Source: an uncultured Alphaproteobacteria bacterium (GTDB lineage: Bacteria; Pseudomonadota; Alphaproteobacteria; HIMB59; GCA-002718135). From it: 64,000 nucleotides of DNA. Of the stretch, positions 1-64,000 are shown piece after piece; within the stretch, counting starts at the first letter, position 1; the number at the start of each line of letters is the position of its first letter. Made by a program: the position numbers and the translations under genes. The notes beneath the pieces are model-generated. The model did not search any database. It saw only the letters and a list, made by a program, of their open reading frames with translations, and was not told the DNA's origin. The stretch spans positions 1 to 64,000 of the forward strand of contig CACHLW010000005.1 of NCBI GenBank assembly GCA_902580765.1. The letters run 5' to 3'.

Positions 1-718
1 GACTTTTTGAAACTTTTGTTATAAAATTATTATAAACATCATCAACAATACTTTGTAAGTGTTTAATTTCATCGCTTCTAGGTCGTCTAAATGGATTAAA
101 CAAATCTTTTCCTTCTCCAGCATTTTGGTTAAAAACTTCTATTCCTTCTTTAGTTTCAATTGTCTGACCAAAAATTCCTGAAGATAGACTTGTCGGTGTA
201 TTATAGAAAAACCAACTTGGTCCACTGACTCCTATACTACCAATAATAGATCCATATGACGCGAATATCTTATCAGCTGTTGTTGCAACCCAATATCCCC
301 CAGATGCTAAAATCTCCTTTGTATAAAAATATATTTTAGTATCTGTGTTTTTCTTAAATTCATAAATAATTTGTTCCAACTCAGCAGTAGCACTTACTGT
401 TCCACCTGGAGAATTAATGTTTATAATTAGAGCCTTAATTTCTAGTTCTTTCAATTCTTCTAAATAAGATTTTACCTGCGAGGGATTGATGTAATCGTAA
501 AGATTATTTCCTAAAACATTGCTGTTATTATTAAATATTGGCCCATTTAAATTAATATTAGCTATAATATTATTTGAACTAGGTATACCTTCAGTCATTA
601 CAAACTGTTTTTTTTCTAGTTCATTTGAAAAATTAAGTAACAAATTAATAATTATTATAAAAATTAATAATGCACTCAAAAAACCAAGAGTTCTAAAAAA
701 AACACTGAAAAATATCAT
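1..718 (-). CDS. sppA: Signal peptide peptidase SppA, S49 family (3' end off window)
   Basis: This ORF is not in the supplied track because it runs off the left edge; I translated it from the complement. About 239 residues are visible. An N-terminal membrane segment (about residues 10-29, FLSALLIFIIIINLLL) is followed by the S49 ClpP-like fold. The motif INSPGGTVSA at 101-110 and LASGGYWVA at about 137-145 are typical; Ser139 would be the nucleophile, and Lys194 in GEGKDLF lies about 55 residues later, close to the Ser-Lys spacing of short bacterial SppA. The family cleaves remnant signal peptides and membrane protein fragments in the inner membrane. It is transcribed divergently from groES. 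The C-terminus cannot be judged. Confidence 0.9.
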   Translation of the reverse strand, partial: MIFFSVFFRTLGFLSALLIFIIIINLLLNFSNELEKKQFVMTEGIPSSNNIIANINLNGPIFNNNSNVLGNNLYDYINPSQVKSYLEELKELEIKALIININSPGGTVSATAELEQIIYEFKKNTDTKIYFYTKEILASGGYWVATTADKIFASYGSIIGSIGVSGPSWFFYNTPTSLSSGIFGQTIETKEGIEVFNQNAGEGKDLFNPFRRPRSDEIKHLQSIVDDVYNNFITKVSKS

Positions 719-771
719 TTTTTTTTAAAATAGCATAACTTTGGCTAATTCGAATTTTTTTTTGTTTTCTT

Positions 772-799
772 CTTGAATAGACTTTAATAATGCTTAAAT
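772..799 (+). promoter_or_regulatory. Candidate RpoH (sigma-32) promoter of groESL
   Basis: CTTG at 772-775, a 17-base spacer and CTTAAAT at 793-799 approximate the alphaproteobacterial heat-shock promoter CTTG-N17/18-CYTATNT with one mismatch. The start site would fall at about 806, inside the CIRCE element just downstream. RpoH is encoded in this same window. The call is by eye; an alternative TATAAT at 812-817 lies in the CIRCE spacer but has no convincing -35 partner. Confidence 0.45.
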
Positions 800-801
800 A
801 A

Positions 802-828
802 CTAGCACTCTTATAATGAGAGTGCTAA
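802..828 (+). promoter_or_regulatory. CIRCE element (HrcA operator) upstream of groES
   Basis: CTAGCACTC, nine bases TTATAATGA, then GAGTGCTAA match the CIRCE consensus TTAGCACTC-N9-GAGTGCTAA at all but one base. HrcA binds this inverted repeat to repress groESL when GroEL is sufficient. It lies 43 bases before the groES start codon, the usual position. HrcA is not in the window but should be encoded elsewhere. Confidence 0.95.
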
Positions 829-870
829 TAAAAAATTATTTAATTTCAATTAGTTAACAAAAGAGGAAAT

Positions 871-1176
871 ATGAAATTTAGACCTTTACATGATAGAGTC
901 TTAGTAAAAAGAGTAGACTCTGATCAAAAAACTGCAGGGGGAATAATTATCCCTGATACTGCTCAAGAAAAACCAATGGAAGGTGAAGTATTAGAAATTG
1001 GTTCTGGAGCAAGAGATGAAACAGGAAAACTAGTACCGTTGGATGTCAAAAAAGGAGATAAAATACTTTTTGGAAAATGGTCTGGTACTGAAGTAAAAAT
1101 GAATGGTGACGACTTTTTGATAATGAAAGAATCTGACATCATGGGAATTATAACTTCAGGTAAGAAAAAGAAATAG
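871..1176 (+). CDS. groES: Co-chaperonin GroES
   Basis: The 101-residue product starts [14 protein letters not shown], the standard Cpn10 N-terminus, and includes the mobile-loop region [16 protein letters not shown] at about 21-36 that docks onto GroEL. GroES caps the GroEL ring and drives encapsulated folding in the cytoplasm. A clear ribosome binding site (aagagg) precedes the ATG. It is the first gene of a two-gene operon with groEL, controlled by CIRCE and probably RpoH. The C-terminal GKKKK tail is slightly long and basic. Confidence 0.98.
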
Positions 1177-1179
1177 TAA

Positions 1180-2865
<1,686 letters not shown>

Positions 2866-2885
2866 TTATAAAATAAATTTTAAAG

Positions 2886-2916
2886 AAAGGGGCAAATTTA
2901 TTTGCCCTTTTTTTTT
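2886..2916 (+). terminator. Rho-independent terminator of groESL
   Basis: The stem GGGCAAA (2890-2896) and TTTGCCC (2901-2907) closes on a TTTA loop, extended by flanking A/T pairs, and is followed by a run of nine T. The T-run reaches the stop codon of the convergent glutathione peroxidase gene, so the element may act weakly in both directions. Confidence 0.9.
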
Positions 2917-3451
2917 AGATTAAACGATCAATCTGATTAGTAATTTTCGAACTGTCTGGCTTTGTCATAGAAGACCAAGATTTAATAAGATGTCCATTTC
3001 TATCAAATAAATATTTGTAAAAATTCCATTTTGGTTTTTCGTTATACTCTTCCTCAATCCATGCATAAATTGGATGAGCATTGCTTCCTTTCACATCCAT
3101 TGGTGAAGAGGTAACAAAACCTACCCCGTAATTAACTAAACAAATTTGTTTAATTTCTTCGGCGTCTAAGTACTCTTGATTGAAGGAATTACTTGTTGTA
3201 GCTATTATTGTTAAATCGCTATTTTTATAGCTCAAAAATAAATTTTGGAGGTCAGCATACTGAGGGGTGAAACCACACCTAGAGGCTGTATTCACTATTA
3301 AAATTGGCTTACCATCAAACTTCTCTAAATTTACTTGATTACCGTCTATATCTTCAAATGAAAAATCGTATAAATTCACTGTCTCATTAGCTAATAATGT
3401 ATTCTTTAAGTTAAGCATAATCAAAAAAACAAGTAAAAATTTAAATTTCAT
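2915..3451 (-). CDS. Exported glutathione peroxidase-family protein
   Basis: The 178-residue protein begins with a signal peptide (MKFKFLLVFLIMLNLKNTLLA) and continues with a thioredoxin-fold GPx domain. The peroxidatic cysteine is in NTASRCGFTPQY, a Cys (not selenocysteine) form; KWNFYKYLFDRNG supplies the conserved Trp and Asn. GPx-family enzymes reduce peroxides, in bacteria usually with thioredoxin. The motif normally reading NQFGxQE is altered here to NSFNQE, so the tetrad Gln may be lost or shifted. Export points to a periplasmic role. It is convergent with groEL and divergent from mscS across 26 bases. Confidence 0.88.
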   Translation of the reverse strand: MKFKFLLVFLIMLNLKNTLLANETVNLYDFSFEDIDGNQVNLEKFDGKPILIVNTASRCGFTPQYADLQNLFLSYKNSDLTIIATTSNSFNQEYLDAEEIKQICLVNYGVGFVTSSPMDVKGSNAHPIYAWIEEEYNEKPKWNFYKYLFDRNGHLIKSWSSMTKPDSSKITNQIDRLI

Positions 3452-3477
3452 GTTAGTGAGTAATAAATATATCGCTT

Positions 3478-4614
3478 ATGGAAACATTCAATAGCTTTAC
3501 CGACCTTTTTTTTGATGTTTGGAATAACGGTGTTTTTGGCATAAATGCTACAGATATCATAGTAAGTCTTGTAATTTTCCTTCTTTTTTATTTACTCAGA
3601 AGGCTTATAGCTAGATTTATTCTTAATCGATTATCAAGAATTGTTTCAAAAACTTCCAATCAAATTGATGACGCTGTTATTGAAGTACTTGATGGGCCAT
3701 TAAAATTTCTCCCTGTCGTTTTAGGTTTCTTTATAGCTTCTTCATATTTAAATGTTTCTGATAACAACCAAGATTTTTTAGATTTACTAAACAGATCATT
3801 AATTACAATTTTTATATTTTGGCTACTGCATCAATTGATAATACCGTTTTCATTTGTAATAAAAAACTTTGAGTCAAAAATTTCAAAACCTTTAGTTGAT
3901 TGGACTCTTAAAGGTTTAAAAATTCTTGTTATTGTTCTTGGAGCAGTAGCAATTTTAGAATTGTGGGGAATAAGAGTGGGACCAGTAATTGCAGGATTAG
4001 GTTTATTTGGTGTAGCCGTTGCACTGGGTGCTCAAGATTTATTTAAAAATTTAATTAGTGGTATAATGATACTAATGGAAAAGAGGTTTACTGTTGGTGA
4101 TGTTATATTAGTATCAGGTGAAGTAGAGGGAGTTGTTGAACAAATTGGCTTTAGATCTACACTAGTTAGAAGATTTGATTCAACTCCAGTAATGGTTCCA
4201 AATTATAAATTTGCAGAGCAGTCTGTAACTAATTACACTAGAAGACATCATAGACGAATAAGATGGTTAATTGGATTAGAATATAGAACTAGTATTGATC
4301 AATTAAAAAATATCAGAGACGAAATAAATAATTTAATTGAATTAGATGAAAACTTTGCAAAAAATCAAAATGCAAGTTTCTATGTTCGAATAGATAGTTT
4401 TTCTGATAGTTCTATTGATATGCTAGTGCAAACATTTACTGTTACTAATGATTGGGCAGAATTTTTAAAAATAAAAGAAAATCTTGCTGTCAAAATAATA
4501 GAAATAGTTGAAAATAATGAAGCTGGTTTTGCTTTTCCAAGTCAATCACTTTATGTTGAAAAATTATCAGATGAAAAAACAGAAATTTTTAATCCTCAAT
4601 CTACTAATAAATAA
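3478..4614 (+). CDS. MscS-type mechanosensitive channel
   Basis: This 378-residue inner-membrane protein has several N-terminal membrane helices (about 23-45, 75-90, 105-125, 145-165) and a pore-lining TM3 (IAGLGLFGVAVALGAQDLFK) rich in Gly and Ala as in MscS. The following FTVGDVILVSGEVEGVVE begins the cytoplasmic beta domain. Such channels open under membrane tension to release solutes during osmotic downshock. It is larger than E. coli MscS because of extra N-terminal helices. Its stop overlaps the start of the next gene (TAATG), indicating co-transcription and coupling. Confidence 0.92.
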   Translation: METFNSFTDLFFDVWNNGVFGINATDIIVSLVIFLLFYLLRRLIARFILNRLSRIVSKTSNQIDDAVIEVLDGPLKFLPVVLGFFIASSYLNVSDNNQDFLDLLNRSLITIFIFWLLHQLIIPFSFVIKNFESKISKPLVDWTLKGLKILVIVLGAVAILELWGIRVGPVIAGLGLFGVAVALGAQDLFKNLISGIMILMEKRFTVGDVILVSGEVEGVVEQIGFRSTLVRRFDSTPVMVPNYKFAEQSVTNYTRRHHRRIRWLIGLEYRTSIDQLKNIRDEINNLIELDENFAKNQNASFYVRIDSFSDSSIDMLVQTFTVTNDWAEFLKIKENLAVKIIEIVENNEAGFAFPSQSLYVEKLSDEKTEIFNPQSTNK

Positions 4615-5618
4615 TGAATGAAAATAATCGCGTAATTTCTGGCTCTCTTTTTATATTGGCAAGTATCGCTGTTGCATTTATTTTAAATTTCTCTCAACCT
4701 ATAATGGTCCCGTTTGTTTTAGCACTTCTTTTAAGAATATTAATTGATCCAATAATTGATTTTCAGACTATAAATCTTCGCGTACACAGATTTATAGCAG
4801 TTTTTATTAGTATTTGTTTAATTGTACTTTTATTCTCAATTATAGTTCCTTTTATTGTTTCTTCTGTGGCAACATTTTTAGAGTCTGCAGATGACTATAA
4901 TCAAAAAGTAATCATTTTAATTGAGGCAATCATAATACAGCTTCAACAATTTGAAATTGATATTGATAGAGAAACAATCAGAAATACAATTGCAGAGTTA
5001 CCAATTACTAATTGGGCTGGAACCATATTAAGTAATAGTGCAAATTTTATCTCAAAGTTTCTCCTAGTTGTAATAATAACTCTTTTTTTATTACTTGGCA
5101 CACCTCCTAAGAATACCTCTGATGAGTGGAACGATATTATTAGATTAGTAAAAAAATATATATTTACAAAATTTTTAACATCAGCTTTTACAGGTATTGC
5201 AGCAGGATTAATTTATTGGCTATTAGGTTTAGAATTAGCTTTTATATTTGGGAGCTTAACATTTATTTTAAATTTTATCCCTGTTATTGGTTCAGTAATA
5301 GCTGTTTTACTTCCATTACCAATAGCATTCCTTCAATATAACGATCCATCACTAGTTGTACTAATTATAATTTTACCTACTATTATTCATCAAATAGTAG
5401 GAAATTTTGTAGAACCAAAAATATTTGGTGAGAGTTTTGGATTACATCCAATTACGATTCTTTTATCTTTAATTTTCTGGGGAATGATTTGGGGGTTCAT
5501 TGGAGTTCTTCTTGCAGCACCTTTGACTGCAATCATTAGAATTTCATTTGAAAGATTTGAAACAACCAAACAAATTGCAAGATTATTAGAAGGTAAGATT
5601 CATATTAAAGAAAATTAA
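4614..5618 (+). CDS. AI-2E family transporter (PerM/YdgG-like permease)
   Basis: This 334-residue polytopic membrane protein has two N-terminal helices (about 9-65), a soluble segment with amphipathic helices (about 85-135), and C-terminal helices containing GSLTFILNFIPVIGSVIAVL and the conserved FVEPKIFGESFGLHP stretch. That layout is typical of the AI-2E/PerM family. Substrates vary (autoinducer-2 export, Na+/H+ exchange); specificity cannot be read here. It is translationally coupled to mscS. Its TAA shares a TTAA tetranucleotide with the stop of convergent recX. Confidence 0.88.
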   Translation: MNENNRVISGSLFILASIAVAFILNFSQPIMVPFVLALLLRILIDPIIDFQTINLRVHRFIAVFISICLIVLLFSIIVPFIVSSVATFLESADDYNQKVIILIEAIIIQLQQFEIDIDRETIRNTIAELPITNWAGTILSNSANFISKFLLVVIITLFLLLGTPPKNTSDEWNDIIRLVKKYIFTKFLTSAFTGIAAGLIYWLLGLELAFIFGSLTFILNFIPVIGSVIAVLLPLPIAFLQYNDPSLVVLIIILPTIIHQIVGNFVEPKIFGESFGLHPITILLSLIFWGMIWGFIGVLLAAPLTAIIRISFERFETTKQIARLLEGKIHIKEN

Positions 5619-6085
5619 CTTAATATTTTTTTACATATATCATAACTAAATCCAGCCCTTGCCATTTTTGCTAATTTTTTTTCATAGCTTTCATTTTTTT
5701 CTAACAACTTCTTTTTCTTAGCAAATATTCTTGCTGACTCTAACTCCCAATTTTCATTATCTTGTTTCATTAAGTTTAAATTATTTTGAATTTGAGATTT
5801 ATTTACTCCTTTTTTTATCAAGTAATTGAAAATAAATTTTGTAGATTTTCCAGAATTTGATAAAGATAGAATTTTTGTTGCACTATATCTATCGTCATCA
5901 ATAAATTTATTTTTTTCTAATTTTAAAATTATACTTTCAATAATATCTATAAGTTTTTTTTTCTCAAAATTTGTTACATTTAATCTTAAAATTTTTCTTT
6001 TAAGTACATTTACTAAATTATTCTTTGAGGAATCGTATTTACTTAAGTAATCAACTGCGTATTTTAAGAGTTTTTTTTCGTCCAC
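5615..6085 (-). CDS. recX: RecX regulatory protein
   Basis: The protein carries the three-helix repeats of RecX, with the marker DDDRYSATKILSLSNSGKS and KKGVNKSQIQNNL, and a basic C-terminus. RecX modulates RecA filament growth. The track ORF begins at 6142, but that start overlaps the divergent ABC permease start and adds a hydrophobic leader (NHIRSFLLIYLNYLYIN) foreign to the family. A GTG at 6085 gives VDEKKLLKYAVDYLSKYDSS, which looks like a normal RecX beginning (about 156 residues). I prefer it, although no strong ribosome binding site precedes it. recA is not in the window. Confidence 0.8.
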   Translation of the reverse strand: MDEKKLLKYAVDYLSKYDSSKNNLVNVLKRKILRLNVTNFEKKKLIDIIESIILKLEKNKFIDDDRYSATKILSLSNSGKSTKFIFNYLIKKGVNKSQIQNNLNLMKQDNENWELESARIFAKKKKLLEKNESYEKKLAKMARAGFSYDICKKILS

Positions 6086-6133
6086 TAAATTAATATACAA
6101 ATAATTTAAATATATTAAAAGAAAACTCCTAAT

Positions 6134-6904
6134 ATGATTCACTATAATTATCTTTGTTTTCTTACATTAGTAAAAAAAGAAGTGTTTAGGTTCTTAAAAG
6201 TTGGAATACAAACTGTGATTGGACCAGCCATTAGCTCTTTATTATTTCTAGCTGTTTTTAGTCTGGCTCTCGGTAGATCTGTAAATTCAATAAATGGTAT
6301 TGATCTTCCTTATTTTATCGCACCTGGTTTGATAATGATGACTATGCTTCAAAACTCTTTTGCCAATTCCGCATCAAGTATCGGTCAATCAAAATTTCAA
6401 GGTAATATTGTAGACATATTAATGGCCCCATTAAACAATGTTGAATTAGCATTCGGATTTATAATTGGCTCAGTTTGCAGGGGTGTTGTGTGCGGTATAG
6501 TAACTACTTTAGGAGTTATGATATTTGTACCTCTTCAGGTTCATTCTTATACGGCACTACTATTTTTCACATTAATGGGATGCACAATGATGGGAACTTT
6601 GGGTACAATTGTCGGCATTTGGGCGGACAAATGGGATCAACAACAAGGTATAACTAACTTTATTGTTTTACCTCTTACTTTTTTATCAGGAACATTCTAT
6701 TCAATTTCAAGACTTCCTGATTTTTGGCAGACAGTTTCTTCATTTAATCCATTCTTTTACAATATTGATGGCTTCAGATATGCTTTTACGGGTATTTCTG
6801 ATAGCTCGTTAATCCATGGCTCAATATTCTTAATAATTATTAATATTATATTAATTTTAATATGCTATTTTATGTTTCTCAAAGGATATAAAATTAAATT
6901 TTAA
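6134..6904 (+). CDS. ABC-2 type transporter permease (YadH-like)
   Basis: The 256-residue protein has six predicted membrane helices and the N-terminal signature LVKKEVFRFLKVGIQTVIGP, which resembles YadH-type permeases and NodJ-like exporters. A conserved segment LPLTFLSGTFYSISRLPDFW lies before the last helices. These permeases pair with a separate ATPase to export lipids, polysaccharides or drugs. No ABC ATPase lies next to it in this window, so the partner must be elsewhere. It is followed by argD after two bases, probably simple co-transcription rather than shared function. Confidence 0.85.
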   Translation: MIHYNYLCFLTLVKKEVFRFLKVGIQTVIGPAISSLLFLAVFSLALGRSVNSINGIDLPYFIAPGLIMMTMLQNSFANSASSIGQSKFQGNIVDILMAPLNNVELAFGFIIGSVCRGVVCGIVTTLGVMIFVPLQVHSYTALLFFTLMGCTMMGTLGTIVGIWADKWDQQQGITNFIVLPLTFLSGTFYSISRLPDFWQTVSSFNPFFYNIDGFRYAFTGISDSSLIHGSIFLIIINIILILICYFMFLKGYKIKF

Positions 6905-6906
6905 AT

Positions 6907-8085
6907 ATGGTTAACAAACCCTTATCAAATGTTATGCCAACTTATGGCAATAAAACTCTTGAATTTGTAAAAGGAAAAGGATGTTATTTATACACTAGTC
7001 AAAACAAAAAGTATTTAGATTTTGCAAGTGGAATAGCTGTAAACTCTCTTGGTCATTGTCATCCAAAACTAATAGAGGCACTGAATAAGCAATCAAAACA
7101 ACTCTGGCATGTTTCAAACTTATATAAAATAAAAAAACAAGAACAATTTGCAAAATTACTTTGTAAAAATTCTTTTGCAGACAAAGTGTTTTTTACTAAT
7201 TCTGGAACTGAGTCTATTGAATGTGGAATTAAAATAATAAGAGGATATCATTCCTATCACAAGACTAATAAAACAGAGATTATTACTTTTGATGGCGCTT
7301 TCCATGGCAGAACTTATGGAGCTCTTTCAGCACAAAAAAACAATAAATATTCTAAAGGTTTTGGCCCTATGCTTAAAGGCTTTAAACAAATTGAATTTAA
7401 TAATGAAAAAAAATTAATCTCGGCAATAAACAAAAAAACAGCTGGTATCATTATTGAACCAATTCAAGGAGAAGGAGGTATTCGTCCTGCTAATCTAAGT
7501 TTTTTAAAACTATTAAGAGACATCTGTAATGAAAAAAAAATTTTACTTTTTTTTGACGAAGTTCAATGTGGATTTGGTAGATCTGGTAAATTATTCTCTC
7601 ATGAATGGGCAAAAATAAAACCTGACATCATGTCTGTTGCAAAAGGTATAGGATCGGGTTTTCCACTTGGAGCTTGCATGTCAACAAACAAGGCATGTGT
7701 TGCAATGACTAAGGGTAGTCATGGATCAACCTATGGTGGTAATCCGTTAGCTATGAGTGTAGGTTTAGAAGTTTTAAAAGTTATCTCTAATAAAACATTT
7801 CTTTCAAAGATTGATAAAACTGCTAGATATTTTTGGAAAAATTTAAAAGAATTAGAGAATATATCTAATATTATTTCAGAGGTTAGAGGTGCAGGACTTT
7901 TATTGGGAATTAAAACAAATATTAGCAATATAGATTTTTCTGAACAACTTAAAAAAAATAAATTACTAAATGTACCTGCGGCAGATAATACAGTAAGATT
8001 AGCTCCACCACTTATTGTATCTTATAAAGAGATTGATGAATCAATTTCAATAATTAAAAAAAGTATGAAAGAATTATCTAAATGA
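6907..8085 (+). CDS. argD: Acetylornithine aminotransferase
   Basis: This 392-residue class III PLP aminotransferase has FASGIAVNSLGHCHP near the N-terminus, the FTNSGTESIECGIK cofactor region, and the Schiff-base lysine in SVAKGIGSGFPLGA. It converts N-acetylglutamate semialdehyde to N-acetylornithine in arginine synthesis. The N-terminal sequence and its pairing with argF favour ArgD over other class III aminotransferases. The gene begins two bases after the ABC permease and overlaps argF by four bases (ATGA). Confidence 0.95.
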   Translation: MVNKPLSNVMPTYGNKTLEFVKGKGCYLYTSQNKKYLDFASGIAVNSLGHCHPKLIEALNKQSKQLWHVSNLYKIKKQEQFAKLLCKNSFADKVFFTNSGTESIECGIKIIRGYHSYHKTNKTEIITFDGAFHGRTYGALSAQKNNKYSKGFGPMLKGFKQIEFNNEKKLISAINKKTAGIIIEPIQGEGGIRPANLSFLKLLRDICNEKKILLFFDEVQCGFGRSGKLFSHEWAKIKPDIMSVAKGIGSGFPLGACMSTNKACVAMTKGSHGSTYGGNPLAMSVGLEVLKVISNKTFLSKIDKTARYFWKNLKELENISNIISEVRGAGLLLGIKTNISNIDFSEQLKKNKLLNVPAADNTVRLAPPLIVSYKEIDESISIIKKSMKELSK

Positions 8086-8975
8086 AACATTTTATTGATA
8101 TTAACAATTTTAAAAAAAAAGAAATTGATGAAATAATTTCACTTGCAAAAAAAATAAAAAAAAATCCAAAAAAATATTCTACTTTATGTAGAAATAAAAC
8201 TCTCGGTTTAATTTTTGAAAAGCAGTCACTAAGAACACGATTAAGCTTCAATGTAGGAATGCAAAAATTAGGGGGTTTTGTTTTAGAACTGCAAAGTAAA
8301 GATATTGGTTTTGATAATAAAAGAGAAAAAGCAGAAGATGTTCTTAATGTATTAAGTCAATATATTGATTGTTTGATGATAAGAAATAATAACCACAAAC
8401 AAATAGTAAATTTAAGCAAAGAAAATATTATTCCAATAATTAATGGCCTAACCGAATATAGTCATCCATGTCAAATACTTGGAGATTTTTTAACGCTTCA
8501 AGAGAAGTTTAAAAACTATAAAAATTTAAGTATTGCTTGGATAGGTGATTATAATAATGTTTTACGTTCACTTATTCATTTGCAAAATATTTATAATTTT
8601 AAACTTAATGCTATTATGCCCAATCAAATTTTTAAAAATTATAAAAATGAATTTCTAAAATATAATAATAAAAATATCAAATATTTTGATGATCCTTTTG
8701 AAGGCGTAAAAAAATCGAATTGCATAATGACTGATGTTTGGGTTTCAATGGGTGAAAAAAATAATAAAACTAAATATTTTAAAAATTTTACTGTAAATAA
8801 GAAAGTTATGAGTAATGCATCAAATAATGCAATATTTATGCATTGCTTACCAGCAAAAAGAGGGAAGGAAGTAACTTCAGATGTACTTGATGGTAAAAAT
8901 TCTGTTGTATTACAACAAGCAAAAAATAGAATGTATATTCAACAAGCGATATTGATTTATGTACTTAAAAAATAG
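8082..8975 (+). CDS. argF: Ornithine carbamoyltransferase
   Basis: The 297-residue product carries the carbamoyl-phosphate motif SLRTRLSFNVG (family STRTR), HPCQILGDFLTL, and the ornithine-site HCLPAKRG near the C-terminus. It makes citrulline from ornithine and carbamoyl phosphate. The Thr of STRTR is Leu here, a tolerated variant in some lineages. It is coupled to argD, and the downstream lipoprotein gene starts inside its last 17 bases. The usual alphaproteobacterial neighbour hslO is absent. Confidence 0.95.
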   Translation: MKHFIDINNFKKKEIDEIISLAKKIKKNPKKYSTLCRNKTLGLIFEKQSLRTRLSFNVGMQKLGGFVLELQSKDIGFDNKREKAEDVLNVLSQYIDCLMIRNNNHKQIVNLSKENIIPIINGLTEYSHPCQILGDFLTLQEKFKNYKNLSIAWIGDYNNVLRSLIHLQNIYNFKLNAIMPNQIFKNYKNEFLKYNNKNIKYFDDPFEGVKKSNCIMTDVWVSMGEKNNKTKYFKNFTVNKKVMSNASNNAIFMHCLPAKRGKEVTSDVLDGKNSVVLQQAKNRMYIQQAILIYVLKK

Positions 8976-9531
8976 TTTTATTCTAATTTTTTTTATTATT
9001 CTGTCTTGTCAGCCAGTTGAGATATTAAAATCAGTTGAAATTGATACGGCTAGATTTGAAAAAATATCAATAAATGCTCAAATAATTGAAGTTAATAAAA
9101 AATACAATTCAGTATTTTCCAAATCTAATATTGAGGATCAAATACAAAAATCTCCAATTAATTTAATGGTTGAATGGAATAGCAAGAACATTCTTAAACT
9201 TGGAAACGAAAACAAGTTAGTTATAAATATTTTAGATGCATCTATTAAAAAAAATGAAATAATGAATGTTGGTGCTAAAAAATATGAGGAAAGAACAATA
9301 TTTAATTACGAACTATTTTATTTAGTTGAATATGAGCTTTATGATAATAGTGGTTTTTTAATAGCTAATACAATAGTAGAAACTTCAAGATCCACAACTT
9401 CTCAAAAATATATTTCTTTAAATGAAACTGAAATAATTATTAATGATTTATTAGTTTCAGCAATGAGAGATTACATAAATGAAACAAAAAACCAATTATC
9501 AATTTATATGAAAGATTATTTGAGTTTTTAA
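8959..9531 (+). CDS. Putative lipoprotein of unknown function
   Basis: The 190-residue protein starts with a hydrophobic signal ending in a lipobox-like FIILSCQP, with Cys17 as the probable lipidated residue. The rest is soluble, with mixed alpha/beta content and no motif I recognise; a stretch NLMVEWNSKNILKLGNENKL is central. It may belong to one of the alphaproteobacterial DUF lipoprotein families, but I cannot name one from sequence alone. The start overlaps argF by 17 bases, so it is in the arg operon. It ends at a TTAA shared with trkH. Confidence 0.7.
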   Translation: MYLKNSFILIFFIILSCQPVEILKSVEIDTARFEKISINAQIIEVNKKYNSVFSKSNIEDQIQKSPINLMVEWNSKNILKLGNENKLVINILDASIKKNEIMNVGAKKYEERTIFNYELFYLVEYELYDNSGFLIANTIVETSRSTTSQKYISLNETEIIINDLLVSAMRDYINETKNQLSIYMKDYLSF

Positions 9532-10976
9532 CTTCTCCAAAAATTTATAGATAATAAAACTAATACTGTAAAAATTTCTAATCTTCCAATAATCATAGTA
9601 ATTGATAATATCCATTTAGCTCCATTATCTAATAAAAAATAATTTCCACTAGGTCCAATTATTTCACCTAAACCGGGACCAACGTTTGATATTGCAGAAG
9701 CTGCTGCTGAAAAAGCGGTTAAAAAATCTAAATTAAATAAGCTTAAACTTACTGCTGATAAAATAAATAAGAATATATACATAAAGAAAAAGCCCATTAT
9801 TGAGTTATAAGTATTTTCATTAACTGTTTTGCCATTAAATCGCATAACCAAGACTGCATGAGGCTGAGTTAACTTTCTAATTTGTGTAATCGCCCCTCTA
9901 AACAAAATTTGTAATCTGAATATTTTAATTCCACCAGTGGTAGATCCTGCACATCCACCAATAAACATAATAATCATCATTATTACAATGCCAAAACTTC
10001 CCCAATTGGAAAAGTTACTACTAGTATAACCGGTCCCAGTTAAAATTGATGTAATATTGAATAAAGCAATTCTAAAAGCTGAAATTATATCTATAGATTG
10101 ATTAGTAGTTAGCCAAATTGTCGTTAACAAAATAATTATAAACAAAATTAGAAAGAATAATTTTATTTGATCATCTTTAAAAATTAACTTTTTTTGATTG
10201 TGTAGAAATTGCAAATATAAGACAAATGGCAAACTGCCAACCAACATAAAAATAATACTTATAACTTCTATTTTAAATGAATTAAAATATGAAAATGATT
10301 CATTATAATTAGAAAATCCACCAGTTGAAATTGTAGTCATTGCATGAATAATTGAATCAAAACCTTTCATTCCATTTACAAAGTATAAAAAGGTACAAAT
10401 AATTGACAAAGACACATAAAGTAGAAATAACTCAATTACAAATCGATTAACTTTAGGAATAGTTTTTTCATAAGGATCATCATGTTCCATGTGAAGTAGC
10501 TGCATTCCACCAATTTGTAAAGTTGGTAATATAGCCATTGCAAGAACAATAATTCCTATTCCTCCAAACCATTGAAGGAGAGATCTCCAAATTAAAATTC
10601 CCTCTGATAAGTTTTCTAAATTATTAATAACAGTTGCACCAGTTGTAGTAATTCCACTCACAGACTCAAAAAAAGCATCTGTATATGACAGTGAAGATGA
10701 TGAATACACAAATGGAATTGCACCAAAAAAAGATATAACCAACCAAGATAAAATAGTTAATAAAAATGCCTGTCTAATTCCAAGTTTAATATTTTTTTTT
10801 CTAAATGAAAAATATAAAATTATACCAATAAAGAATGTGATTAAGCTTGAGTAAAAAAATTGTAACCAATCATAATTTCCATAATATAGATCGAAGAACA
10901 ATGGTATCAGCATTGCAACTGCTTCAATGCATATTAATAATCCAATTATATTTAATATTGACCTAAAGTCTCTCAT
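9528..10976 (-). CDS. trkH: TrkH-family potassium uptake protein
   Basis: This 482-residue membrane protein contains four pore loops in the Trk/Ktr arrangement: SGITTTGATVI, TTISTGGFSNY, SILTGTGYTSS and AISNVGPGLGE, each with the filter glycine. GGCAGSTTGGIKIFR between repeats is also characteristic. It forms the membrane-spanning part of a K+ uptake system gated by a cytoplasmic RCK protein (TrkA), which is not in this window. It lies downstream of apaG on the same strand with a 12-base gap. Confidence 0.95.
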   Translation of the reverse strand: MRDFRSILNIIGLLICIEAVAMLIPLFFDLYYGNYDWLQFFYSSLITFFIGIILYFSFRKKNIKLGIRQAFLLTILSWLVISFFGAIPFVYSSSSLSYTDAFFESVSGITTTGATVINNLENLSEGILIWRSLLQWFGGIGIIVLAMAILPTLQIGGMQLLHMEHDDPYEKTIPKVNRFVIELFLLYVSLSIICTFLYFVNGMKGFDSIIHAMTTISTGGFSNYNESFSYFNSFKIEVISIIFMLVGSLPFVLYLQFLHNQKKLIFKDDQIKLFFLILFIIILLTTIWLTTNQSIDIISAFRIALFNITSILTGTGYTSSNFSNWGSFGIVIMMIIMFIGGCAGSTTGGIKIFRLQILFRGAITQIRKLTQPHAVLVMRFNGKTVNENTYNSIMGFFFMYIFLFILSAVSLSLFNLDFLTAFSAAASAISNVGPGLGEIIGPSGNYFLLDNGAKWILSITMIIGRLEIFTVLVLLSINFWRS

Positions 10977-10988
10977 TATTTTTGTAAA

Positions 10989-11381
10989 TTAATTTAATTT
11001 ATTATTTTCAAATGGTGTATCTAATGAAAACTGAGGTATTTGAACATCAAAAGTATTTCCATCATCACCTTGCATCTCATAGCTTCCTTCCATAAACCCT
11101 GATGATGTAGTTAATGGCGTGCCACTTGTATATTCAAACTTTTCACCTGGATTTAATATAGGTTGCTCTCCTACAACACCTTTACCTCTAACTTCTTGAA
11201 GAGTGCCATTAGCATCAATAATTTTCCAGTGCCTGTTTACAAGTTGCACTTTTTTGTTACCTTGGTTATCAATCGTTACTTTATATGCCCATACATAATG
11301 TTGATCTTCTGGCTCAGATTGATCCTCCAGGTAATACGGTTTTACTGTAATATTTATTTGCTTTGTAGTTTTAGAGTACAT
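10989..11381 (-). CDS. apaG: ApaG family protein
   Basis: The 130-residue protein matches the ApaG fold (fibronectin type III-like): HYVWAYKVTIDNQGNKKVQL, LVNRHWKIIDANG, EVRGKGVVGEQPILNPGE and GFMEGSYEM are all family signatures, at normal length. The biochemical role is unsettled; in E. coli, apaG lies beside apaH and its loss affects Co2+ resistance and Mg2+ efflux. It lies between the OmpA-like lipoprotein and trkH on the same strand. Confidence 0.95.
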   Translation of the reverse strand: MYSKTTKQINITVKPYYLEDQSEPEDQHYVWAYKVTIDNQGNKKVQLVNRHWKIIDANGTLQEVRGKGVVGEQPILNPGEKFEYTSGTPLTTSSGFMEGSYEMQGDDGNTFDVQIPQFSLDTPFENNKLN

Positions 11382-11421
11382 TAAAAAAAGCTCATTATAC
11401 CAAAATAAATATAAAAAAAAG

Positions 11422-12330
11422 TTAATTTGTTTTTTTTATTTCGACTCTTCTATTTGCTGGTTGTTTGGTATCATCCGGAGTATCCACAGCTAAAGATTTC
11501 TCACCTTTACCTAAAATTTTAATATAATTTGGATTAATTCCATAATTAATTAAAATTTCTTTTACAACCTCTGCTCTTTTGATTGATAATGATAAATTAT
11601 ATTTATTTGTTCCTTTAGTATCAGTATGCCCAACGACAAGATACTCGTTAATAACGTTTCCATATTTATTTAAAAATTTTTCTATCTTGTCTTTACTAAC
11701 TTCAGATAAATTGAATTGATCAAAATCAAAATATATTATTTGCATTAATTTTTTATTTTCATTTTTAGTAACAATCGTTACTTCATCCTTCGTTTCATTC
11801 TCTAAATTACTATTTTGGTTATCTAAAGTTTCCTGCTCATTTGCTTGAGTAGATATTTTATCATAAATATTATGCATGGATTTTAAGAAATCATTCTTGC
11901 AACTATTAATATCCCATGTTTGCCAATTTTCTTCCTGTTGCTCTGACCAGCAATCTAATGAAGAAATAGCTCTTGCTAAATTAAAAGGATCAATCTTTTT
12001 TGCGTCTTTATAAATTGTCATAAGGTTATCATATGCAATTGTTATTTCATTAATATTTTCTTCTGGAATTTTCCAATATGAAATTTCTTCAGGATATATT
12101 TCATCAGTTTCTAAACTCTTGAGAGCTTTTTCAGAATATAACTTTGCAGAATTCCAATCATGCATTTCTTCTGCCTCGAAACTAGCTCTTTTTTTGTATT
12201 CGGATAGTAAGTGTTCTTGAAAGTTTTTTGGTTCTTTATTTTCCATTTTAGAGAGTTGTTTATAACTAGCTGAACAACCGCCTAAAAAAATTAGTAAATA
12301 TATAATAGGTAGTAATAATTTAAGTTTCAT
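11422..12330 (-). CDS. OmpA-family lipoprotein
   Basis: The 302-residue protein has a lipoprotein signal ending in FLGGCSAS (Cys19) and a C-terminal OmpA/peptidoglycan-binding domain at about 195-302: IYFDFDQFNLSEVS, VVGHTDTKGTNKYNL, IKRAEVVKEILI and PANRRVEI. The middle region (about 25-150) is charged and helical, with no assigned domain. It probably anchors the outer membrane to peptidoglycan, like Pal, but is a separate paralogue of the pal gene at 49.3 kb. It diverges from the DmdA-like gene across 151 bases. Confidence 0.88.
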   Translation of the reverse strand: MKLKLLLPIIYLLIFLGGCSASYKQLSKMENKEPKNFQEHLLSEYKKRASFEAEEMHDWNSAKLYSEKALKSLETDEIYPEEISYWKIPEENINEITIAYDNLMTIYKDAKKIDPFNLARAISSLDCWSEQQEENWQTWDINSCKNDFLKSMHNIYDKISTQANEQETLDNQNSNLENETKDEVTIVTKNENKKLMQIIYFDFDQFNLSEVSKDKIEKFLNKYGNVINEYLVVGHTDTKGTNKYNLSLSIKRAEVVKEILINYGINPNYIKILGKGEKSLAVDTPDDTKQPANRRVEIKKTN

Positions 12331-12376
12331 ATAGTAGAAATATCAAAATTTGCTGTCAAAACTAAGACGAAAATTT

Positions 12377-12391
12377 GACCTAATTAAGGTC
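12377..12391. promoter_or_regulatory. Short inverted repeat in the DmdA-like / OmpA divergent region
   Basis: GACCT-AATTA-AGGTC is a perfect five-base dyad overlapping a TTGACC -35-like hexamer at 12375-12380. No well-placed -10 follows, so the promoter is uncertain. It could be a regulator site for the one-carbon gene downstream. No riboswitch-like fold was recognised in this 151-base gap, which otherwise is AT-rich; an AAGGAG ribosome binding site precedes the downstream ATG. Confidence 0.3.
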
Positions 12392-12481
12392 CACCATTTT
12401 TTTTACATCACATACATTTTATCATTGCAGAGTATTTAAAGATTAAATACAGAAATAGCATATTTATTTAAGGAGTTTATA

Positions 12482-13813
12482 ATGATTAAACATTCTACGT
12501 CGGTGGATCAATCGGACAGAAAGGTTCCCTACAATTTAAGACAAAGTGGTCCTACACCAGTCCAGATGCTTATTTCAACCAGAGTGAGAAAATCACCTTA
12601 TTGGCATTTGTCAATGGAGGCGGGATGTTGGAGAGCAACAGTTTATAATAGAATTTATCATCCAAGAGGTTACGTAAAGCCTGAAGATGGTGGAGCAATG
12701 GTTGAGTATGAGGCAATTAAAAACCATGTTACTATGTGGAATGTTGCTGTCGAAAGACAAATTCAGGTTAAAGGTCCTGATGCTGAGGCATTTGTTGATT
12801 ATGTTATAACTAGAGATGCTTCTAAAATATCTCCAATGAGAGGAAGATACGTTATTCTTTGTAATCAATATGGCGGTGTTTTAAATGACCCTATTCTTCT
12901 TAGAATTTCAAAGGATGAATTTTGGTTTTCATTATCTGACTCAGATATTGGTCTTTATTTACAGGGTGTAAATCATGATAATAGGTTTAATGTTAATATT
13001 GACGAAATTGATGTAAGCCCAGTTCAAATTCAAGGCCCCAAAGCGCATGCTTTGATGAATGATTTAATAGGTGATCAAGTTAAAGTTGATGAAATGCCAT
13101 TCTATGGACTTGCTGCTGCGAAAGTAGGTGGGAGAGATTGTATAATTTCTCAGACAGGTTTCTCTGGAGAGGCTGGATTTGAAATTTATTTATATGATTC
13201 CACTAAGTATGCAGATGATATGTGGAATGCTGTTTTAGAAGCAGGAAAAAAACATAATCTTATGGTCATAGCTCCAGCTCATCATCGAAGAATCCAAGCA
13301 GGAATTCTATCTTGGGGTCAAGACATGGATAATCAGCATAATCCTTTTCAATGTAATTTAGGCTATCAAGTATCTCTATCTGGAAAAGGTGAGTGGAATA
13401 AAACTTCTGATTACGTTGGTAAGACTGTTCTTGAAAAGATGAAGGCAGATTTAAAAGATGGAAAAAAACCATATAAGCTTCAGTTAGTTGGATTAAGCTT
13501 AGGTGGAAAACCTATTGAAGAATATGCTCCTGATTTTTGGCTTGTTTCAGAAGATGGCAATGAACCTTGTGGATTCATAACATCTCCTTGGTATCATCCT
13601 GAGCAAGGAAGGAACATTGCTATGGGATATGTACCATTTGATGGGACTCTAAATAAAAATGGTTTTCCTATTGGAAATTATGGTCGCAAATTCAAAGTTC
13701 ATCTACCTGATATATATGCAGACTCACCTGGTGTGCCAGTAGATGCAGAAGTTGTGCCAATTCCTTTTACTGAATCACACAACGCTAATACAAGAGAAGT
13801 AGTAGATAAATAA
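12482..13813 (+). CDS. DmdA/GcvT-family THF-dependent demethylase (substrate unknown)
   Basis: The 443-residue protein is a GcvT-fold aminomethyltransferase. Segments SPVQIQGPKAHALM, FWFSLSDSDIGLYL and LSWGQDMDNQHNPFQC resemble DMSP demethylase DmdA (which has a DVSPxxIQGPK and LSYGNDFDNRDNPYEC pattern) more than glycine cleavage T protein. It is longer than Pelagibacter DmdA (369 residues), with about 40 extra N-terminal residues and a longer C-terminus, so it is probably a non-DmdA clade member. The expected reaction is methyl transfer from an S- or N-methylated osmolyte to THF. A strong AAGGAG precedes the ATG. It is close to a DMGDH-like gene but separated from it by an antisense gene. 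Confidence 0.8.
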   Translation: MIKHSTSVDQSDRKVPYNLRQSGPTPVQMLISTRVRKSPYWHLSMEAGCWRATVYNRIYHPRGYVKPEDGGAMVEYEAIKNHVTMWNVAVERQIQVKGPDAEAFVDYVITRDASKISPMRGRYVILCNQYGGVLNDPILLRISKDEFWFSLSDSDIGLYLQGVNHDNRFNVNIDEIDVSPVQIQGPKAHALMNDLIGDQVKVDEMPFYGLAAAKVGGRDCIISQTGFSGEAGFEIYLYDSTKYADDMWNAVLEAGKKHNLMVIAPAHHRRIQAGILSWGQDMDNQHNPFQCNLGYQVSLSGKGEWNKTSDYVGKTVLEKMKADLKDGKKPYKLQLVGLSLGGKPIEEYAPDFWLVSEDGNEPCGFITSPWYHPEQGRNIAMGYVPFDGTLNKNGFPIGNYGRKFKVHLPDIYADSPGVPVDAEVVPIPFTESHNANTREVVDK

Positions 13814-13821
13814 AACTTTTT

Positions 13822-13860
13822 AAGAAGCTCTATTAAATTAATAGAGCTTCTTTATTTTAA
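13822..13860. terminator. Bidirectional terminator between DmdA-like and DsbA-like genes
   Basis: A perfect 14-base stem, AAGAAGCTCTATTA (13822-13835) with TAATAGAGCTTCTT (13839-13852) around an AAT loop, is followed by TTATTTT on the plus strand and preceded by AAAACTTTT, which gives U-tracts in both directions. It separates two convergent genes and overlaps the stop of the minus-strand one. Confidence 0.88.
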
Positions 13861-14472
13861 TAAAGCTTTTATTCTATCAATGGAGATATAACCAACAACA
13901 AGTTCTTCATTAACGAAAAAAGTAGGAGTGCCACGCGCACCTGATCCATTAGCTAAAAAAGAACTCAGCCTTACAATATTATTAACACTTTCTTTTGTCA
14001 TATCGATATTTAATTTAGCATCATTTAACTCAAGATTCTCAATAATTTGTTTTAGTTTTGCATTATTTAAATTTCCTTCAACTTCAAACAATGCATTATG
14101 AAAATCGATACCTTTATTCTGCATGTTTGCAGCTATAACCATATTTGCTAGTAATTTAGAAGACTCACTTAAAATTGGATGTTGTAAGAATACTATTCGC
14201 GTATCTTTTCTTTCATTTGCAATCTCAAGTAATTCAGGATGAACTTTTTTACAATATCCGCAAAAATAATCCATAAATTCAATAATAGTATTGTTCGCAT
14301 TTTCATCGCCAATTTGAACAATTCCTTCATCAGGAATAACATCTAATATTTTTAAATGAAAAGGCTTAGACTCATCAAAAAACAATTCTTTAAGAGTCAT
14401 TTCAGCCTTTATGGGAAGACAAATAAACGCAGTTATTATAACCACCAAAATTATTTTTTTGAAGTATCTCAT
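13852..14472 (-). CDS. DsbA-like thiol:disulfide oxidoreductase
   Basis: The 206-residue protein starts with a signal peptide (MRYFKKIILVVIITAFICLPIKA) and has a thioredoxin-fold domain with active site CGYCKK at about 70 and the cis-Pro loop GARGTPTFFVNEELVVG. The family (Com1/ScsC/DsbA-like) oxidises or isomerises cysteines in the periplasm. An AAGGTGGG ribosome binding site precedes the ATG. It is antisense between two THF-linked demethylase genes with its own terminator, so its relation to them is unclear. Confidence 0.9.
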   Translation of the reverse strand: MRYFKKIILVVIITAFICLPIKAEMTLKELFFDESKPFHLKILDVIPDEGIVQIGDENANNTIIEFMDYFCGYCKKVHPELLEIANERKDTRIVFLQHPILSESSKLLANMVIAANMQNKGIDFHNALFEVEGNLNNAKLKQIIENLELNDAKLNIDMTKESVNNIVRLSSFLANGSGARGTPTFFVNEELVVGYISIDRIKALLK

Positions 14473-14526
14473 GATTGACCCACCTTATTTAATATGATTA
14501 ATGAAGTACAGTATTAAATAGTAATA

Positions 14527-16962
14527 ATGAAATCAAAGTCAAAAGTAGTTGTCATCGGTGGAGGTGCTGTAGGTGTTAGCACTCTTTATCATTTAGCTAA
14601 AAAGGGTTGGTCAGATGTAGTTCTGGTTGAAAGAAAGGAATTAACCTCAGGATCAACATGGCATGCAGCAGGGTTGCTTCCATTATTCAATATGAGTTAT
14701 TCGGTAGGTCAATTGCATAAATACGCTGTCAAACTTTACAAAACTCTTGAAGAAGAAACAGGACAAAAAGTTGGATTTAGTGTGGTTTCAAATATTCGTT
14801 TAGCAACTACTCAAGATAGAATGGATGAGTATTATCAATATTCAGGAGTAGCTAAAACAATTGGTGTAGATGTTAAATTTTTAACTCCTGATCAAGTAAA
14901 AGAAATTTGGCCACTTTGCAATACAGATGGATTAATAGGTGCAATTCAACATCCTGAAGATGGATATATTCAACCAGCTGATCTAACTCAAGCTCTTGCA
15001 AAAGGAGCAAGAGACAAAGGTGCAGAAATTTATAGAAACACTTCTGTAATTGGAATTAAAAAAAATAAAGATGATTTATGGATTGTAGAAACTGATAAAG
15101 GATCTATTGAATGTGAGCATGTAGTTTCATGTAGTGGTAATTTTGCAAGACAGACTGGAAAGATGGTTGGACTTGATATACCTGTTATACCAGTTGAACA
15201 CCAATACATTGTTACTGACGATCATCCTGAAATATTAAAAAGAAAAGAACAAGGACTTCCTGAAATGGGAGTCTTGAGAGATTCTGATAGTTCTTGGTAC
15301 ATGCGTGAAGAAAGAGGAGGATTGATTTTAGGACCTTATGAAAAAGGGGCTCCTGTATGTTATGTCGATGGACCTGATAAAGAATCTGAATTCGAATTAT
15401 TTCAAGAAGATCTGGAGCGTTTAGAGCCTCACATTGAATCGGCAATGCACCGTGTTCCTATTTTTGGAGAAGTTGGAGTTAAGAAAGTTTACAATGGTGC
15501 TATTTGTTATACACCAGATGGAAGTCCAATTGTTGGACCGGCATGGGGACTTAAAAATTTCTGGTTAAATGAAGGTCATAGTTTTGGAATTACTGCAGCT
15601 GGTGGTGCTGGATGGCAAATTGCTGAATGGATAGTAGACGGTGAACCTACAATTGATATGTTAGGAGTAGATCCTAGAAGGTTTGGTGATTATGCAACTG
15701 AAGCATATTTAATTAAAAAGAATGAAGAAGCTTACGCGAACGTCTTTACAGTACACTATCCTGACGAGGAAAGGGAAGAGGGACGTCCATTAAGACAAGC
15801 TCCTTGTTATGATAGATTAAAAAATCTTGGTGCAGTTTTTGGTCAAAAGTTTGGTTGGGAGCGCGCTAACTGGTTTGCACCTTCAAAAGAATTACAAAAA
15901 GATGATTGGTCATTTAGACGATCAAAATGGTTTAAGCATGTTGGCAACGAATGCTTAAATGTTCAAGATAATGCTGGTCTTCTAGATATGACTGCTTTTG
16001 CTAAATGTCGGATTTCAGGACCGGGTGCAGAAGAGTTTCTAGACTACTTAGTTGCAAACAAAATCCCTAAAAAAATTGGAAGAGTAAATCTTTGTCATGC
16101 ACTAAATACTGCTGGAGGAGTTCACTCAGAATTTACAATTGCTAAAGAAAAAGAAAATTCGTTTTATTTAGTTTCAGCTGGAGCATTTCAACGATTAGAT
16201 CATGATTGGATTCATAAATGGATGCCCAAAGATGGATCAGTAATTTATGAAAATCTAACTAATAGTATGGGTGTTCTTGTTTTAGCCGGTCCTAAATCGA
16301 GAGATATTCTTTCCAAAATTACTAAGACTGATTTATCTAATGAAAATTTCCCATGGTTATCCTCAAAAAAAATCAATGTTGGTTTAGCTCCTAGTATTGC
16401 TATGCGAATGAATTTTGTTGGAGAACTAGGATGGGAATTACATCATCCTATTGAATATCAAAACCATATTTTTGATAAATTGATCGAAGCAGGAAAAGAT
16501 CATGGGCTTAAACCATTTGGTATTAGAGCGATGGAAAGCTTACGTGTTGAAAAAACCTACAAATTGGTTGGTACAGAAATGTCTATTGAATATGCAGCTT
16601 TTGAGTCTGGATTAGAGAGATTTGTACATTTAAATAAAGGGAATTTTATTGGAAGAGATTCTCTTGTTAAATGGCAGCAAAATGGTTTTAAAAACAAAAT
16701 GGTAACTTTAGAGGTTCATGATGTTGAAGATGCAGATGCATTGGGTAATAATCCAATTTATAATAATGGCAGAGTTATAGGTCGTGCGACAGGAGGTAAC
16801 TATGGTTTTAGAGTGAAAAAATCATTAGCTATTGGTATGGTGGATCCTCAATATGCAGACATTGGTCAAAAATTAGAAATGGATATATTAGATAAAAAAT
16901 ACAATATAACTGTTATAGAGGATAGTCCTTATGATCCTAAAAATGAAAAACTAAAACAATAG
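14527..16962 (+). CDS. Dimethylglycine dehydrogenase-like flavoprotein with GcvT domain
   Basis: The 811-residue protein has an N-terminal DAO-type FAD domain ([17 protein letters not shown]; about 5-380), a linking FAO domain, and C-terminal GcvT and GcvT_C domains (about 420-805). [11 protein letters not shown] places His46 where the DMGDH/sarcosine dehydrogenase family binds FAD covalently. Such enzymes oxidise dimethylglycine or sarcosine, donate the methylene to THF, and pass electrons to ETF. That fits the etfB, etfA and ETF-QO genes immediately downstream (1-base gap to etfB). Dimethylglycine and sarcosine specificity cannot be separated by eye, and related marine paralogues have unknown substrates. 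Confidence 0.88.
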
Positions 16963-16963
16963 T

Positions 16964-17713
16964 ATGAAGTTACTTGTTACCGTAAAAAGAGTCATAGATT
17001 ATAATGTTCAAATCAGGGTTAAAGCTGATGGTTCTGGAGTTGAAAAAGATAATGTAAAAATGTCCATGAATCCTCCTGATGAAAACGCAGTAGAAGAAGC
17101 TCTACGAATTAAAGAAGCTGGTAAAGCAGATGAAATTATAATTCTTTCTATAGGTAATGATAAGGCACAAGAAACTATTCGAACTGCATTAGCAATGGGA
17201 GCTGATAGGGGTATTCATATTAAAACAGACAATGACTTAGAACCTCTAGCTATTTCTAAAATAATTTCTAAAGTTGCTGAAGAAGAAAAACCATCAATTA
17301 TTTTAATGGGAAAACAAGCCATCGATGATGACTCTAATCAAACTGGTCAAATGACATCTGCATTACTCAATTGGCCTCAGGCTACATTTGCATCTAAAAT
17401 TGAAATTGATGGCCAAAATGCAATCGTTACTAGAGAAATAGATGAAGGTTTAGAAAGAATAAAAGTGTCTATACCATTTGTAGCATCATGTGATCTTCGA
17501 CTGAATGAACCTAGGTATGCTTCTTTACCAAATATAATGAAAGCAAAGAAAAAATCAATTGATACAAAAGAAGCATCTTCACTTGGTATAAATATAGAAC
17601 CGAGAATTGAACAATTAAAAGTAGAAGAACCACCTGTTAGACAAAAAGGAATTATGGTAAGTGATGTTGCTGAATTGGTTCAAAAACTAAAACATGAGGC
17701 AAAAGTTATATGA
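16964..17713 (+). CDS. etfB: Electron transfer flavoprotein subunit beta
   Basis: The 249-residue product starts [20 protein letters not shown] and includes [18 protein letters not shown] and the recognition-loop region [20 protein letters not shown], all typical of EtfB, which also binds AMP. It pairs with EtfA to carry electrons from flavin dehydrogenases to ETF-quinone oxidoreductase. It starts one base after the DMGDH-like gene and overlaps etfA by four bases, so the dehydrogenase and its electron acceptor are co-expressed. Confidence 0.97.
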
Positions 17714-18663
17714 CAATATTAGTATTAGCAGAACATAATAATATAGATATCAAATCATCTACCTTAAATACTATATCTGCAGCATCGCAAATAGACCAAG
17801 ATATCCATGTTTTGGTAACAGGCTATGAATGTGAAGAGTTAGCTAAAAATATCTCTAAATGTGAAAAAGTTTCAAAAGTATATTTAGTCAATAATGAAAA
17901 ACTTAAAAACCCAATTGCTGAAAACATTGAGCCTATCGTTGTATCTTTGGCTAATAATTATACCCACATAATGGCACCTGCAACAACATTTGGTAAAAAT
18001 ATTTTTCCAAGAATTGCCGTTAAACTAGATATTGCACAAGTTAGTGATGTTATAAAAATAATAAGTTCCGATACTTTTATGAGGCCAATTTACGCTGGTA
18101 ACGCTATTGCAACAGTTAAATCAAATGACGAGATTAAAGTAGTAACAGTAAGACCAACATCTTTTGACTCTGTTGAAACTAGCGGTGGAAAAGAACAGGT
18201 CGAAAATATTTCTTTTGATAATGATAGTGGCAGTGTTGAATTTATAGATAGAGAAGAATCTCAATCTGAAAGACCAGAGTTAAGTACTGCTCGAGTTGTG
18301 ATATCTGGTGGCAGAGGATTACAAAGCGCTGAAAATTTTAAACTTTTAAATGAAATAGCAGACAAGCTTAATGCGGCAGTTGGAGCTTCTCGTGCTGCTG
18401 TAGATGCTGGTTATGTTTCTAATGATTATCAAGTTGGGCAAACTGGCAAAGTAGTTGTCCCAGATTTGTATATTGCTGTCGGAATTTCTGGTGCAATACA
18501 GCACTTAGCGGGTATGAAAGAAAGTAAGGTAATTGTTGCAATCAATAAAGATGAAGAAGCCCCAATATTTAATGTCGCTGACTATGGATTAAATGCTGAT
18601 TTATTTGAGGCATTGCCTCAATTATCTTCTGAACTAGATAAATTAAATACTATTCAACAATAA
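17710..18663 (+). CDS. etfA: Electron transfer flavoprotein subunit alpha
   Basis: The 317-residue product has the C-terminal FAD-binding domain with [39 protein letters not shown] and [14 protein letters not shown], the standard EtfA signature. The N-terminal half is the alpha/beta domain ([10 protein letters not shown]). It holds the FAD of the ETF dimer. Overlap with etfB is ATGA, indicating translational coupling; ETF-QO follows after 23 bases. Confidence 0.97.
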
Positions 18664-18686
18664 ATTAATTTATTACAATAAATAAA

Positions 18687-20315
18687 ATGGAAGTAGAACG
18701 CGAGTCAATGGACTATGATGTTGTAGTGGTAGGTGCTGGTCCATCAGGCCTTTCAACTGCAATTAAACTAAAACAGTTGAATCCAGAAATTAATGTTTGT
18801 GTATTAGAAAAGGGATCAGAGGTAGGAGCCCATATTTTAAGTGGTAATGTATTTGAAACAAGAGCACTCGATGAATTAATACCTGATTGGAGAAGTAAAG
18901 ACTCACCAATTAAAACTAAAGTAACAAAAGAAAAGTTTTTATTCTTATCTAAGAAAGGCTCATTAAATTGGCCTACATGGCTTCTTCCTAGTGTACAAAA
19001 AAATCATAACAATTATATCATTAGTCTTGCAAATTTATGTAGATGGCTTGCAAGTGAGGCTGAAAATTTAGGAGTAGAAATTTTTCCAGGATTTGCGGCA
19101 TCTAAAATATTATATTCAGATGAAGATCATGTAATTGGTGTACAAACTGGTGATATGGGTATTGATAAAGATGGTAACAAAAAAGATAGTTTTGAACCAG
19201 GAATAAATATTAACGCTAAAGTAACAGTCTTTGCTGAGGGTTGTAGAGGTCATTTAGGAAAAGAATTAATTAAAAAATATAATTTATCAAAAGATAAGTC
19301 ACCACAACAATACGGAATTGGGTTTAAAGAAATTTGGGAAGTAGATGAAAGTCAGCATGAAGAGGGTCTTGTCATGCATACTGCGGGATGGCCATTAGAT
19401 AATGCAACTTATGGAGGTAGTTTTTGTTATCATGCTGAAAATAAACAAATATTTTTGGGATACGTAATCGGTCTTGATTATAAAAATCCTTATTTATCAC
19501 CTTATGATGAATTTCAAAAATTTAAAACCCACCCAGCAATTAAGAAAATTCTTACTAATGGAAAACGTATCGCTTATGGAGCAAGGGCACTTATTGAAGG
19601 TGGTATTCAAAGTTTACCTACAATGTATATGCCGGGCGGATTACTAGTTGGATGCGATGCAGGCACCTTAAATATGCCAAAGATTAAAGGTTCACATACT
19701 GCAATGAAAAGTGGAATTATAGCTGCTGAAACAATTAATGATTATTTAAGTAAATCTGTATCTCTTGCAGCATATGAAGATAAATTTAAAAGTTCATGGC
19801 TTTATAAAGAATTGTTTGCAGCAAGGAATGTAAAACCTAGTTTTAATTGGGGGTTAATACCTGCAATAATATTTACCGGAATTGATCAAATAATATTTAG
19901 AGGCAAGCTTCCTTTTACATTGAAACACAAACATGCTGATCATGAAGCTTTACAATTAGCAAAAGATTCAAAAAAAATAGATTATCCAAAATATGATGGA
20001 ATATTTACTTTTGATAAAACCAGTTCTGTTTATTTGACTGGAACTAACCATGAAGCTGATCAGCCAGTGCATTTACAATTGAAGGATAAGGAATTACCAA
20101 TAAAATTTACTTTAAATGCTTTCGATGAGCCATCTCAAAGATATTGTCCTGCTGGTGTATATGAGATTGATAAGACTGATATTCAAAATCCTAAATTTAT
20201 AATTAATGCACAAAACTGTATTCATTGTAAAACATGCGATATTAAAGAGCCATCACAAAACATAAATTGGGTTGTACCTGAAGGTAGTGGGGGGCCAAAT
20301 TATGCAAATATGTAA
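18687..20315 (+). CDS. Electron transfer flavoprotein-ubiquinone oxidoreductase
   Basis: The 542-residue protein has an FAD dinucleotide fold (YDVVVVGAGPSGLSTAIKL at about 9-27), the ETF-QO stretch LIEGGIQSLPTMYMPGGLLVG with the membrane-associated quinone region, and a C-terminal 4Fe-4S cluster site: RYCPAGVYE plus NCIHCKTCDIK. It moves electrons from reduced ETF to ubiquinone at the inner membrane. A second in-frame ATG seven codons in (MDYDVVVVG) is an alternative start; neither has a clear ribosome binding site. It is the last gene of the DMGDH-etfBA-ETF-QO run. Confidence 0.96.
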   Translation: MEVERESMDYDVVVVGAGPSGLSTAIKLKQLNPEINVCVLEKGSEVGAHILSGNVFETRALDELIPDWRSKDSPIKTKVTKEKFLFLSKKGSLNWPTWLLPSVQKNHNNYIISLANLCRWLASEAENLGVEIFPGFAASKILYSDEDHVIGVQTGDMGIDKDGNKKDSFEPGININAKVTVFAEGCRGHLGKELIKKYNLSKDKSPQQYGIGFKEIWEVDESQHEEGLVMHTAGWPLDNATYGGSFCYHAENKQIFLGYVIGLDYKNPYLSPYDEFQKFKTHPAIKKILTNGKRIAYGARALIEGGIQSLPTMYMPGGLLVGCDAGTLNMPKIKGSHTAMKSGIIAAETINDYLSKSVSLAAYEDKFKSSWLYKELFAARNVKPSFNWGLIPAIIFTGIDQIIFRGKLPFTLKHKHADHEALQLAKDSKKIDYPKYDGIFTFDKTSSVYLTGTNHEADQPVHLQLKDKELPIKFTLNAFDEPSQRYCPAGVYEIDKTDIQNPKFIINAQNCIHCKTCDIKEPSQNINWVVPEGSGGPNYANM

Positions 20316-20361
20316 TATATCTCAAAAATACTTATTTTATTTAAATTGATTAATTTTCATT

Positions 20362-21189
20362 ATGAAAAATAAAATTGTATTTACTTTTGCAACAGCTGAA
20401 GTAAATTTTATTGGCCAAATATTTATTAAGATTACTGAATTATTAACAGGAAAATTAAAATTAAAAAAATTATATGATGAATATTTATCAGAAAATAGAC
20501 CTCCTGAGCTTTTTTGGGATGATGCAGTAGATAAATTAAATTTTACTTTAATAACTAACTTTCAGGAAGGTAGTTACATTCCCAAAAAAGGAAAATTAAT
20601 TGTTATAGCAAATCATGCTTTTGGTGTTGCTGATGGCGTATCCATATGTTCAGCAATTTCAAAAGTAAGACAAGATTATAAAATGGTTACACATAAAGTC
20701 TTAAGGCAAGCAGAGGCAGTAAAAGATAAAATATTACCAATTGATTTTAATGAAAATAGAGAAGCTCTAATAACTAACATTAATACACGTAAAGAAGCTG
20801 AAAAAGTTTTGCATAATGAAGGTGTTCTAGTTCTTTTTCCTTCTGGAACGATAGCAACTAAACAAAACTTAAAAAAAAATACAAAAGCTGACGATGGTGA
20901 GTGGAAACAATGGGTATCGAAACTTGTTCTTAAAACTAAAAGCCCTGTGTTACCAATTTTTTTTGACGGTCAAAATAGTCAACTTTACCACATTGCTAAT
21001 AAAATTGGACAAACATTTAGATACTCTTTATGTATGTATGAACTGAAAAGAAAGATAGGTGATGATATCTATATGTACTTTGGCTCACTTATACCTTACG
21101 AAAACCTTGAAAAAATTGGAGATATAAAAAAAATTACTCAGTACTTAAGGTCAACTACATATTCTTTAGATCCACAATTTAATAATTAA
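20362..21189 (+). CDS. PlsC-like lysophospholipid acyltransferase family protein
   Basis: The 275-residue protein shows the acyltransferase block I as NHAFGVADG (family NHxxxxD), a block III-like VLVLFPSGTIAT, and a block IV-like SPVLPIFFDGQNS. It resembles hemolysin-like or OlsA-type acyltransferases more than canonical PlsC. A membrane-active acylation of lysophospholipid or lyso-ornithine lipid is likely; substrate is not readable. It follows ETF-QO by 46 bases without a visible terminator and is unrelated in function. Confidence 0.8.
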   Translation: MKNKIVFTFATAEVNFIGQIFIKITELLTGKLKLKKLYDEYLSENRPPELFWDDAVDKLNFTLITNFQEGSYIPKKGKLIVIANHAFGVADGVSICSAISKVRQDYKMVTHKVLRQAEAVKDKILPIDFNENREALITNINTRKEAEKVLHNEGVLVLFPSGTIATKQNLKKNTKADDGEWKQWVSKLVLKTKSPVLPIFFDGQNSQLYHIANKIGQTFRYSLCMYELKRKIGDDIYMYFGSLIPYENLEKIGDIKKITQYLRSTTYSLDPQFNN

Positions 21190-21227
21190 ATATTTATTTT
21201 TTACACTTACCGTTTTATAGAGTTCTT

Positions 21228-21899
21228 ATGGTGGGTTTTGTTGGTTTACAAGCAAGAAGAAGAAGAAGAAACAGAATCTTACTAGTCATTTCAATTATAG
21301 CTATCTTTGGTATTTTTTTCTATTTGCCTTCTTTAGATTTTTCAACTGAGCAAACTGAGCCACCTATTGAAATCATTCCTAGTAGTGTCGTTGATGAATC
21401 AAGTTTACGATCTGAAATACAAGAACTTAAACTTGAGATATTTCAAAAAGATCAGCGATTAAAATTTAGAGATGATCAAATAAAAAACTTACGTGAAGAA
21501 ATAGCTGATTTAAATGAATCATTCGATACAATTAAGAATGATTATGAAAAATCTCTTAAAAATATATCAGATATAGAAAATAAACCATTAGAAAATAATT
21601 CAGAAAGTAATGAGAAACTTAATAAACTTGAAAATAAAATAACTGAATTAAATAAACAATTGTCAAAATATGAAGACCTTGTTCAAAAATTAGAAATAGA
21701 ATTAGAAAATTCTGCATCAACAGAAGATATAGAAGAAGTAAATATTGAAAATTCAATACTAAAATCAGAACTTAGACAGATTGAACAAAAAAATCGTAGT
21801 TTTGAAAATGAATTAAATGAATTAATAAAAATAATTAAAAATAAAGATAAAGAAATAGAAGATTTAATTTATTTAAAAGATTCTCAACATCATGGTTGA
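21228..21899 (+). CDS. Single-pass membrane protein with long coiled coil, unknown function
   Basis: The 223-residue protein has a basic N-terminus (QARRRRRNR), one membrane helix (about 18-36, ILLVISIIAIFGIFFYLP), a short acidic spacer, and then a nearly unbroken coiled coil from about residue 55 to 215 with Leu/Ile heptads and Glu/Lys-rich linkers. The charge pattern suggests N-in, coiled coil in the periplasm. I recognise no family. It begins 38 bases after the acyltransferase and ends at the base adjoining the convergent nuclease gene. Confidence 0.65.
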   Translation: MVGFVGLQARRRRRNRILLVISIIAIFGIFFYLPSLDFSTEQTEPPIEIIPSSVVDESSLRSEIQELKLEIFQKDQRLKFRDDQIKNLREEIADLNESFDTIKNDYEKSLKNISDIENKPLENNSESNEKLNKLENKITELNKQLSKYEDLVQKLEIELENSASTEDIEEVNIENSILKSELRQIEQKNRSFENELNELIKIIKNKDKEIEDLIYLKDSQHHG

Positions 21900-22382
21900 T
21901 TATTTATTTTTCTTTCTGAATAAATAGGGTTCTTCAAAATCCCCAATCCATATACCCTTTTTATCTCGTTTTGCTTCTTCTTCTTCTTCAATATAATCTT
22001 TTGAATAATAGCGATAAGCAATCGCCCATCCATTCATAACCATTGCGCTATTTAAATCTAAATTATCTTTATAGCAGATTCCAATAAATCTATTATATCT
22101 ATCCTTACCTTTTGTGATGCATTCAATTTTATTATTACCAATTAATTCCTTTAAGAACTTTGTTGATTCCACACCACAATTCCAGACTTTACTATTTTTA
22201 TTACATGTTTGATTTGTCTCAGGAGCATCAATAGCATGCAGTCTTATTTTATTTTTATTAATATGTATAGTATCACCATCAATTACTTTTGCTTTTCCAA
22301 ATATAGTTTTGCCAGATGATACTGTGCTTAATGAAATTAAGATAAAAAATAAATTAAATATTAAGATTTTTACTACCATCAA
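21900..22382 (-). CDS. Exported thermonuclease (SNase-like) family protein
   Basis: The 160-residue protein has an N-terminal signal (about 1-24) and a staphylococcal nuclease OB-fold: GKAKVIDGDTIHI, RLHAIDAPETNQTC with catalytic Arg and Glu, and KDRYNRFIGICY with the second Arg. Conserved paired cysteines follow the DAPE motif. Such enzymes hydrolyse DNA and RNA with Ca2+, here in the periplasm or outside. Its start lies 29 bases inside soxG, so it is the last gene of the sarcosine oxidase operon, an odd partner. Confidence 0.9.
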   Translation of the reverse strand: MMVVKILIFNLFFILISLSTVSSGKTIFGKAKVIDGDTIHINKNKIRLHAIDAPETNQTCNKNSKVWNCGVESTKFLKELIGNNKIECITKGKDRYNRFIGICYKDNLDLNSAMVMNGWAIAYRYYSKDYIEEEEEAKRDKKGIWIGDFEEPYLFRKKNK

Positions 22383-22929
22383 CTAATAAATCATAAACAT
22401 ATTTTGCATGTGATCTGTTCAAATGTAAATCTAATGAAGTTTCTTCTTTATTAGTATTATTTCTAATAAAAAGTATTGGAATTTTTATAAATATAGTTTG
22501 GGCTACTGAAAAATTAGTTTCCAAAATTTTTTCTAAGTTCGCGACAAGAAATTTAGAAAGTAAAACAAATACTTTTTCCCCTTCAAGACGTAAAACAGTT
22601 TTATTAAATGAAACATCAGTTATTGCTGTTTTTTCTGGATTAAGTTTAGATTCTAATAGAGAAATAATTTCGTCTTTCTCGTTTTCTGGTGTTTCGACTA
22701 ACCATTCATTAGGACCAAGCCACATAATACTAATATTATTATTAAAAATTCTTACATTTGGCTCAATTGGTAAAACCAGGTTTAATACTGAGCCTATATT
22801 TTTCATAAATTCTTTATCTGAACTTTTACCTCGTATATTTATTTTACCTGATAGAGCTTTTTCTTCTATTGTTACTCCATTGTAATTTTTTTTATTTATA
22901 TTCAAAACATTACTGTAAGTTAAACTCAT
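22354..22929 (-). CDS. soxG: Sarcosine oxidase subunit gamma
   Basis: The 191-residue protein matches the GcvT-like SoxG subunit: NISIMWLGPNEWLVETPEN, ITDVSFNKTVLRLEG and the C-terminal DLHLNRSHAKYVYDLLVDG. SoxG is structural in the heterotetrameric TSOX enzyme. The gene overlaps soxA by four bases and the downstream nuclease gene by 29 bases. Confidence 0.93.
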   Translation of the reverse strand: MSLTYSNVLNINKKNYNGVTIEEKALSGKINIRGKSSDKEFMKNIGSVLNLVLPIEPNVRIFNNNISIMWLGPNEWLVETPENEKDEIISLLESKLNPEKTAITDVSFNKTVLRLEGEKVFVLLSKFLVANLEKILETNFSVAQTIFIKIPILFIRNNTNKEETSLDLHLNRSHAKYVYDLLVDGSKNLNI

Positions 22930-25916
22930 TGATTAACCCTTTGATTCTCAGGATCAATAAATATTGGACTAGTTATTTCTACTTCAATATTTTCATTTTC
23001 CATTGGAGCAATTAAAACACTTCCTTTTTTTTCAAGACCACCTTTGATTAAAGCTAAAGCAAAAGAGCTTTTTAAATTAGGTGAATAGTAACTAGAGGTC
23101 ACGTGACCAACCATTTTCATAGGTAGAGCAGTTATTTCTTCAACCAATTGAGATCCTTCTTCAAGAACCTTATTTGGATCTTTAGTTCTTAATCCAACTA
23201 ATTGTTTCCTATCTTTTTTAATAGTATCACTTCTATATAATGCCCTTTTACCAATAAAATCATATTTCTTCTTACTAACTATCCAGTCCATATCCAGATC
23301 TACTGGTGTCACTGATCCATCTGTTTCTTGACCAACAATAATAAATCCTTTTTCAGCACGAAGTACATGCATCGCTTCAGTACCATATGGCGTAATATTA
23401 AATTCCTTACCTTTATCTATACAAAGTTCCCAAAGATTTTTAGCATAGCCAGATGGTACATTTATTTCATAACACATTTCCCCAGTAAAACTTATACGCA
23501 TGACTCTACATTTTATTCCATTAATATTAATATTCTTAAAACTCATATGAGGAAAATTTTCTTTTGAAAAATCAAAATCTGGAACTAATTTTTGCATTAG
23601 TTTTTTTGAATTTGGGCCATTTAAGCTTATCGTTCCATAATTTTCTGTTACGGATGTTAAATATACTTCTAACTCTGGCCATTCTGTTTGCAACCAATCT
23701 TCTAATTTTGACATTACTGATGCCGCATTTCCTGTAGTTGTTGACATAAGATAGTGATACTCATCTAATCTAGTTGTTACACCATCATCAATAACCATTC
23801 CATCGTCACCTAACATTACACCATATCGACATTTTCCAATTTCTAATTTTGACCATGAATTTGTGTAAACTCTATTTAAAAATTCACTTACATCTCTTCC
23901 CTTAATATCAATTTTACCAAGAGTTGATGCATCTAATATTCCTAGACTATCTCTAGTTGCTTTTACCTCTCTATTTAAAGCAGATTGAAAACTTTCATTT
24001 TTTTGAGGATAATACCAGGCTCTTTTCCATTGGCCTACGTCCTCAAATAAAGCTTTATTATCAATATGCCATTGATGCATTGGGCTTGTTCTCTCTAAAT
24101 CAAAAAATTCTTTAACATGACGTCCAGCAATTGCTCCAAATGTCACTGGCTTATAAGGTAAACGAAATGTTGTCGTACCTAATTCAGAGATTTCAGTATT
24201 TGTTAACTCTGATATTATTCCAAGTGCATTAACATTACTGGTCTTACCTTGATCAGTTGCCATTCCTGTAGTTGTATAACGTTTGACATGCTCAATTGAT
24301 TGAAAACCCTCTTTTAAAGCTAATTTAATATCTTTTGCTGTTACATCGTTTTGGAAATCTACAAACATTTTTGTTCGTGAGATATTTTTCTTTGATGTAA
24401 TCCAAACATTTTCGTGTTTGCCGTGCTTTAGATCATCTGATTTGTAGTTTACTTCGCTAAGTTCATTTTGCTGATTATCATTTAAATATTTATATGTATC
24501 TTCTTGAGTTTTTAATAATATTTCATTTAAATTATAATTACCATTGCAACTTCCAACACACAATGTATCTTGATAAACTTCATTAGGAATAAAACTTCCA
24601 TCTACATCTCTAAATTTAAGTTTTCCTTTTGATTGAGTAAATAAATGAACAGTTGGAGTCCAACCACCACCAATTGCTAAAAGATCGCATTTAATATTAA
24701 TAGAAGATTTTTCATTATTGTTTTCAGTTTTTATTTTTCTTAATTTAACTTCTCTAATTTTTAATCTTCCAACAGTATCACTAATTTCATAACCTCTTAG
24801 TATAGTAATACCTAATTTATTTGCTTTTTTTGGGTAATATCCATCACTACTATCTCTTGTATCGACAATAGCCTCTACTTTTATACCTTGTTTAAAAAAA
24901 TCTATTGCAGTTTCATAGGCACTATCATTGTTTGTAAAAAAAACTAAGTTTTTTCCAGGTGCAACTCCATACTTATTTAAGTATTTTTTTGCACTGTTAG
25001 AAAGCATAATTCCAGGCCTGTCATTATTGTTAAATATTATTGGTCGTTCAATTGCGCCAGTTGCTAAAATAACTTTCTTTGATCTAATTTTCCAAATTCT
25101 TTCTTTAATATCATTTTTTTTATTTAAACCTTTTTCTGGATCAATTTCTTGCACTGCTAGTAATAAATTATAATTCAAGTATGCAAAACAAGTTGTGTTT
25201 TTAACTATTTTTACATTTGAATTTTTAGAAAGTTTATCAACTAATTTATTTTTCCATTCATTAATCGGTAAATTATCAATTTTAATGTCTTGATTTTTTG
25301 TAGATAAAATTTCACCACCGAGATCCTCTTCTTGCTCAACTAGTAAAACTTTATAATTTTTATTCGCTGCAATTTCTGCTGAAATTAATCCACTTACTCC
25401 TGCTCCAACAATTAGAACATCACAATGATAATGAAAATGTTCGTATTTATGGGGATCATCTTTTTTTGGAGATTTACCAAGTCCTGCAGCGTGTCTTATA
25501 AAAAATTCATATGCTTTCCAAAACTTTGGCGGCCACATAAAGGTCTTGTAATAAAACCCTGCAGGAAAAAATGGGGATAGTAAATCATTTATAGCGCCAG
25601 CATCAAATTTCACTGACGGCCAATTATTTTGACTAAAAGCTTTTAACCCATCATATATCTGGACTTCAGTTACTCTTCTATTAGGCTCGGTATATTCTTT
25701 GGTCTCAAGCTGAACTATTCCATTAGGCTCTTCACTACCTGCGGTATAAATTCCCCGCGGTCGATGATATTTAAAACTTCTTCCAACTAAATGAACATCA
25801 TTTGCAAGAAGTGCAGAAGCTAGCGTGTCACCTTCAAATCCAAAATATTCTTTATTATCAAAATAGAACCTAACAGACTTATTATTTTCTAGATTTTTAT
25901 TATTTTTGTATCGCAT
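22926..25916 (-). CDS. soxA: Sarcosine oxidase subunit alpha
   Basis: The 996-residue protein has an N-terminal 2Fe-2S-like fold lacking the cysteines (VRFYFDNKEYFGFEGDTLA), an NAD-binding Rossmann region (VLIVGAGVSGLISAEIA at about 168-184), a second dinucleotide segment (KVILATGAIERPIIF), and a C-terminal GcvT/THF domain from about 610 (RDSLGILDASTLGKIDIKG, PYGTEAMHVLRAEKGFI). In TSOX it accepts the methylene group from sarcosine onto THF. Length and order are normal. It lies between soxD and soxG. Confidence 0.97.
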   Translation of the reverse strand: MRYKNNKNLENNKSVRFYFDNKEYFGFEGDTLASALLANDVHLVGRSFKYHRPRGIYTAGSEEPNGIVQLETKEYTEPNRRVTEVQIYDGLKAFSQNNWPSVKFDAGAINDLLSPFFPAGFYYKTFMWPPKFWKAYEFFIRHAAGLGKSPKKDDPHKYEHFHYHCDVLIVGAGVSGLISAEIAANKNYKVLLVEQEEDLGGEILSTKNQDIKIDNLPINEWKNKLVDKLSKNSNVKIVKNTTCFAYLNYNLLLAVQEIDPEKGLNKKNDIKERIWKIRSKKVILATGAIERPIIFNNNDRPGIMLSNSAKKYLNKYGVAPGKNLVFFTNNDSAYETAIDFFKQGIKVEAIVDTRDSSDGYYPKKANKLGITILRGYEISDTVGRLKIREVKLRKIKTENNNEKSSINIKCDLLAIGGGWTPTVHLFTQSKGKLKFRDVDGSFIPNEVYQDTLCVGSCNGNYNLNEILLKTQEDTYKYLNDNQQNELSEVNYKSDDLKHGKHENVWITSKKNISRTKMFVDFQNDVTAKDIKLALKEGFQSIEHVKRYTTTGMATDQGKTSNVNALGIISELTNTEISELGTTTFRLPYKPVTFGAIAGRHVKEFFDLERTSPMHQWHIDNKALFEDVGQWKRAWYYPQKNESFQSALNREVKATRDSLGILDASTLGKIDIKGRDVSEFLNRVYTNSWSKLEIGKCRYGVMLGDDGMVIDDGVTTRLDEYHYLMSTTTGNAASVMSKLEDWLQTEWPELEVYLTSVTENYGTISLNGPNSKKLMQKLVPDFDFSKENFPHMSFKNININGIKCRVMRISFTGEMCYEINVPSGYAKNLWELCIDKGKEFNITPYGTEAMHVLRAEKGFIIVGQETDGSVTPVDLDMDWIVSKKKYDFIGKRALYRSDTIKKDRKQLVGLRTKDPNKVLEEGSQLVEEITALPMKMVGHVTSSYYSPNLKSSFALALIKGGLEKKGSVLIAPMENENIEVEITSPIFIDPENQRVNQ

Positions 25917-25924
25917 CTTTATTT

Positions 25925-26281
25925 TTAAAACCTATCTTTCTTTGATGTTGATAAATTCCCTGATCCAATACTTGGCTCACCTGAAGGAGTAGCTGGAATA
26001 TTTGCTTTTAATATGGGAGGAGCTTCTCCCATTTTATATACTGCAAGAATTTCATCGGTTGCTGTATTTCTTGCTAAATTAAACCATTGTCTGCATCCAT
26101 ATTCATGGTTCCATCTTTCATAATGAATACCTTTTTCGTTCTTTCGCAAGAATAAATATTCTGCCCATTGATCATCAGAGAGTTCAGGAGGATTTTTTGG
26201 TCTTGCAATATGCGCTTCACCTCCACAAGAAAATTCAGCTTGATCTCTTTCTCCACAGTATGGGCAATTTATTAAAAACAT
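25925..26281 (-). CDS. soxD: Sarcosine oxidase subunit delta
   Basis: The 118-residue protein starts MFLINCPYCGERDQAEFSCGGEAHI and has HEYGCRQWFNLARNT further on, giving the Cys-Cys-His-Cys zinc site of SoxD. Length is slightly above the usual 90-110. It is the small structural subunit of TSOX. It follows soxB by three bases. Confidence 0.96.
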   Translation of the reverse strand: MFLINCPYCGERDQAEFSCGGEAHIARPKNPPELSDDQWAEYLFLRKNEKGIHYERWNHEYGCRQWFNLARNTATDEILAVYKMGEAPPILKANIPATPSGEPSIGSGNLSTSKKDRF

Positions 26282-26284
26282 GAT

Positions 26285-27544
26285 TTAATGTGCTACGGCA
26301 GCTGCACCATGTTCATCAACTAATTCACCACTAGAAAATCTATTTATTGTAAAAGGAGCATTTAATTCATGTGCTTGATCATTAGCTATAGTGTGAGCAA
26401 ATACCCAACCTGAACCAGGTGTTGCTTTAAAACCACCAGTTCCCCAACCACAATTAAAATATAATCCATTTATGTGCGTCTTACTGATAATGGGGCTTGC
26501 ATCAGGACAAATGTCTACAATTCCTCCCCAATGACGAAGCATTTTCATTCTAGAAAATATTGGAAACAATTCAACTATTGCCATTAATGTATCTTCAACA
26601 ATGTTAAAGCCACCTCTTTGAGTATATGAAGTGTATCCATCTGTTCCAGCACCAATAACTAGTTCTCCTTTATCTGACTGAGATACATACGCATGAATTG
26701 TATTGGACATTACTACAGTATCAATGACTGGTTTTACTGGTTCTGAAACTAGTGCTTGTAATGGTTTACTCTCCAAAGGTAATTTGATACCCGCCATATT
26801 GGCAATAACACTGGTATGCCCTGCAGCAGCTATTCCAATTTTATTTGAATTAATGTTTCCTTTTGTTGTTTCAATACCAGTTACATTTCCATTTTTTACA
26901 TTAATACCAGTTACTTCACAATTTTGAATTATATCAACTCCCATTTCATCAGCTCCTCTTGCATAACCCCATGCAACAGCATCATGTCTTGCAGTTCCTG
27001 CTCTTCTTTGCAGCGTTGCTCCTAAAACAGGGTATCTAATGTTTGGTGAAGTATTTATTATTGGACAAAATTCTTTAACTTTCTTTGTATCAAGCCATTC
27101 ACAATCGATATCATTTAGTCTGTTTGCATGCCACCGTCTTTTTAATTCTCTTACATCATGAAGATTATGAGCAACATTCAAAACTCCTCTTTGAGAAAAC
27201 ATTACGTTGTAATTTAATTCTTGAGACATACCTTCCCAAAGTTTTAATGCATGCTCGTATAAAGCTGCACTTTGATCCCATAAATAGTTTGATCTAATTA
27301 TTGTGGTATTTCGCCCTGTATTCCCACCGCCTATCCAACCTTTTTCAATTACTGCAATATTATTAACTCCATGGTTTTTTGCTAGATAGTAAGCAGTAGT
27401 TAAACCGTGTCCACCACCACCGACAATTATTACATCATAATTTTTTTTTGGCTCAGGACTATTCCACGTCTTTTGCCAATTCTCATGATGATTTAAAGCA
27501 TTTCTAGCAATAGATAGAAATGAGTATTTATTTTTATTAAACAT
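26285..27544 (-). CDS. soxB: Sarcosine oxidase subunit beta
   Basis: The 419-residue flavoprotein has a DAO fold: [20 protein letters not shown] at about 36-55, [18 protein letters not shown], and [15 protein letters not shown], where the His lies in the region that holds the covalently bound FMN in the TSOX family. It oxidises sarcosine to glycine with O2, producing H2O2, with methylene transferred to THF on SoxA. The order B-D-A-G is the classical sox operon, preceded by fhs. Confidence 0.97.
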
Positions 27545-27564
27545 TATAACTCTTTATAGCAGTT

Positions 27565-29238
27565 TTAAAAAAGACCTTCAATTTCTCCATGGTCATTTAG
27601 CTTTATCGAATTTGCCGCAGGAACACTTGGTAGACCCGGCATGGTCATAATATCTCCGCAAACAACTACTATAAATTCTGCTCCTGATGACAATCTTACC
27701 TCTCTAATAGGTAAAACGTGGCCAGTAGGAGCGCCTTTTAAATTAGGGTCAGTTGAAAAACTATATTGAGTCTTTGCAATGCAAACAGGTAATTTGCCAA
27801 ATCCTTTAGTTTCAAAATCCTTCAATTGTTGACGTACTTTCGTGTCTGCCACAACTTCACTTGCGTGATAAATCTCTTGTGCAATTTTTTCTATTTTTTT
27901 GAATAGAGTTAAGTCATCTTCATATAAAAATTTAAATGTATTCTTATTATCTTCACAAATATCTATTACATTTTGAGCTAATTCAGTTGCACCATCACCA
28001 CCATCGGACCAGTGAGTACACATAGAAGCCTTGACTCCTTGAGTTGTACAAAAACTTAGAACGGCATCAACTTCAGCTTTAGAATCAGTGACAAAATGAT
28101 TAATAGCAACAGTTACTGGTAATCCAAATTTTCTAATATTATTAATATGTCTTTCTAGATTTACTAAACCTTTTTTAAGAGCATTTACATTTTCATTTTT
28201 TAAATCTTCTTTTGAAACATCGCCATGCATTTTTAGTGCTCTAATTGTAGCTACCAAAACCACACAATCAGGTTTTAAATTTGATTTTCTACATTTTATA
28301 TCAAGGAATTTTTCTGCTCCTAGATCGGCTCCAAAGCCTGCTTCAGTTACAACGTAATCACTTAATTTTAAACTAGCTTTAGTTGCAATTACAGAATTGC
28401 AACCATGAGCAATATTTGCAAATGGCCCACCATGAATTATAGCAGGATTATTTTCTAGAGTTTGTGTTATGTTGGGCCTAATGGCATCTTTTAATAATAC
28501 TGTCATTGGACCTTCTGCCTTTAAATCTTTTGCATAAATAGATTTTTTGTCTCGTGTATAAGCAATAGTTATATTTCCAATTCTCTCTTCAAGATCTTTT
28601 AAATCTTTTGCTAAGCAGAAAATTGCCATTATCTCCGATGCAACAGTAATATCAAAACCATCTTGTCTAGGATATCCATTTGCAACTCCTCCTAAATCAA
28701 CAACAATAGATCTAAGTGATCTATCATTCATATCCATTACTCTCTTCCAAACAACCCTTCTAACATCAATATTTAATTTATTTCCCCAGTAGATATGATT
28801 ATCAATCAATGCAGAAAGTAAATTATGAGCGGATGTAATTGCATGAAAATCTCCAGTAAAATGTAAATTAATTTGCTCCATTGGTACTACTTGAGCATAG
28901 CCTCCACCAGCTGCACCACCTTTCATACCGAATGATGGTCCAAGACTCGGCTCTCTTAAACAAACTATTGATTTCTTTCCTAGTTTATTAAGACCATCAC
29001 TTAATCCAACTGAAGTTGTTGTTTTACCTTCTCCTGCTGGTGTTGGAGTTATTGCTGAGACTAGAACAAGTTTACCGTCTTTATTTTTATTAAGTGACTC
29101 TATGTACTCCAAGTTTATTTTTGCTATATGACGACCCATAGGACTGAAGGCTTCAGGTGTGTCTGGTACATCAAGCCCTTTTAGAATTTCACTAATAGGC
29201 TTCATTTTAGCTTTTCTTGCTATTTCAATATCTGACAT
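27565..29238 (-). CDS. fhs: Formate-tetrahydrofolate ligase
   Basis: The 557-residue protein has the ATP-binding [20 protein letters not shown] at about 65-84, [20 protein letters not shown], and the C-terminal [18 protein letters not shown]. It interconverts formate, ATP and THF with 10-formyl-THF; run backwards it releases formate with ATP gain. An AAGGAG ribosome binding site precedes the ATG. Position between the MTHFR and soxB genes supports a catabolic role in disposing of methyl-derived one-carbon units. Confidence 0.98.
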
Positions 29239-29331
29239 GAGGCTCCTTAATTATTAGATTCCTAATCTATAAATTAACTTAAATATCAAACAACTTTTGT
29301 TTCATTAAAAGATAAAAAAATTGTGAAGAAG

Positions 29332-30225
29332 CTAATTTAACTCGAATTTCTGTTTATTATTATAAGAAAAATCTGAGTTATTAAATTGATTTAACCACTC
29401 TGATGTTTTTTTCATACCACCAAAAGCATAGAAGTGTATTTTTTCAAGTTTAGAGTCTTTGTTTATTTTACTATGTTCAGCAAGATCATAAATTAATTTG
29501 TCAGGAGTGCTCAATGTTGCAAGTTTAGTTAAGTTAAAAGCCTGTTTTGTAATAAATCTTAAAGAATTTCCAATACCGCAAGACCTTGCATAATTAACTA
29601 ATGTTTTAATAGAGGCAGGACCTGGTATCCCAGCGTGGATTGGTAGTTTATTTCCAATTTTTTCTAAATGTTTTTCCCAGTCTATTAAAGATTTAGCTTC
29701 AAAAAAAAATTGTGTTGCTAAATACATTTTAAAATCAACATTTTTTGCAAAATCATTCTTCTGTTTAATTGCTAAATCTAAATTTTCATTTGAAATATCT
29801 GGGCTTCCTTCGGGATGTCCAGCCACACCTACAAATTGATAATTATATTTTGAAAGAAAATCTGTTTTTAAAACATCAATTGAGGAAGAGATTTCGCCAG
29901 CTTGATTTCCACCACCACCAATAATTAACATTTTTGAACACCCAGATTCATTTGCAAGTTCACCAATATATTTTTCTAAGTCATTTTTATTTACAATAGT
30001 TCTAGCAGGTAAATGAGGTATAACATCATAACCTTCTAATTTTAATTTTTTTGCCGTTCTAATAACATTTTTTGAATTTTCATCTGGTAAATAAGTTATA
30101 TAAACGTCATGATTTTTATTAAGAAATTCAGAAAAGCCTCCATATTTTTCATAAACATTTGGAGTTGTTTCTATAGAATAACTATTGAGAAAATTTTTAA
30201 CAATATTAATGGTTTCTTTAGACAT
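29332..30225 (-). CDS. Methylenetetrahydrofolate reductase, short divergent type
   Basis: The protein carries MTHFR signatures: MLIIGGGGNQAGEISSS, VAGHPEGSPDISN, LATQFFFEAKSLIDW and HAGIPGPASIKTLVNYARSCG. The track ORF starts at 30270, but the first 15 residues are not family-like and overlap the divergent trhO start; MSKETINIVKNFL at 30225 is the better start (297 residues). It interconverts 5,10-methylene-THF and 5-methyl-THF using FAD. Its link to fhs and sox suggests a one-carbon catabolic paralogue like MetF2 of methylotrophs, not the methionine-synthesis MetF. The 93-base gap to fhs may hold a second promoter. Confidence 0.85.
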   Translation of the reverse strand: MSKETINIVKNFLNSYSIETTPNVYEKYGGFSEFLNKNHDVYITYLPDENSKNVIRTAKKLKLEGYDVIPHLPARTIVNKNDLEKYIGELANESGCSKMLIIGGGGNQAGEISSSIDVLKTDFLSKYNYQFVGVAGHPEGSPDISNENLDLAIKQKNDFAKNVDFKMYLATQFFFEAKSLIDWEKHLEKIGNKLPIHAGIPGPASIKTLVNYARSCGIGNSLRFITKQAFNLTKLATLSTPDKLIYDLAEHSKINKDSKLEKIHFYAFGGMKKTSEWLNQFNNSDFSYNNKQKFELN

Positions 30226-30259
30226 AAATTTTAAAAGTTTTTTTATATTAATTAGATAA

Positions 30260-31195
30260 ATGAACAACAAGTACTTTACTATAATTACTTTTTATCAATT
30301 CAAAATAATTAAACATAAAAATGATATCATTACTAAACTTAAAGATTTTTGCAAATTTAATAAAATAAAAGGTACAATATTGATTGCTGATGAAGGCATT
30401 AATGGAACAATAGCTGGCTTAGAAAAAAACATAAATTCTTTCATTCTATATCTTGAAAATTTTAATTTTGAGAAACTTAATCTTAAACGATCAAAATATA
30501 AATATATGCCTTTTCAAAAACTAAAAATTAGAAATAAAAATGAAATAGTCACACTCAGAACTAAATTTGCTGATCCTACAAAAATATCTGGAAAAAAAGT
30601 TAAATACAATGAATGGAATAAACTAATTAAAGACAAAGACACTATTGTGATTGATGTAAGAAATGAATTTGAGGTTAAAATAGGATCTTTTGAAGGGGCA
30701 ATTAATCCAAAAACTAAAAGTTTCACTGACTTTAAATCTTTTGTTCAAAAAAAACTAAATAAGTCAAAAGACAAAAAAATTGCAATGTTTTGCACTGGAG
30801 GTATCAGGTGTGAAAAGGCTTCATCATATATGATGATGAAGGGTTTTAAAAATGTTGCTCAGTTAGACGGAGGTATACTAAAGTATTTAGAAAAAACTCC
30901 AAAAAAAGATTCAATGTGGAATGGTGAATGTTTCGTATTTGATGGAAGAGTATCTTTGAAAAATGAATTAAAAGATGGAACTTACAAACTTTGTCATGCT
31001 TGTCGGATACCCATTAGTATTAAAGATACTTTTAATAAATATTATGAACCAGGTATATCTTGTCACAATTGTTTTGATAAAACATCTGAAGAAAAGAAAA
31101 ATAACTTACTTGAAAGAAATAAACAAATTAAACTTGATAAAAAAAGAGGAAATTTTAACCGTTTTATTAAGCAGTCAATTTCTGATTATGAATAA
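30260..31195 (+). CDS. trhO: tRNA uridine(34) hydroxylase TrhO (YceA, rhodanese family)
   Basis: The 311-residue protein has an N-terminal acylphosphatase-like domain (KGTILIADEGINGTIAG), a rhodanese domain with IVIDVRNEFEVKIGSFEGA and the active-site loop MFCTGGIRCEKASSYM, and a C-terminal cysteine cluster (CHACRIPIS, CHNCFDK). TrhO makes 5-hydroxyuridine at the tRNA wobble base using O2. It diverges from the MTHFR gene over 34 bases. Confidence 0.95.
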   Translation: MNNKYFTIITFYQFKIIKHKNDIITKLKDFCKFNKIKGTILIADEGINGTIAGLEKNINSFILYLENFNFEKLNLKRSKYKYMPFQKLKIRNKNEIVTLRTKFADPTKISGKKVKYNEWNKLIKDKDTIVIDVRNEFEVKIGSFEGAINPKTKSFTDFKSFVQKKLNKSKDKKIAMFCTGGIRCEKASSYMMMKGFKNVAQLDGGILKYLEKTPKKDSMWNGECFVFDGRVSLKNELKDGTYKLCHACRIPISIKDTFNKYYEPGISCHNCFDKTSEEKKNNLLERNKQIKLDKKRGNFNRFIKQSISDYE

Positions 31196-31236
31196 ATAAT
31201 ACTTTATTTCATATAATTATTCTGTATAGACACCTC

Positions 31237-31431
31237 ATGGCAAAAAAAACTTCATTCGCTCTTAAACAACTAGTACCTGAAGAAAATCCAAAAACAGGAA
31301 CTAAGTATATTGTAAGAAAACCGACAAAAGGATTGAAAGTTGCTGAAAAGCTTCGAATGAAAAAATATGATCCTGTCTTAAAAAAACACGTCTGGTTCGT
31401 AGAAAAAAAAATGCCTCCTCATAGTAAATAA
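31237..31431 (+). CDS. rpmG: 50S ribosomal protein bL33 (divergent)
   Basis: The 64-residue basic protein ends EKLRMKKYDPVLKKHVWFVEKKMPPHSK, matching the L33 core (KYDPVxRKHVxFxExK). It is about ten residues longer than usual alphaproteobacterial L33, with the segment PEENPKTGTKYIVRKPTKG replacing the usual GTGFFYVTKKN region. The FVEKK ending recalls mitochondrial L33. No zinc cysteines are present. A TATAAT at 31212-31217 lies 19 bases upstream of the ATG and may be its -10. It is monocistronic or followed by phr after 46 bases. Confidence 0.85.
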   Translation: MAKKTSFALKQLVPEENPKTGTKYIVRKPTKGLKVAEKLRMKKYDPVLKKHVWFVEKKMPPHSK

Positions 31432-31477
31432 TAGAATTACCTCTTTAATTTATTCTAAATTAACATAATTTAAATTC

Positions 31478-32899
31478 ATGGTAGCCACTTATGGAATTCA
31501 TTGGTTTAGACAAGATTTGCGATTACAAGAAAATCCATCTTTATTGTCACTTTCAAAAAAAGTTGATCAGATAATTCCAATTTATATTTTTGATTTAAAT
31601 CAAAGAATTGGATCCACATCAAAATGGTGGTTAGAAAAATCCTTAATTAGTTTATATGACTCAATACAAAAACAAAATGGCAAACTAAATATATTTGCTG
31701 GTGATCCAGAGAAAATTATATCTTCAATATTAAAGAATTCAAATGTTAAATATGTATCCTGGAATAGACTATATGATCCATATTCAATTAAAAGAGATAC
31801 TAAAATTAAATCTATAGTTACCTCATCTAAAATAGAATGCGACTCACACAATGGATATCTTTTAAATGAACCTTGGAATATTAAAAATAAAAGTGGAACC
31901 TTTTTTAAAGTATTTACACCTTACTGGCGACATTGTGATGAGCTACTAAAACTAAAAGATATTAAATTTAAAAATACAAGAATAAGCTACGCCAATTCAA
32001 AATTTAAAAATGAAATAAATATACAAGATTTAAATCTAACAAACAAAAAAGAGCAATGGATCAAAAAAATTGAAAAATATTGGATACCTGGTGAAAGTAA
32101 TGCAAAATTACAATTAAAAAAATATATTTCGCAAAAAGCAAATAACTATTCAGTTGGAAGAGATAGACCCGATAAAGATTTAACTTCAAAATTATCACCT
32201 TATCTTCATTTTGGAGAAATTTCTGCTTTAGAAGTTTATAATACTGTAAATATTGAAAAAAAAATTGATCCTGAAAATAAAAAAAAATTTCTTGCTGAAC
32301 TTGGCTGGAGAGATTTTTCTTATAATCTTTTATTTCATTATCCAGATATGACTCATAAACCTATACAAAGTAAATTTAATAAATTTCCATGGATTAAAAA
32401 TGCTAAAAATTTATCATTATGGCATAATGGTAAAACTGGTATTCCAATTGTTGATGCTGGAATGAGACAACTATATAAAACAGGCTGGATGCATAATAGA
32501 GTAAGAATGATTGTAGGGTCGTTTTTAACAAAAAATTTATTGTTACACTGGAAAAATGGAGAAGAGTGGTTTTTTGATACTTTAGTTGATGCTGACGTTG
32601 GGTCTAATTCTGCAGGTTGGCAATGGATCTCTGGTTGTGGTGCTGATGCAAGTCCATATTTTAGAATTTTTAATCCAATATTGCAGGGTCAAAAATTTGA
32701 CCCAGATGGTGATTATGTAAAAGAATTTGTTCCTGAGTTGAATAATATTCCAAAAAAATATATTCATAATCCTTGGGAGATGTCTATGGAGGATCAAAAG
32801 AAATATAATTTTGAGATTGGTACTTCATATCCAACACCAATTGTAGATTTAAAAGAAACAAGAAATAGAGCACTATCAGCGTTTAAAACTATTAGTTGA
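31478..32899 (+). CDS. phr: Deoxyribodipyrimidine photolyase (class I CPD)
   Basis: The 473-residue protein starts IHWFRQDLRLQENPSL and carries the FAD-binding C-terminal half: ELGWRDFSYNLLFHYP, GIPIVDAGMRQLYKTGWMHNRVRM and VDADVGSNSAGWQWISGCGAD. It repairs cyclobutane pyrimidine dimers using blue/near-UV light. Subfamily (CPD over 6-4 or cryptochrome) is inferred from the DADxGSNxxxWQW region. It is the first gene of a tight five-gene cluster with lipid-modifying enzymes. Confidence 0.95.
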   Translation: MVATYGIHWFRQDLRLQENPSLLSLSKKVDQIIPIYIFDLNQRIGSTSKWWLEKSLISLYDSIQKQNGKLNIFAGDPEKIISSILKNSNVKYVSWNRLYDPYSIKRDTKIKSIVTSSKIECDSHNGYLLNEPWNIKNKSGTFFKVFTPYWRHCDELLKLKDIKFKNTRISYANSKFKNEINIQDLNLTNKKEQWIKKIEKYWIPGESNAKLQLKKYISQKANNYSVGRDRPDKDLTSKLSPYLHFGEISALEVYNTVNIEKKIDPENKKKFLAELGWRDFSYNLLFHYPDMTHKPIQSKFNKFPWIKNAKNLSLWHNGKTGIPIVDAGMRQLYKTGWMHNRVRMIVGSFLTKNLLLHWKNGEEWFFDTLVDADVGSNSAGWQWISGCGADASPYFRIFNPILQGQKFDPDGDYVKEFVPELNNIPKKYIHNPWEMSMEDQKKYNFEIGTSYPTPIVDLKETRNRALSAFKTIS

Positions 32900-32900
32900 T

Positions 32901-34196
32901 GTGAGAGAAAAAATAGCAATTATTGGTTCTGGTATCTCAGGAATAAGTGCAGCTTACCTTTTGTCTTCTAAATATGATGTTTATTTATTTGAAAAAAATA
33001 ATAGATTGGGGGGACATACAAGAACTATTTATGTTGAAGAATCAACAAAGACAATCCCAGTCGATACAGGGTTTATTGTATTCAATGAAAATAATTATCC
33101 AGATTTAACAAATTTTTTTAAATTACTTGATGTGAAATGCAAAAATTCAGATATGTCTTTTGCCGTCTCAAATCAAGATCCTCAAATTGAATATAGTGGC
33201 AAAAATATATTTTCTCTTTTTGCTAATTTTAGAAATGTGTTTTCTTTGAATTTTTATAAAATGTTATTTGAAATAAGAAAACTCTATTTATTATGTAATA
33301 GCTTGAATGTTAGTGATTTAGAGCAAACTAAAACCTTAAATGATTTTTTAAAAACTAATAATTTTTCAACTTACCTAATAAATTATCATATTTTACCTAT
33401 GATATCATCTATATGGTCAAGCAATATAAGTGATGTAAAAAATTTTCCTCTGATAACATTCATTAATTTTTTTAAAAATCATGCTTTATTTAATTTAAAA
33501 AAAAGACCTCAATGGAAATATGTAGAAGGTGGTAGTAATGAATATATAAAAAAAATTATTAATAAAAATGTTTTTGAGTATGAAACAAATTTCAAAATTA
33601 AAAATATTATTAGAGAAAATAATAAAATTAAAATAAAAGATGAGAAAAATAATATATTAGAATTTCATAAGGTAATATTTGCAACCCATGCAAATCAAGT
33701 ATTGGATATTCTGGAAAGACCAACAGAAGAAGAAGTAAAAATATTTTCACAATTTAAATATTCAACTAATTCAGCAATACTTCACTCAGATCACACTTTA
33801 ATGCCTAAATCAAAAATTGCTTGGTCAAGTTGGAATTTTTTAAATAAGTCATCATCTTCTAAATTTACTTTAACTTATTGGATGAATTTATTGCAAAAAT
33901 TACCAACTAAACAAAATTATTTTGTAACTGTAAATCCATATAAAAAGCCTAAAAACATAATTAACGAAACATCATTTAATCATCCAATATATACTACCGA
34001 TACTATTTTAGCTCAAAAAAATGTTATGGAAATTCAAGGAAAAAATAATACTTTTTTCTGTGGAGCTTACCTTGGATATGGTTTTCATGAAGACGGCATT
34101 CAATCATCCTCTTATATTTGTAAATTGTTAAATTGTGATTTACCTTGGAAGAGAGAGAAAAATTTTTATAATAGATTGCAAATTAATTTTAAATGA
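32901..34196 (+). CDS. FAD-dependent oxidoreductase (amine oxidase-like)
   Basis: The 431-residue protein has an FAD Rossmann motif IAIIGSGISGISAAYLL at the N-terminus, RLGGHTRTIYVE, and VDTGFIVFNENNYPDLTNFF, typical of the NAD(P)/FAD-binding protein regularly encoded with DUF1365 and Cfa-like genes. The C-terminal FCGAYLGYGFHEDGIQSS closes the FAD site. Substrate is unknown; in alphaproteobacteria this group is linked with fatty acid modification under photo-oxidative stress. Start is GTG, one base after the phr stop; it overlaps the next gene by four bases. Confidence 0.88.
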   Translation: MREKIAIIGSGISGISAAYLLSSKYDVYLFEKNNRLGGHTRTIYVEESTKTIPVDTGFIVFNENNYPDLTNFFKLLDVKCKNSDMSFAVSNQDPQIEYSGKNIFSLFANFRNVFSLNFYKMLFEIRKLYLLCNSLNVSDLEQTKTLNDFLKTNNFSTYLINYHILPMISSIWSSNISDVKNFPLITFINFFKNHALFNLKKRPQWKYVEGGSNEYIKKIINKNVFEYETNFKIKNIIRENNKIKIKDEKNNILEFHKVIFATHANQVLDILERPTEEEVKIFSQFKYSTNSAILHSDHTLMPKSKIAWSSWNFLNKSSSSKFTLTYWMNLLQKLPTKQNYFVTVNPYKKPKNIINETSFNHPIYTTDTILAQKNVMEIQGKNNTFFCGAYLGYGFHEDGIQSSSYICKLLNCDLPWKREKNFYNRLQINFK

Positions 34197-34966
34197 TATC
34201 TCAAATACTATTATCTAACATTATTCATAAAAGATTTATTCCATTTAAACACACATTGAAATATGAGGTACCAAGTCTTTTTATTAATTTGGATAATCTT
34301 GATCAATTAAGTCAAAACTATAAACTTTTTTCATTAAACTCTTTTAATCTTTTTTCTATTTATGAAAAAGATCATGGATATAGAGACAAAAGATCAATAA
34401 AGACATTTGTTAAAGATTCCCTCTCTAAATTTGATATTAAATATAAACATCTTAATATAATGATATTATGTTTTCCAAGAATTTTGGGATATGTATTTGA
34501 TCCCTTATCAATTATATATTGTTATGATGATAAAAAATTAATATCTATTTTCTATGAAGTCAAAAATACGACTAATGAACAACATACCTATATTTTTAAA
34601 GGAAATGTAAATTTTGAAGATTTTAAATTATCTCATGAATGTGCAAAGCAGTTTTATGTATCTCCATTCATAGAAATGGAGGCAAATTATAAATTTTTTA
34701 ATCGAATGCAAAAAGATAAAATAAATATTAACATTGATCTTTATGATAAAAATAATAAGAAAGTTCTAACAGCTACTCAGCATGGCAAATTTATAGATTT
34801 TAACTCAAAAAATATGTTTAAATTTTTATATTATAATCCACTTTTAGGCTTCAAGATAATGGCTGGAATTCTTTATGAGGCTTTAAAAATAATTTACAAA
34901 GGTGGTAAATATTATGCACGAAAAAAGAAGCCAAATGATACAGTGAGTTTTGAAGGTAATTTTTAA
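34193..34966 (+). CDS. DUF1365 family protein
   Basis: The 257-residue protein has family markers HKRFIPFKHTLKYEV near the N-terminus, MILCFPRILGYVFDPLSIIYCYD (charged family pattern PRxLGYxFNPxSxYYC) and FYVSPFIEMEANYKF. The function is not established; it always accompanies the FAD oxidoreductase and cyclopropane synthase-like genes. It overlaps the upstream gene by ATGA and abuts the downstream gene. Confidence 0.92.
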   Translation: MISQILLSNIIHKRFIPFKHTLKYEVPSLFINLDNLDQLSQNYKLFSLNSFNLFSIYEKDHGYRDKRSIKTFVKDSLSKFDIKYKHLNIMILCFPRILGYVFDPLSIIYCYDDKKLISIFYEVKNTTNEQHTYIFKGNVNFEDFKLSHECAKQFYVSPFIEMEANYKFFNRMQKDKININIDLYDKNNKKVLTATQHGKFIDFNSKNMFKFLYYNPLLGFKIMAGILYEALKIIYKGGKYYARKKKPNDTVSFEGNF

Positions 34967-36160
34967 ATGAATTTTTTTAAAACAAATTTTGATAAAACTG
35001 TCGAAAAATTATTAGTAAACTTTTTATCTAAAATTCGATATGGAAAATTAACAGTTCAATTTCCAACTGGCGAGGAGAGACTTTTTGTTGGAAAAGAGGA
35101 GGATATATCTGCAAATATAAAAATTCATAATTATAATTTTTTAAATTTAATTTTTAAAAAAGGTTCTGTAGGTTTTGCAGAAGCCTATATGAATGGTTAC
35201 TTTTCAAGCACCGATTTAACTAATTTATTACTACTTTCTCACAAAAATGAGAGTTATTTTTTACAAAGTATAAATACTAATCTTTTTTTTGCTACTTTTG
35301 CCAAATTAAAGCATTTTTTTAATAACAATTCAAAATCACAGAGTAAAAAAAACATTAAATATCATTATGATTTAGGAAATAATTTTTACGAAAAATGGTT
35401 AGATAAAACCATGACTTATTCTTCTGCTCTTTTTGATAATAAGAATACCAATTTATCGGATGCACAATTTAACAAATATAGAAAGATTGCTGAAACTTTA
35501 TCATTAGACTCAGATTCTAAAACTTTAGAAATTGGATGTGGATGGGGAGGCTTTTCATCATTTGTAGCGAAAAATTACAATTGTTCAGTTGATGCTATAA
35601 CTATTTCTAAGAAACAGTACGAATATGCTTCTGAAAAAATTCAAAATGAAGGTTTGTCTGAAAAAGTATCAGTTATATTCAGAGATTATAGGGATATCAA
35701 AAAAAAATATTCAAATATTGTTTCAATTGAAATGTTTGAAGCAGTTGGGAAGAAATACTGGCATAATTACTTTGACACAATTCGTAATTCTCTCAACGAT
35801 GGTGGTATGGCTGCACTACAAGTCATAACGATTGATGAAAAAAAGGCTAAAGATTATCAAAACAGACCAGATTTTATTCAACAATATATTTTTCCAGGTG
35901 GAATGCTTCCAACTAAAAAACAATTTGAATATTCGGCAAAACACGTTGGATTAAAATGTATTGAAAATCTAAGTTTCGGCGGCTCTTATGCAAAAACACT
36001 TAAAATGTGGAATAAACAATTTCAAAAATCTTGGAATGATTTATCTCAGTTTGGTTTTGATATTAAATTTAAAAGAATGTGGGAATTTTATCTATCTTAT
36101 TGTGAAACAGGTTTTGCAAATAGTTCAACCGATGTTTCTCATTTTTTAATTCAAAAATAG
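34967..36160 (+). CDS. Cyclopropane-fatty-acyl-phospholipid synthase family methyltransferase
   Basis: The 397-residue protein has an N-terminal lipid-binding domain and a SAM-binding domain with KYHYDLGNNFYEKWLDKTMTYS, LEIGCGWGGFSSFVAKN and IVSIEMFEAVGKKYW, then FIFPGGMLPT-like QQYIFPGGMLPTKKQ. It methylates unsaturated acyl chains of phospholipids with SAM. It may be a true cyclopropane synthase or a UfaM-type methylase leading to furan fatty acids; context (photolyase, FAD oxidoreductase) keeps the second option open. It follows DUF1365 with no gap. Confidence 0.9.
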   Translation: MNFFKTNFDKTVEKLLVNFLSKIRYGKLTVQFPTGEERLFVGKEEDISANIKIHNYNFLNLIFKKGSVGFAEAYMNGYFSSTDLTNLLLLSHKNESYFLQSINTNLFFATFAKLKHFFNNNSKSQSKKNIKYHYDLGNNFYEKWLDKTMTYSSALFDNKNTNLSDAQFNKYRKIAETLSLDSDSKTLEIGCGWGGFSSFVAKNYNCSVDAITISKKQYEYASEKIQNEGLSEKVSVIFRDYRDIKKKYSNIVSIEMFEAVGKKYWHNYFDTIRNSLNDGGMAALQVITIDEKKAKDYQNRPDFIQQYIFPGGMLPTKKQFEYSAKHVGLKCIENLSFGGSYAKTLKMWNKQFQKSWNDLSQFGFDIKFKRMWEFYLSYCETGFANSSTDVSHFLIQK

Positions 36161-36162
36161 AA

Positions 36163-36675
36163 ATGCAAAAACTAAAAGTATTTTTAGTCTTAACTGGTTA
36201 TCAACTAACTTGGTTAGCCTGTGTATTTGGTGAAACAAAATTTTCTAATTCTATGTTGGGCATTTGGGTTGGAATTATTTTCTTACTAACTTATTTTTAT
36301 TTTAATCATAATAAAAAAAAATTTATTAAGATTTCACTTTTGATTTCAGTTCCAGGATATTTTTTTGACACTTTATTAGTTTATTTGCAAATTTACGATT
36401 TTGAAACTATTGCTAAACTTGGTACTCTGCCATTATGGATGATTGTTTTATGGTTTAGTTTCAGTACACTTTTTGATGAAATTCTTACTTTTTTTAAAAG
36501 TTATAAAATTTTAGGAATTATTTTAAGTGGAGTTTTAGGACCTTTAACCTATTATCTTGGTGAGCCTATCGGAGTTATAAAAATATATAACTTTCAGATT
36601 TTTATTATTTCAATGGTATTATTTTGGATGATCTTGATGTTCTATTATCTAAATTACGTTATAAAAAATGATTAA
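36163..36675 (+). CDS. DUF2878 family membrane protein
   Basis: The 170-residue protein has about five to six membrane helices, starting with VLTGYQLTWLACVFGE, and contains SVPGYFFDTLLVYLQIY and LWFSFSTLFDEILTFFKS, matching DUF2878. The function is unknown; in gammaproteobacteria the family sits in the same DUF1365/Cfa gene cluster. It starts two bases after the Cfa-like gene and ends in a TTAA shared with the convergent trcR. Confidence 0.8.
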   Translation: MQKLKVFLVLTGYQLTWLACVFGETKFSNSMLGIWVGIIFLLTYFYFNHNKKKFIKISLLISVPGYFFDTLLVYLQIYDFETIAKLGTLPLWMIVLWFSFSTLFDEILTFFKSYKILGIILSGVLGPLTYYLGEPIGVIKIYNFQIFIISMVLFWMILMFYYLNYVIKND

Positions 36676-37214
36676 TTTTCTTGATCTACTTTTTTTGTTC
36701 TAGTTCTATTTAAAGTTCTTTCGAGATCCTTATAAGTACATAAACCAACATCCATTGGACTCTTTGCCTCAAGAACTGCTTCTCTGTATGTACCATTTCT
36801 TATAGCTTCTACTGTATTTTTTGTTGAGCCGGTAAGTTTTGCAATTTGAGAACTACTTAATTCAGTCGGATATCTTTTTATAAGCCACAAAATAGCATAT
36901 GGCTTTTCTTGTCTTAAAGAAAGAGGTGTATATTTAGAATCTTTTTTTCTTGGTGGTAAATCTTCAATTACATCAGACTTAATAAGACTCAAACGAGCTG
37001 CATTATCTTTTTCACATCTTTCAATTTCTTCTTTTGTTAATTGATTATTATCAATTGGATCATAACCCCTCATACCGACAGCAACTTCTCCATCAGCTAT
37101 TCCTTGAACCTCTAATTCATGTAATCCACAGAATTCAGCTATTTGATCAAACGTTAAAGCTGTATTTTCAACTAACCATATCGCTGTTGCTTTAGGCATT
37201 AAAGGATATTTCAT
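36672..37214 (-). CDS. trcR: Cell cycle transcriptional regulator TrcR (DUF1013)
   Basis: The protein matches the DUF1013 family: LMPKATAIWLVENTALTFDQIAEFCGLHELEVQGIADG is a helix-turn-helix-like N-terminus, and ILWLIKRYPTELSSSQIAKLTGSTKNTVEAIRNG is a second. The family is confined to alphaproteobacteria. The track ORF starts at 37238, but MKYPLMPK at 37214 is the conserved start (180 residues). It is divergent from a DUF1192 gene, as in other alphaproteobacteria. Confidence 0.92.
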   Translation of the reverse strand: MKYPLMPKATAIWLVENTALTFDQIAEFCGLHELEVQGIADGEVAVGMRGYDPIDNNQLTKEEIERCEKDNAARLSLIKSDVIEDLPPRKKDSKYTPLSLRQEKPYAILWLIKRYPTELSSSQIAKLTGSTKNTVEAIRNGTYREAVLEAKSPMDVGLCTYKDLERTLNRTRTKKVDQEN

Positions 37215-37258
37215 AATTGGCTCATATAATATAATCAAAAAATAATATATAACAAAAT

Positions 37259-37447
37259 ATGACTATGACAGATTTTTTTGAAGTTGATGAAAAACAAAAG
37301 ACGGTCAAAATATTAAATTTGGATGATTTCAGTGTTGAGGATTTGCAAAATTATATTTCTGAACTTCAAACTGAAATACTAAGAGTTCAAGATGAGATAA
37401 AGAAGAAGGAAAATTTAAAACTTAATGCTGAAAAGTTTTTTAAATAA
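37259..37447 (+). CDS. DUF1192 family small protein
   Basis: The 62-residue protein has the DUF1192 signature LDDFSVEDLQNYISELQTEI followed by a short coiled coil and the end NAEKFFK. Function is unknown. It is very often next to trcR, divergently, as here (44-base gap). Its stop adjoins the stop of convergent rpmE with no spacer. Confidence 0.85.
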   Translation: MTMTDFFEVDEKQKTVKILNLDDFSVEDLQNYISELQTEILRVQDEIKKKENLKLNAEKFFK

Positions 37448-37675
37448 TTATTTATTAATTTTAAGACCTTTAAATCTTTTTTGGAATCTAGCTACCTGTC
37501 CTTCAGATTCATTAAGACCAGCCTTACCACCGGTCCATGCGGGGTGAGATTTAGAATCAATTTCTAATTTAAGAGTATCACCTTCTTTACCCCAAGTAGA
37601 TCTAGTTTTAAAAGTAGATCCATCAGTCATAACCACGTTTATTTCATGATATTTAGGATGTATATCTTTTTTCAT
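37448..37675 (-). CDS. rpmE: 50S ribosomal protein bL31
   Basis: The 75-residue protein starts [20 protein letters not shown] and contains SHPAWTGG and RFQKRFKGL, standard for the cysteine-free (zinc-independent) L31 of alphaproteobacteria. It follows suhB by 24 bases on the same strand and is the last gene of the tkt-gap-efp-suhB run. Confidence 0.97.
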
Positions 37676-37699
37676 GCCTGTCTTATATTTATATAGATT

Positions 37700-38476
37700 T
37701 CAAAGTAAAGTAAGTTTTTTTACTAATTCATTATGAATTTTATTATTTGAAGCAACTAAATCACGAGAATTTGTTTCCCATGCACTTCCATCTATTTTAG
37801 AAATTTTCCCCCCAGCTTCTTTAACTAAAAGAATGCCCGTTGAAACATCCCATAAATTTAGATTTTTTTCCCAAAAACCATCTAATTTACCAGAGGCAAC
37901 ATATGCAAGATCAAGGCCTGCAGAACCGAGTCTTCTTATTCCTGCAGACGATTTTAGGATTTCATCAATCTCACTTAAATAGTTTTTATAAATTCTTTCT
38001 CCAAATGGAAGCCCAGTACCTATCAAGCAATCTGAAAAAATTTGCCTGTTTGATACTCTAAGTCTACTATTATTACACCACGAACCTTTACCCTTAGAAC
38101 TCCAAAAAAATTCGTTTAAAATTGGATTATAAATCACACCGTCTGTGATTTCATCATTTGTCATTTTAGCAACAATTATTCCAACATGAGGTATTCCATG
38201 AATAAAATTAGATGTTCCATCAATGGGATCAATAATAATGGTGTTTTCATCGCCCTTTATTTCACCAGTTTCTTCAGTTATGTAAGTATAATCTGGATAA
38301 TAATATTTTAGAGTTTCTAAAAGTGTTTTTTCTACTTTAATATCTGCATTAGTTACAAAATCTCCAACTGATTTAGATTGTATTTGTAAATTTTCTAATT
38401 CTCCAAAATCTCTTAATAATATTTTACCAGCTTTTTTTACTGCCTTTTCAAAGATATTAATTACAGCAGGCTGCAT
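37700..38476 (-). CDS. suhB: Inositol monophosphatase family protein (SuhB)
   Basis: The 258-residue protein has metal-binding motifs EETGEIKGDENTIIIDPIDGTSNFIHG and LWDVSTGILLVKEAGG, typical of Mg2+-dependent inositol monophosphatase. Bacterial SuhB also takes part in transcription antitermination of rRNA. The start overlaps the efp stop by one base. The efp-suhB pairing is conserved in alphaproteobacteria. Confidence 0.93.
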   Translation of the reverse strand: MQPAVINIFEKAVKKAGKILLRDFGELENLQIQSKSVGDFVTNADIKVEKTLLETLKYYYPDYTYITEETGEIKGDENTIIIDPIDGTSNFIHGIPHVGIIVAKMTNDEITDGVIYNPILNEFFWSSKGKGSWCNNSRLRVSNRQIFSDCLIGTGLPFGERIYKNYLSEIDEILKSSAGIRRLGSAGLDLAYVASGKLDGFWEKNLNLWDVSTGILLVKEAGGKISKIDGSAWETNSRDLVASNNKIHNELVKKLTLL

Positions 38477-39045
38477 TAATTTTTTGATTTTTCGATATAA
38501 CTACCGTCAATTGTACTTATTACTATTTTATCATTAACTGCAATAAATTGCGGTACAGATGTTTTAATATTCTTTTCTAAAGTAGCTGGTTTATATGATG
38601 AAGCAGCTGTTTGACCTTTTACAACACCTTCAGTTTCTATAACAGTTAATTCTACAGTATCAGGTAAGTCAATTCCGACAGGTTTTTCATTATAGAAATT
38701 AATATTAACATTACTATTCTCAACTAAAAATTTTGATAGATCCTCAGTTAATATGTCTGAGCCAAGTTCTATTTGTTCATAAGTTTGTTTATCCATGAAT
38801 ATAAAATTATTATTATCATCATAAAGATATTGAAATTCTTTTTCATCAAGGATAGCTCTTTCTACTGTTTCTGATGATCTAAACCTACTATTCATTTTGG
38901 TACCTTCTCTTATTTCTTTAAGTTCAGCTTGTAAGTAGGCACCACCCTTTCCTGGTTGAGTATGCTGGGTTTTCAAAACTTTCCAAAGTTTGTTATTAAT
39001 TTCTAAAATATTTCCAACTTTAATTTCATTTCCATCTATTTTCAT
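38476..39045 (-). CDS. efp: Translation elongation factor P
   Basis: The 189-residue protein has three OB-like domains; the tip loop THTQPGKGGAYLQ carries the modifiable lysine at residue 33 (equivalent to Lys34 of E. coli, beta-lysylated by EpmA). DGSYIEKSKN ends the third domain. It rescues ribosomes stalled at polyproline. EpmA and EpmB are not in the window. It overlaps the upstream small gene by four bases and suhB by one. Confidence 0.97.
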   Translation of the reverse strand: MKIDGNEIKVGNILEINNKLWKVLKTQHTQPGKGGAYLQAELKEIREGTKMNSRFRSSETVERAILDEKEFQYLYDDNNNFIFMDKQTYEQIELGSDILTEDLSKFLVENSNVNINFYNEKPVGIDLPDTVELTVIETEGVVKGQTAASSYKPATLEKNIKTSVPQFIAVNDKIVISTIDGSYIEKSKN

Positions 39046-39440
39046 AGTTTTATCTTAAGTTTTTTTTGTATATTTTTAATTTTCGTAAGATCTACTACAT
39101 CAAAAGTTGGATTTAATAAAACCTTATTTTTTTTAGCAATTTGATTAATTTTATTTAGGATGATTTTATTATTTTTTAATTTTAAATAATCAATATTTTC
39201 GTGAGTTAATAATATACTAAGACCTTGATCATAGCCTGAGTCGATAAAAAACTTAATATTGTGTGTCTTATATTTATTTTTAATATAGTTTATTAACGTT
39301 CTAAGCCACTCTATTCCAAAACCTTTAATTAAAAAATATTTTATAAATATGACCGAAGTTTTGAACTTTGATTTTCGAAATTCTATTAAATTTTCAATTT
39401 GTATTAGTGTCGATACTGCAAAACAAATTTTTTTAGGCAC
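39042..39440 (-). CDS. Conserved-looking small protein between gap and efp, unknown
   Basis: The 132-residue protein begins KKICFAVSTLIQIENLIEF and contains FFIDSGYDQGLSILLTHENIDYLKLKN. The alternation of short strands and helices with an acid-glycine step (IDSGYD) suggests a fragment of a TIM-barrel-like fold, in the manner of thiamine-phosphate-synthase relatives, but no catalytic motif is clear. Overlaps of one base with gap and four with efp show it is translated with them. I give no function. Confidence 0.7.
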   Translation of the reverse strand: MPKKICFAVSTLIQIENLIEFRKSKFKTSVIFIKYFLIKGFGIEWLRTLINYIKNKYKTHNIKFFIDSGYDQGLSILLTHENIDYLKLKNNKIILNKINQIAKKNKVLLNPTFDVVDLTKIKNIQKKLKIKL

Positions 39441-40444
39441 TAAATAAATTTTTTAAGATTAACCATAGTGTCTACCATTCTATTTGAGAATCCCCATTCA
39501 TTATCATACCAAGATAAAACTCTACAGAATTTATCTTTGACAACTTGTGTTTGACTCATATCAAATACAGAACTGCTTGAATTATGATTAAAATCAATTG
39601 AAACCAGAGGTAATGAGTTTGTTGTTAGTATTCCATTTAATTTTTTAGTTTTTGAAGCTTGAAGAACTATAGAATTAATTTTTTTTGGGTTAGTTTTCTT
39701 CTTACTTACAAATGTAAGATCTATAAGTGAGACATTAGGAGTAGGTACTCGAATAGCTGTTCCATCTAGTTTACCTTTTAATTTTGGTAAGACTAGACTC
39801 AAAGCCTTTGCCGCTCCTGTAGAAGTTGGAATCATCGACTCGGCTGCAGCCCTTGCTCTTCTAAAGTCAGAATGGGTTTGATCAACAGTTCTTTGATCAC
39901 CCGTGTAACTATGAATTGTTGTCATAAAACCACTTTCAATTCCTAATTTTTCATCAAGAACCATAGCTAAAGGAGCAAGACAGTTAGTAGTACAAGATCC
40001 GTTTGAAATTACATTATGATTTTTTTTAATGGTATCGTTATTTACACCTTGAACAATTGTGGCATCTACATTTGAAGCTGGTGCTGAAATAATAACTTTT
40101 TTTGCTCCTGCATTTAAATGAGAAATCGCCTTTTCTTTTGACGTAAAAACACCACTACATTCAAGAACAACATCTACCTTGAGTGATTTCCAAGGAAGGT
40201 TAATAGGATCTCTTTCAGAATAAAAATTAATTTTATGTTTACCAATTTTTAATCCATTTTTGATTGAGCTAATCTCATCTTTAAGAATACCGTGAACACT
40301 GTCATATTTAAGTAAATGAGCACTGCTCTCAACACTTCCTAGTTCATTAATAGCTACAATATTAATATCTTTAGGATTTTTTTCTAATAAAGCTCTAAAA
40401 ACAAGTTTTCCAATTCTTCCAAATCCATTTATTGCAACTTTCAT
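39440..40444 (-). CDS. gap: Glyceraldehyde-3-phosphate dehydrogenase, type I
   Basis: The 334-residue enzyme has the NAD fold MKVAINGFGRIGKLVFRALL, the catalytic cysteine in SNGSCTTNCLAP, and the phosphate-binding STGAAKALSLVLP and WYDNEWGFSNRM. The motif is GSCTTNC where most enzymes have ASCTTNC, a mild change. It serves glycolysis or gluconeogenesis. It follows tkt by 11 bases; the usual downstream pgk is missing here and replaced by a small unknown gene. Confidence 0.98.
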   Translation of the reverse strand: MKVAINGFGRIGKLVFRALLEKNPKDINIVAINELGSVESSAHLLKYDSVHGILKDEISSIKNGLKIGKHKINFYSERDPINLPWKSLKVDVVLECSGVFTSKEKAISHLNAGAKKVIISAPASNVDATIVQGVNNDTIKKNHNVISNGSCTTNCLAPLAMVLDEKLGIESGFMTTIHSYTGDQRTVDQTHSDFRRARAAAESMIPTSTGAAKALSLVLPKLKGKLDGTAIRVPTPNVSLIDLTFVSKKKTNPKKINSIVLQASKTKKLNGILTTNSLPLVSIDFNHNSSSSVFDMSQTQVVKDKFCRVLSWYDNEWGFSNRMVDTMVNLKKFI

Positions 40445-40455
40445 ATTTCTCCTTT

Positions 40456-42432
40456 TTATAAACTTTTAATTATTTTTTCAATTAAGTAATCATCTGTTAT
40501 CTTAAAGTGCTTATATAAATCTTTGTATGGACCACTTTCACCAAAAGTTGACATACCAACAAAATTTTCATTTTTAATATATTTTTCCCAACCATTTATT
40601 ACTCCAGCCTCAATAGCAAAAATAGGTTTATTTCCTAAAATTTCATTTTTATAACCATCATCATTTTTCTCAAACAATTCAAATGAAGACATGCTTACAA
40701 CTCTTATCTTTAAATTATTGTTTTCAAAAAGTTTATTTGATGCAGAGCAAGCAATCTCAACTTCAGAACCAGAAGATAAAATTGTTGCATCATATTCTTT
40801 AAAATCTCTTATTTTATAAGCACCTTTATTTACAAGATTTTCTTTGCGATTATCTTTTTGTAGCATCGGTAGATTCTGTCTTGTTAAAACTAAGATTGTT
40901 GGTCCAGTATTGTTGATTGCACATTCCCATGCTTCTATAGTTTCAATAATATCACAAGGCCTAATGACTGTTAAATTTGGTATAGATCTTAAAGATGCAA
41001 GATGTTCAACAGGTTGATGGGTTGGTCCATCTTCTCCTAATCCTATTGAGTCATGCGTCATTACATAAATAACTGGTATATTCATAATAGCTGATAACCT
41101 AATTGAAGGTCTGCAATAATCGGTAAATACCAAAAACGTTCCTCCGTATGGAATTAAACCTTTATGCAAAGCAATGCCATTCATTACTCCAGCCATTCCA
41201 TGTTCTCTAATGCCGTAATGAATATAATTTCCATTAAAATTATTAGATGTAATTACATTCATATCTTTTGCCTTAGTGTTATTTGATCCAGTAAGATCAG
41301 CAGATCCACCAACAAGATTTTTTTGATAGTTTGAAATTAAATTTAGCGTTAGCTCACTCGATTTTCTTGAAGCACAATTTGTTTTATCATTAAAATGCTC
41401 AGATTTTAATTCATTAAGTTTTTCTGGAATTTGATGATCAATTTTTTGATAAAAACTATCTTTAAAATTTTTACTTTCAATTAATTCTTTGTTTTTTGAT
41501 AACCATGAATTTCTTGATTCTTCATTTCTTTTATAGAAACTTCTCCACTCACATAATAAATCATTTGGAATTTCAAACGGCGAATAATTCCATTCTAATT
41601 TTTTTCTTATTAAACTAATTTCATCTTCACCAAGAGGTGAACCATGTGATGAAGCTGAACCCTCTTTGTTAGGAGAGCCGAAACCAATTTTAGTTTTACA
41701 AGATATAATTGTAGGAGCATCACTTTTTTTTGCTTGAATTATAGCTTGATCAATTTCCTCATATTTATGACCATCTATTTCAATTATATTCCAATTATAA
41801 GCTTCAAATCTTTTTTTCACATTGTCTGAAACTGAAAGATCTGTTGATCCATCTATGGAAATAGAATTATTATCAAAAAACATAATAAGCTTATTTAATT
41901 TCAAATGTCCTGCGAGACTACACGCTTCATGACTTAAACCTTCCATTAAGCATCCATCTCCAGCAAAAACATAAGTAAAATGATCAAATAATTCTTTTCC
42001 ATAATTACTTGATAATTTTTTTTCTGCTAGCGCCATTCCAACTGCATTTGCTAAACCTTGAGACAAAGGCCCAGTAGTTGTTTCTATCCCTTCTGCACTT
42101 CCGTATTCTGGGTGACCTGCAGTTTTATTATGTAATTGTCTAAAATTTTTAATTTGATTTATGTCAATGTCTTTATATCCTGTTAGATACAAACAAGAGT
42201 ATAAAAGCATTGAGCCATGTCCATTTGAAATAATTAATCTATCTCTATCAATCCACTCCGGATCATTCGGATCAAACTTTAAATGATTTTTATAAAGAAC
42301 TGTTGCGATGTCTGCCATACCCATAGGCATACCAGGATGACCAGATTTTGCTTTTTCCACTGCATCCATTGATAAAAATCTAATACAATTTGATAATTGT
42401 CTTAGATTGTTGATATTATTTAAATTATTCAA
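40456..42432 (-). CDS. tkt: Transketolase
   Basis: The 658-residue enzyme has the TPP motif GDGCLMEGLSHEACSLAGHLKLN-type segment (starting GDGCLMEG) and N-terminal SMDAVEKAKSGHPGMPMG; the transketolase pyrimidine domain includes MTHDSIGLGEDGPTHQPVEH. It links the pentose phosphate pathway and glycolysis. It heads the minus-strand operon tkt-gap-unknown-efp-suhB-rpmE and is divergent from the zapA operon over 85 bases. Confidence 0.98.
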   Translation of the reverse strand: MNNLNNINNLRQLSNCIRFLSMDAVEKAKSGHPGMPMGMADIATVLYKNHLKFDPNDPEWIDRDRLIISNGHGSMLLYSCLYLTGYKDIDINQIKNFRQLHNKTAGHPEYGSAEGIETTTGPLSQGLANAVGMALAEKKLSSNYGKELFDHFTYVFAGDGCLMEGLSHEACSLAGHLKLNKLIMFFDNNSISIDGSTDLSVSDNVKKRFEAYNWNIIEIDGHKYEEIDQAIIQAKKSDAPTIISCKTKIGFGSPNKEGSASSHGSPLGEDEISLIRKKLEWNYSPFEIPNDLLCEWRSFYKRNEESRNSWLSKNKELIESKNFKDSFYQKIDHQIPEKLNELKSEHFNDKTNCASRKSSELTLNLISNYQKNLVGGSADLTGSNNTKAKDMNVITSNNFNGNYIHYGIREHGMAGVMNGIALHKGLIPYGGTFLVFTDYCRPSIRLSAIMNIPVIYVMTHDSIGLGEDGPTHQPVEHLASLRSIPNLTVIRPCDIIETIEAWECAINNTGPTILVLTRQNLPMLQKDNRKENLVNKGAYKIRDFKEYDATILSSGSEVEIACSASNKLFENNNLKIRVVSMSSFELFEKNDDGYKNEILGNKPIFAIEAGVINGWEKYIKNENFVGMSTFGESGPYKDLYKHFKITDDYLIEKIIKSL

Positions 42433-42517
42433 ATACTTACCTTTATGGTTGATATAAAATTATTTAATATGGGTTCATTACAGTGACAATTATAAAATTA
42501 CAAACTATAAAATTATA

Positions 42518-42706
42518 ATGAAAATACAAAAAAAAATTACAGTTCTAAGCGAAAACTTAATTAATCTAAGATCAACTTTAGAAGATTTTAAGGATCATCA
42601 TATTTCTAAGAAAGAAAAAATTAAAAATCTTGAAAATGAAATTAAAAATTTACGAAAACAAATGTCCGAGTATATTGATGAATTAGAACTTCTAATTAAG
42701 AAATAA
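42518..42706 (+). CDS. Small coiled-coil protein upstream of zapA
   Basis: The 62-residue protein is one continuous coiled coil (MKIQKKITVLSENLINLRST to YIDELELLIKK). Alphaproteobacteria often have a DUF4164-type coiled-coil protein in this place, between transketolase and zapA, and this may be a short version. It is 2 bases before zapA, so a divisome link is plausible by context only. Confidence 0.65.
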   Translation: MKIQKKITVLSENLINLRSTLEDFKDHHISKKEKIKNLENEIKNLRKQMSEYIDELELLIKK

Positions 42707-42708
42707 CG

Positions 42709-43128
42709 ATGCCTTTTTATAAGACAAAAATTTTAAATAGAGAAATATCCTTAGAATATGAAAAAAAAGATGAAAAAAAAATAATAGATTCAATTAATTT
42801 AATTAATGAAAAAATTGATAATAAATTACAAAATCCAAAATATTCTAATGGAAAAATAAGTGATACTATATTGTTATCACTTCTCTCTATTGAGCTTCAA
42901 GCAGAGCTTTCAGATAAATTAAATGTAGAAAGAAGTTCAGAAGTAAATGATACCAAGAAACAAGAATATCTAAAGAACAATTTAGAACTTAAAGACAAAA
43001 TACTAAAACTACAAAATGAAAAAAAAATTTTAGAAGATGAAAAATTGAAATTAGATCAAGATTTTGATGAAATAAATAAAAAGGTAGAAGGTTTAATTGA
43101 TATAATTAAGAATTCTTATTATGAATAA
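42709..43128 (+). CDS. zapA: Cell division protein ZapA
   Basis: The 139-residue protein has an N-terminal ZapA domain (KTKILNREISLEYEKKDEKKIIDSINLIN and TILLSLLSIELQAEL, the family LLAALNLADE region) and a longer C-terminal coiled coil (about 85-135). ZapA bundles FtsZ filaments at mid-cell. The coiled coil is longer than in E. coli. It is followed by 5-FCL with an 8-base overlap; the 6S RNA gene that often lies between them is absent. Confidence 0.85.
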   Translation: MPFYKTKILNREISLEYEKKDEKKIIDSINLINEKIDNKLQNPKYSNGKISDTILLSLLSIELQAELSDKLNVERSSEVNDTKKQEYLKNNLELKDKILKLQNEKKILEDEKLKLDQDFDEINKKVEGLIDIIKNSYYE

Positions 43129-43702
43129 TATTAAAGATGAAAAATCAATTATCAGAAAAAAACAAAAAATTATAAGAGATAAGATTTTTAATAATAAACC
43201 ATCTCATTTTGCTCTATCTTTGTTTAATGAGCTTTTTGAAAAAATTAACTTTCAAGAAATTAATATAGTTTCTAGTTTTATTTCTATAAATTCTGAGATA
43301 AATACTAAAGAGCTTAACAATCTTATCTTTATTAAAAATAAAATTTTATGTCTCCCAGTAATTGAAAAAAAAAATAGTCATTTAATCTTTAAGCAATTTA
43401 AAAGTGAAGAGAATTTTGTAAAAGGATACATGAATATATCAGAGCCTCAAAATAAAAATAAAATTTTAAATCCTGAATTAATTTTTGTACCTTGTTTAGC
43501 TTTTGATAAGAAGGGAAATAGATTAGGTTATGGTGGAGGTTATTATGACAGGACATTTGCTTATTTAAATAAAATTAATCATCGATTCATCTCTGTAGCT
43601 TATGCATATGAAGAACAAAAGTTAGATTACATACCCATAGACAAATTTGATTTTAAAGTGGATTATGTTATTACTGAAAAAAATTTATATAGTTTTCAAT
43701 GA
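43121..43702 (+). CDS. ygfA: 5-formyltetrahydrofolate cyclo-ligase
   Basis: The 193-residue protein has the ATP-site basic start KSIIRKKQKIIRDKI, FVPCLAFDKKGNRLGYGGGYYDRTF, and a Lys-rich C-terminus. It converts 5-formyl-THF to 5,10-methenyl-THF with ATP, a repair step in folate metabolism. In this window it complements the heavy THF traffic of the demethylase genes. It overlaps zapA by 8 bases and the next gene by four. Confidence 0.93.
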   Translation: MNNIKDEKSIIRKKQKIIRDKIFNNKPSHFALSLFNELFEKINFQEINIVSSFISINSEINTKELNNLIFIKNKILCLPVIEKKNSHLIFKQFKSEENFVKGYMNISEPQNKNKILNPELIFVPCLAFDKKGNRLGYGGGYYDRTFAYLNKINHRFISVAYAYEEQKLDYIPIDKFDFKVDYVITEKNLYSFQ

Positions 43703-44490
43703 AAATTCTTTTTATAGGCGATATTGTAGGTAAGGCGTCACGAAAAAAAATTAAAGAAATTATCCCAACACTCAAATCAAAATATAATACAGACATGATT
43801 ATTGCTAATGGTGAGAATGCTACTTCTGGTTATGGACTTTCAAAAAAGGATGCAGAAGAATTATTTTCTAGCGGAATTGATCTACTTACACTTGGGAATC
43901 ATGCATGGGATCAAAGAGATATGCTTTCTTATATTGAAGAAAATCCAAAAATAATCAGAGCTTTGAATTATCCTGATGGGGTTCCTGGAAAAGGATATTA
44001 TAAGTTTGAACTTTTAAATGGAAAAAAAATTATAGTAGTACAGGTAATGCTCAGATTATTTATGAATTTATCATTAGATGATCCCTTTAAAGGCATAATT
44101 GAATTTCTTCAAAAAGAGAAGTTAGGCAGTACATGTGATGCGATAATTGTTGATATGCATGGTGAAGCAACTTCTGAAAAAAAGGCATTTGGATATTATG
44201 TTGATGGACAAGTTACGGCAGTTTTAGGCACACATACGCATGTGCCAACTGCAGACAGTGTTATTTTACCTAAAGGTACAGCCTATCAAACAGACGTGGG
44301 AATGTCAGGTGATTATAATTCAATAATTGGTTTTGATATGAATAATCCAATACATGGATTTGTTAAGGGGTACAGGGCAGAAGGTAGATTTACACCTGCT
44401 AGTGAAAACATAACAGTATGCGGGGCTTTAATAGAGATTGATACTAATACTGGTTTAGCTAAAAATATCACCCCAATTCAAGAGACATAA
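43699..44490 (+). CDS. YmdB-like metallophosphoesterase (TIGR00282)
   Basis: The 263-residue protein has the family metal ligands in FIGDIVGKASRK, IIANGENATSGYGL, LTLGNHAWDQRDML, IIVDMHGEATSEKKAF and GTHTHVPTADS. Bacillus YmdB is a 2',3'-cyclic nucleotide phosphodiesterase affecting RNA turnover and biofilm formation. The normally conserved MGR in the middle reads MLR here. It overlaps 5-FCL by ATGA, a conserved alphaproteobacterial pairing. Confidence 0.93.
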   Translation: MKILFIGDIVGKASRKKIKEIIPTLKSKYNTDMIIANGENATSGYGLSKKDAEELFSSGIDLLTLGNHAWDQRDMLSYIEENPKIIRALNYPDGVPGKGYYKFELLNGKKIIVVQVMLRLFMNLSLDDPFKGIIEFLQKEKLGSTCDAIIVDMHGEATSEKKAFGYYVDGQVTAVLGTHTHVPTADSVILPKGTAYQTDVGMSGDYNSIIGFDMNNPIHGFVKGYRAEGRFTPASENITVCGALIEIDTNTGLAKNITPIQET

Positions 44491-44496
44491 TTACAT

Positions 44497-44528
44497 ATAT
44501 TAGACACATTTATCTAATATTTTATATC
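44497..44528 (+). terminator. Candidate AT-rich hairpin after ymdB-like gene
   Basis: A perfect 8-base stem, ATATTAGA (44497-44504) and TCTAATAT (44513-44520), closes an 8-base loop and is followed by TTTATATCTTT. The stem is AT-rich and weak, so termination is uncertain. The 78-base gap to yebC holds no tRNA or other gene I can see. Confidence 0.35.
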
Positions 44529-44568
44529 TTTACTAACATCGGATTAAATATTTATAAATCTATTCGTA

Positions 44569-45318
44569 ATGGCAGGGCACTCAAAATTTAAAAATATTAT
44601 GCATCGTAAAGGTGCTCAAGATAAAAAAAGAGCAAAAGTTTTCTCAAGACTTGGAAGAGAAATTTCTGTTGCTGTCAAAGTAGGAGGTGAAGATATTGAG
44701 AGTAATATTAGATTAAGATCTGCAATTTCGTCGGCCAAGTCACTCAATATGCCAAAAGATAATATTGAGAGAGCAATAAAAAAAGGTCAAGGAAATGATC
44801 CTGATAGCAATTATGAAGAAGTAAGATATGAAGGATATGGCCCTGAAGGTATTGCAATAATAGTTGAGGCACTTACAAATAATAAAAATAGAACAGCTGC
44901 TGAGATTAGGTCCTCTTTTAGTAAATATGGAGGTAATTTGGGTGAAACAGGAAGTGTTAGTTTTGGTTTTGATAGATTCGGAAATATCACTCTTGATAAA
45001 AACTTAGTAAAAGAAGATCAACTTCTTGAATTTCTTATTGAAAATAATAGTGAAGATTATGAAATTAATGAAACAGAATATTCAATATACTGTGATCAAA
45101 ACGATTTGCATGAACTTAATGATAAATTAATTAAACAGTATGGTCAGACTAACTCTGCAAATTTAATTTGGAAAAGTAAAAATAACATAAATATTGGAAA
45201 AGATACAGCGAACAAACTATTTAAATTACTTGAAGTTTTAGAAGACAATGACGACGTTCAAGTTGTATCATCAAATTTTGAAGTTGATGATAATGTTCTA
45301 TCTTCACTCACAGCCTAA
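44569..45318 (+). CDS. yebC: YebC/PmpR-family protein
   Basis: The 249-residue protein starts MAGHSKFKNIMHRKGAQDKKRAKVF and contains MPKDNIERAIKKGQG and YEGYGPEGIAIIVEALTNN, all diagnostic. Members act as transcription regulators and, as shown for some, in relieving ribosome stalling at polyproline. It opens the yebC-tol-pal block. The normal next gene, ruvC, is replaced by a small nuclease-like gene after 14 bases. Confidence 0.97.
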   Translation: MAGHSKFKNIMHRKGAQDKKRAKVFSRLGREISVAVKVGGEDIESNIRLRSAISSAKSLNMPKDNIERAIKKGQGNDPDSNYEEVRYEGYGPEGIAIIVEALTNNKNRTAAEIRSSFSKYGGNLGETGSVSFGFDRFGNITLDKNLVKEDQLLEFLIENNSEDYEINETEYSIYCDQNDLHELNDKLIKQYGQTNSANLIWKSKNNINIGKDTANKLFKLLEVLEDNDDVQVVSSNFEVDDNVLSSLTA

Positions 45319-45332
45319 TGAAAGGAATATAG

Positions 45333-45626
45333 ATGCCTGATAAAGCCTGGAAAAAAAGAGAAAGAGATGTTGCAAGTTATTTCAATGGGAAAAGAACACC
45401 TTTGAGCGGGGGTAATGGTAAAGTAACAAGAGCTGATGTAATTCATGAAGACTTATTTATAGAATGTAAACTAAGAGCAAAGCATACAGCAATTAGTTTA
45501 TGGGATGATACAGCAAAACTTGCAAAAGAGGAGGGTAAGACACCAGTAATAGCATTATGTGAAAAAAATAGACCAGGGTTTTGGGTTATGGTTCATAGTA
45601 GTGATCTTGAAAAAATAAAAAAATAA
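45333..45626 (+). CDS. Small PD-(D/E)XK endonuclease-like protein in the ruvCAB position
   Basis: The 97-residue protein shows the nuclease core: Glu10 in KRERDVASYF, Asp35 in TRADVIHEDL, and Glu44-x-Lys46 in FIECKLR, in the order and spacing of the PD-(D/E)XK fold, with TPLSGGNGK between. It resembles small phage or archaeal-type Holliday-junction resolvase and VRR-like nucleases. It lies between yebC and tolQ, where alphaproteobacteria have ruvC-ruvA-ruvB-ybgC. An AGGAATA site precedes the ATG; tolQ follows after 5 bases. A resolvase role is inference; restriction or repair nuclease is the alternative. Confidence 0.72.
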   Translation: MPDKAWKKRERDVASYFNGKRTPLSGGNGKVTRADVIHEDLFIECKLRAKHTAISLWDDTAKLAKEEGKTPVIALCEKNRPGFWVMVHSSDLEKIKK

Positions 45627-45631
45627 TTATT

Positions 45632-46345
45632 ATGGCAGATATTAATAGTACAAATTTATCGACAGAGGCTCCAGATTTTTCAATGCTTGCTCTGTTCATG
45701 CAAGCTGACCTTGTTGTCAAATCTGTAATTATAATTTTAATCTTAGCTTCTATTTATTCTTGGAATGTAATAATTTCAAAAATATTAAGAATTAGACAAT
45801 TAAAAAAACTTGAAAAAGAATTTGAAGATATTTTTTGGTCTGGAAATTCATTTGAAGATTTATACGAAACTTTAAACTTTAATCAGACAGATCCAAAATC
45901 AAAATTGTTTTGCGCTGCAATTCTAGAGTGGAAAAAAAGTAAAACTCAGTTTGAAAATGAGACATCTGATATTAATTCTTTAAAAGATAGAATGATGAGA
46001 TCAATGACAGTGGTTTTTAATAAAGAAAGTGAAAATGTTGAAAGAAATTTAACATTCCTTGCAACTGCTGGATCAACTGCACCTTTTATTGGATTATTTG
46101 GAACAGTATGGGGTATAATGAATAGTTTTAAATCTATTGCAATAGCTCAAAATACAAATTTAGCAGTAGTTGCACCAGGAATTGCCGAGGCCCTTTTTGC
46201 AACTGCATTAGGTCTTTTTGTGGCTATACCTGCTGTAGTTGCGTACAATAAAATCTCAAATGACTTATCAAAATATTTTATATCCTTGGAAACATTTATG
46301 GACGAATTCTCAACAATTTTTTTTAGACAATTAGAGAAAAAATAA
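45632..46345 (+). CDS. tolQ: Tol-Pal system proton channel subunit TolQ
   Basis: The 237-residue protein has three membrane helices (about 22-45, 135-160, 170-195) with NLTFLATAGSTAPFIGLFGTVWGIM and PGIAEALFATALGLFVAIPAV, which are MotA/TolQ/ExbB signatures. With TolR it uses the proton gradient to energise TolA in outer-membrane constriction at division. It is the first of the tolQRAB-pal-cpoB series; tolR follows after one base. Confidence 0.97.
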   Translation: MADINSTNLSTEAPDFSMLALFMQADLVVKSVIIILILASIYSWNVIISKILRIRQLKKLEKEFEDIFWSGNSFEDLYETLNFNQTDPKSKLFCAAILEWKKSKTQFENETSDINSLKDRMMRSMTVVFNKESENVERNLTFLATAGSTAPFIGLFGTVWGIMNSFKSIAIAQNTNLAVVAPGIAEALFATALGLFVAIPAVVAYNKISNDLSKYFISLETFMDEFSTIFFRQLEKK

Positions 46346-46346
46346 A

Positions 46347-46775
46347 TTGATTACCTCAAATAATTTAAACAAACGTAGAAAGCAAAGGTACACTCAAATG
46401 AGTGAAATTAACGTTACACCTTTTGTAGATGTTATGCTTGTTTTACTAATTGTTTTTATGGTTACCGCACCTCTTCTAACGGTTGGAATAAAAGTTGATT
46501 TACCAAAGGTAAAAGCTACTGCATTAACTGATATTAAAGATCCGATTGAGATAACCGTTAAGTTAGGCGGAGAAGTGTATATTGGAGAATCAAAAGTTGA
46601 AGTAGAAAATTTGATTCCTCGACTAAACGCTATTACTGAACAAAATACTGAAGCAAGGATCTATATAAGAGGTGATAGAGTAGTAGCTTATGGAAGGATT
46701 ATGGAAATTATGTCCATAATAAATTCAGCAGGATATATTAAAGTAGCATTAATTACTCAAAATCTTGAGCAATAG
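46347..46775 (+). CDS. tolR: Tol-Pal system protein TolR
   Basis: The 142-residue protein has SEINVTPFVDVMLVLLIVFMVTAPLL, with the proton-relay Asp in FVDVML, and a periplasmic ExbD-like domain (EARIYIRGDRVVAYGRIMEIM). The start is TTG at 46347; the alternative ATG at 46398 (MSEINVT) would drop a basic N-terminus that TolR proteins normally keep, so TTG is favoured. It abuts tolA. Confidence 0.96.
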   Translation: MITSNNLNKRRKQRYTQMSEINVTPFVDVMLVLLIVFMVTAPLLTVGIKVDLPKVKATALTDIKDPIEITVKLGGEVYIGESKVEVENLIPRLNAITEQNTEARIYIRGDRVVAYGRIMEIMSIINSAGYIKVALITQNLEQ

Positions 46776-47846
46776 ATGGATCGTATAAGCTATAACAGTT
46801 TAAAAATAATTAACTTTTTTGATAAATTAAATCCTAAAACATCTGGAGTTATTTTTTCAACACTAATACATTTAATTATACTTTTATTTATGGTCGGTTT
46901 GCCAAATTTTTTTTCTCCAAAAGAAATCTACGTTCCAAACGTTATACCTATTGAAATACTTAATGTTGATGAAAATACAAATTTGAAAAAATCTGATACT
47001 GAAAAGCCAGAAAATAAAAATAAGGAAACAATTACTAAACAAAAAAAATTTAATTCATCAGATCAATTAGAAGTAAAAAAAAATGTTAAAATAAATAAAA
47101 CTGAAATTGAAGAAAAAACTAATCCAAATCAACCAGTTTTGGAAATGAAACAAACTCAAAATTTAGAAGTTAAGGAAACAAAAAAAGTAACTATCAAAGA
47201 AAAGGAAATTTTAGAGGTTAAGAAAAAAGTGGAAACATTTAAAACTGATATAATTAAACCAAAACTCAAGCCAAAATCAAAAATTATAAATAATGAAAGT
47301 ATAAAATCAGATCTAGATGTTGAAAAAAACATAAGGGATAAACCAAAGTTGGAAACTGACAAAACTATATCTAAACCAAAACCAAAACCTGAAAAAGATT
47401 TTAGTATAGCATCAATGCTCAAAGATTTAAGAAATGAGAAAACAAATATGGTTCAAAAAGAAGTTAAAGAACAAATCGAAGAAGTTAATAATAATAGCTT
47501 AGATGATGTTGATAAGAGTATTATACTATCAATATCTGAAATAGATATGTTGAGGCAGCAGTTATCTTCTTGCTGGAACGCTCCAGCAGGTGCGGTCATA
47601 GAAAGAGGAATGCAGGTTACAATTTCTGCTAAAGTTTTACAAAATATGAAAGTTTCATCAAATAGTGTTCGTATTGTTGACACAAATATAGCTAAAACTA
47701 ATCCATTTTATGGACCAATTACTGATAGTGCTATGAGAACTCTTTTAAACCCAGAATGTACACCACTAAAACTTCCTAAAGATAAATATAATCTATGGAA
47801 AAATCTTACAATTACCTTTGATTATAGTATTATGAAGGGCTATTAA
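46776..47846 (+). CDS. tolA: Tol-Pal system protein TolA
   Basis: The 356-residue protein has one N-terminal membrane helix (about 25-47, SGVIFSTLIHLIILLFMVGLP), a long Lys/Glu/Pro-rich middle (about 60-220, with repeated EVKK, KPKPKP) that spans the periplasm, and a C-terminal domain at about 250-356 (QQLSSCWNAPAGAVIERG, LNPECTPLKLPKDKYNLW) as in alphaproteobacterial TolA. It bridges TolQR to Pal. It overlaps tolB by one base. Confidence 0.92.
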   Translation: MDRISYNSLKIINFFDKLNPKTSGVIFSTLIHLIILLFMVGLPNFFSPKEIYVPNVIPIEILNVDENTNLKKSDTEKPENKNKETITKQKKFNSSDQLEVKKNVKINKTEIEEKTNPNQPVLEMKQTQNLEVKETKKVTIKEKEILEVKKKVETFKTDIIKPKLKPKSKIINNESIKSDLDVEKNIRDKPKLETDKTISKPKPKPEKDFSIASMLKDLRNEKTNMVQKEVKEQIEEVNNNSLDDVDKSIILSISEIDMLRQQLSSCWNAPAGAVIERGMQVTISAKVLQNMKVSSNSVRIVDTNIAKTNPFYGPITDSAMRTLLNPECTPLKLPKDKYNLWKNLTITFDYSIMKGY

Positions 47847-49162
47847 TGAAAAAAGTTTTTTTAATAACCTTTTTTGTATTTTTTAGTTTTAAACTTTATT
47901 CACTTGAAGTGACTCTAACACAGGGTAGTGTTAAACCAACTCCAATTGCTGTGACAGAGTTATTTTCGAAAAATACACAATTAACAAAAGTAGGTAAAAA
48001 TATTTCAAATGTAATTTCTGATAATCTAGAAAGATCTGGACTATTTTTACCAATTGATAGTAGATCATTTATCCAAGATAATGAATCATTGGCAAATAAA
48101 CCAAGATTTGAAGATTGGAAGTTAATAAAGGCCCAACATTTAGTTTCTGGAAAAATTTCAACAAGCAACGGAAAAATATCCGTAGAATTTAGATTGTTTG
48201 ATGTGTTTCAACAAAAACAAATAGTGGGAAAAAAATATGAGACCAATGAAAAAAATTGGAGAAGAGTCGCTCATATTATTTCAGATTCCATTTTTAAAAA
48301 TATAACTGGTGAAGGCGGTTACTTTGATACAAGAATAGTTTATGTTGCTGAGACTGGTCCAAAAGAAAATAAACAAAAAAGATTAGCAATAATGGATCAA
48401 GATCAATCAAATCATCGTTTTTTAACTGATGGATCATATTTAGTATTAACACCAAGATTTTCTCCTAATTCTCAGAAAATTACCTACATGTCTTATATAA
48501 ATAGAAATAATCCCAGGGTATACATATTTGATATAGAAACTGGAAAACAAGAAATAGTAGGCGAGTTTCCAGGAATGACATTTGCTCCACGTTTTTCACC
48601 TGATGGTAATCAAATCGTCATGTCTTATACTGACCCAGAAATTGGTAATTCAGAAATATATATTCTTGATCTAAAAACAAGAATTTCAAAAAGAATTACT
48701 AATAATTCTTCAATTGATGTTTCTGCAAGTTTTTCACCTGATGGAAAAAAAATAGTTTTTAATTCAGATAGAAGTGGAAGAAGACATTTGTATGTAAGTG
48801 ACAATAATGGAAAAAATATAAAAAGAATTAGTAGGGAAGCAGGAAGTTATTACACACCAGTCTGGTCTCCAAGAGGAGACATGATTGCATTCACTAAACA
48901 AGAAGGGGGGCAATTTTACATAGGGGTTATGGAGGTTAATGGTTCAAATGAAAGAATGATTGCAAAATCTTTTCATGTTGAGGGCCCAACATGGGCCCCA
49001 AATGGTAGATTTTTGATGTATTTTAAAGAAGAGAGAACCGCTGAGGATGGATCTGGAGGTGAATCCAGTCTATATTCTATTGATTTAACTGGTTTTAATG
49101 AAAGAAAAGTAATAACTCCACTAGGTGGCTCTGACCCAGCTTGGTCTCCATTGATGCATTAA
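47846..49162 (+). CDS. tolB: Tol-Pal system protein TolB
   Basis: The 438-residue protein has a signal peptide (MKKVFLITFFVFFSFKLYS), an N-terminal alpha/beta domain (about 25-165), and a six-bladed beta-propeller with repeats such as PRFSPNSQKITYMSY, PRFSPDGNQIVMSY, ASFSPDGKKIVFNSDR and PVWSPRGDMIAFTK. It is the periplasmic partner of Pal and TolA. The stop precedes a 101-base gap holding a pal promoter. Confidence 0.97.
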   Translation: MKKVFLITFFVFFSFKLYSLEVTLTQGSVKPTPIAVTELFSKNTQLTKVGKNISNVISDNLERSGLFLPIDSRSFIQDNESLANKPRFEDWKLIKAQHLVSGKISTSNGKISVEFRLFDVFQQKQIVGKKYETNEKNWRRVAHIISDSIFKNITGEGGYFDTRIVYVAETGPKENKQKRLAIMDQDQSNHRFLTDGSYLVLTPRFSPNSQKITYMSYINRNNPRVYIFDIETGKQEIVGEFPGMTFAPRFSPDGNQIVMSYTDPEIGNSEIYILDLKTRISKRITNNSSIDVSASFSPDGKKIVFNSDRSGRRHLYVSDNNGKNIKRISREAGSYYTPVWSPRGDMIAFTKQEGGQFYIGVMEVNGSNERMIAKSFHVEGPTWAPNGRFLMYFKEERTAEDGSGGESSLYSIDLTGFNERKVITPLGGSDPAWSPLMH

Positions 49163-49193
49163 TTAAATATAATACAAAAAAATATACGAAATT

Positions 49194-49224
49194 TTGAAAA
49201 AAATGTTAAGGATCTTGGTATAAT
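49194..49224 (+). promoter_or_regulatory. Candidate promoter of pal
   Basis: TTGAAA at 49194-49199, a 19-base spacer and an extended -10 (TGG then TATAAT at 49219-49224) lie 40 bases before the pal start. An AAGGGAG ribosome binding site follows at about 49249. It would allow Pal to be made in excess of the Tol motor proteins. Called by eye. Confidence 0.55.
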
Positions 49225-49263
49225 TTAGTATATCTACTCAAAGTATTAAGGGAGCAATTATTT

Positions 49264-49785
49264 ATGTTTTACAAGTTTTTTATCTCTATATTTATGGTTT
49301 TGTTTGTTGCAGCTTGTGCAACAACACCAAAAGACTCAGCTGACTCTTCAGGCTCAGGATCTAGCAGTTCCGGAAGTGATGTATCTTCAGAAGGTACAAT
49401 TACTGAAACCGCAGGAAGTGGAATAGTTTCTGGATCTCAGGAAGACTTAATTGTTAATGTTGGTGATAGAGTATTTTTTGGATATGATAGTTCAGATTTA
49501 GACTCAGACGCTTTGGAGTTACTTCAAGATCAGGTTGCATGGCTTAAACAGAATAGTAATGTTTCTGTTACAATTGAAGGACACTGTGATGAAAGAGGAA
49601 CTAGAGAGTACAACTTAGCTCTTGGTGAAAAAAGAGCTCAAGCTGTTAAAAATTACCTAATTGGATTAGGAATAAACCCAGACAGAGTTTCAACTATTAG
49701 TTATGGTAAAGAAAGACCTGCCGTTGTTGGATCTAACGATGGTGCATGGGCTCAAAATAGACGATCAGTTACTATAGTTAACTAA
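49264..49785 (+). CDS. pal: Peptidoglycan-associated lipoprotein Pal
   Basis: The 173-residue protein has a lipoprotein signal ending FVAACATTPK, a Ser/Gly-rich linker (SSGSGSSSSGSD), and an OmpA-like domain (FFGYDSSDLDSDALELL, IEGHCDERGTREYNLALGEKRA, GAWAQNRRSVTI) that binds peptidoglycan. It anchors the outer membrane and is moved by Tol to the division site. It has its own promoter and a strong AAGGGAG site, consistent with high expression. Confidence 0.97.
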   Translation: MFYKFFISIFMVLFVAACATTPKDSADSSGSGSSSSGSDVSSEGTITETAGSGIVSGSQEDLIVNVGDRVFFGYDSSDLDSDALELLQDQVAWLKQNSNVSVTIEGHCDERGTREYNLALGEKRAQAVKNYLIGLGINPDRVSTISYGKERPAVVGSNDGAWAQNRRSVTIVN

Positions 49786-49803
49786 CCTATATCCTTAATA
49801 CTT

Positions 49804-49827
49804 TGGCGCTATATTAATATAGCGCCA
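49804..49827. terminator. Perfect inverted repeat between pal and cpoB
   Basis: TGGCGCTATATT and AATATAGCGCCA form a perfect 12-base palindrome. It has no strong U-tract afterwards (CATTTCTATC), so it may be a partial terminator or an mRNA-stabilising 3' hairpin for pal. Its GC-rich arms stand out from the surrounding AT-rich gap. Confidence 0.55.
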
Positions 49828-49861
49828 CATTTCTATCTCAATTAGAAATTAAAAATCTTAA

Positions 49862-50779
49862 ATGTTTAAATACTTACTCATTATTCTAATTTTATTTTTT
49901 TCAAATTATGTTTATTCTAATGAAAATGAACTTACAATTAGTCAACAATTAGAGAGATTGCAAAGAGAAGTTTCAGATCTTTCTAAAGAAGTATTTTCCA
50001 ATTCTTCGAAACAATTAAATGGAACAAATAATGATTTTGTTCAAAATCTTTCTGCTATCGATTTGCGAATATATGATATTGAAAATGACATAAAAAATTT
50101 AACTTCTAATTTAGAAGAATTATATTTTCAATTAGACGATATTTTTAATAAGTTAGAAAACTTAGAAGTAGTTATTAATAATTTGCAATCAGTTCCTTTA
50201 AATAATGTTGAAGTCAATAATGATGAAATTTCACAAGATAGTTCTGAGGTTAAAAGCAATACTTTAAGTAATATTGAAACTGAAAACACACTTGGAACAT
50301 TAAACATTTCAAAAAACACAAATGAAACAACAGAAGAAGTTGTATCTGACGATCAGGAAATAAACTTTAATGAAAAAGAGGAGATATTATCACCTGAAGA
50401 TCAATTTCAAGTAGCGTTTGATAATATTAGAAATAAAAAATGGCAGGATGCTAAAACTTCATTTGTACAGTTTATTTCAGATAATCCTGAAAATCAACTA
50501 TCAGGTTCAGCACATTATTGGCTTGGAGAATTATATATTCTAGAAAAAAATTATAGAGAAGCAGCACTTATATTTGCTGAAGGTTTCCAAAAATTTCCAG
50601 ATAGTATTAAAGCCGCTGAAATGCTTTTCAAACTTTCTCAGTCATTATACCAAGTTAAAAAAACTACTGAGGCATGTAAAACTATGGAAAAATTAATTAT
50701 AGATTTTCCAAAAAATAAAATAATTCCTCAAACCAAAAAACAAATTGTTGAGTATAATTGCTTAGAAAATAATGAATGA
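49862..50779 (+). CDS. cpoB: Tol-Pal system protein CpoB (YbgF)
   Basis: The 305-residue protein has a signal peptide (MFKYLLIILILFFSNYVYS), an N-terminal coiled coil (about 25-110), an acidic linker, and C-terminal TPR repeats at about 180-300 (FQVAFDNIRNKKWQDAKTSF, AHYWLGELYILEKNYREAAL). CpoB coordinates peptidoglycan synthesis with Tol-driven constriction. It overlaps tilS by four bases. Confidence 0.93.
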   Translation: MFKYLLIILILFFSNYVYSNENELTISQQLERLQREVSDLSKEVFSNSSKQLNGTNNDFVQNLSAIDLRIYDIENDIKNLTSNLEELYFQLDDIFNKLENLEVVINNLQSVPLNNVEVNNDEISQDSSEVKSNTLSNIETENTLGTLNISKNTNETTEEVVSDDQEINFNEKEEILSPEDQFQVAFDNIRNKKWQDAKTSFVQFISDNPENQLSGSAHYWLGELYILEKNYREAALIFAEGFQKFPDSIKAAEMLFKLSQSLYQVKKTTEACKTMEKLIIDFPKNKIIPQTKKQIVEYNCLENNE

Positions 50780-51747
50780 AGCTTACAAATAAAGAATTCA
50801 TTAAAATCGTAGAAAAAAAATACACTTTTGAGAAAAACCCTGCAGTTGCTGTAGCAGTATCTGGTGGTCCAGATAGTATGTCATTATTATTCCTTGTTGA
50901 TGCATTTATAAAACATAAAAAAGGGAAACTGATTGCATTAATAGTAGATCATCGTATTAGAGAAAATTCAAAAGAAGAAGCAAAATATATTTCTGCTTAC
51001 TTGGATAAAAACAAAATTAATTCTCAAATTCTAAATGTCAATAAAGATAACGTGAGTAAAAAAAGTATGAATGAGGCTAGAAATAATCGATATAATTTAC
51101 TTACAAAATTTAGTATACAAAATAATATTTTGTATCTATTTGTTGCTCATCACAAAGATGATAATTTAGAAACCTTTTTGAATAGAAAGATCGCTGGCAG
51201 TGACTTTTATGGTTTAAAATCAATGTCAGAGGTCTCACTATACAACAAAGTATGTATAATAAGACCACTTTTAAATTTTTCCAAAAAAACACTATTAGAC
51301 TATAATAAGAAAAATAACTTAGAATACCTTAATGATCCATCAAATTTCAATCTGGATTATACTCGTCCTACAATACGACATTTCCTTAAAAAATCTAAAC
51401 AAAAAATAATTAAAGAAATTAATAAAGATTTTGAAAATATACTTTTTTATTCACCATATTTTATCCAAATGATACATGAGATACTTCTTAAAAATATTGT
51501 CCATGTTGACACTAAAAGAATTGTTATCGGCCATGATAATATAAATAATTTAAATGAAATTACTTCTGAAAATATTATACGAAGAATATATCAATTTTTA
51601 TTTTATGAAACCAATGCTCCCCGATCAAAAAAAATTAGGATCTTAATAAGTGAAATGAAGAAACTAAATTTTAATAATTTTAATATTAAAGGTATGATTG
51701 TTAAAAAAAATGATGATTTGCTTACATTTTCAAGAAAATCTGTTTAA
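50776..51747 (+). CDS. tilS: tRNA(Ile)-lysidine synthase
   Basis: The 323-residue protein has the PP-loop AVSGGPDSMSLLFLV at about 27-41 and VAHHKDDNLETFLNRKIAGS. It lysidinylates C34 of tRNA-Ile(CAU), letting it read AUA codons. It is a short form with a reduced C-terminal region. The gene order cpoB-tilS-ftsH is conserved in alphaproteobacteria. Confidence 0.94.
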   Translation: MKLTNKEFIKIVEKKYTFEKNPAVAVAVSGGPDSMSLLFLVDAFIKHKKGKLIALIVDHRIRENSKEEAKYISAYLDKNKINSQILNVNKDNVSKKSMNEARNNRYNLLTKFSIQNNILYLFVAHHKDDNLETFLNRKIAGSDFYGLKSMSEVSLYNKVCIIRPLLNFSKKTLLDYNKKNNLEYLNDPSNFNLDYTRPTIRHFLKKSKQKIIKEINKDFENILFYSPYFIQMIHEILLKNIVHVDTKRIVIGHDNINNLNEITSENIIRRIYQFLFYETNAPRSKKIRILISEMKKLNFNNFNIKGMIVKKNDDLLTFSRKSV

Positions 51748-51798
51748 TTTTCTACAAAACTATTGTGTTTTTATAATAAATTCCTATGTAATAGTTAG

Positions 51799-53700
51799 AT
51801 GAAAAATATAAGCAAAAACGTTATATTATGGATTATAATTGGATTGCTCTTAATTGTGCTTTTTAATCTTTTCCAAGGAACTTCTAACAATAGAAATACT
51901 TCAAAAATATCCTTTTCAGACTTCATTGCAGCAACAGAAAGTGGAAACGTTTCTGAAGTAAATATTAATGGAAGTAACGTTACAGGTTTTCTAAATGATG
52001 GTAGATCATTTAGCACATATGTTCCTAATTATCCGAATTTGGTAGATAAATTAAATGAAAGTGGTGTTAAAATTACTGCGGAGCCCTCTGAAAGATCAAT
52101 GCATCCACTCCTAAGTGTTTTGCTATCTTGGTTTCCAATGCTCCTATTAATTGGAGTTTGGATTTTCTTTATGCGTCAGATGCAAGGCGGTGGTGGAAAA
52201 GCAATGGGCTTTGGTAAATCTAAAGCTAAATTATTAAATGAGGCAGTAGGCAAAGTTACATTTGATGACGTAGCTGGTATTGATGAAGCTAAACAAGAAT
52301 TAGAAGAAGTTGTTGAATTTTTAAAAGATCCCTCAAAGTTTTCTCGATTAGGTGGTAAAATTCCAAGAGGTGCGCTCTTAGTTGGTCCTCCAGGTACTGG
52401 AAAAACATTACTTGCAAGAGCGATTGCGGGTGAAGCAAACGTTCCATTTTTCTCTATTTCGGGATCAGATTTTGTTGAAATGTTTGTTGGTGTTGGAGCT
52501 AGTAGAGTTAGAGATATGTTTGACCAAGGTAAAAAAAATGCACCTTGTATAGTTTTCATTGATGAAATTGATGCTGTAGGAAGGCATCGTGGTGCTGGTC
52601 TTGGTGGTGGAAACGACGAAAGAGAACAAACTCTCAATCAACTTCTAGTAGAAATGGATGGGTTTGAAGCAAACGCAGGTGTAATTATAATTGCTGCAAC
52701 AAATAGACCTGATGTTCTTGATCCAGCTTTGCTTAGACCAGGAAGATTTGATCGTCAAATAACAGTTAATAATCCTGATGTAATGGGAAGAGATAAAATA
52801 CTTAAAGTTCATATTAAAAAAATTAAAGTTTCTCCAAAATTTGACTCAAAAATTATTGCAAGGGGAACACCAGGTTTTTCTGGGGCTGATTTAGCAAATT
52901 TAGTTAATGAAGCAGCATTATTAGCTGCTAGAAAAAATAAAAGAATGGTTACAATTGAGGATTTTGAAAGTGCAAAAGATAAAGTGATGATGGGTGCTGA
53001 AAAAAGATCTATGGTCATGTCAGAAGATGAAAAAAAACTTACAGCTTATCATGAAGCTGGACATGCAGTAGCAACTCTTCATTCACCAGCCTCTGACCCA
53101 ATACATAAGGCAACTATAATACCGAGAGGTAGAGCTTTAGGTATGGTTATGCGACTTCCTGAAAAAGATCAGTTGTCTATGAGAAAAGATCAAATGAAAG
53201 CTCATTTATTAATAGCCACTGGTGGAAGAATTGCAGAAGAAATGATTTTTGGTAAAGATAAAATTACAAATGGTGCAGCAAGCGATATACAAATGGTGAC
53301 AAATCTATCAAAAAAAATGATAACTGAATGGGGTATGAGTGAAAAATTAGGCCGTCTTAGATATAACAATGATAGTGAGGAAGTTTTCCTTGGGCATTCC
53401 GTTGCACAATCAAAAAATTTATCTGACTCTACAGCTAAACTAATTGACGAAGAGGTTAGATCTCTTGCAGAAGAGGCTGAAAATAATTGTAGAAAAATTC
53501 TTCAAGATAATATCGAAGAATTGCATATAGTTGCTAAGGGGCTTTTAGAGTATGAAACATTATCAGGTGATGAAATTAAAGATTTAATTAAAGGTATAAA
53601 GCCAACTCGAGATGATTTTGATAATGATATAAATACACCAAAAAAACCAGCCACATCTGTGCCAAAAACAGGCGGATCTGCTGCCGCACCGGCAAACTAA
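51799..53700 (+). CDS. ftsH: ATP-dependent zinc metalloprotease FtsH
   Basis: The 633-residue protein has two membrane helices (about 7-26 and 100-125), an AAA domain with GPPGTGKT and [11 protein letters not shown], the second region of homology LLRPGRFDR, and the zinc site HEAGH. It degrades unassembled membrane proteins and, in enterics, RpoH, which is also encoded in this window. The C-terminus is Pro/Ala-rich ([20 protein letters not shown]). Confidence 0.98.
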
Positions 53701-53743
53701 TTTAATTACTTCACTTTATTTATTTTTTGAATAAAAGACATTA

Positions 53744-55091
53744 ATGTCTAAAATATTTGGTACCGATGGTATACGGTGCTTAGTTAATGAGGAACCTCTT
53801 TCTGCTGAAACTTGTCTAAAAATTTCAAAAACGGTTGCATTCCTTCTAAAAAAGAAAAATTCTAAAAATAGTAGGGTTGTGATTTGCAAAGACACTAGAT
53901 TATCTGGTTATCTATATGAGCCACTTGTGACAGCCGGATTTATTTCTATGGGTATGGATGTAATTTTAGTCGGCCCCCTTCCAACACCAGCTGTACCATT
54001 AATGATTAACACTTTAAGAGCAGATATTGGTGTAATGATTACAGCTTCTCATAACACATATGAATATAATGGGCTGAAATTTTTTGATAGTACTGGAACA
54101 AAGCTAAGTTCATTGATAGAGCAAAAGGTTGAAAAAATAGTCTTAGATAATAAAAAATATTCTAAAATTTCAAACAATACATTCGTATCTGGAAATGCTA
54201 GAAGACTGGAAGATGCCTCAGGTAGATACTCAGAATTTTTAAAAAGTACTTTGAATAAAACGTCTTACAAGAGAAAATTAAAAATTGTTTTAGATTGTGC
54301 AAATGGCGCCACATATAATATAGCTCCAAATTTATTCTGGGAGTTAGGTCATAATGTAATCGCCATAAATAATAATCCAGATGGATTAAATATTAATAAA
54401 AATTGTGGTGCAGTTGATGTTAAATCACTCTCACAAAATGTAACAAAACAAAAAGCTGATATTGGATTTGCATTTGATGGTGATGGCGATAGATTAATAG
54501 TTGTAGATGAAGAAGGAAAAGAAGTTGATGGTGATAAAATAATAGGATTGTTATGTAAAAATTATGTAAAACCTAAGAAAAAATCTAATCAACATGATGT
54601 TATTATAACGGTTATGTCTAATATGGGATTAGAAAATTATCTCACAAATAAATTAAAATTAAAGATTAAGCGAACATCTGTTGGAGATATAAACGTTATA
54701 AATCAAATGAAAAAATCCAAATCTATGATAGGAGGTGAACAATCAGGACATATAATATTGTCAGAACATTCTAACACTGGCGATGGAATTTTGGCAGCTT
54801 TAAAAATCACTGAAATTTTGATATCAAATAAAAATAAAGCAAGTAAACTTTTTGATTTGTACAATGACTTTGCACAGGAAAAAATTAACTTAAGTTATAA
54901 AACAAAGAGTACCAAACTGTTAAAAATTCTTGATAAGTTAAAAAATGACAAACTGTATAATAATAAAAAAATAAGATCTCTTGTAAGATTATCTGGAACT
55001 GAACCATTAGTTAGAATACTAGTTGAGGGGCAAGAAGTTACTGAGGTTAAAAAGAAATCTTTAGAAATTAAAAAATTAGTAAGGCCTTATC

Positions 55092-55099
<8 letters not shown>
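53744..55099 (+). CDS. glmM: Phosphoglucosamine mutase
   Basis: The 451-residue protein starts KIFGTDGIRCLVNEEPLS and has the phosphoserine loop ITASHNTYEYNGLKFF, metal-binding FAFDGDGDRLIVVD, and GGEQSGHIILSEHSNTGDG. It isomerises glucosamine-6-P to glucosamine-1-P for peptidoglycan precursor synthesis. It follows ftsH as in related genomes and overlaps hisZ by eight bases. Confidence 0.97.
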
Positions 55100-58327
<3,228 letters not shown>

Positions 58328-58357
58328 AATACGCCTATATCACAAATAAAATATAAT

Positions 58358-59329
58358 TTAATATTTAAGCAATAATTCTATTAAATTCTTAAAATCTTCA
58401 GGAATTTCAATATCAAAATTCATTCTTTTTTTTAATGTAGGATGATCAAATCCAAGATGATAGGCGTGCAATGCTTGCCTTTCAAAATTTTTTAAAATCA
58501 TAAATTTATTAAATGTATTTTTATCTTTTCCAAATTGATTAATTTTACTTTTTCCATAAATCTTATCACCAATTATAGGAGAATTTTTAGAAGTTAGATG
58601 AAGTCTAATTTGATGTGTTCTTCCAGTATGTAAATGGCAGTCAACTATACTAGCAATACCAAAAGTCTTTTCTAATTTAATATCGGTTTTAGAATATTTT
58701 CCAAAACCCTTATTATTTAAACTCATTTTTTTTCTATTTTTTCTATTTCTCTCTATGTACCCTTCAATTGATTGATTATCAGGCATTCCCCAAACTATTG
58801 CTTTATATCTACGAGATATCGTATGTTCTTTGAATTGCTTGGCTAAATTAATATGAACATTATTATTTTTTGCAACAACAAGAATTCCACTTGTGTCTTT
58901 ATCTAAACGATGGACTATTCCTGGTCTAGCATTATTATCTAAATTACTTAGTTGATTATTAGTGTAATGCATAAGCGCATTCACAAGAGTGCCGCTTTCA
59001 TTTCCAGGAGCTGGATGCATTACTAAATTTGGAGGTTTATTTATAACGATTAGATCATCATCTTCAAAAATAATGTTTAAGTCAATATTTTCAGCTGAAT
59101 GTTTTGTTTCTTGTTTCAAGATAATATTTATAAAGTAATTTTCATTTTCTTTAGTTATGTAAGATGGATCTTTTATTTCCTTTTCATCAAGACTTACATT
59201 ACCATTTAATATTAAAGTTTTTATTTGTGTTCTTGAATATCCTTCCAATTTTGAAACGAGCACTTTATCTAATCTTTGTGAACTTAATTGTTTATTTATA
59301 GTTAATTTAAGATTATAGAATTCGTTCAT
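58358..59329 (-). CDS. rluD: 23S rRNA pseudouridine synthase, RluA family (RluD-like)
   Basis: The 323-residue protein has an N-terminal S4 domain (SQRLDKVLVSKLEGYSRTQIKTLI) and the catalytic loop GIVHRLDKDTSGILVVAK with the active Asp in HRLDKDTSG. LHTGRTHQIRLHL is also conserved. RluD-type enzymes modify helix 69 of 23S rRNA. The start codon shares a CATG with the divergent small membrane protein gene, so there is no 5' leader between them. Confidence 0.95.
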   Translation of the reverse strand: MNEFYNLKLTINKQLSSQRLDKVLVSKLEGYSRTQIKTLILNGNVSLDEKEIKDPSYITKENENYFINIILKQETKHSAENIDLNIIFEDDDLIVINKPPNLVMHPAPGNESGTLVNALMHYTNNQLSNLDNNARPGIVHRLDKDTSGILVVAKNNNVHINLAKQFKEHTISRRYKAIVWGMPDNQSIEGYIERNRKNRKKMSLNNKGFGKYSKTDIKLEKTFGIASIVDCHLHTGRTHQIRLHLTSKNSPIIGDKIYGKSKINQFGKDKNTFNKFMILKNFERQALHAYHLGFDHPTLKKRMNFDIEIPEDFKNLIELLLKY

Positions 59330-59621
59330 GTCTCAAAAAATTCTTAAATTTATTGTAATATTTTTAGGTATATTAATTGTTATTTGTTTTTTAGCTCTTG
59401 TTTATGGTTTGTATATAAAAACAACAAAAAAACAAAGTAATTTAGAAACAAATTTAATTGATTATAATTTAAATTTAGAAAAAGGGCATAAAATTACAGA
59501 TATAGATATGATTGATAATAATAGGATTTTGTTTACAATAAAAAGTAATGATAAAGTTTATGCTTTAATATATGATATACAAACATCAAATATTACAAAA
59601 ATAGATACATCTAATGAATAA
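59328..59621 (+). CDS. Small single-pass membrane protein, unknown function
   Basis: The 97-residue protein has one N-terminal helix (about 8-30, FIVIFLGILIVICFLALVYGLYI) and a soluble C-terminal part (ITDIDMIDNNRILFTIKSND...). It lies next to the rluA-family gene and rpoH, a position where alphaproteobacteria often carry a small membrane protein of the DUF6476 type; membership is only a guess. It overlaps xseB by eight bases. Confidence 0.65.
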   Translation: MSQKILKFIVIFLGILIVICFLALVYGLYIKTTKKQSNLETNLIDYNLNLEKGHKITDIDMIDNNRILFTIKSNDKVYALIYDIQTSNITKIDTSNE

Positions 59622-59832
59622 AGATAATAATTTTGAAAATAATTTAAAAAAACTTGAGTCTATTGTAGAGAAATTAGAAAATGGTGAAGTTGATTTAGAA
59701 GAATCTGTAAAACTTTACGAAGAAGGAATGAATTTAAAAAAAGCATGTGAGGAAAAATTAAAAAGTATTGAAAGCCAAATTAAAAAAATTAAGCAAGAAA
59801 ACAATAAAGTCACAAAAGAAGATTTTAAGTAA
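59614..59832 (+). CDS. xseB: Exodeoxyribonuclease VII small subunit
   Basis: The 72-residue protein matches the family: NFENNLKKLESIVEKLENGEVDLEESVKLYEEGMNLKKACEEKL. It partners the large subunit XseA in ssDNA degradation. In many alphaproteobacteria xseB is followed by ispA and dxs and then tlyA; here tlyA follows directly after nine bases. Confidence 0.95.
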   Translation: MNKDNNFENNLKKLESIVEKLENGEVDLEESVKLYEEGMNLKKACEEKLKSIESQIKKIKQENNKVTKEDFK

Positions 59833-59841
59833 TTTTCAAAT

Positions 59842-60591
59842 TTGAGTAAAATTCTAAAAATAAGACTTGATCAGCTTTTAATGGATAGAAACTTAGCTGA
59901 TACTAAATCAAAAGCCCAATCTATGATTATGGCCGGCCAAGTTTATGTAAACGATAAAATTATTACCAAAAGTGGTAACAGTTTTAATCAAAACTCAAAA
60001 ATAAAAATTAAACAACTTCATCCTCCATGGGTATCAAGAGGTGCATTCAAATTACTGAAAGCGATTGATCATTTTAAGATTGATATTGAAAATAAAATTT
60101 GTCTAGATATCGGTTCATCAACTGGTGGATTCACAGAAGTTCTTTTAAAAAAAAACGCTAAAAAAATATATTCTATTGATGTCGGTACAAATCAACTTCA
60201 CGAAAAATTAAAAAAAGAAAAAAAAATTATCAGTATTGAAAATTTTAACGCTAAATATTTAGATAACTCAATAATTCATGAAAAAATTAATTTGGTAGTC
60301 TGTGATGTTAGTTTCATTAGTCTAACAAAGGTTATAGAACCTAGCTTGAAGCTTTTATCAAGTAAAGCTGAGATTATTTCACTAATTAAGCCGCAATTTG
60401 AAACTAATAAAATAAATTTGAAAAAAGGTATTGTGAAAGATCCATTGATTCATGAACAAGTATGTAATGATATATCGAATTGGTTTAAAAAAACAATTAA
60501 GGCTGAAGTTGTAGGTTTAGTCGAAAGTCCAATCACTGGACCAAAAGGAAATAAAGAATTTTTGATTTACAGTATTTTACAGAAATCTTAA
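59842..60591 (+). CDS. tlyA: TlyA-family rRNA methyltransferase/hemolysin
   Basis: The 249-residue protein has an S4 domain ([31 protein letters not shown]) and an FtsJ-like SAM domain ([35 protein letters not shown]). TlyA 2'-O-methylates rRNA in several bacteria. Start is TTG at 59842 ([10 protein letters not shown]); no other start fits. It is convergent with aroC, overlapping by 15 bases. Confidence 0.94.
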
Positions 60592-61647
60592 ACAATGATC
60601 AGCTATAGTTGTGGCAACCATTGCTTCACCAACAGGAACAGCTCTTATACCAACACATGGATCATGACGACCTTTAGTAGATATTGTTGTTTCTTTTAAT
60701 TTTGTATTAATTGTTTTTTTTGTCGATAATATTGAACTTGTCGGTTTTACTACAAATCTAGTAATTAATTCTTGGCCCGTTGTAATACCCCCAAGAACTC
60801 CACCATTATTATTTGAAAGAAATAAAGGTTTTTTATTTTTTATTCTCATTTCATCAACATTAGAAATTCCAGTTTCATAAACACTGCTAAATCCATTTCC
60901 CATTTCTACTCCCTTAACCGCATTAATAGACATCAATGCCTTAGCAATATCAGAGTCTATTTTTTCATAAATAGGTTCTCCTAATCCAGCTGGCAAACCT
61001 TTCACTCTAATTTCAATTATTGCACCTAAAGAGGAACCAGATTTTCTTGCAGTTTGTATTTCGTTTTCCCATATTTTAATAATTTCTTTATCAGGACTCC
61101 AAAAATTATTTTTTGGAATAAAATTATTATTCCAATTATCATAATTAATTTTATGATTACCTATTTGAATTAATGCACCTGTTATTACAACTTGATTTTT
61201 AATTTTATTTTTTATGATTTTTCTTGCTATTGCCCCTGCTGCTACTCTCATTGCAGTTTCTCTAGCACTAGATCTACCACCACCCCTATAATCTCTTATG
61301 CCATATTTTTTCCAATATGTATAATCTGCATGACCTGGTCTAAATTTACTTTTGATATCACCATAATCTTTTGATCTCTGATCTTGATTGTAGATAATTA
61401 GAGAAATAGGATGACCTGTTGTTTTTCCCTCAAAAGTTCCAGATAGTATTTCAACTTTATCCTCTTCTTTTCTTTGAGTTGTAAATTTTGACTGACCAGG
61501 TTTTCTTTTATCTAAATAGGGTTGAATATCTTTTTCAGTTAAATTTATGTTTGATGGCACTCCATCGACAACACAACCAATAGCTTTGCCATGGCTTTCT
61601 CCCCATGTGGTAAAGTTAAAGATTTTTCCTATTGAATTAGAAGTCAT
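60577..61647 (-). CDS. aroC: Chorismate synthase
   Basis: The 356-residue protein has the signature [46 protein letters not shown], and [20 protein letters not shown]. It uses reduced FMN to convert EPSP to chorismate. It overlaps fabI by four bases on the same strand and tlyA convergently. Confidence 0.98.
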
Positions 61648-62471
61648 TTTTTAGAATTTGTAAATTCACCTAATAATTCTGAAACACTTTCACTCTCATC
61701 AACTGCAACCATTCCTACAGTATGATAGCCACAATCGACATGTTGTATCTCACCAGTAACAGCACTCCCAAGATCACTTAAGAGATACAAAGCAGAATTT
61801 CCTACATCTTGCTGATTTACATTTCTTTTAAGTGGAGCATTAAGCTCGTTCCATTTTAGAATAAATCTAAAATCACCTATTCCTGATGCTGCCAAAGTTT
61901 TAATTGGCCCAGCACTAATGGCATTAACTCTTATATTTTTTTCTCCTAAATCAACTGCTAAATATCTAACACTTGCCTCTAAAGCTGCTTTTGCAACTCC
62001 CATAACATTATAATGAGGCATAACTTGTTCTGCTCCATAATATGTTAAAGTTAAAATTGATCCGCCATTATTCATTAAAGGTTCTGCTAGCCTACAAGCC
62101 TCTGTAAAAGAATAACATGATATATGCATAGTTTGTTTAAAATTATCAGAAGTTGTATTGTAATATTTACCTCTTAATTCATCTTTGTTGGAAAAACCAA
62201 TTCCATGAACAAGAAAATCTAATTCACCCCATTTATTTTTAAGTGTTTCAAAAACGTTATTCATACTTTGTGAGTCTGAAACATCACAAGGAATAATAGT
62301 GTTAGAACCTATTTCTTCTGCAAGTGGCTGAACTCTTTTCTTAAGAGCTTCTCCTTGATAAGTAAGTGCAATTTCTGCTCCCTGTTCTGCTAATTTTTTC
62401 GCAATACCCCAAGCAATAGATCTGTCATTTGCCACTCCCATAATCAGACCTTTTTTATTTTGCATCAACAT
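61644..62471 (-). CDS. fabI: Enoyl-[acyl-carrier-protein] reductase (NADH) FabI
   Basis: The protein is an atypical SDR with [31 protein letters not shown]-type [23 protein letters not shown] (Tyr-x6-Lys catalytic pair) and [14 protein letters not shown]. It performs the last reduction in fatty acid elongation. The track ORF starts at 62615 inside the divergent pdxH gene with a Tyr-rich leader; the real start is ATG at 62471 (MLMQNKK) or 62465 (MQNKK), giving 275 or 273 residues. Confidence 0.95.
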
Positions 62472-62539
62472 ATTGTAAATCAGTGTTTTTTTATAAATAT
62501 AGATATATATACTTATAAAATAATATTCATATCTATAAT

Positions 62540-63145
62540 ATGCAATCAAATCAAAAATTAATAAATTCTGATAAAAAACCAATTGAACTTTTTCAAGAAT
62601 GGTTTGAAGAGGCAAAGAAAAGTGAAATCAATGATCCAAATGCTATGAACCTTGCTACTATATCTTCTGATGGCAAACCCAGCTCGCGAATTGTTTTACT
62701 TAAATCATATGATGATAAAGGGTTTGTTTTTTACACAAATTCAAATAGCAAAAAAGGTAGAGCAATTAAAAACAACGATAGTGTAGCTTTAAATTTTCAT
62801 TGGAAAACACTTCAAAGACAAATAAGAATAGAAGGTAATGTTTCACAAATTTCAAACGCTGAAGCTGATGAATATTATAATTCAAGGCCACTAGGAAGTA
62901 GAATAGGAGCTTGGGCTTCATTACAGTCAGAAGAACTAGATGATAGATCGACATTAACTAAAAGAGTAGAAGAGTTTGAAAAAAAATTTTCAGATAATGA
63001 TGTACCAAGACCTTCACATTGGAATGGTTACTTAGTAGCGCCTGTATTAATTGAATTTTGGCAAGATATGCCATTCAGATTGCATGACAGACTTGAATTC
63101 CGTATGGAAAATGATGGTTGGGTTACAAGAAAATTATATCCTTAA
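62540..63145 (+). CDS. pdxH: Pyridoxamine 5'-phosphate oxidase
   Basis: The 201-residue protein has the FMN/PLP-binding NLATISSDGKPSSRIVLLKSYD, GFVFYTNSNSKKGRAI, SRPLGSRIGAWASLQSE and the C-terminal LHDRLEFRMENDGWVTRKLYP. It makes PLP from PNP or PMP with O2. It diverges from fabI; the stop shares TTAA with the convergent downstream gene. Confidence 0.97.
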   Translation: MQSNQKLINSDKKPIELFQEWFEEAKKSEINDPNAMNLATISSDGKPSSRIVLLKSYDDKGFVFYTNSNSKKGRAIKNNDSVALNFHWKTLQRQIRIEGNVSQISNAEADEYYNSRPLGSRIGAWASLQSEELDDRSTLTKRVEEFEKKFSDNDVPRPSHWNGYLVAPVLIEFWQDMPFRLHDRLEFRMENDGWVTRKLYP

Positions 63146-63576
63146 TTATTTTCTTTCCATTTTTGTAAAATCCATGAACTAGAATTTGATTTATTGTCAC
63201 CACCTATACCCCAAAGTAATTCAATATTATTTTCATTACAAAATATTGACTCTGGTGTAGTGTTATCATTCCTATCACCTCCATTTGCAAATTTAATAAT
63301 TGAATCTGAATATTTATTTTTTACTTTTTTAAGACCATCAATACAGGTTTTATCCTCATCATCAAATTCTATTACATCAATAACATTTTTTAATTCATTC
63401 ATTATTATACTTCTTTCTATAAAAGGAAGAAATTCCTTACCTTTCTTTTTTTGAAGCCATAAATCAGAATTTAGCAAAACTACAACTTCACCATGTTTAG
63501 CAGCTTCTTTAATTAATTTTATATGACCACTGTGAATTGGGTCAAAACCTCCACTGACAACAACTATTTCACGCAT
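63142..63576 (-). CDS. Cytidylyltransferase-like nucleotidyltransferase
   Basis: The 144-residue protein has the HxGH motif in VVVSGGFDPIHSGHIKLIKEAAKHG, FLPFIERSIIMNELK, and FANGGDR, with a C-terminal SSSWILQKW. The fold is that of glycerol-3-phosphate cytidylyltransferase and HldE adenylyltransferase. The exact substrate is unclear; the FANGGDR group often handles sugar or alcohol phosphates. It overlaps the pyrE end by eight bases. Confidence 0.82.
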   Translation of the reverse strand: MREIVVVSGGFDPIHSGHIKLIKEAAKHGEVVVLLNSDLWLQKKKGKEFLPFIERSIIMNELKNVIDVIEFDDEDKTCIDGLKKVKNKYSDSIIKFANGGDRNDNTTPESIFCNENNIELLWGIGGDNKSNSSSWILQKWKENN

Positions 63577-64000
63577 ACTTGTTTCTCCATTTTTCTGGAT
63601 CTTCTAAAAATTCTTTTAAGTTTGAAACCTTATCTTCAGAATATATTTTTTCACTTTCAATATAATTTATTACATCTTTCCAAGTACACAGTGAGTGCAT
63701 ATTTACATTTAATTTAAATAATTCTGATTCTTTGAAATTAAAAATATCATAGTAAAATATTACAAATATATCTTTAACTTTTAATCCTGCTTCGCGCATT
63801 GCGTTAATAAAAATTATTTTACTACCTCCATCAGTAGCTAGATCTTCTACTAAAAGAGCTTTTTGATTATTTTCAAATTCACCTTCAATTTGTTTGTTTT
63901 TTCCAAAACCTTTTGTTTTTTTTCTAATATAAATCATTTGTTTATCTAATTTTTGAGAAATAAACGCAGCATAGGGAATTCCAGCGGTTTCTCCACCAGC
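63569..64000 (-). CDS. pyrE: Orotate phosphoribosyltransferase (5' end off window)
   Basis: The track lists only the part from an internal ATG at 63937; the frame stays open to the edge, adding 21 residues (GGETAGIPYAAFISQKLDKQ). GGETAGIPYA and the PRPP loop LLVEDLATDGGSK are orotate phosphoribosyltransferase signatures. It makes OMP from orotate. The N-terminus lies beyond the right edge. Confidence 0.9.
   Translation of the reverse strand, partial: AGGETAGIPYAAFISQKLDKQMIYIRKKTKGFGKNKQIEGEFENNQKALLVEDLATDGGSKIIFINAMREAGLKVKDIFVIFYYDIFNFKESELFKLNVNMHSLCTWKDVINYIESEKIYSEDKVSNLKEFLEDPEKWRNKYA

Follow-up and report, generated by a model that had tools for sequence, protein, structure and literature searches.

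In textbook accounts, bacterial recombination ends with RuvABC, and RecU, which Gram-positives use in RuvC's stead, has the PD-(D/E)XK fold. Non-orthologous replacement of RuvC is already known from RecU, a case in which RuvAB was kept and works with the replacing enzyme (PMC3864405). On the phage side, RuvC of phage bIL67 is by itself enough to make E. coli delta-ruvABC UV-resistant again, so that this resolvase is active without RuvAB, and phage resolvases tend to be promiscuous towards branched DNA (PMC3864405). The locus compared here with these systems lies in a 64-kb window (the whole stretch of DNA that was analyzed) and belongs to the alphaproteobacterial order HIMB59/AEGEAN-169.

The nuclease gene between yebC and tolQ

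The gene block of the window reads tkt - zapA-like - fau-like - ymdB-like - yebC - X - tolQRAB - pal - tilS - ftsH, where X is a gene for a small nuclease. On comparison of sequences, the block from tkt to ftsH is ancestral; in other alphaproteobacteria it recurs with ruvC-ruvA-ruvB in position X. The usual order on which the original prediction relied, yebC-ruvC-ruvA-ruvB upstream of tolQ, was seen in an alphaproteobacterial control locus (G157), where tolQ lies further downstream. The nuclease ORF at 45333-45626 (+), with an ATG start and 97 codons, begins 14 nt after the end of yebC, and its position and the 5 bases separating it from tolQ agree with what had been predicted. From these sequences, yebC, the nuclease gene and tolQ look like one transcription unit. 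The features are as follows, with the basis of each in parentheses.

45333..45626, + strand: CDS of a 97-aa PD-(D/E)XK nuclease of PHROG 2002 type, putative stand-alone Holliday junction resolvase (ORF, profile match, invariant residues, model, dN)
45321..45326, + strand: Shine-Dalgarno-like AAAGGA, 6 nt 5' of the nuclease ATG (sequence reading)
45360..45362, + strand: Glu10 codon, motif I, helix 1 (invariant in 37 rows; helix 2-16 of the model)
45435..45437, + strand: Asp35 codon, putative metal-binding D (invariant; aligns with D33 of P. furiosus Hjc)
45462..45470, + strand: Glu44-Cys45-Lys46 codons, E-x-K (E44 and K46 invariant; strand 41-47; aligns with Hjc E46-x-K48)
44569..45318, + strand: yebC, left boundary of the slot (ORF call, neighbour survey)
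45632..46345, + strand: tolQ, right boundary of the slot, 5 nt past the nuclease stop codon (ORF call, neighbour survey)

The candidate catalytic residues named in the original prediction (Glu10, Asp35 and Glu44-x-Lys46) lie where it had placed them and stand in the PD-(D/E)XK motif order of E in helix 1, D, and E-x-K. None of E10, D35, E44 and K46 varies among the 37 aligned relatives, which include viral ones, and W6, F17, R21 and G26 are likewise invariant; every full-length orthologue aligned thus keeps its catalytic residues, the conservation for which a check had been proposed. PHROG 2002, named for phage Holliday junction resolvases, was the only library family matched by the window protein (E 1.3e-10, residues 3-94) and was matched by 37 of the 37 relatives, PHROG names being themselves remote-homology calls. 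Eight of the 37 also matched PHROG 244 (RusA-like resolvase), and one had a marginal match to PDDEXK_15 of Pfam. No Pfam or NCBIfam family was matched by the window protein, no Pfam resolvase family (Hjc and RecU included) was matched by any of the 37 members at E 0.1, and a PDB sequence search with the protein and its profile yielded no match. The window nuclease does not belong to the RuvC family (RNase H fold, PF02075).

A confident AlphaFold2 model of the nuclease (pLDDT 84, pTM 0.77) places helices at residues 2-16, 53-66 and 89-96 and strands at 41-47, 70-77 and 80-86, giving an alpha-beta core with E-x-K on a central strand, and its best fold matches are members of the PD-(D/E)XK superfamily. 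In a PDB structure search the first 14 matches were all archaeal Hjc Holliday junction resolvases, and were weak (E 0.0056-0.036, probability 0.77-0.99, TM about 0.5); as the original prediction had proposed, the protein is nuclease-like. Matches to viral structures were stronger than those in the PDB, and some are to proteins that carry a Holliday junction resolvase annotation. An hhalign comparison with a profile of four Hjc/Hje sequences (E 7.6e-5, probability 62) pairs E10-R11, R21, D35 and E44-x-K46 with E9-R10, R25, D33 and E46-x-K48 of P. furiosus Hjc, residues that matter for Hjc activity. The original prediction had likened the nuclease to those of phages or archaea; the phage half of this stood, with PHROG 2002 and viral relatives of up to 79% identity, and the archaeal affinity did not.

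Distribution of the nuclease and loss of RuvABC

The nuclease is encoded in 126 of 150 genomes of the order, including all 20 that are at least 90% complete, and lies between yebC and tolQ in every one of the 117 chromosomal loci in which both neighbours are present. The complete chromosome of genome G002, a single contig of 1,410,127 bp, carries exactly one copy. Mean amino acid identity to the window within the genus is 0.92 for the nuclease, 0.78 for yebC and 0.84 for tolQ, and for the order's second family the values are 0.72, 0.57 and 0.50, respectively. When compared with seven neighbouring genes, the nuclease had the lowest dN of the eight at all three depths, synonymous sites being nearly saturated throughout. 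The occupation of this slot is not due to chance, because all 117 loci agree and dN stays below that of the seven neighbours at three depths. On these sequence comparisons, the gene is real and essential-looking.

Three loci stood out in this survey. Genome G128, of the window's genus, carries at L120:6390-6710 a version in the yebC-tolQ slot that is 72% identical, its tolQ, tolR and tolB being 83-87% identical; this version is possibly a second replacement in place. A contig labelled Gammaproteobacteria bacterium TMED225 (L062) holds the nuclease gene at 97% identity and is probably a mislabelled or misbinned piece of the HIMB59/AEGEAN-169 order. On one contig (L125, G134:C14) the gene occurs twice, in opposite orientation and near both ends, as expected of a single-cell amplification chimera.

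The loss of the canonical Holliday-junction machinery, which the original prediction had proposed, was supported by profile searches in which ruvCAB was not found elsewhere in the order genomes checked. Neither RuvC (PF02075) nor RuvA (PF01330) was matched in any of 45 genomes, one of them the window's own assembly and the remaining 44 each at least 85% complete, with both models positive in the expected controls. For RuvB, the signal that PF05496 gave in every genome was rejected, the matches being weak and in proteins of other AAA+ sizes, and RuvB was therefore re-examined with the TIGR00635 equivalog. In seven genomes of the order, the complete G002 included, the best score was 27 bits, against a cut-off of 299 bits and scores of 419-451 bits in true RuvB carriers. 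RuvA, RuvB and RuvC are thus absent where the nuclease is present, RuvB by the equivalog model in those seven genomes. Among junction-processing proteins, the search in the order covered RuvA, RuvB, RuvC and RecG. RecG, for which a check had also been proposed, was sought in 13 genomes of the order and is kept at full length in 12; the exception, with no full-length match, is G008 (94% complete).

An even sample of 289 alphaproteobacterial genomes comprised five from the order, all with the nuclease and without RuvC, and 284 others, none with the nuclease and 270 with RuvC. The mutual exclusion with RuvC that had been anticipated is therefore complete in this class sample. Across the phylum, a set of 398 genomes contained the nuclease in the window's own genome only.

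Phage relatives and other occupants of the slot

Relatives sharing 40-79% identity were present in 51 viral contigs; two phage records, one of them a Bacteroides phage, contain relatives with 46% identity. A representative of the close marine group carries genes for terminase and a head-tail adaptor, which confirm it as a phage. Room downstream was available in 39 viral loci; in 32 of these the gene for the terminase large subunit comes within 700 bp, and in many the small subunit lies upstream. In a tree of the relatives the deepest branches are all viral and the two bacterial families stand apart among viral rows, with a single clade left unrejected by the AU test (p 0.18). A phage origin of the order's nuclease is likely on this phylogeny, one capture and two both being compatible with the test.

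Several phages (L174, L175, L176, L178, with L172 similar) encode the C-terminal half alone, of about 65-80 aa and from residue 47 on, which adjoins the terminase large subunit in L174-L176 and L178. The half bearing the catalytic residues was not found near the C-terminal-half genes of these phage loci. A conserved, catalytically dead remnant suggests a second role, perhaps related to packaging.

Examination of RuvC-less genomes outside the order yielded three further families, f84, f40 and f92. Family f84, which is probably SAR11, spans at least 14 genera with genomes of 0.7-1.6 Mb and a GC content of 29-31% in three loci. Its slot protein is a 164-aa RuvC-like protein (PHROG 1770, E 4.9e-37) with invariant D7, E67, D143 and D148, encoded in 73 of 79 genomes of the family and located beside yebC, and then tolQ, in 21 of 21 loci (among L202, L203, L204 and L214-L233). 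Family f40 carries a 168-aa PDDEXK_15/PHROG 244 nuclease between yebC and tilS (L205:7440-7943, L206:1745-2248). RuvB was absent in the three f84 genomes and in the three f40 genomes tested. By sequence family, the f84 protein is unrelated to the window nuclease, and the f40 nuclease is at most a distant relative within the PD-(D/E)XK superfamily; PHROG 244 is also touched by some of the window nuclease's viral relatives. Neither the PHROG 1770 type nor the PDDEXK_15 type was found in the complete chromosome G002. In family f92 (L208 and L209; complete genomes of about 1.5 Mb), RuvC and RuvB are missing and no long ORF lies in the interval from yebC to ybgC, which looks like plain decay of ruvCAB with no replacement in the slot.

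It is unlikely, given their different families, that three phage-type nucleases came to one place from a single event. The strongest argument that the slot's job is junction resolution is that three different nucleases are found there, each of a named resolvase or phage-endonuclease family. We consider it likely that streamlined marine alphaproteobacteria have undergone at least three independent losses of the entire RuvABC system, with a single phage-type resolvase, from another family each time (PHROG 2002, RuvC-like PHROG 1770 and PDDEXK_15), taking the place after yebC, so that RecG plus a phage resolvase would carry recombination in some of the ocean's most abundant bacteria, probably in SAR11 as well.

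Proposed function and comparison with known systems

We put at roughly 0.84 the probability that the nuclease is a small, probably dimeric PD-(D/E)XK Holliday junction resolvase of phage type that took over the whole RuvABC job in the ancestor of the order. The trade of RuvABC for one gene is visible in the genomes, and junction cleavage by its product is what we infer. In the proposed mechanism, a nuclease dimer would bind four-way junctions, and E10, D35, E44 and K46 with Mg2+, the metal being held by D35 and E44, would nick two opposing strands, resolving junctions made by RecA or by fork reversal. The branch point would be moved by RecG, not RuvAB. The nuclease would have come from a phage, and the close phage form at the terminase genes would debranch DNA before packaging.

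The nuclease might instead be a structure-specific enzyme with another main task (flaps, forks or general debranching), in a slot inherited from its insertion, while junctions are dissolved by RecG and topoisomerase or cut by an unrecognised enzyme. A general debranching role fits too, because phage resolvases accept many kinds of branched DNA (PMC3864405), and the position of the phage versions beside terminase genes and the partial exclusion of other resolvase families speak in its favor. However, the nuclease and RuvC exclude each other exactly in the class sample, three different nucleases of resolvase or phage-endonuclease families occupy one place, and the constraint on the gene is the strongest in the block; all of this counts against a different task, which we regard as unlikely.

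The PD-(D/E)XK fold is common in restriction and defence, and close relatives occur in phages, as would suit a selfish, restriction-like or anti-phage gene settled in the operon; yet the window protein has no PADLOC match and no partner genes, and the nuclease is universal and fixed in one slot, not patchy, making this origin very improbable. That RuvABC is missing from incomplete assemblies alone, with the nuclease incidental, could be argued from the window's own assembly, which is 66% complete, but RuvC and RuvA are found in none of the 20 genomes that are at least 90% complete, the complete 1,410,127-bp chromosome among them, and the assemblies do cover the ruv slot, which is occupied. We assign this explanation a negligible probability: it is refuted as regards RuvC and RuvA and, in the seven genomes searched with TIGR00635, as regards RuvB. 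A stand-alone phage-type junction resolvase in place of RuvABC remains our preferred reading.

With this reading, RuvABC appears to be missing from a whole order of very abundant ocean bacteria, its stand-in being one 97-residue phage-type enzyme, and the three slot replacements offer a repeatable natural experiment on the minimal machinery with which a free-living cell can resolve recombination intermediates. In the literature searched, in which subscription journals were thinly covered, we found no report of full RuvABC loss in a free-living order with a universal phage-type stand-in, and the papers on HIMB59/AEGEAN-169 among it do not mention ruv genes.

Among known systems, the phage resolvases of PHROG 2002 share the sequence family of all 37 members and the same active site, with viral members reaching 79% identity; they lie beside terminase genes, whereas the window nuclease gene is fixed as a core gene throughout a bacterial order and lies in the yebC-tolQ operon. 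Archaeal Hjc/Hje provide the best, though weak, fold match and, in the hhalign comparison (probability 62), the same ER...R...D...E-x-K order, and are likewise small stand-alone enzymes that act without RuvAB, but the window nuclease has no Pfam resolvase match, is about 15% identical to them, is shorter and has its affinity with phages. RecU of Gram-positives, as a PD-(D/E)XK enzyme in RuvC's stead, is the known precedent for such a replacement; in contrast, RuvAB is retained with RecU and lost in the order, and the window nuclease has no match to the Pfam RecU family. Finally, RuvC of phage bIL67 is similar in that this one phage resolvase is sufficient in E. coli with no RuvAB (PMC3864405), but it belongs to the RuvC family with an RNase H fold, and so resembles in kind the f84 replacement and not the window nuclease.
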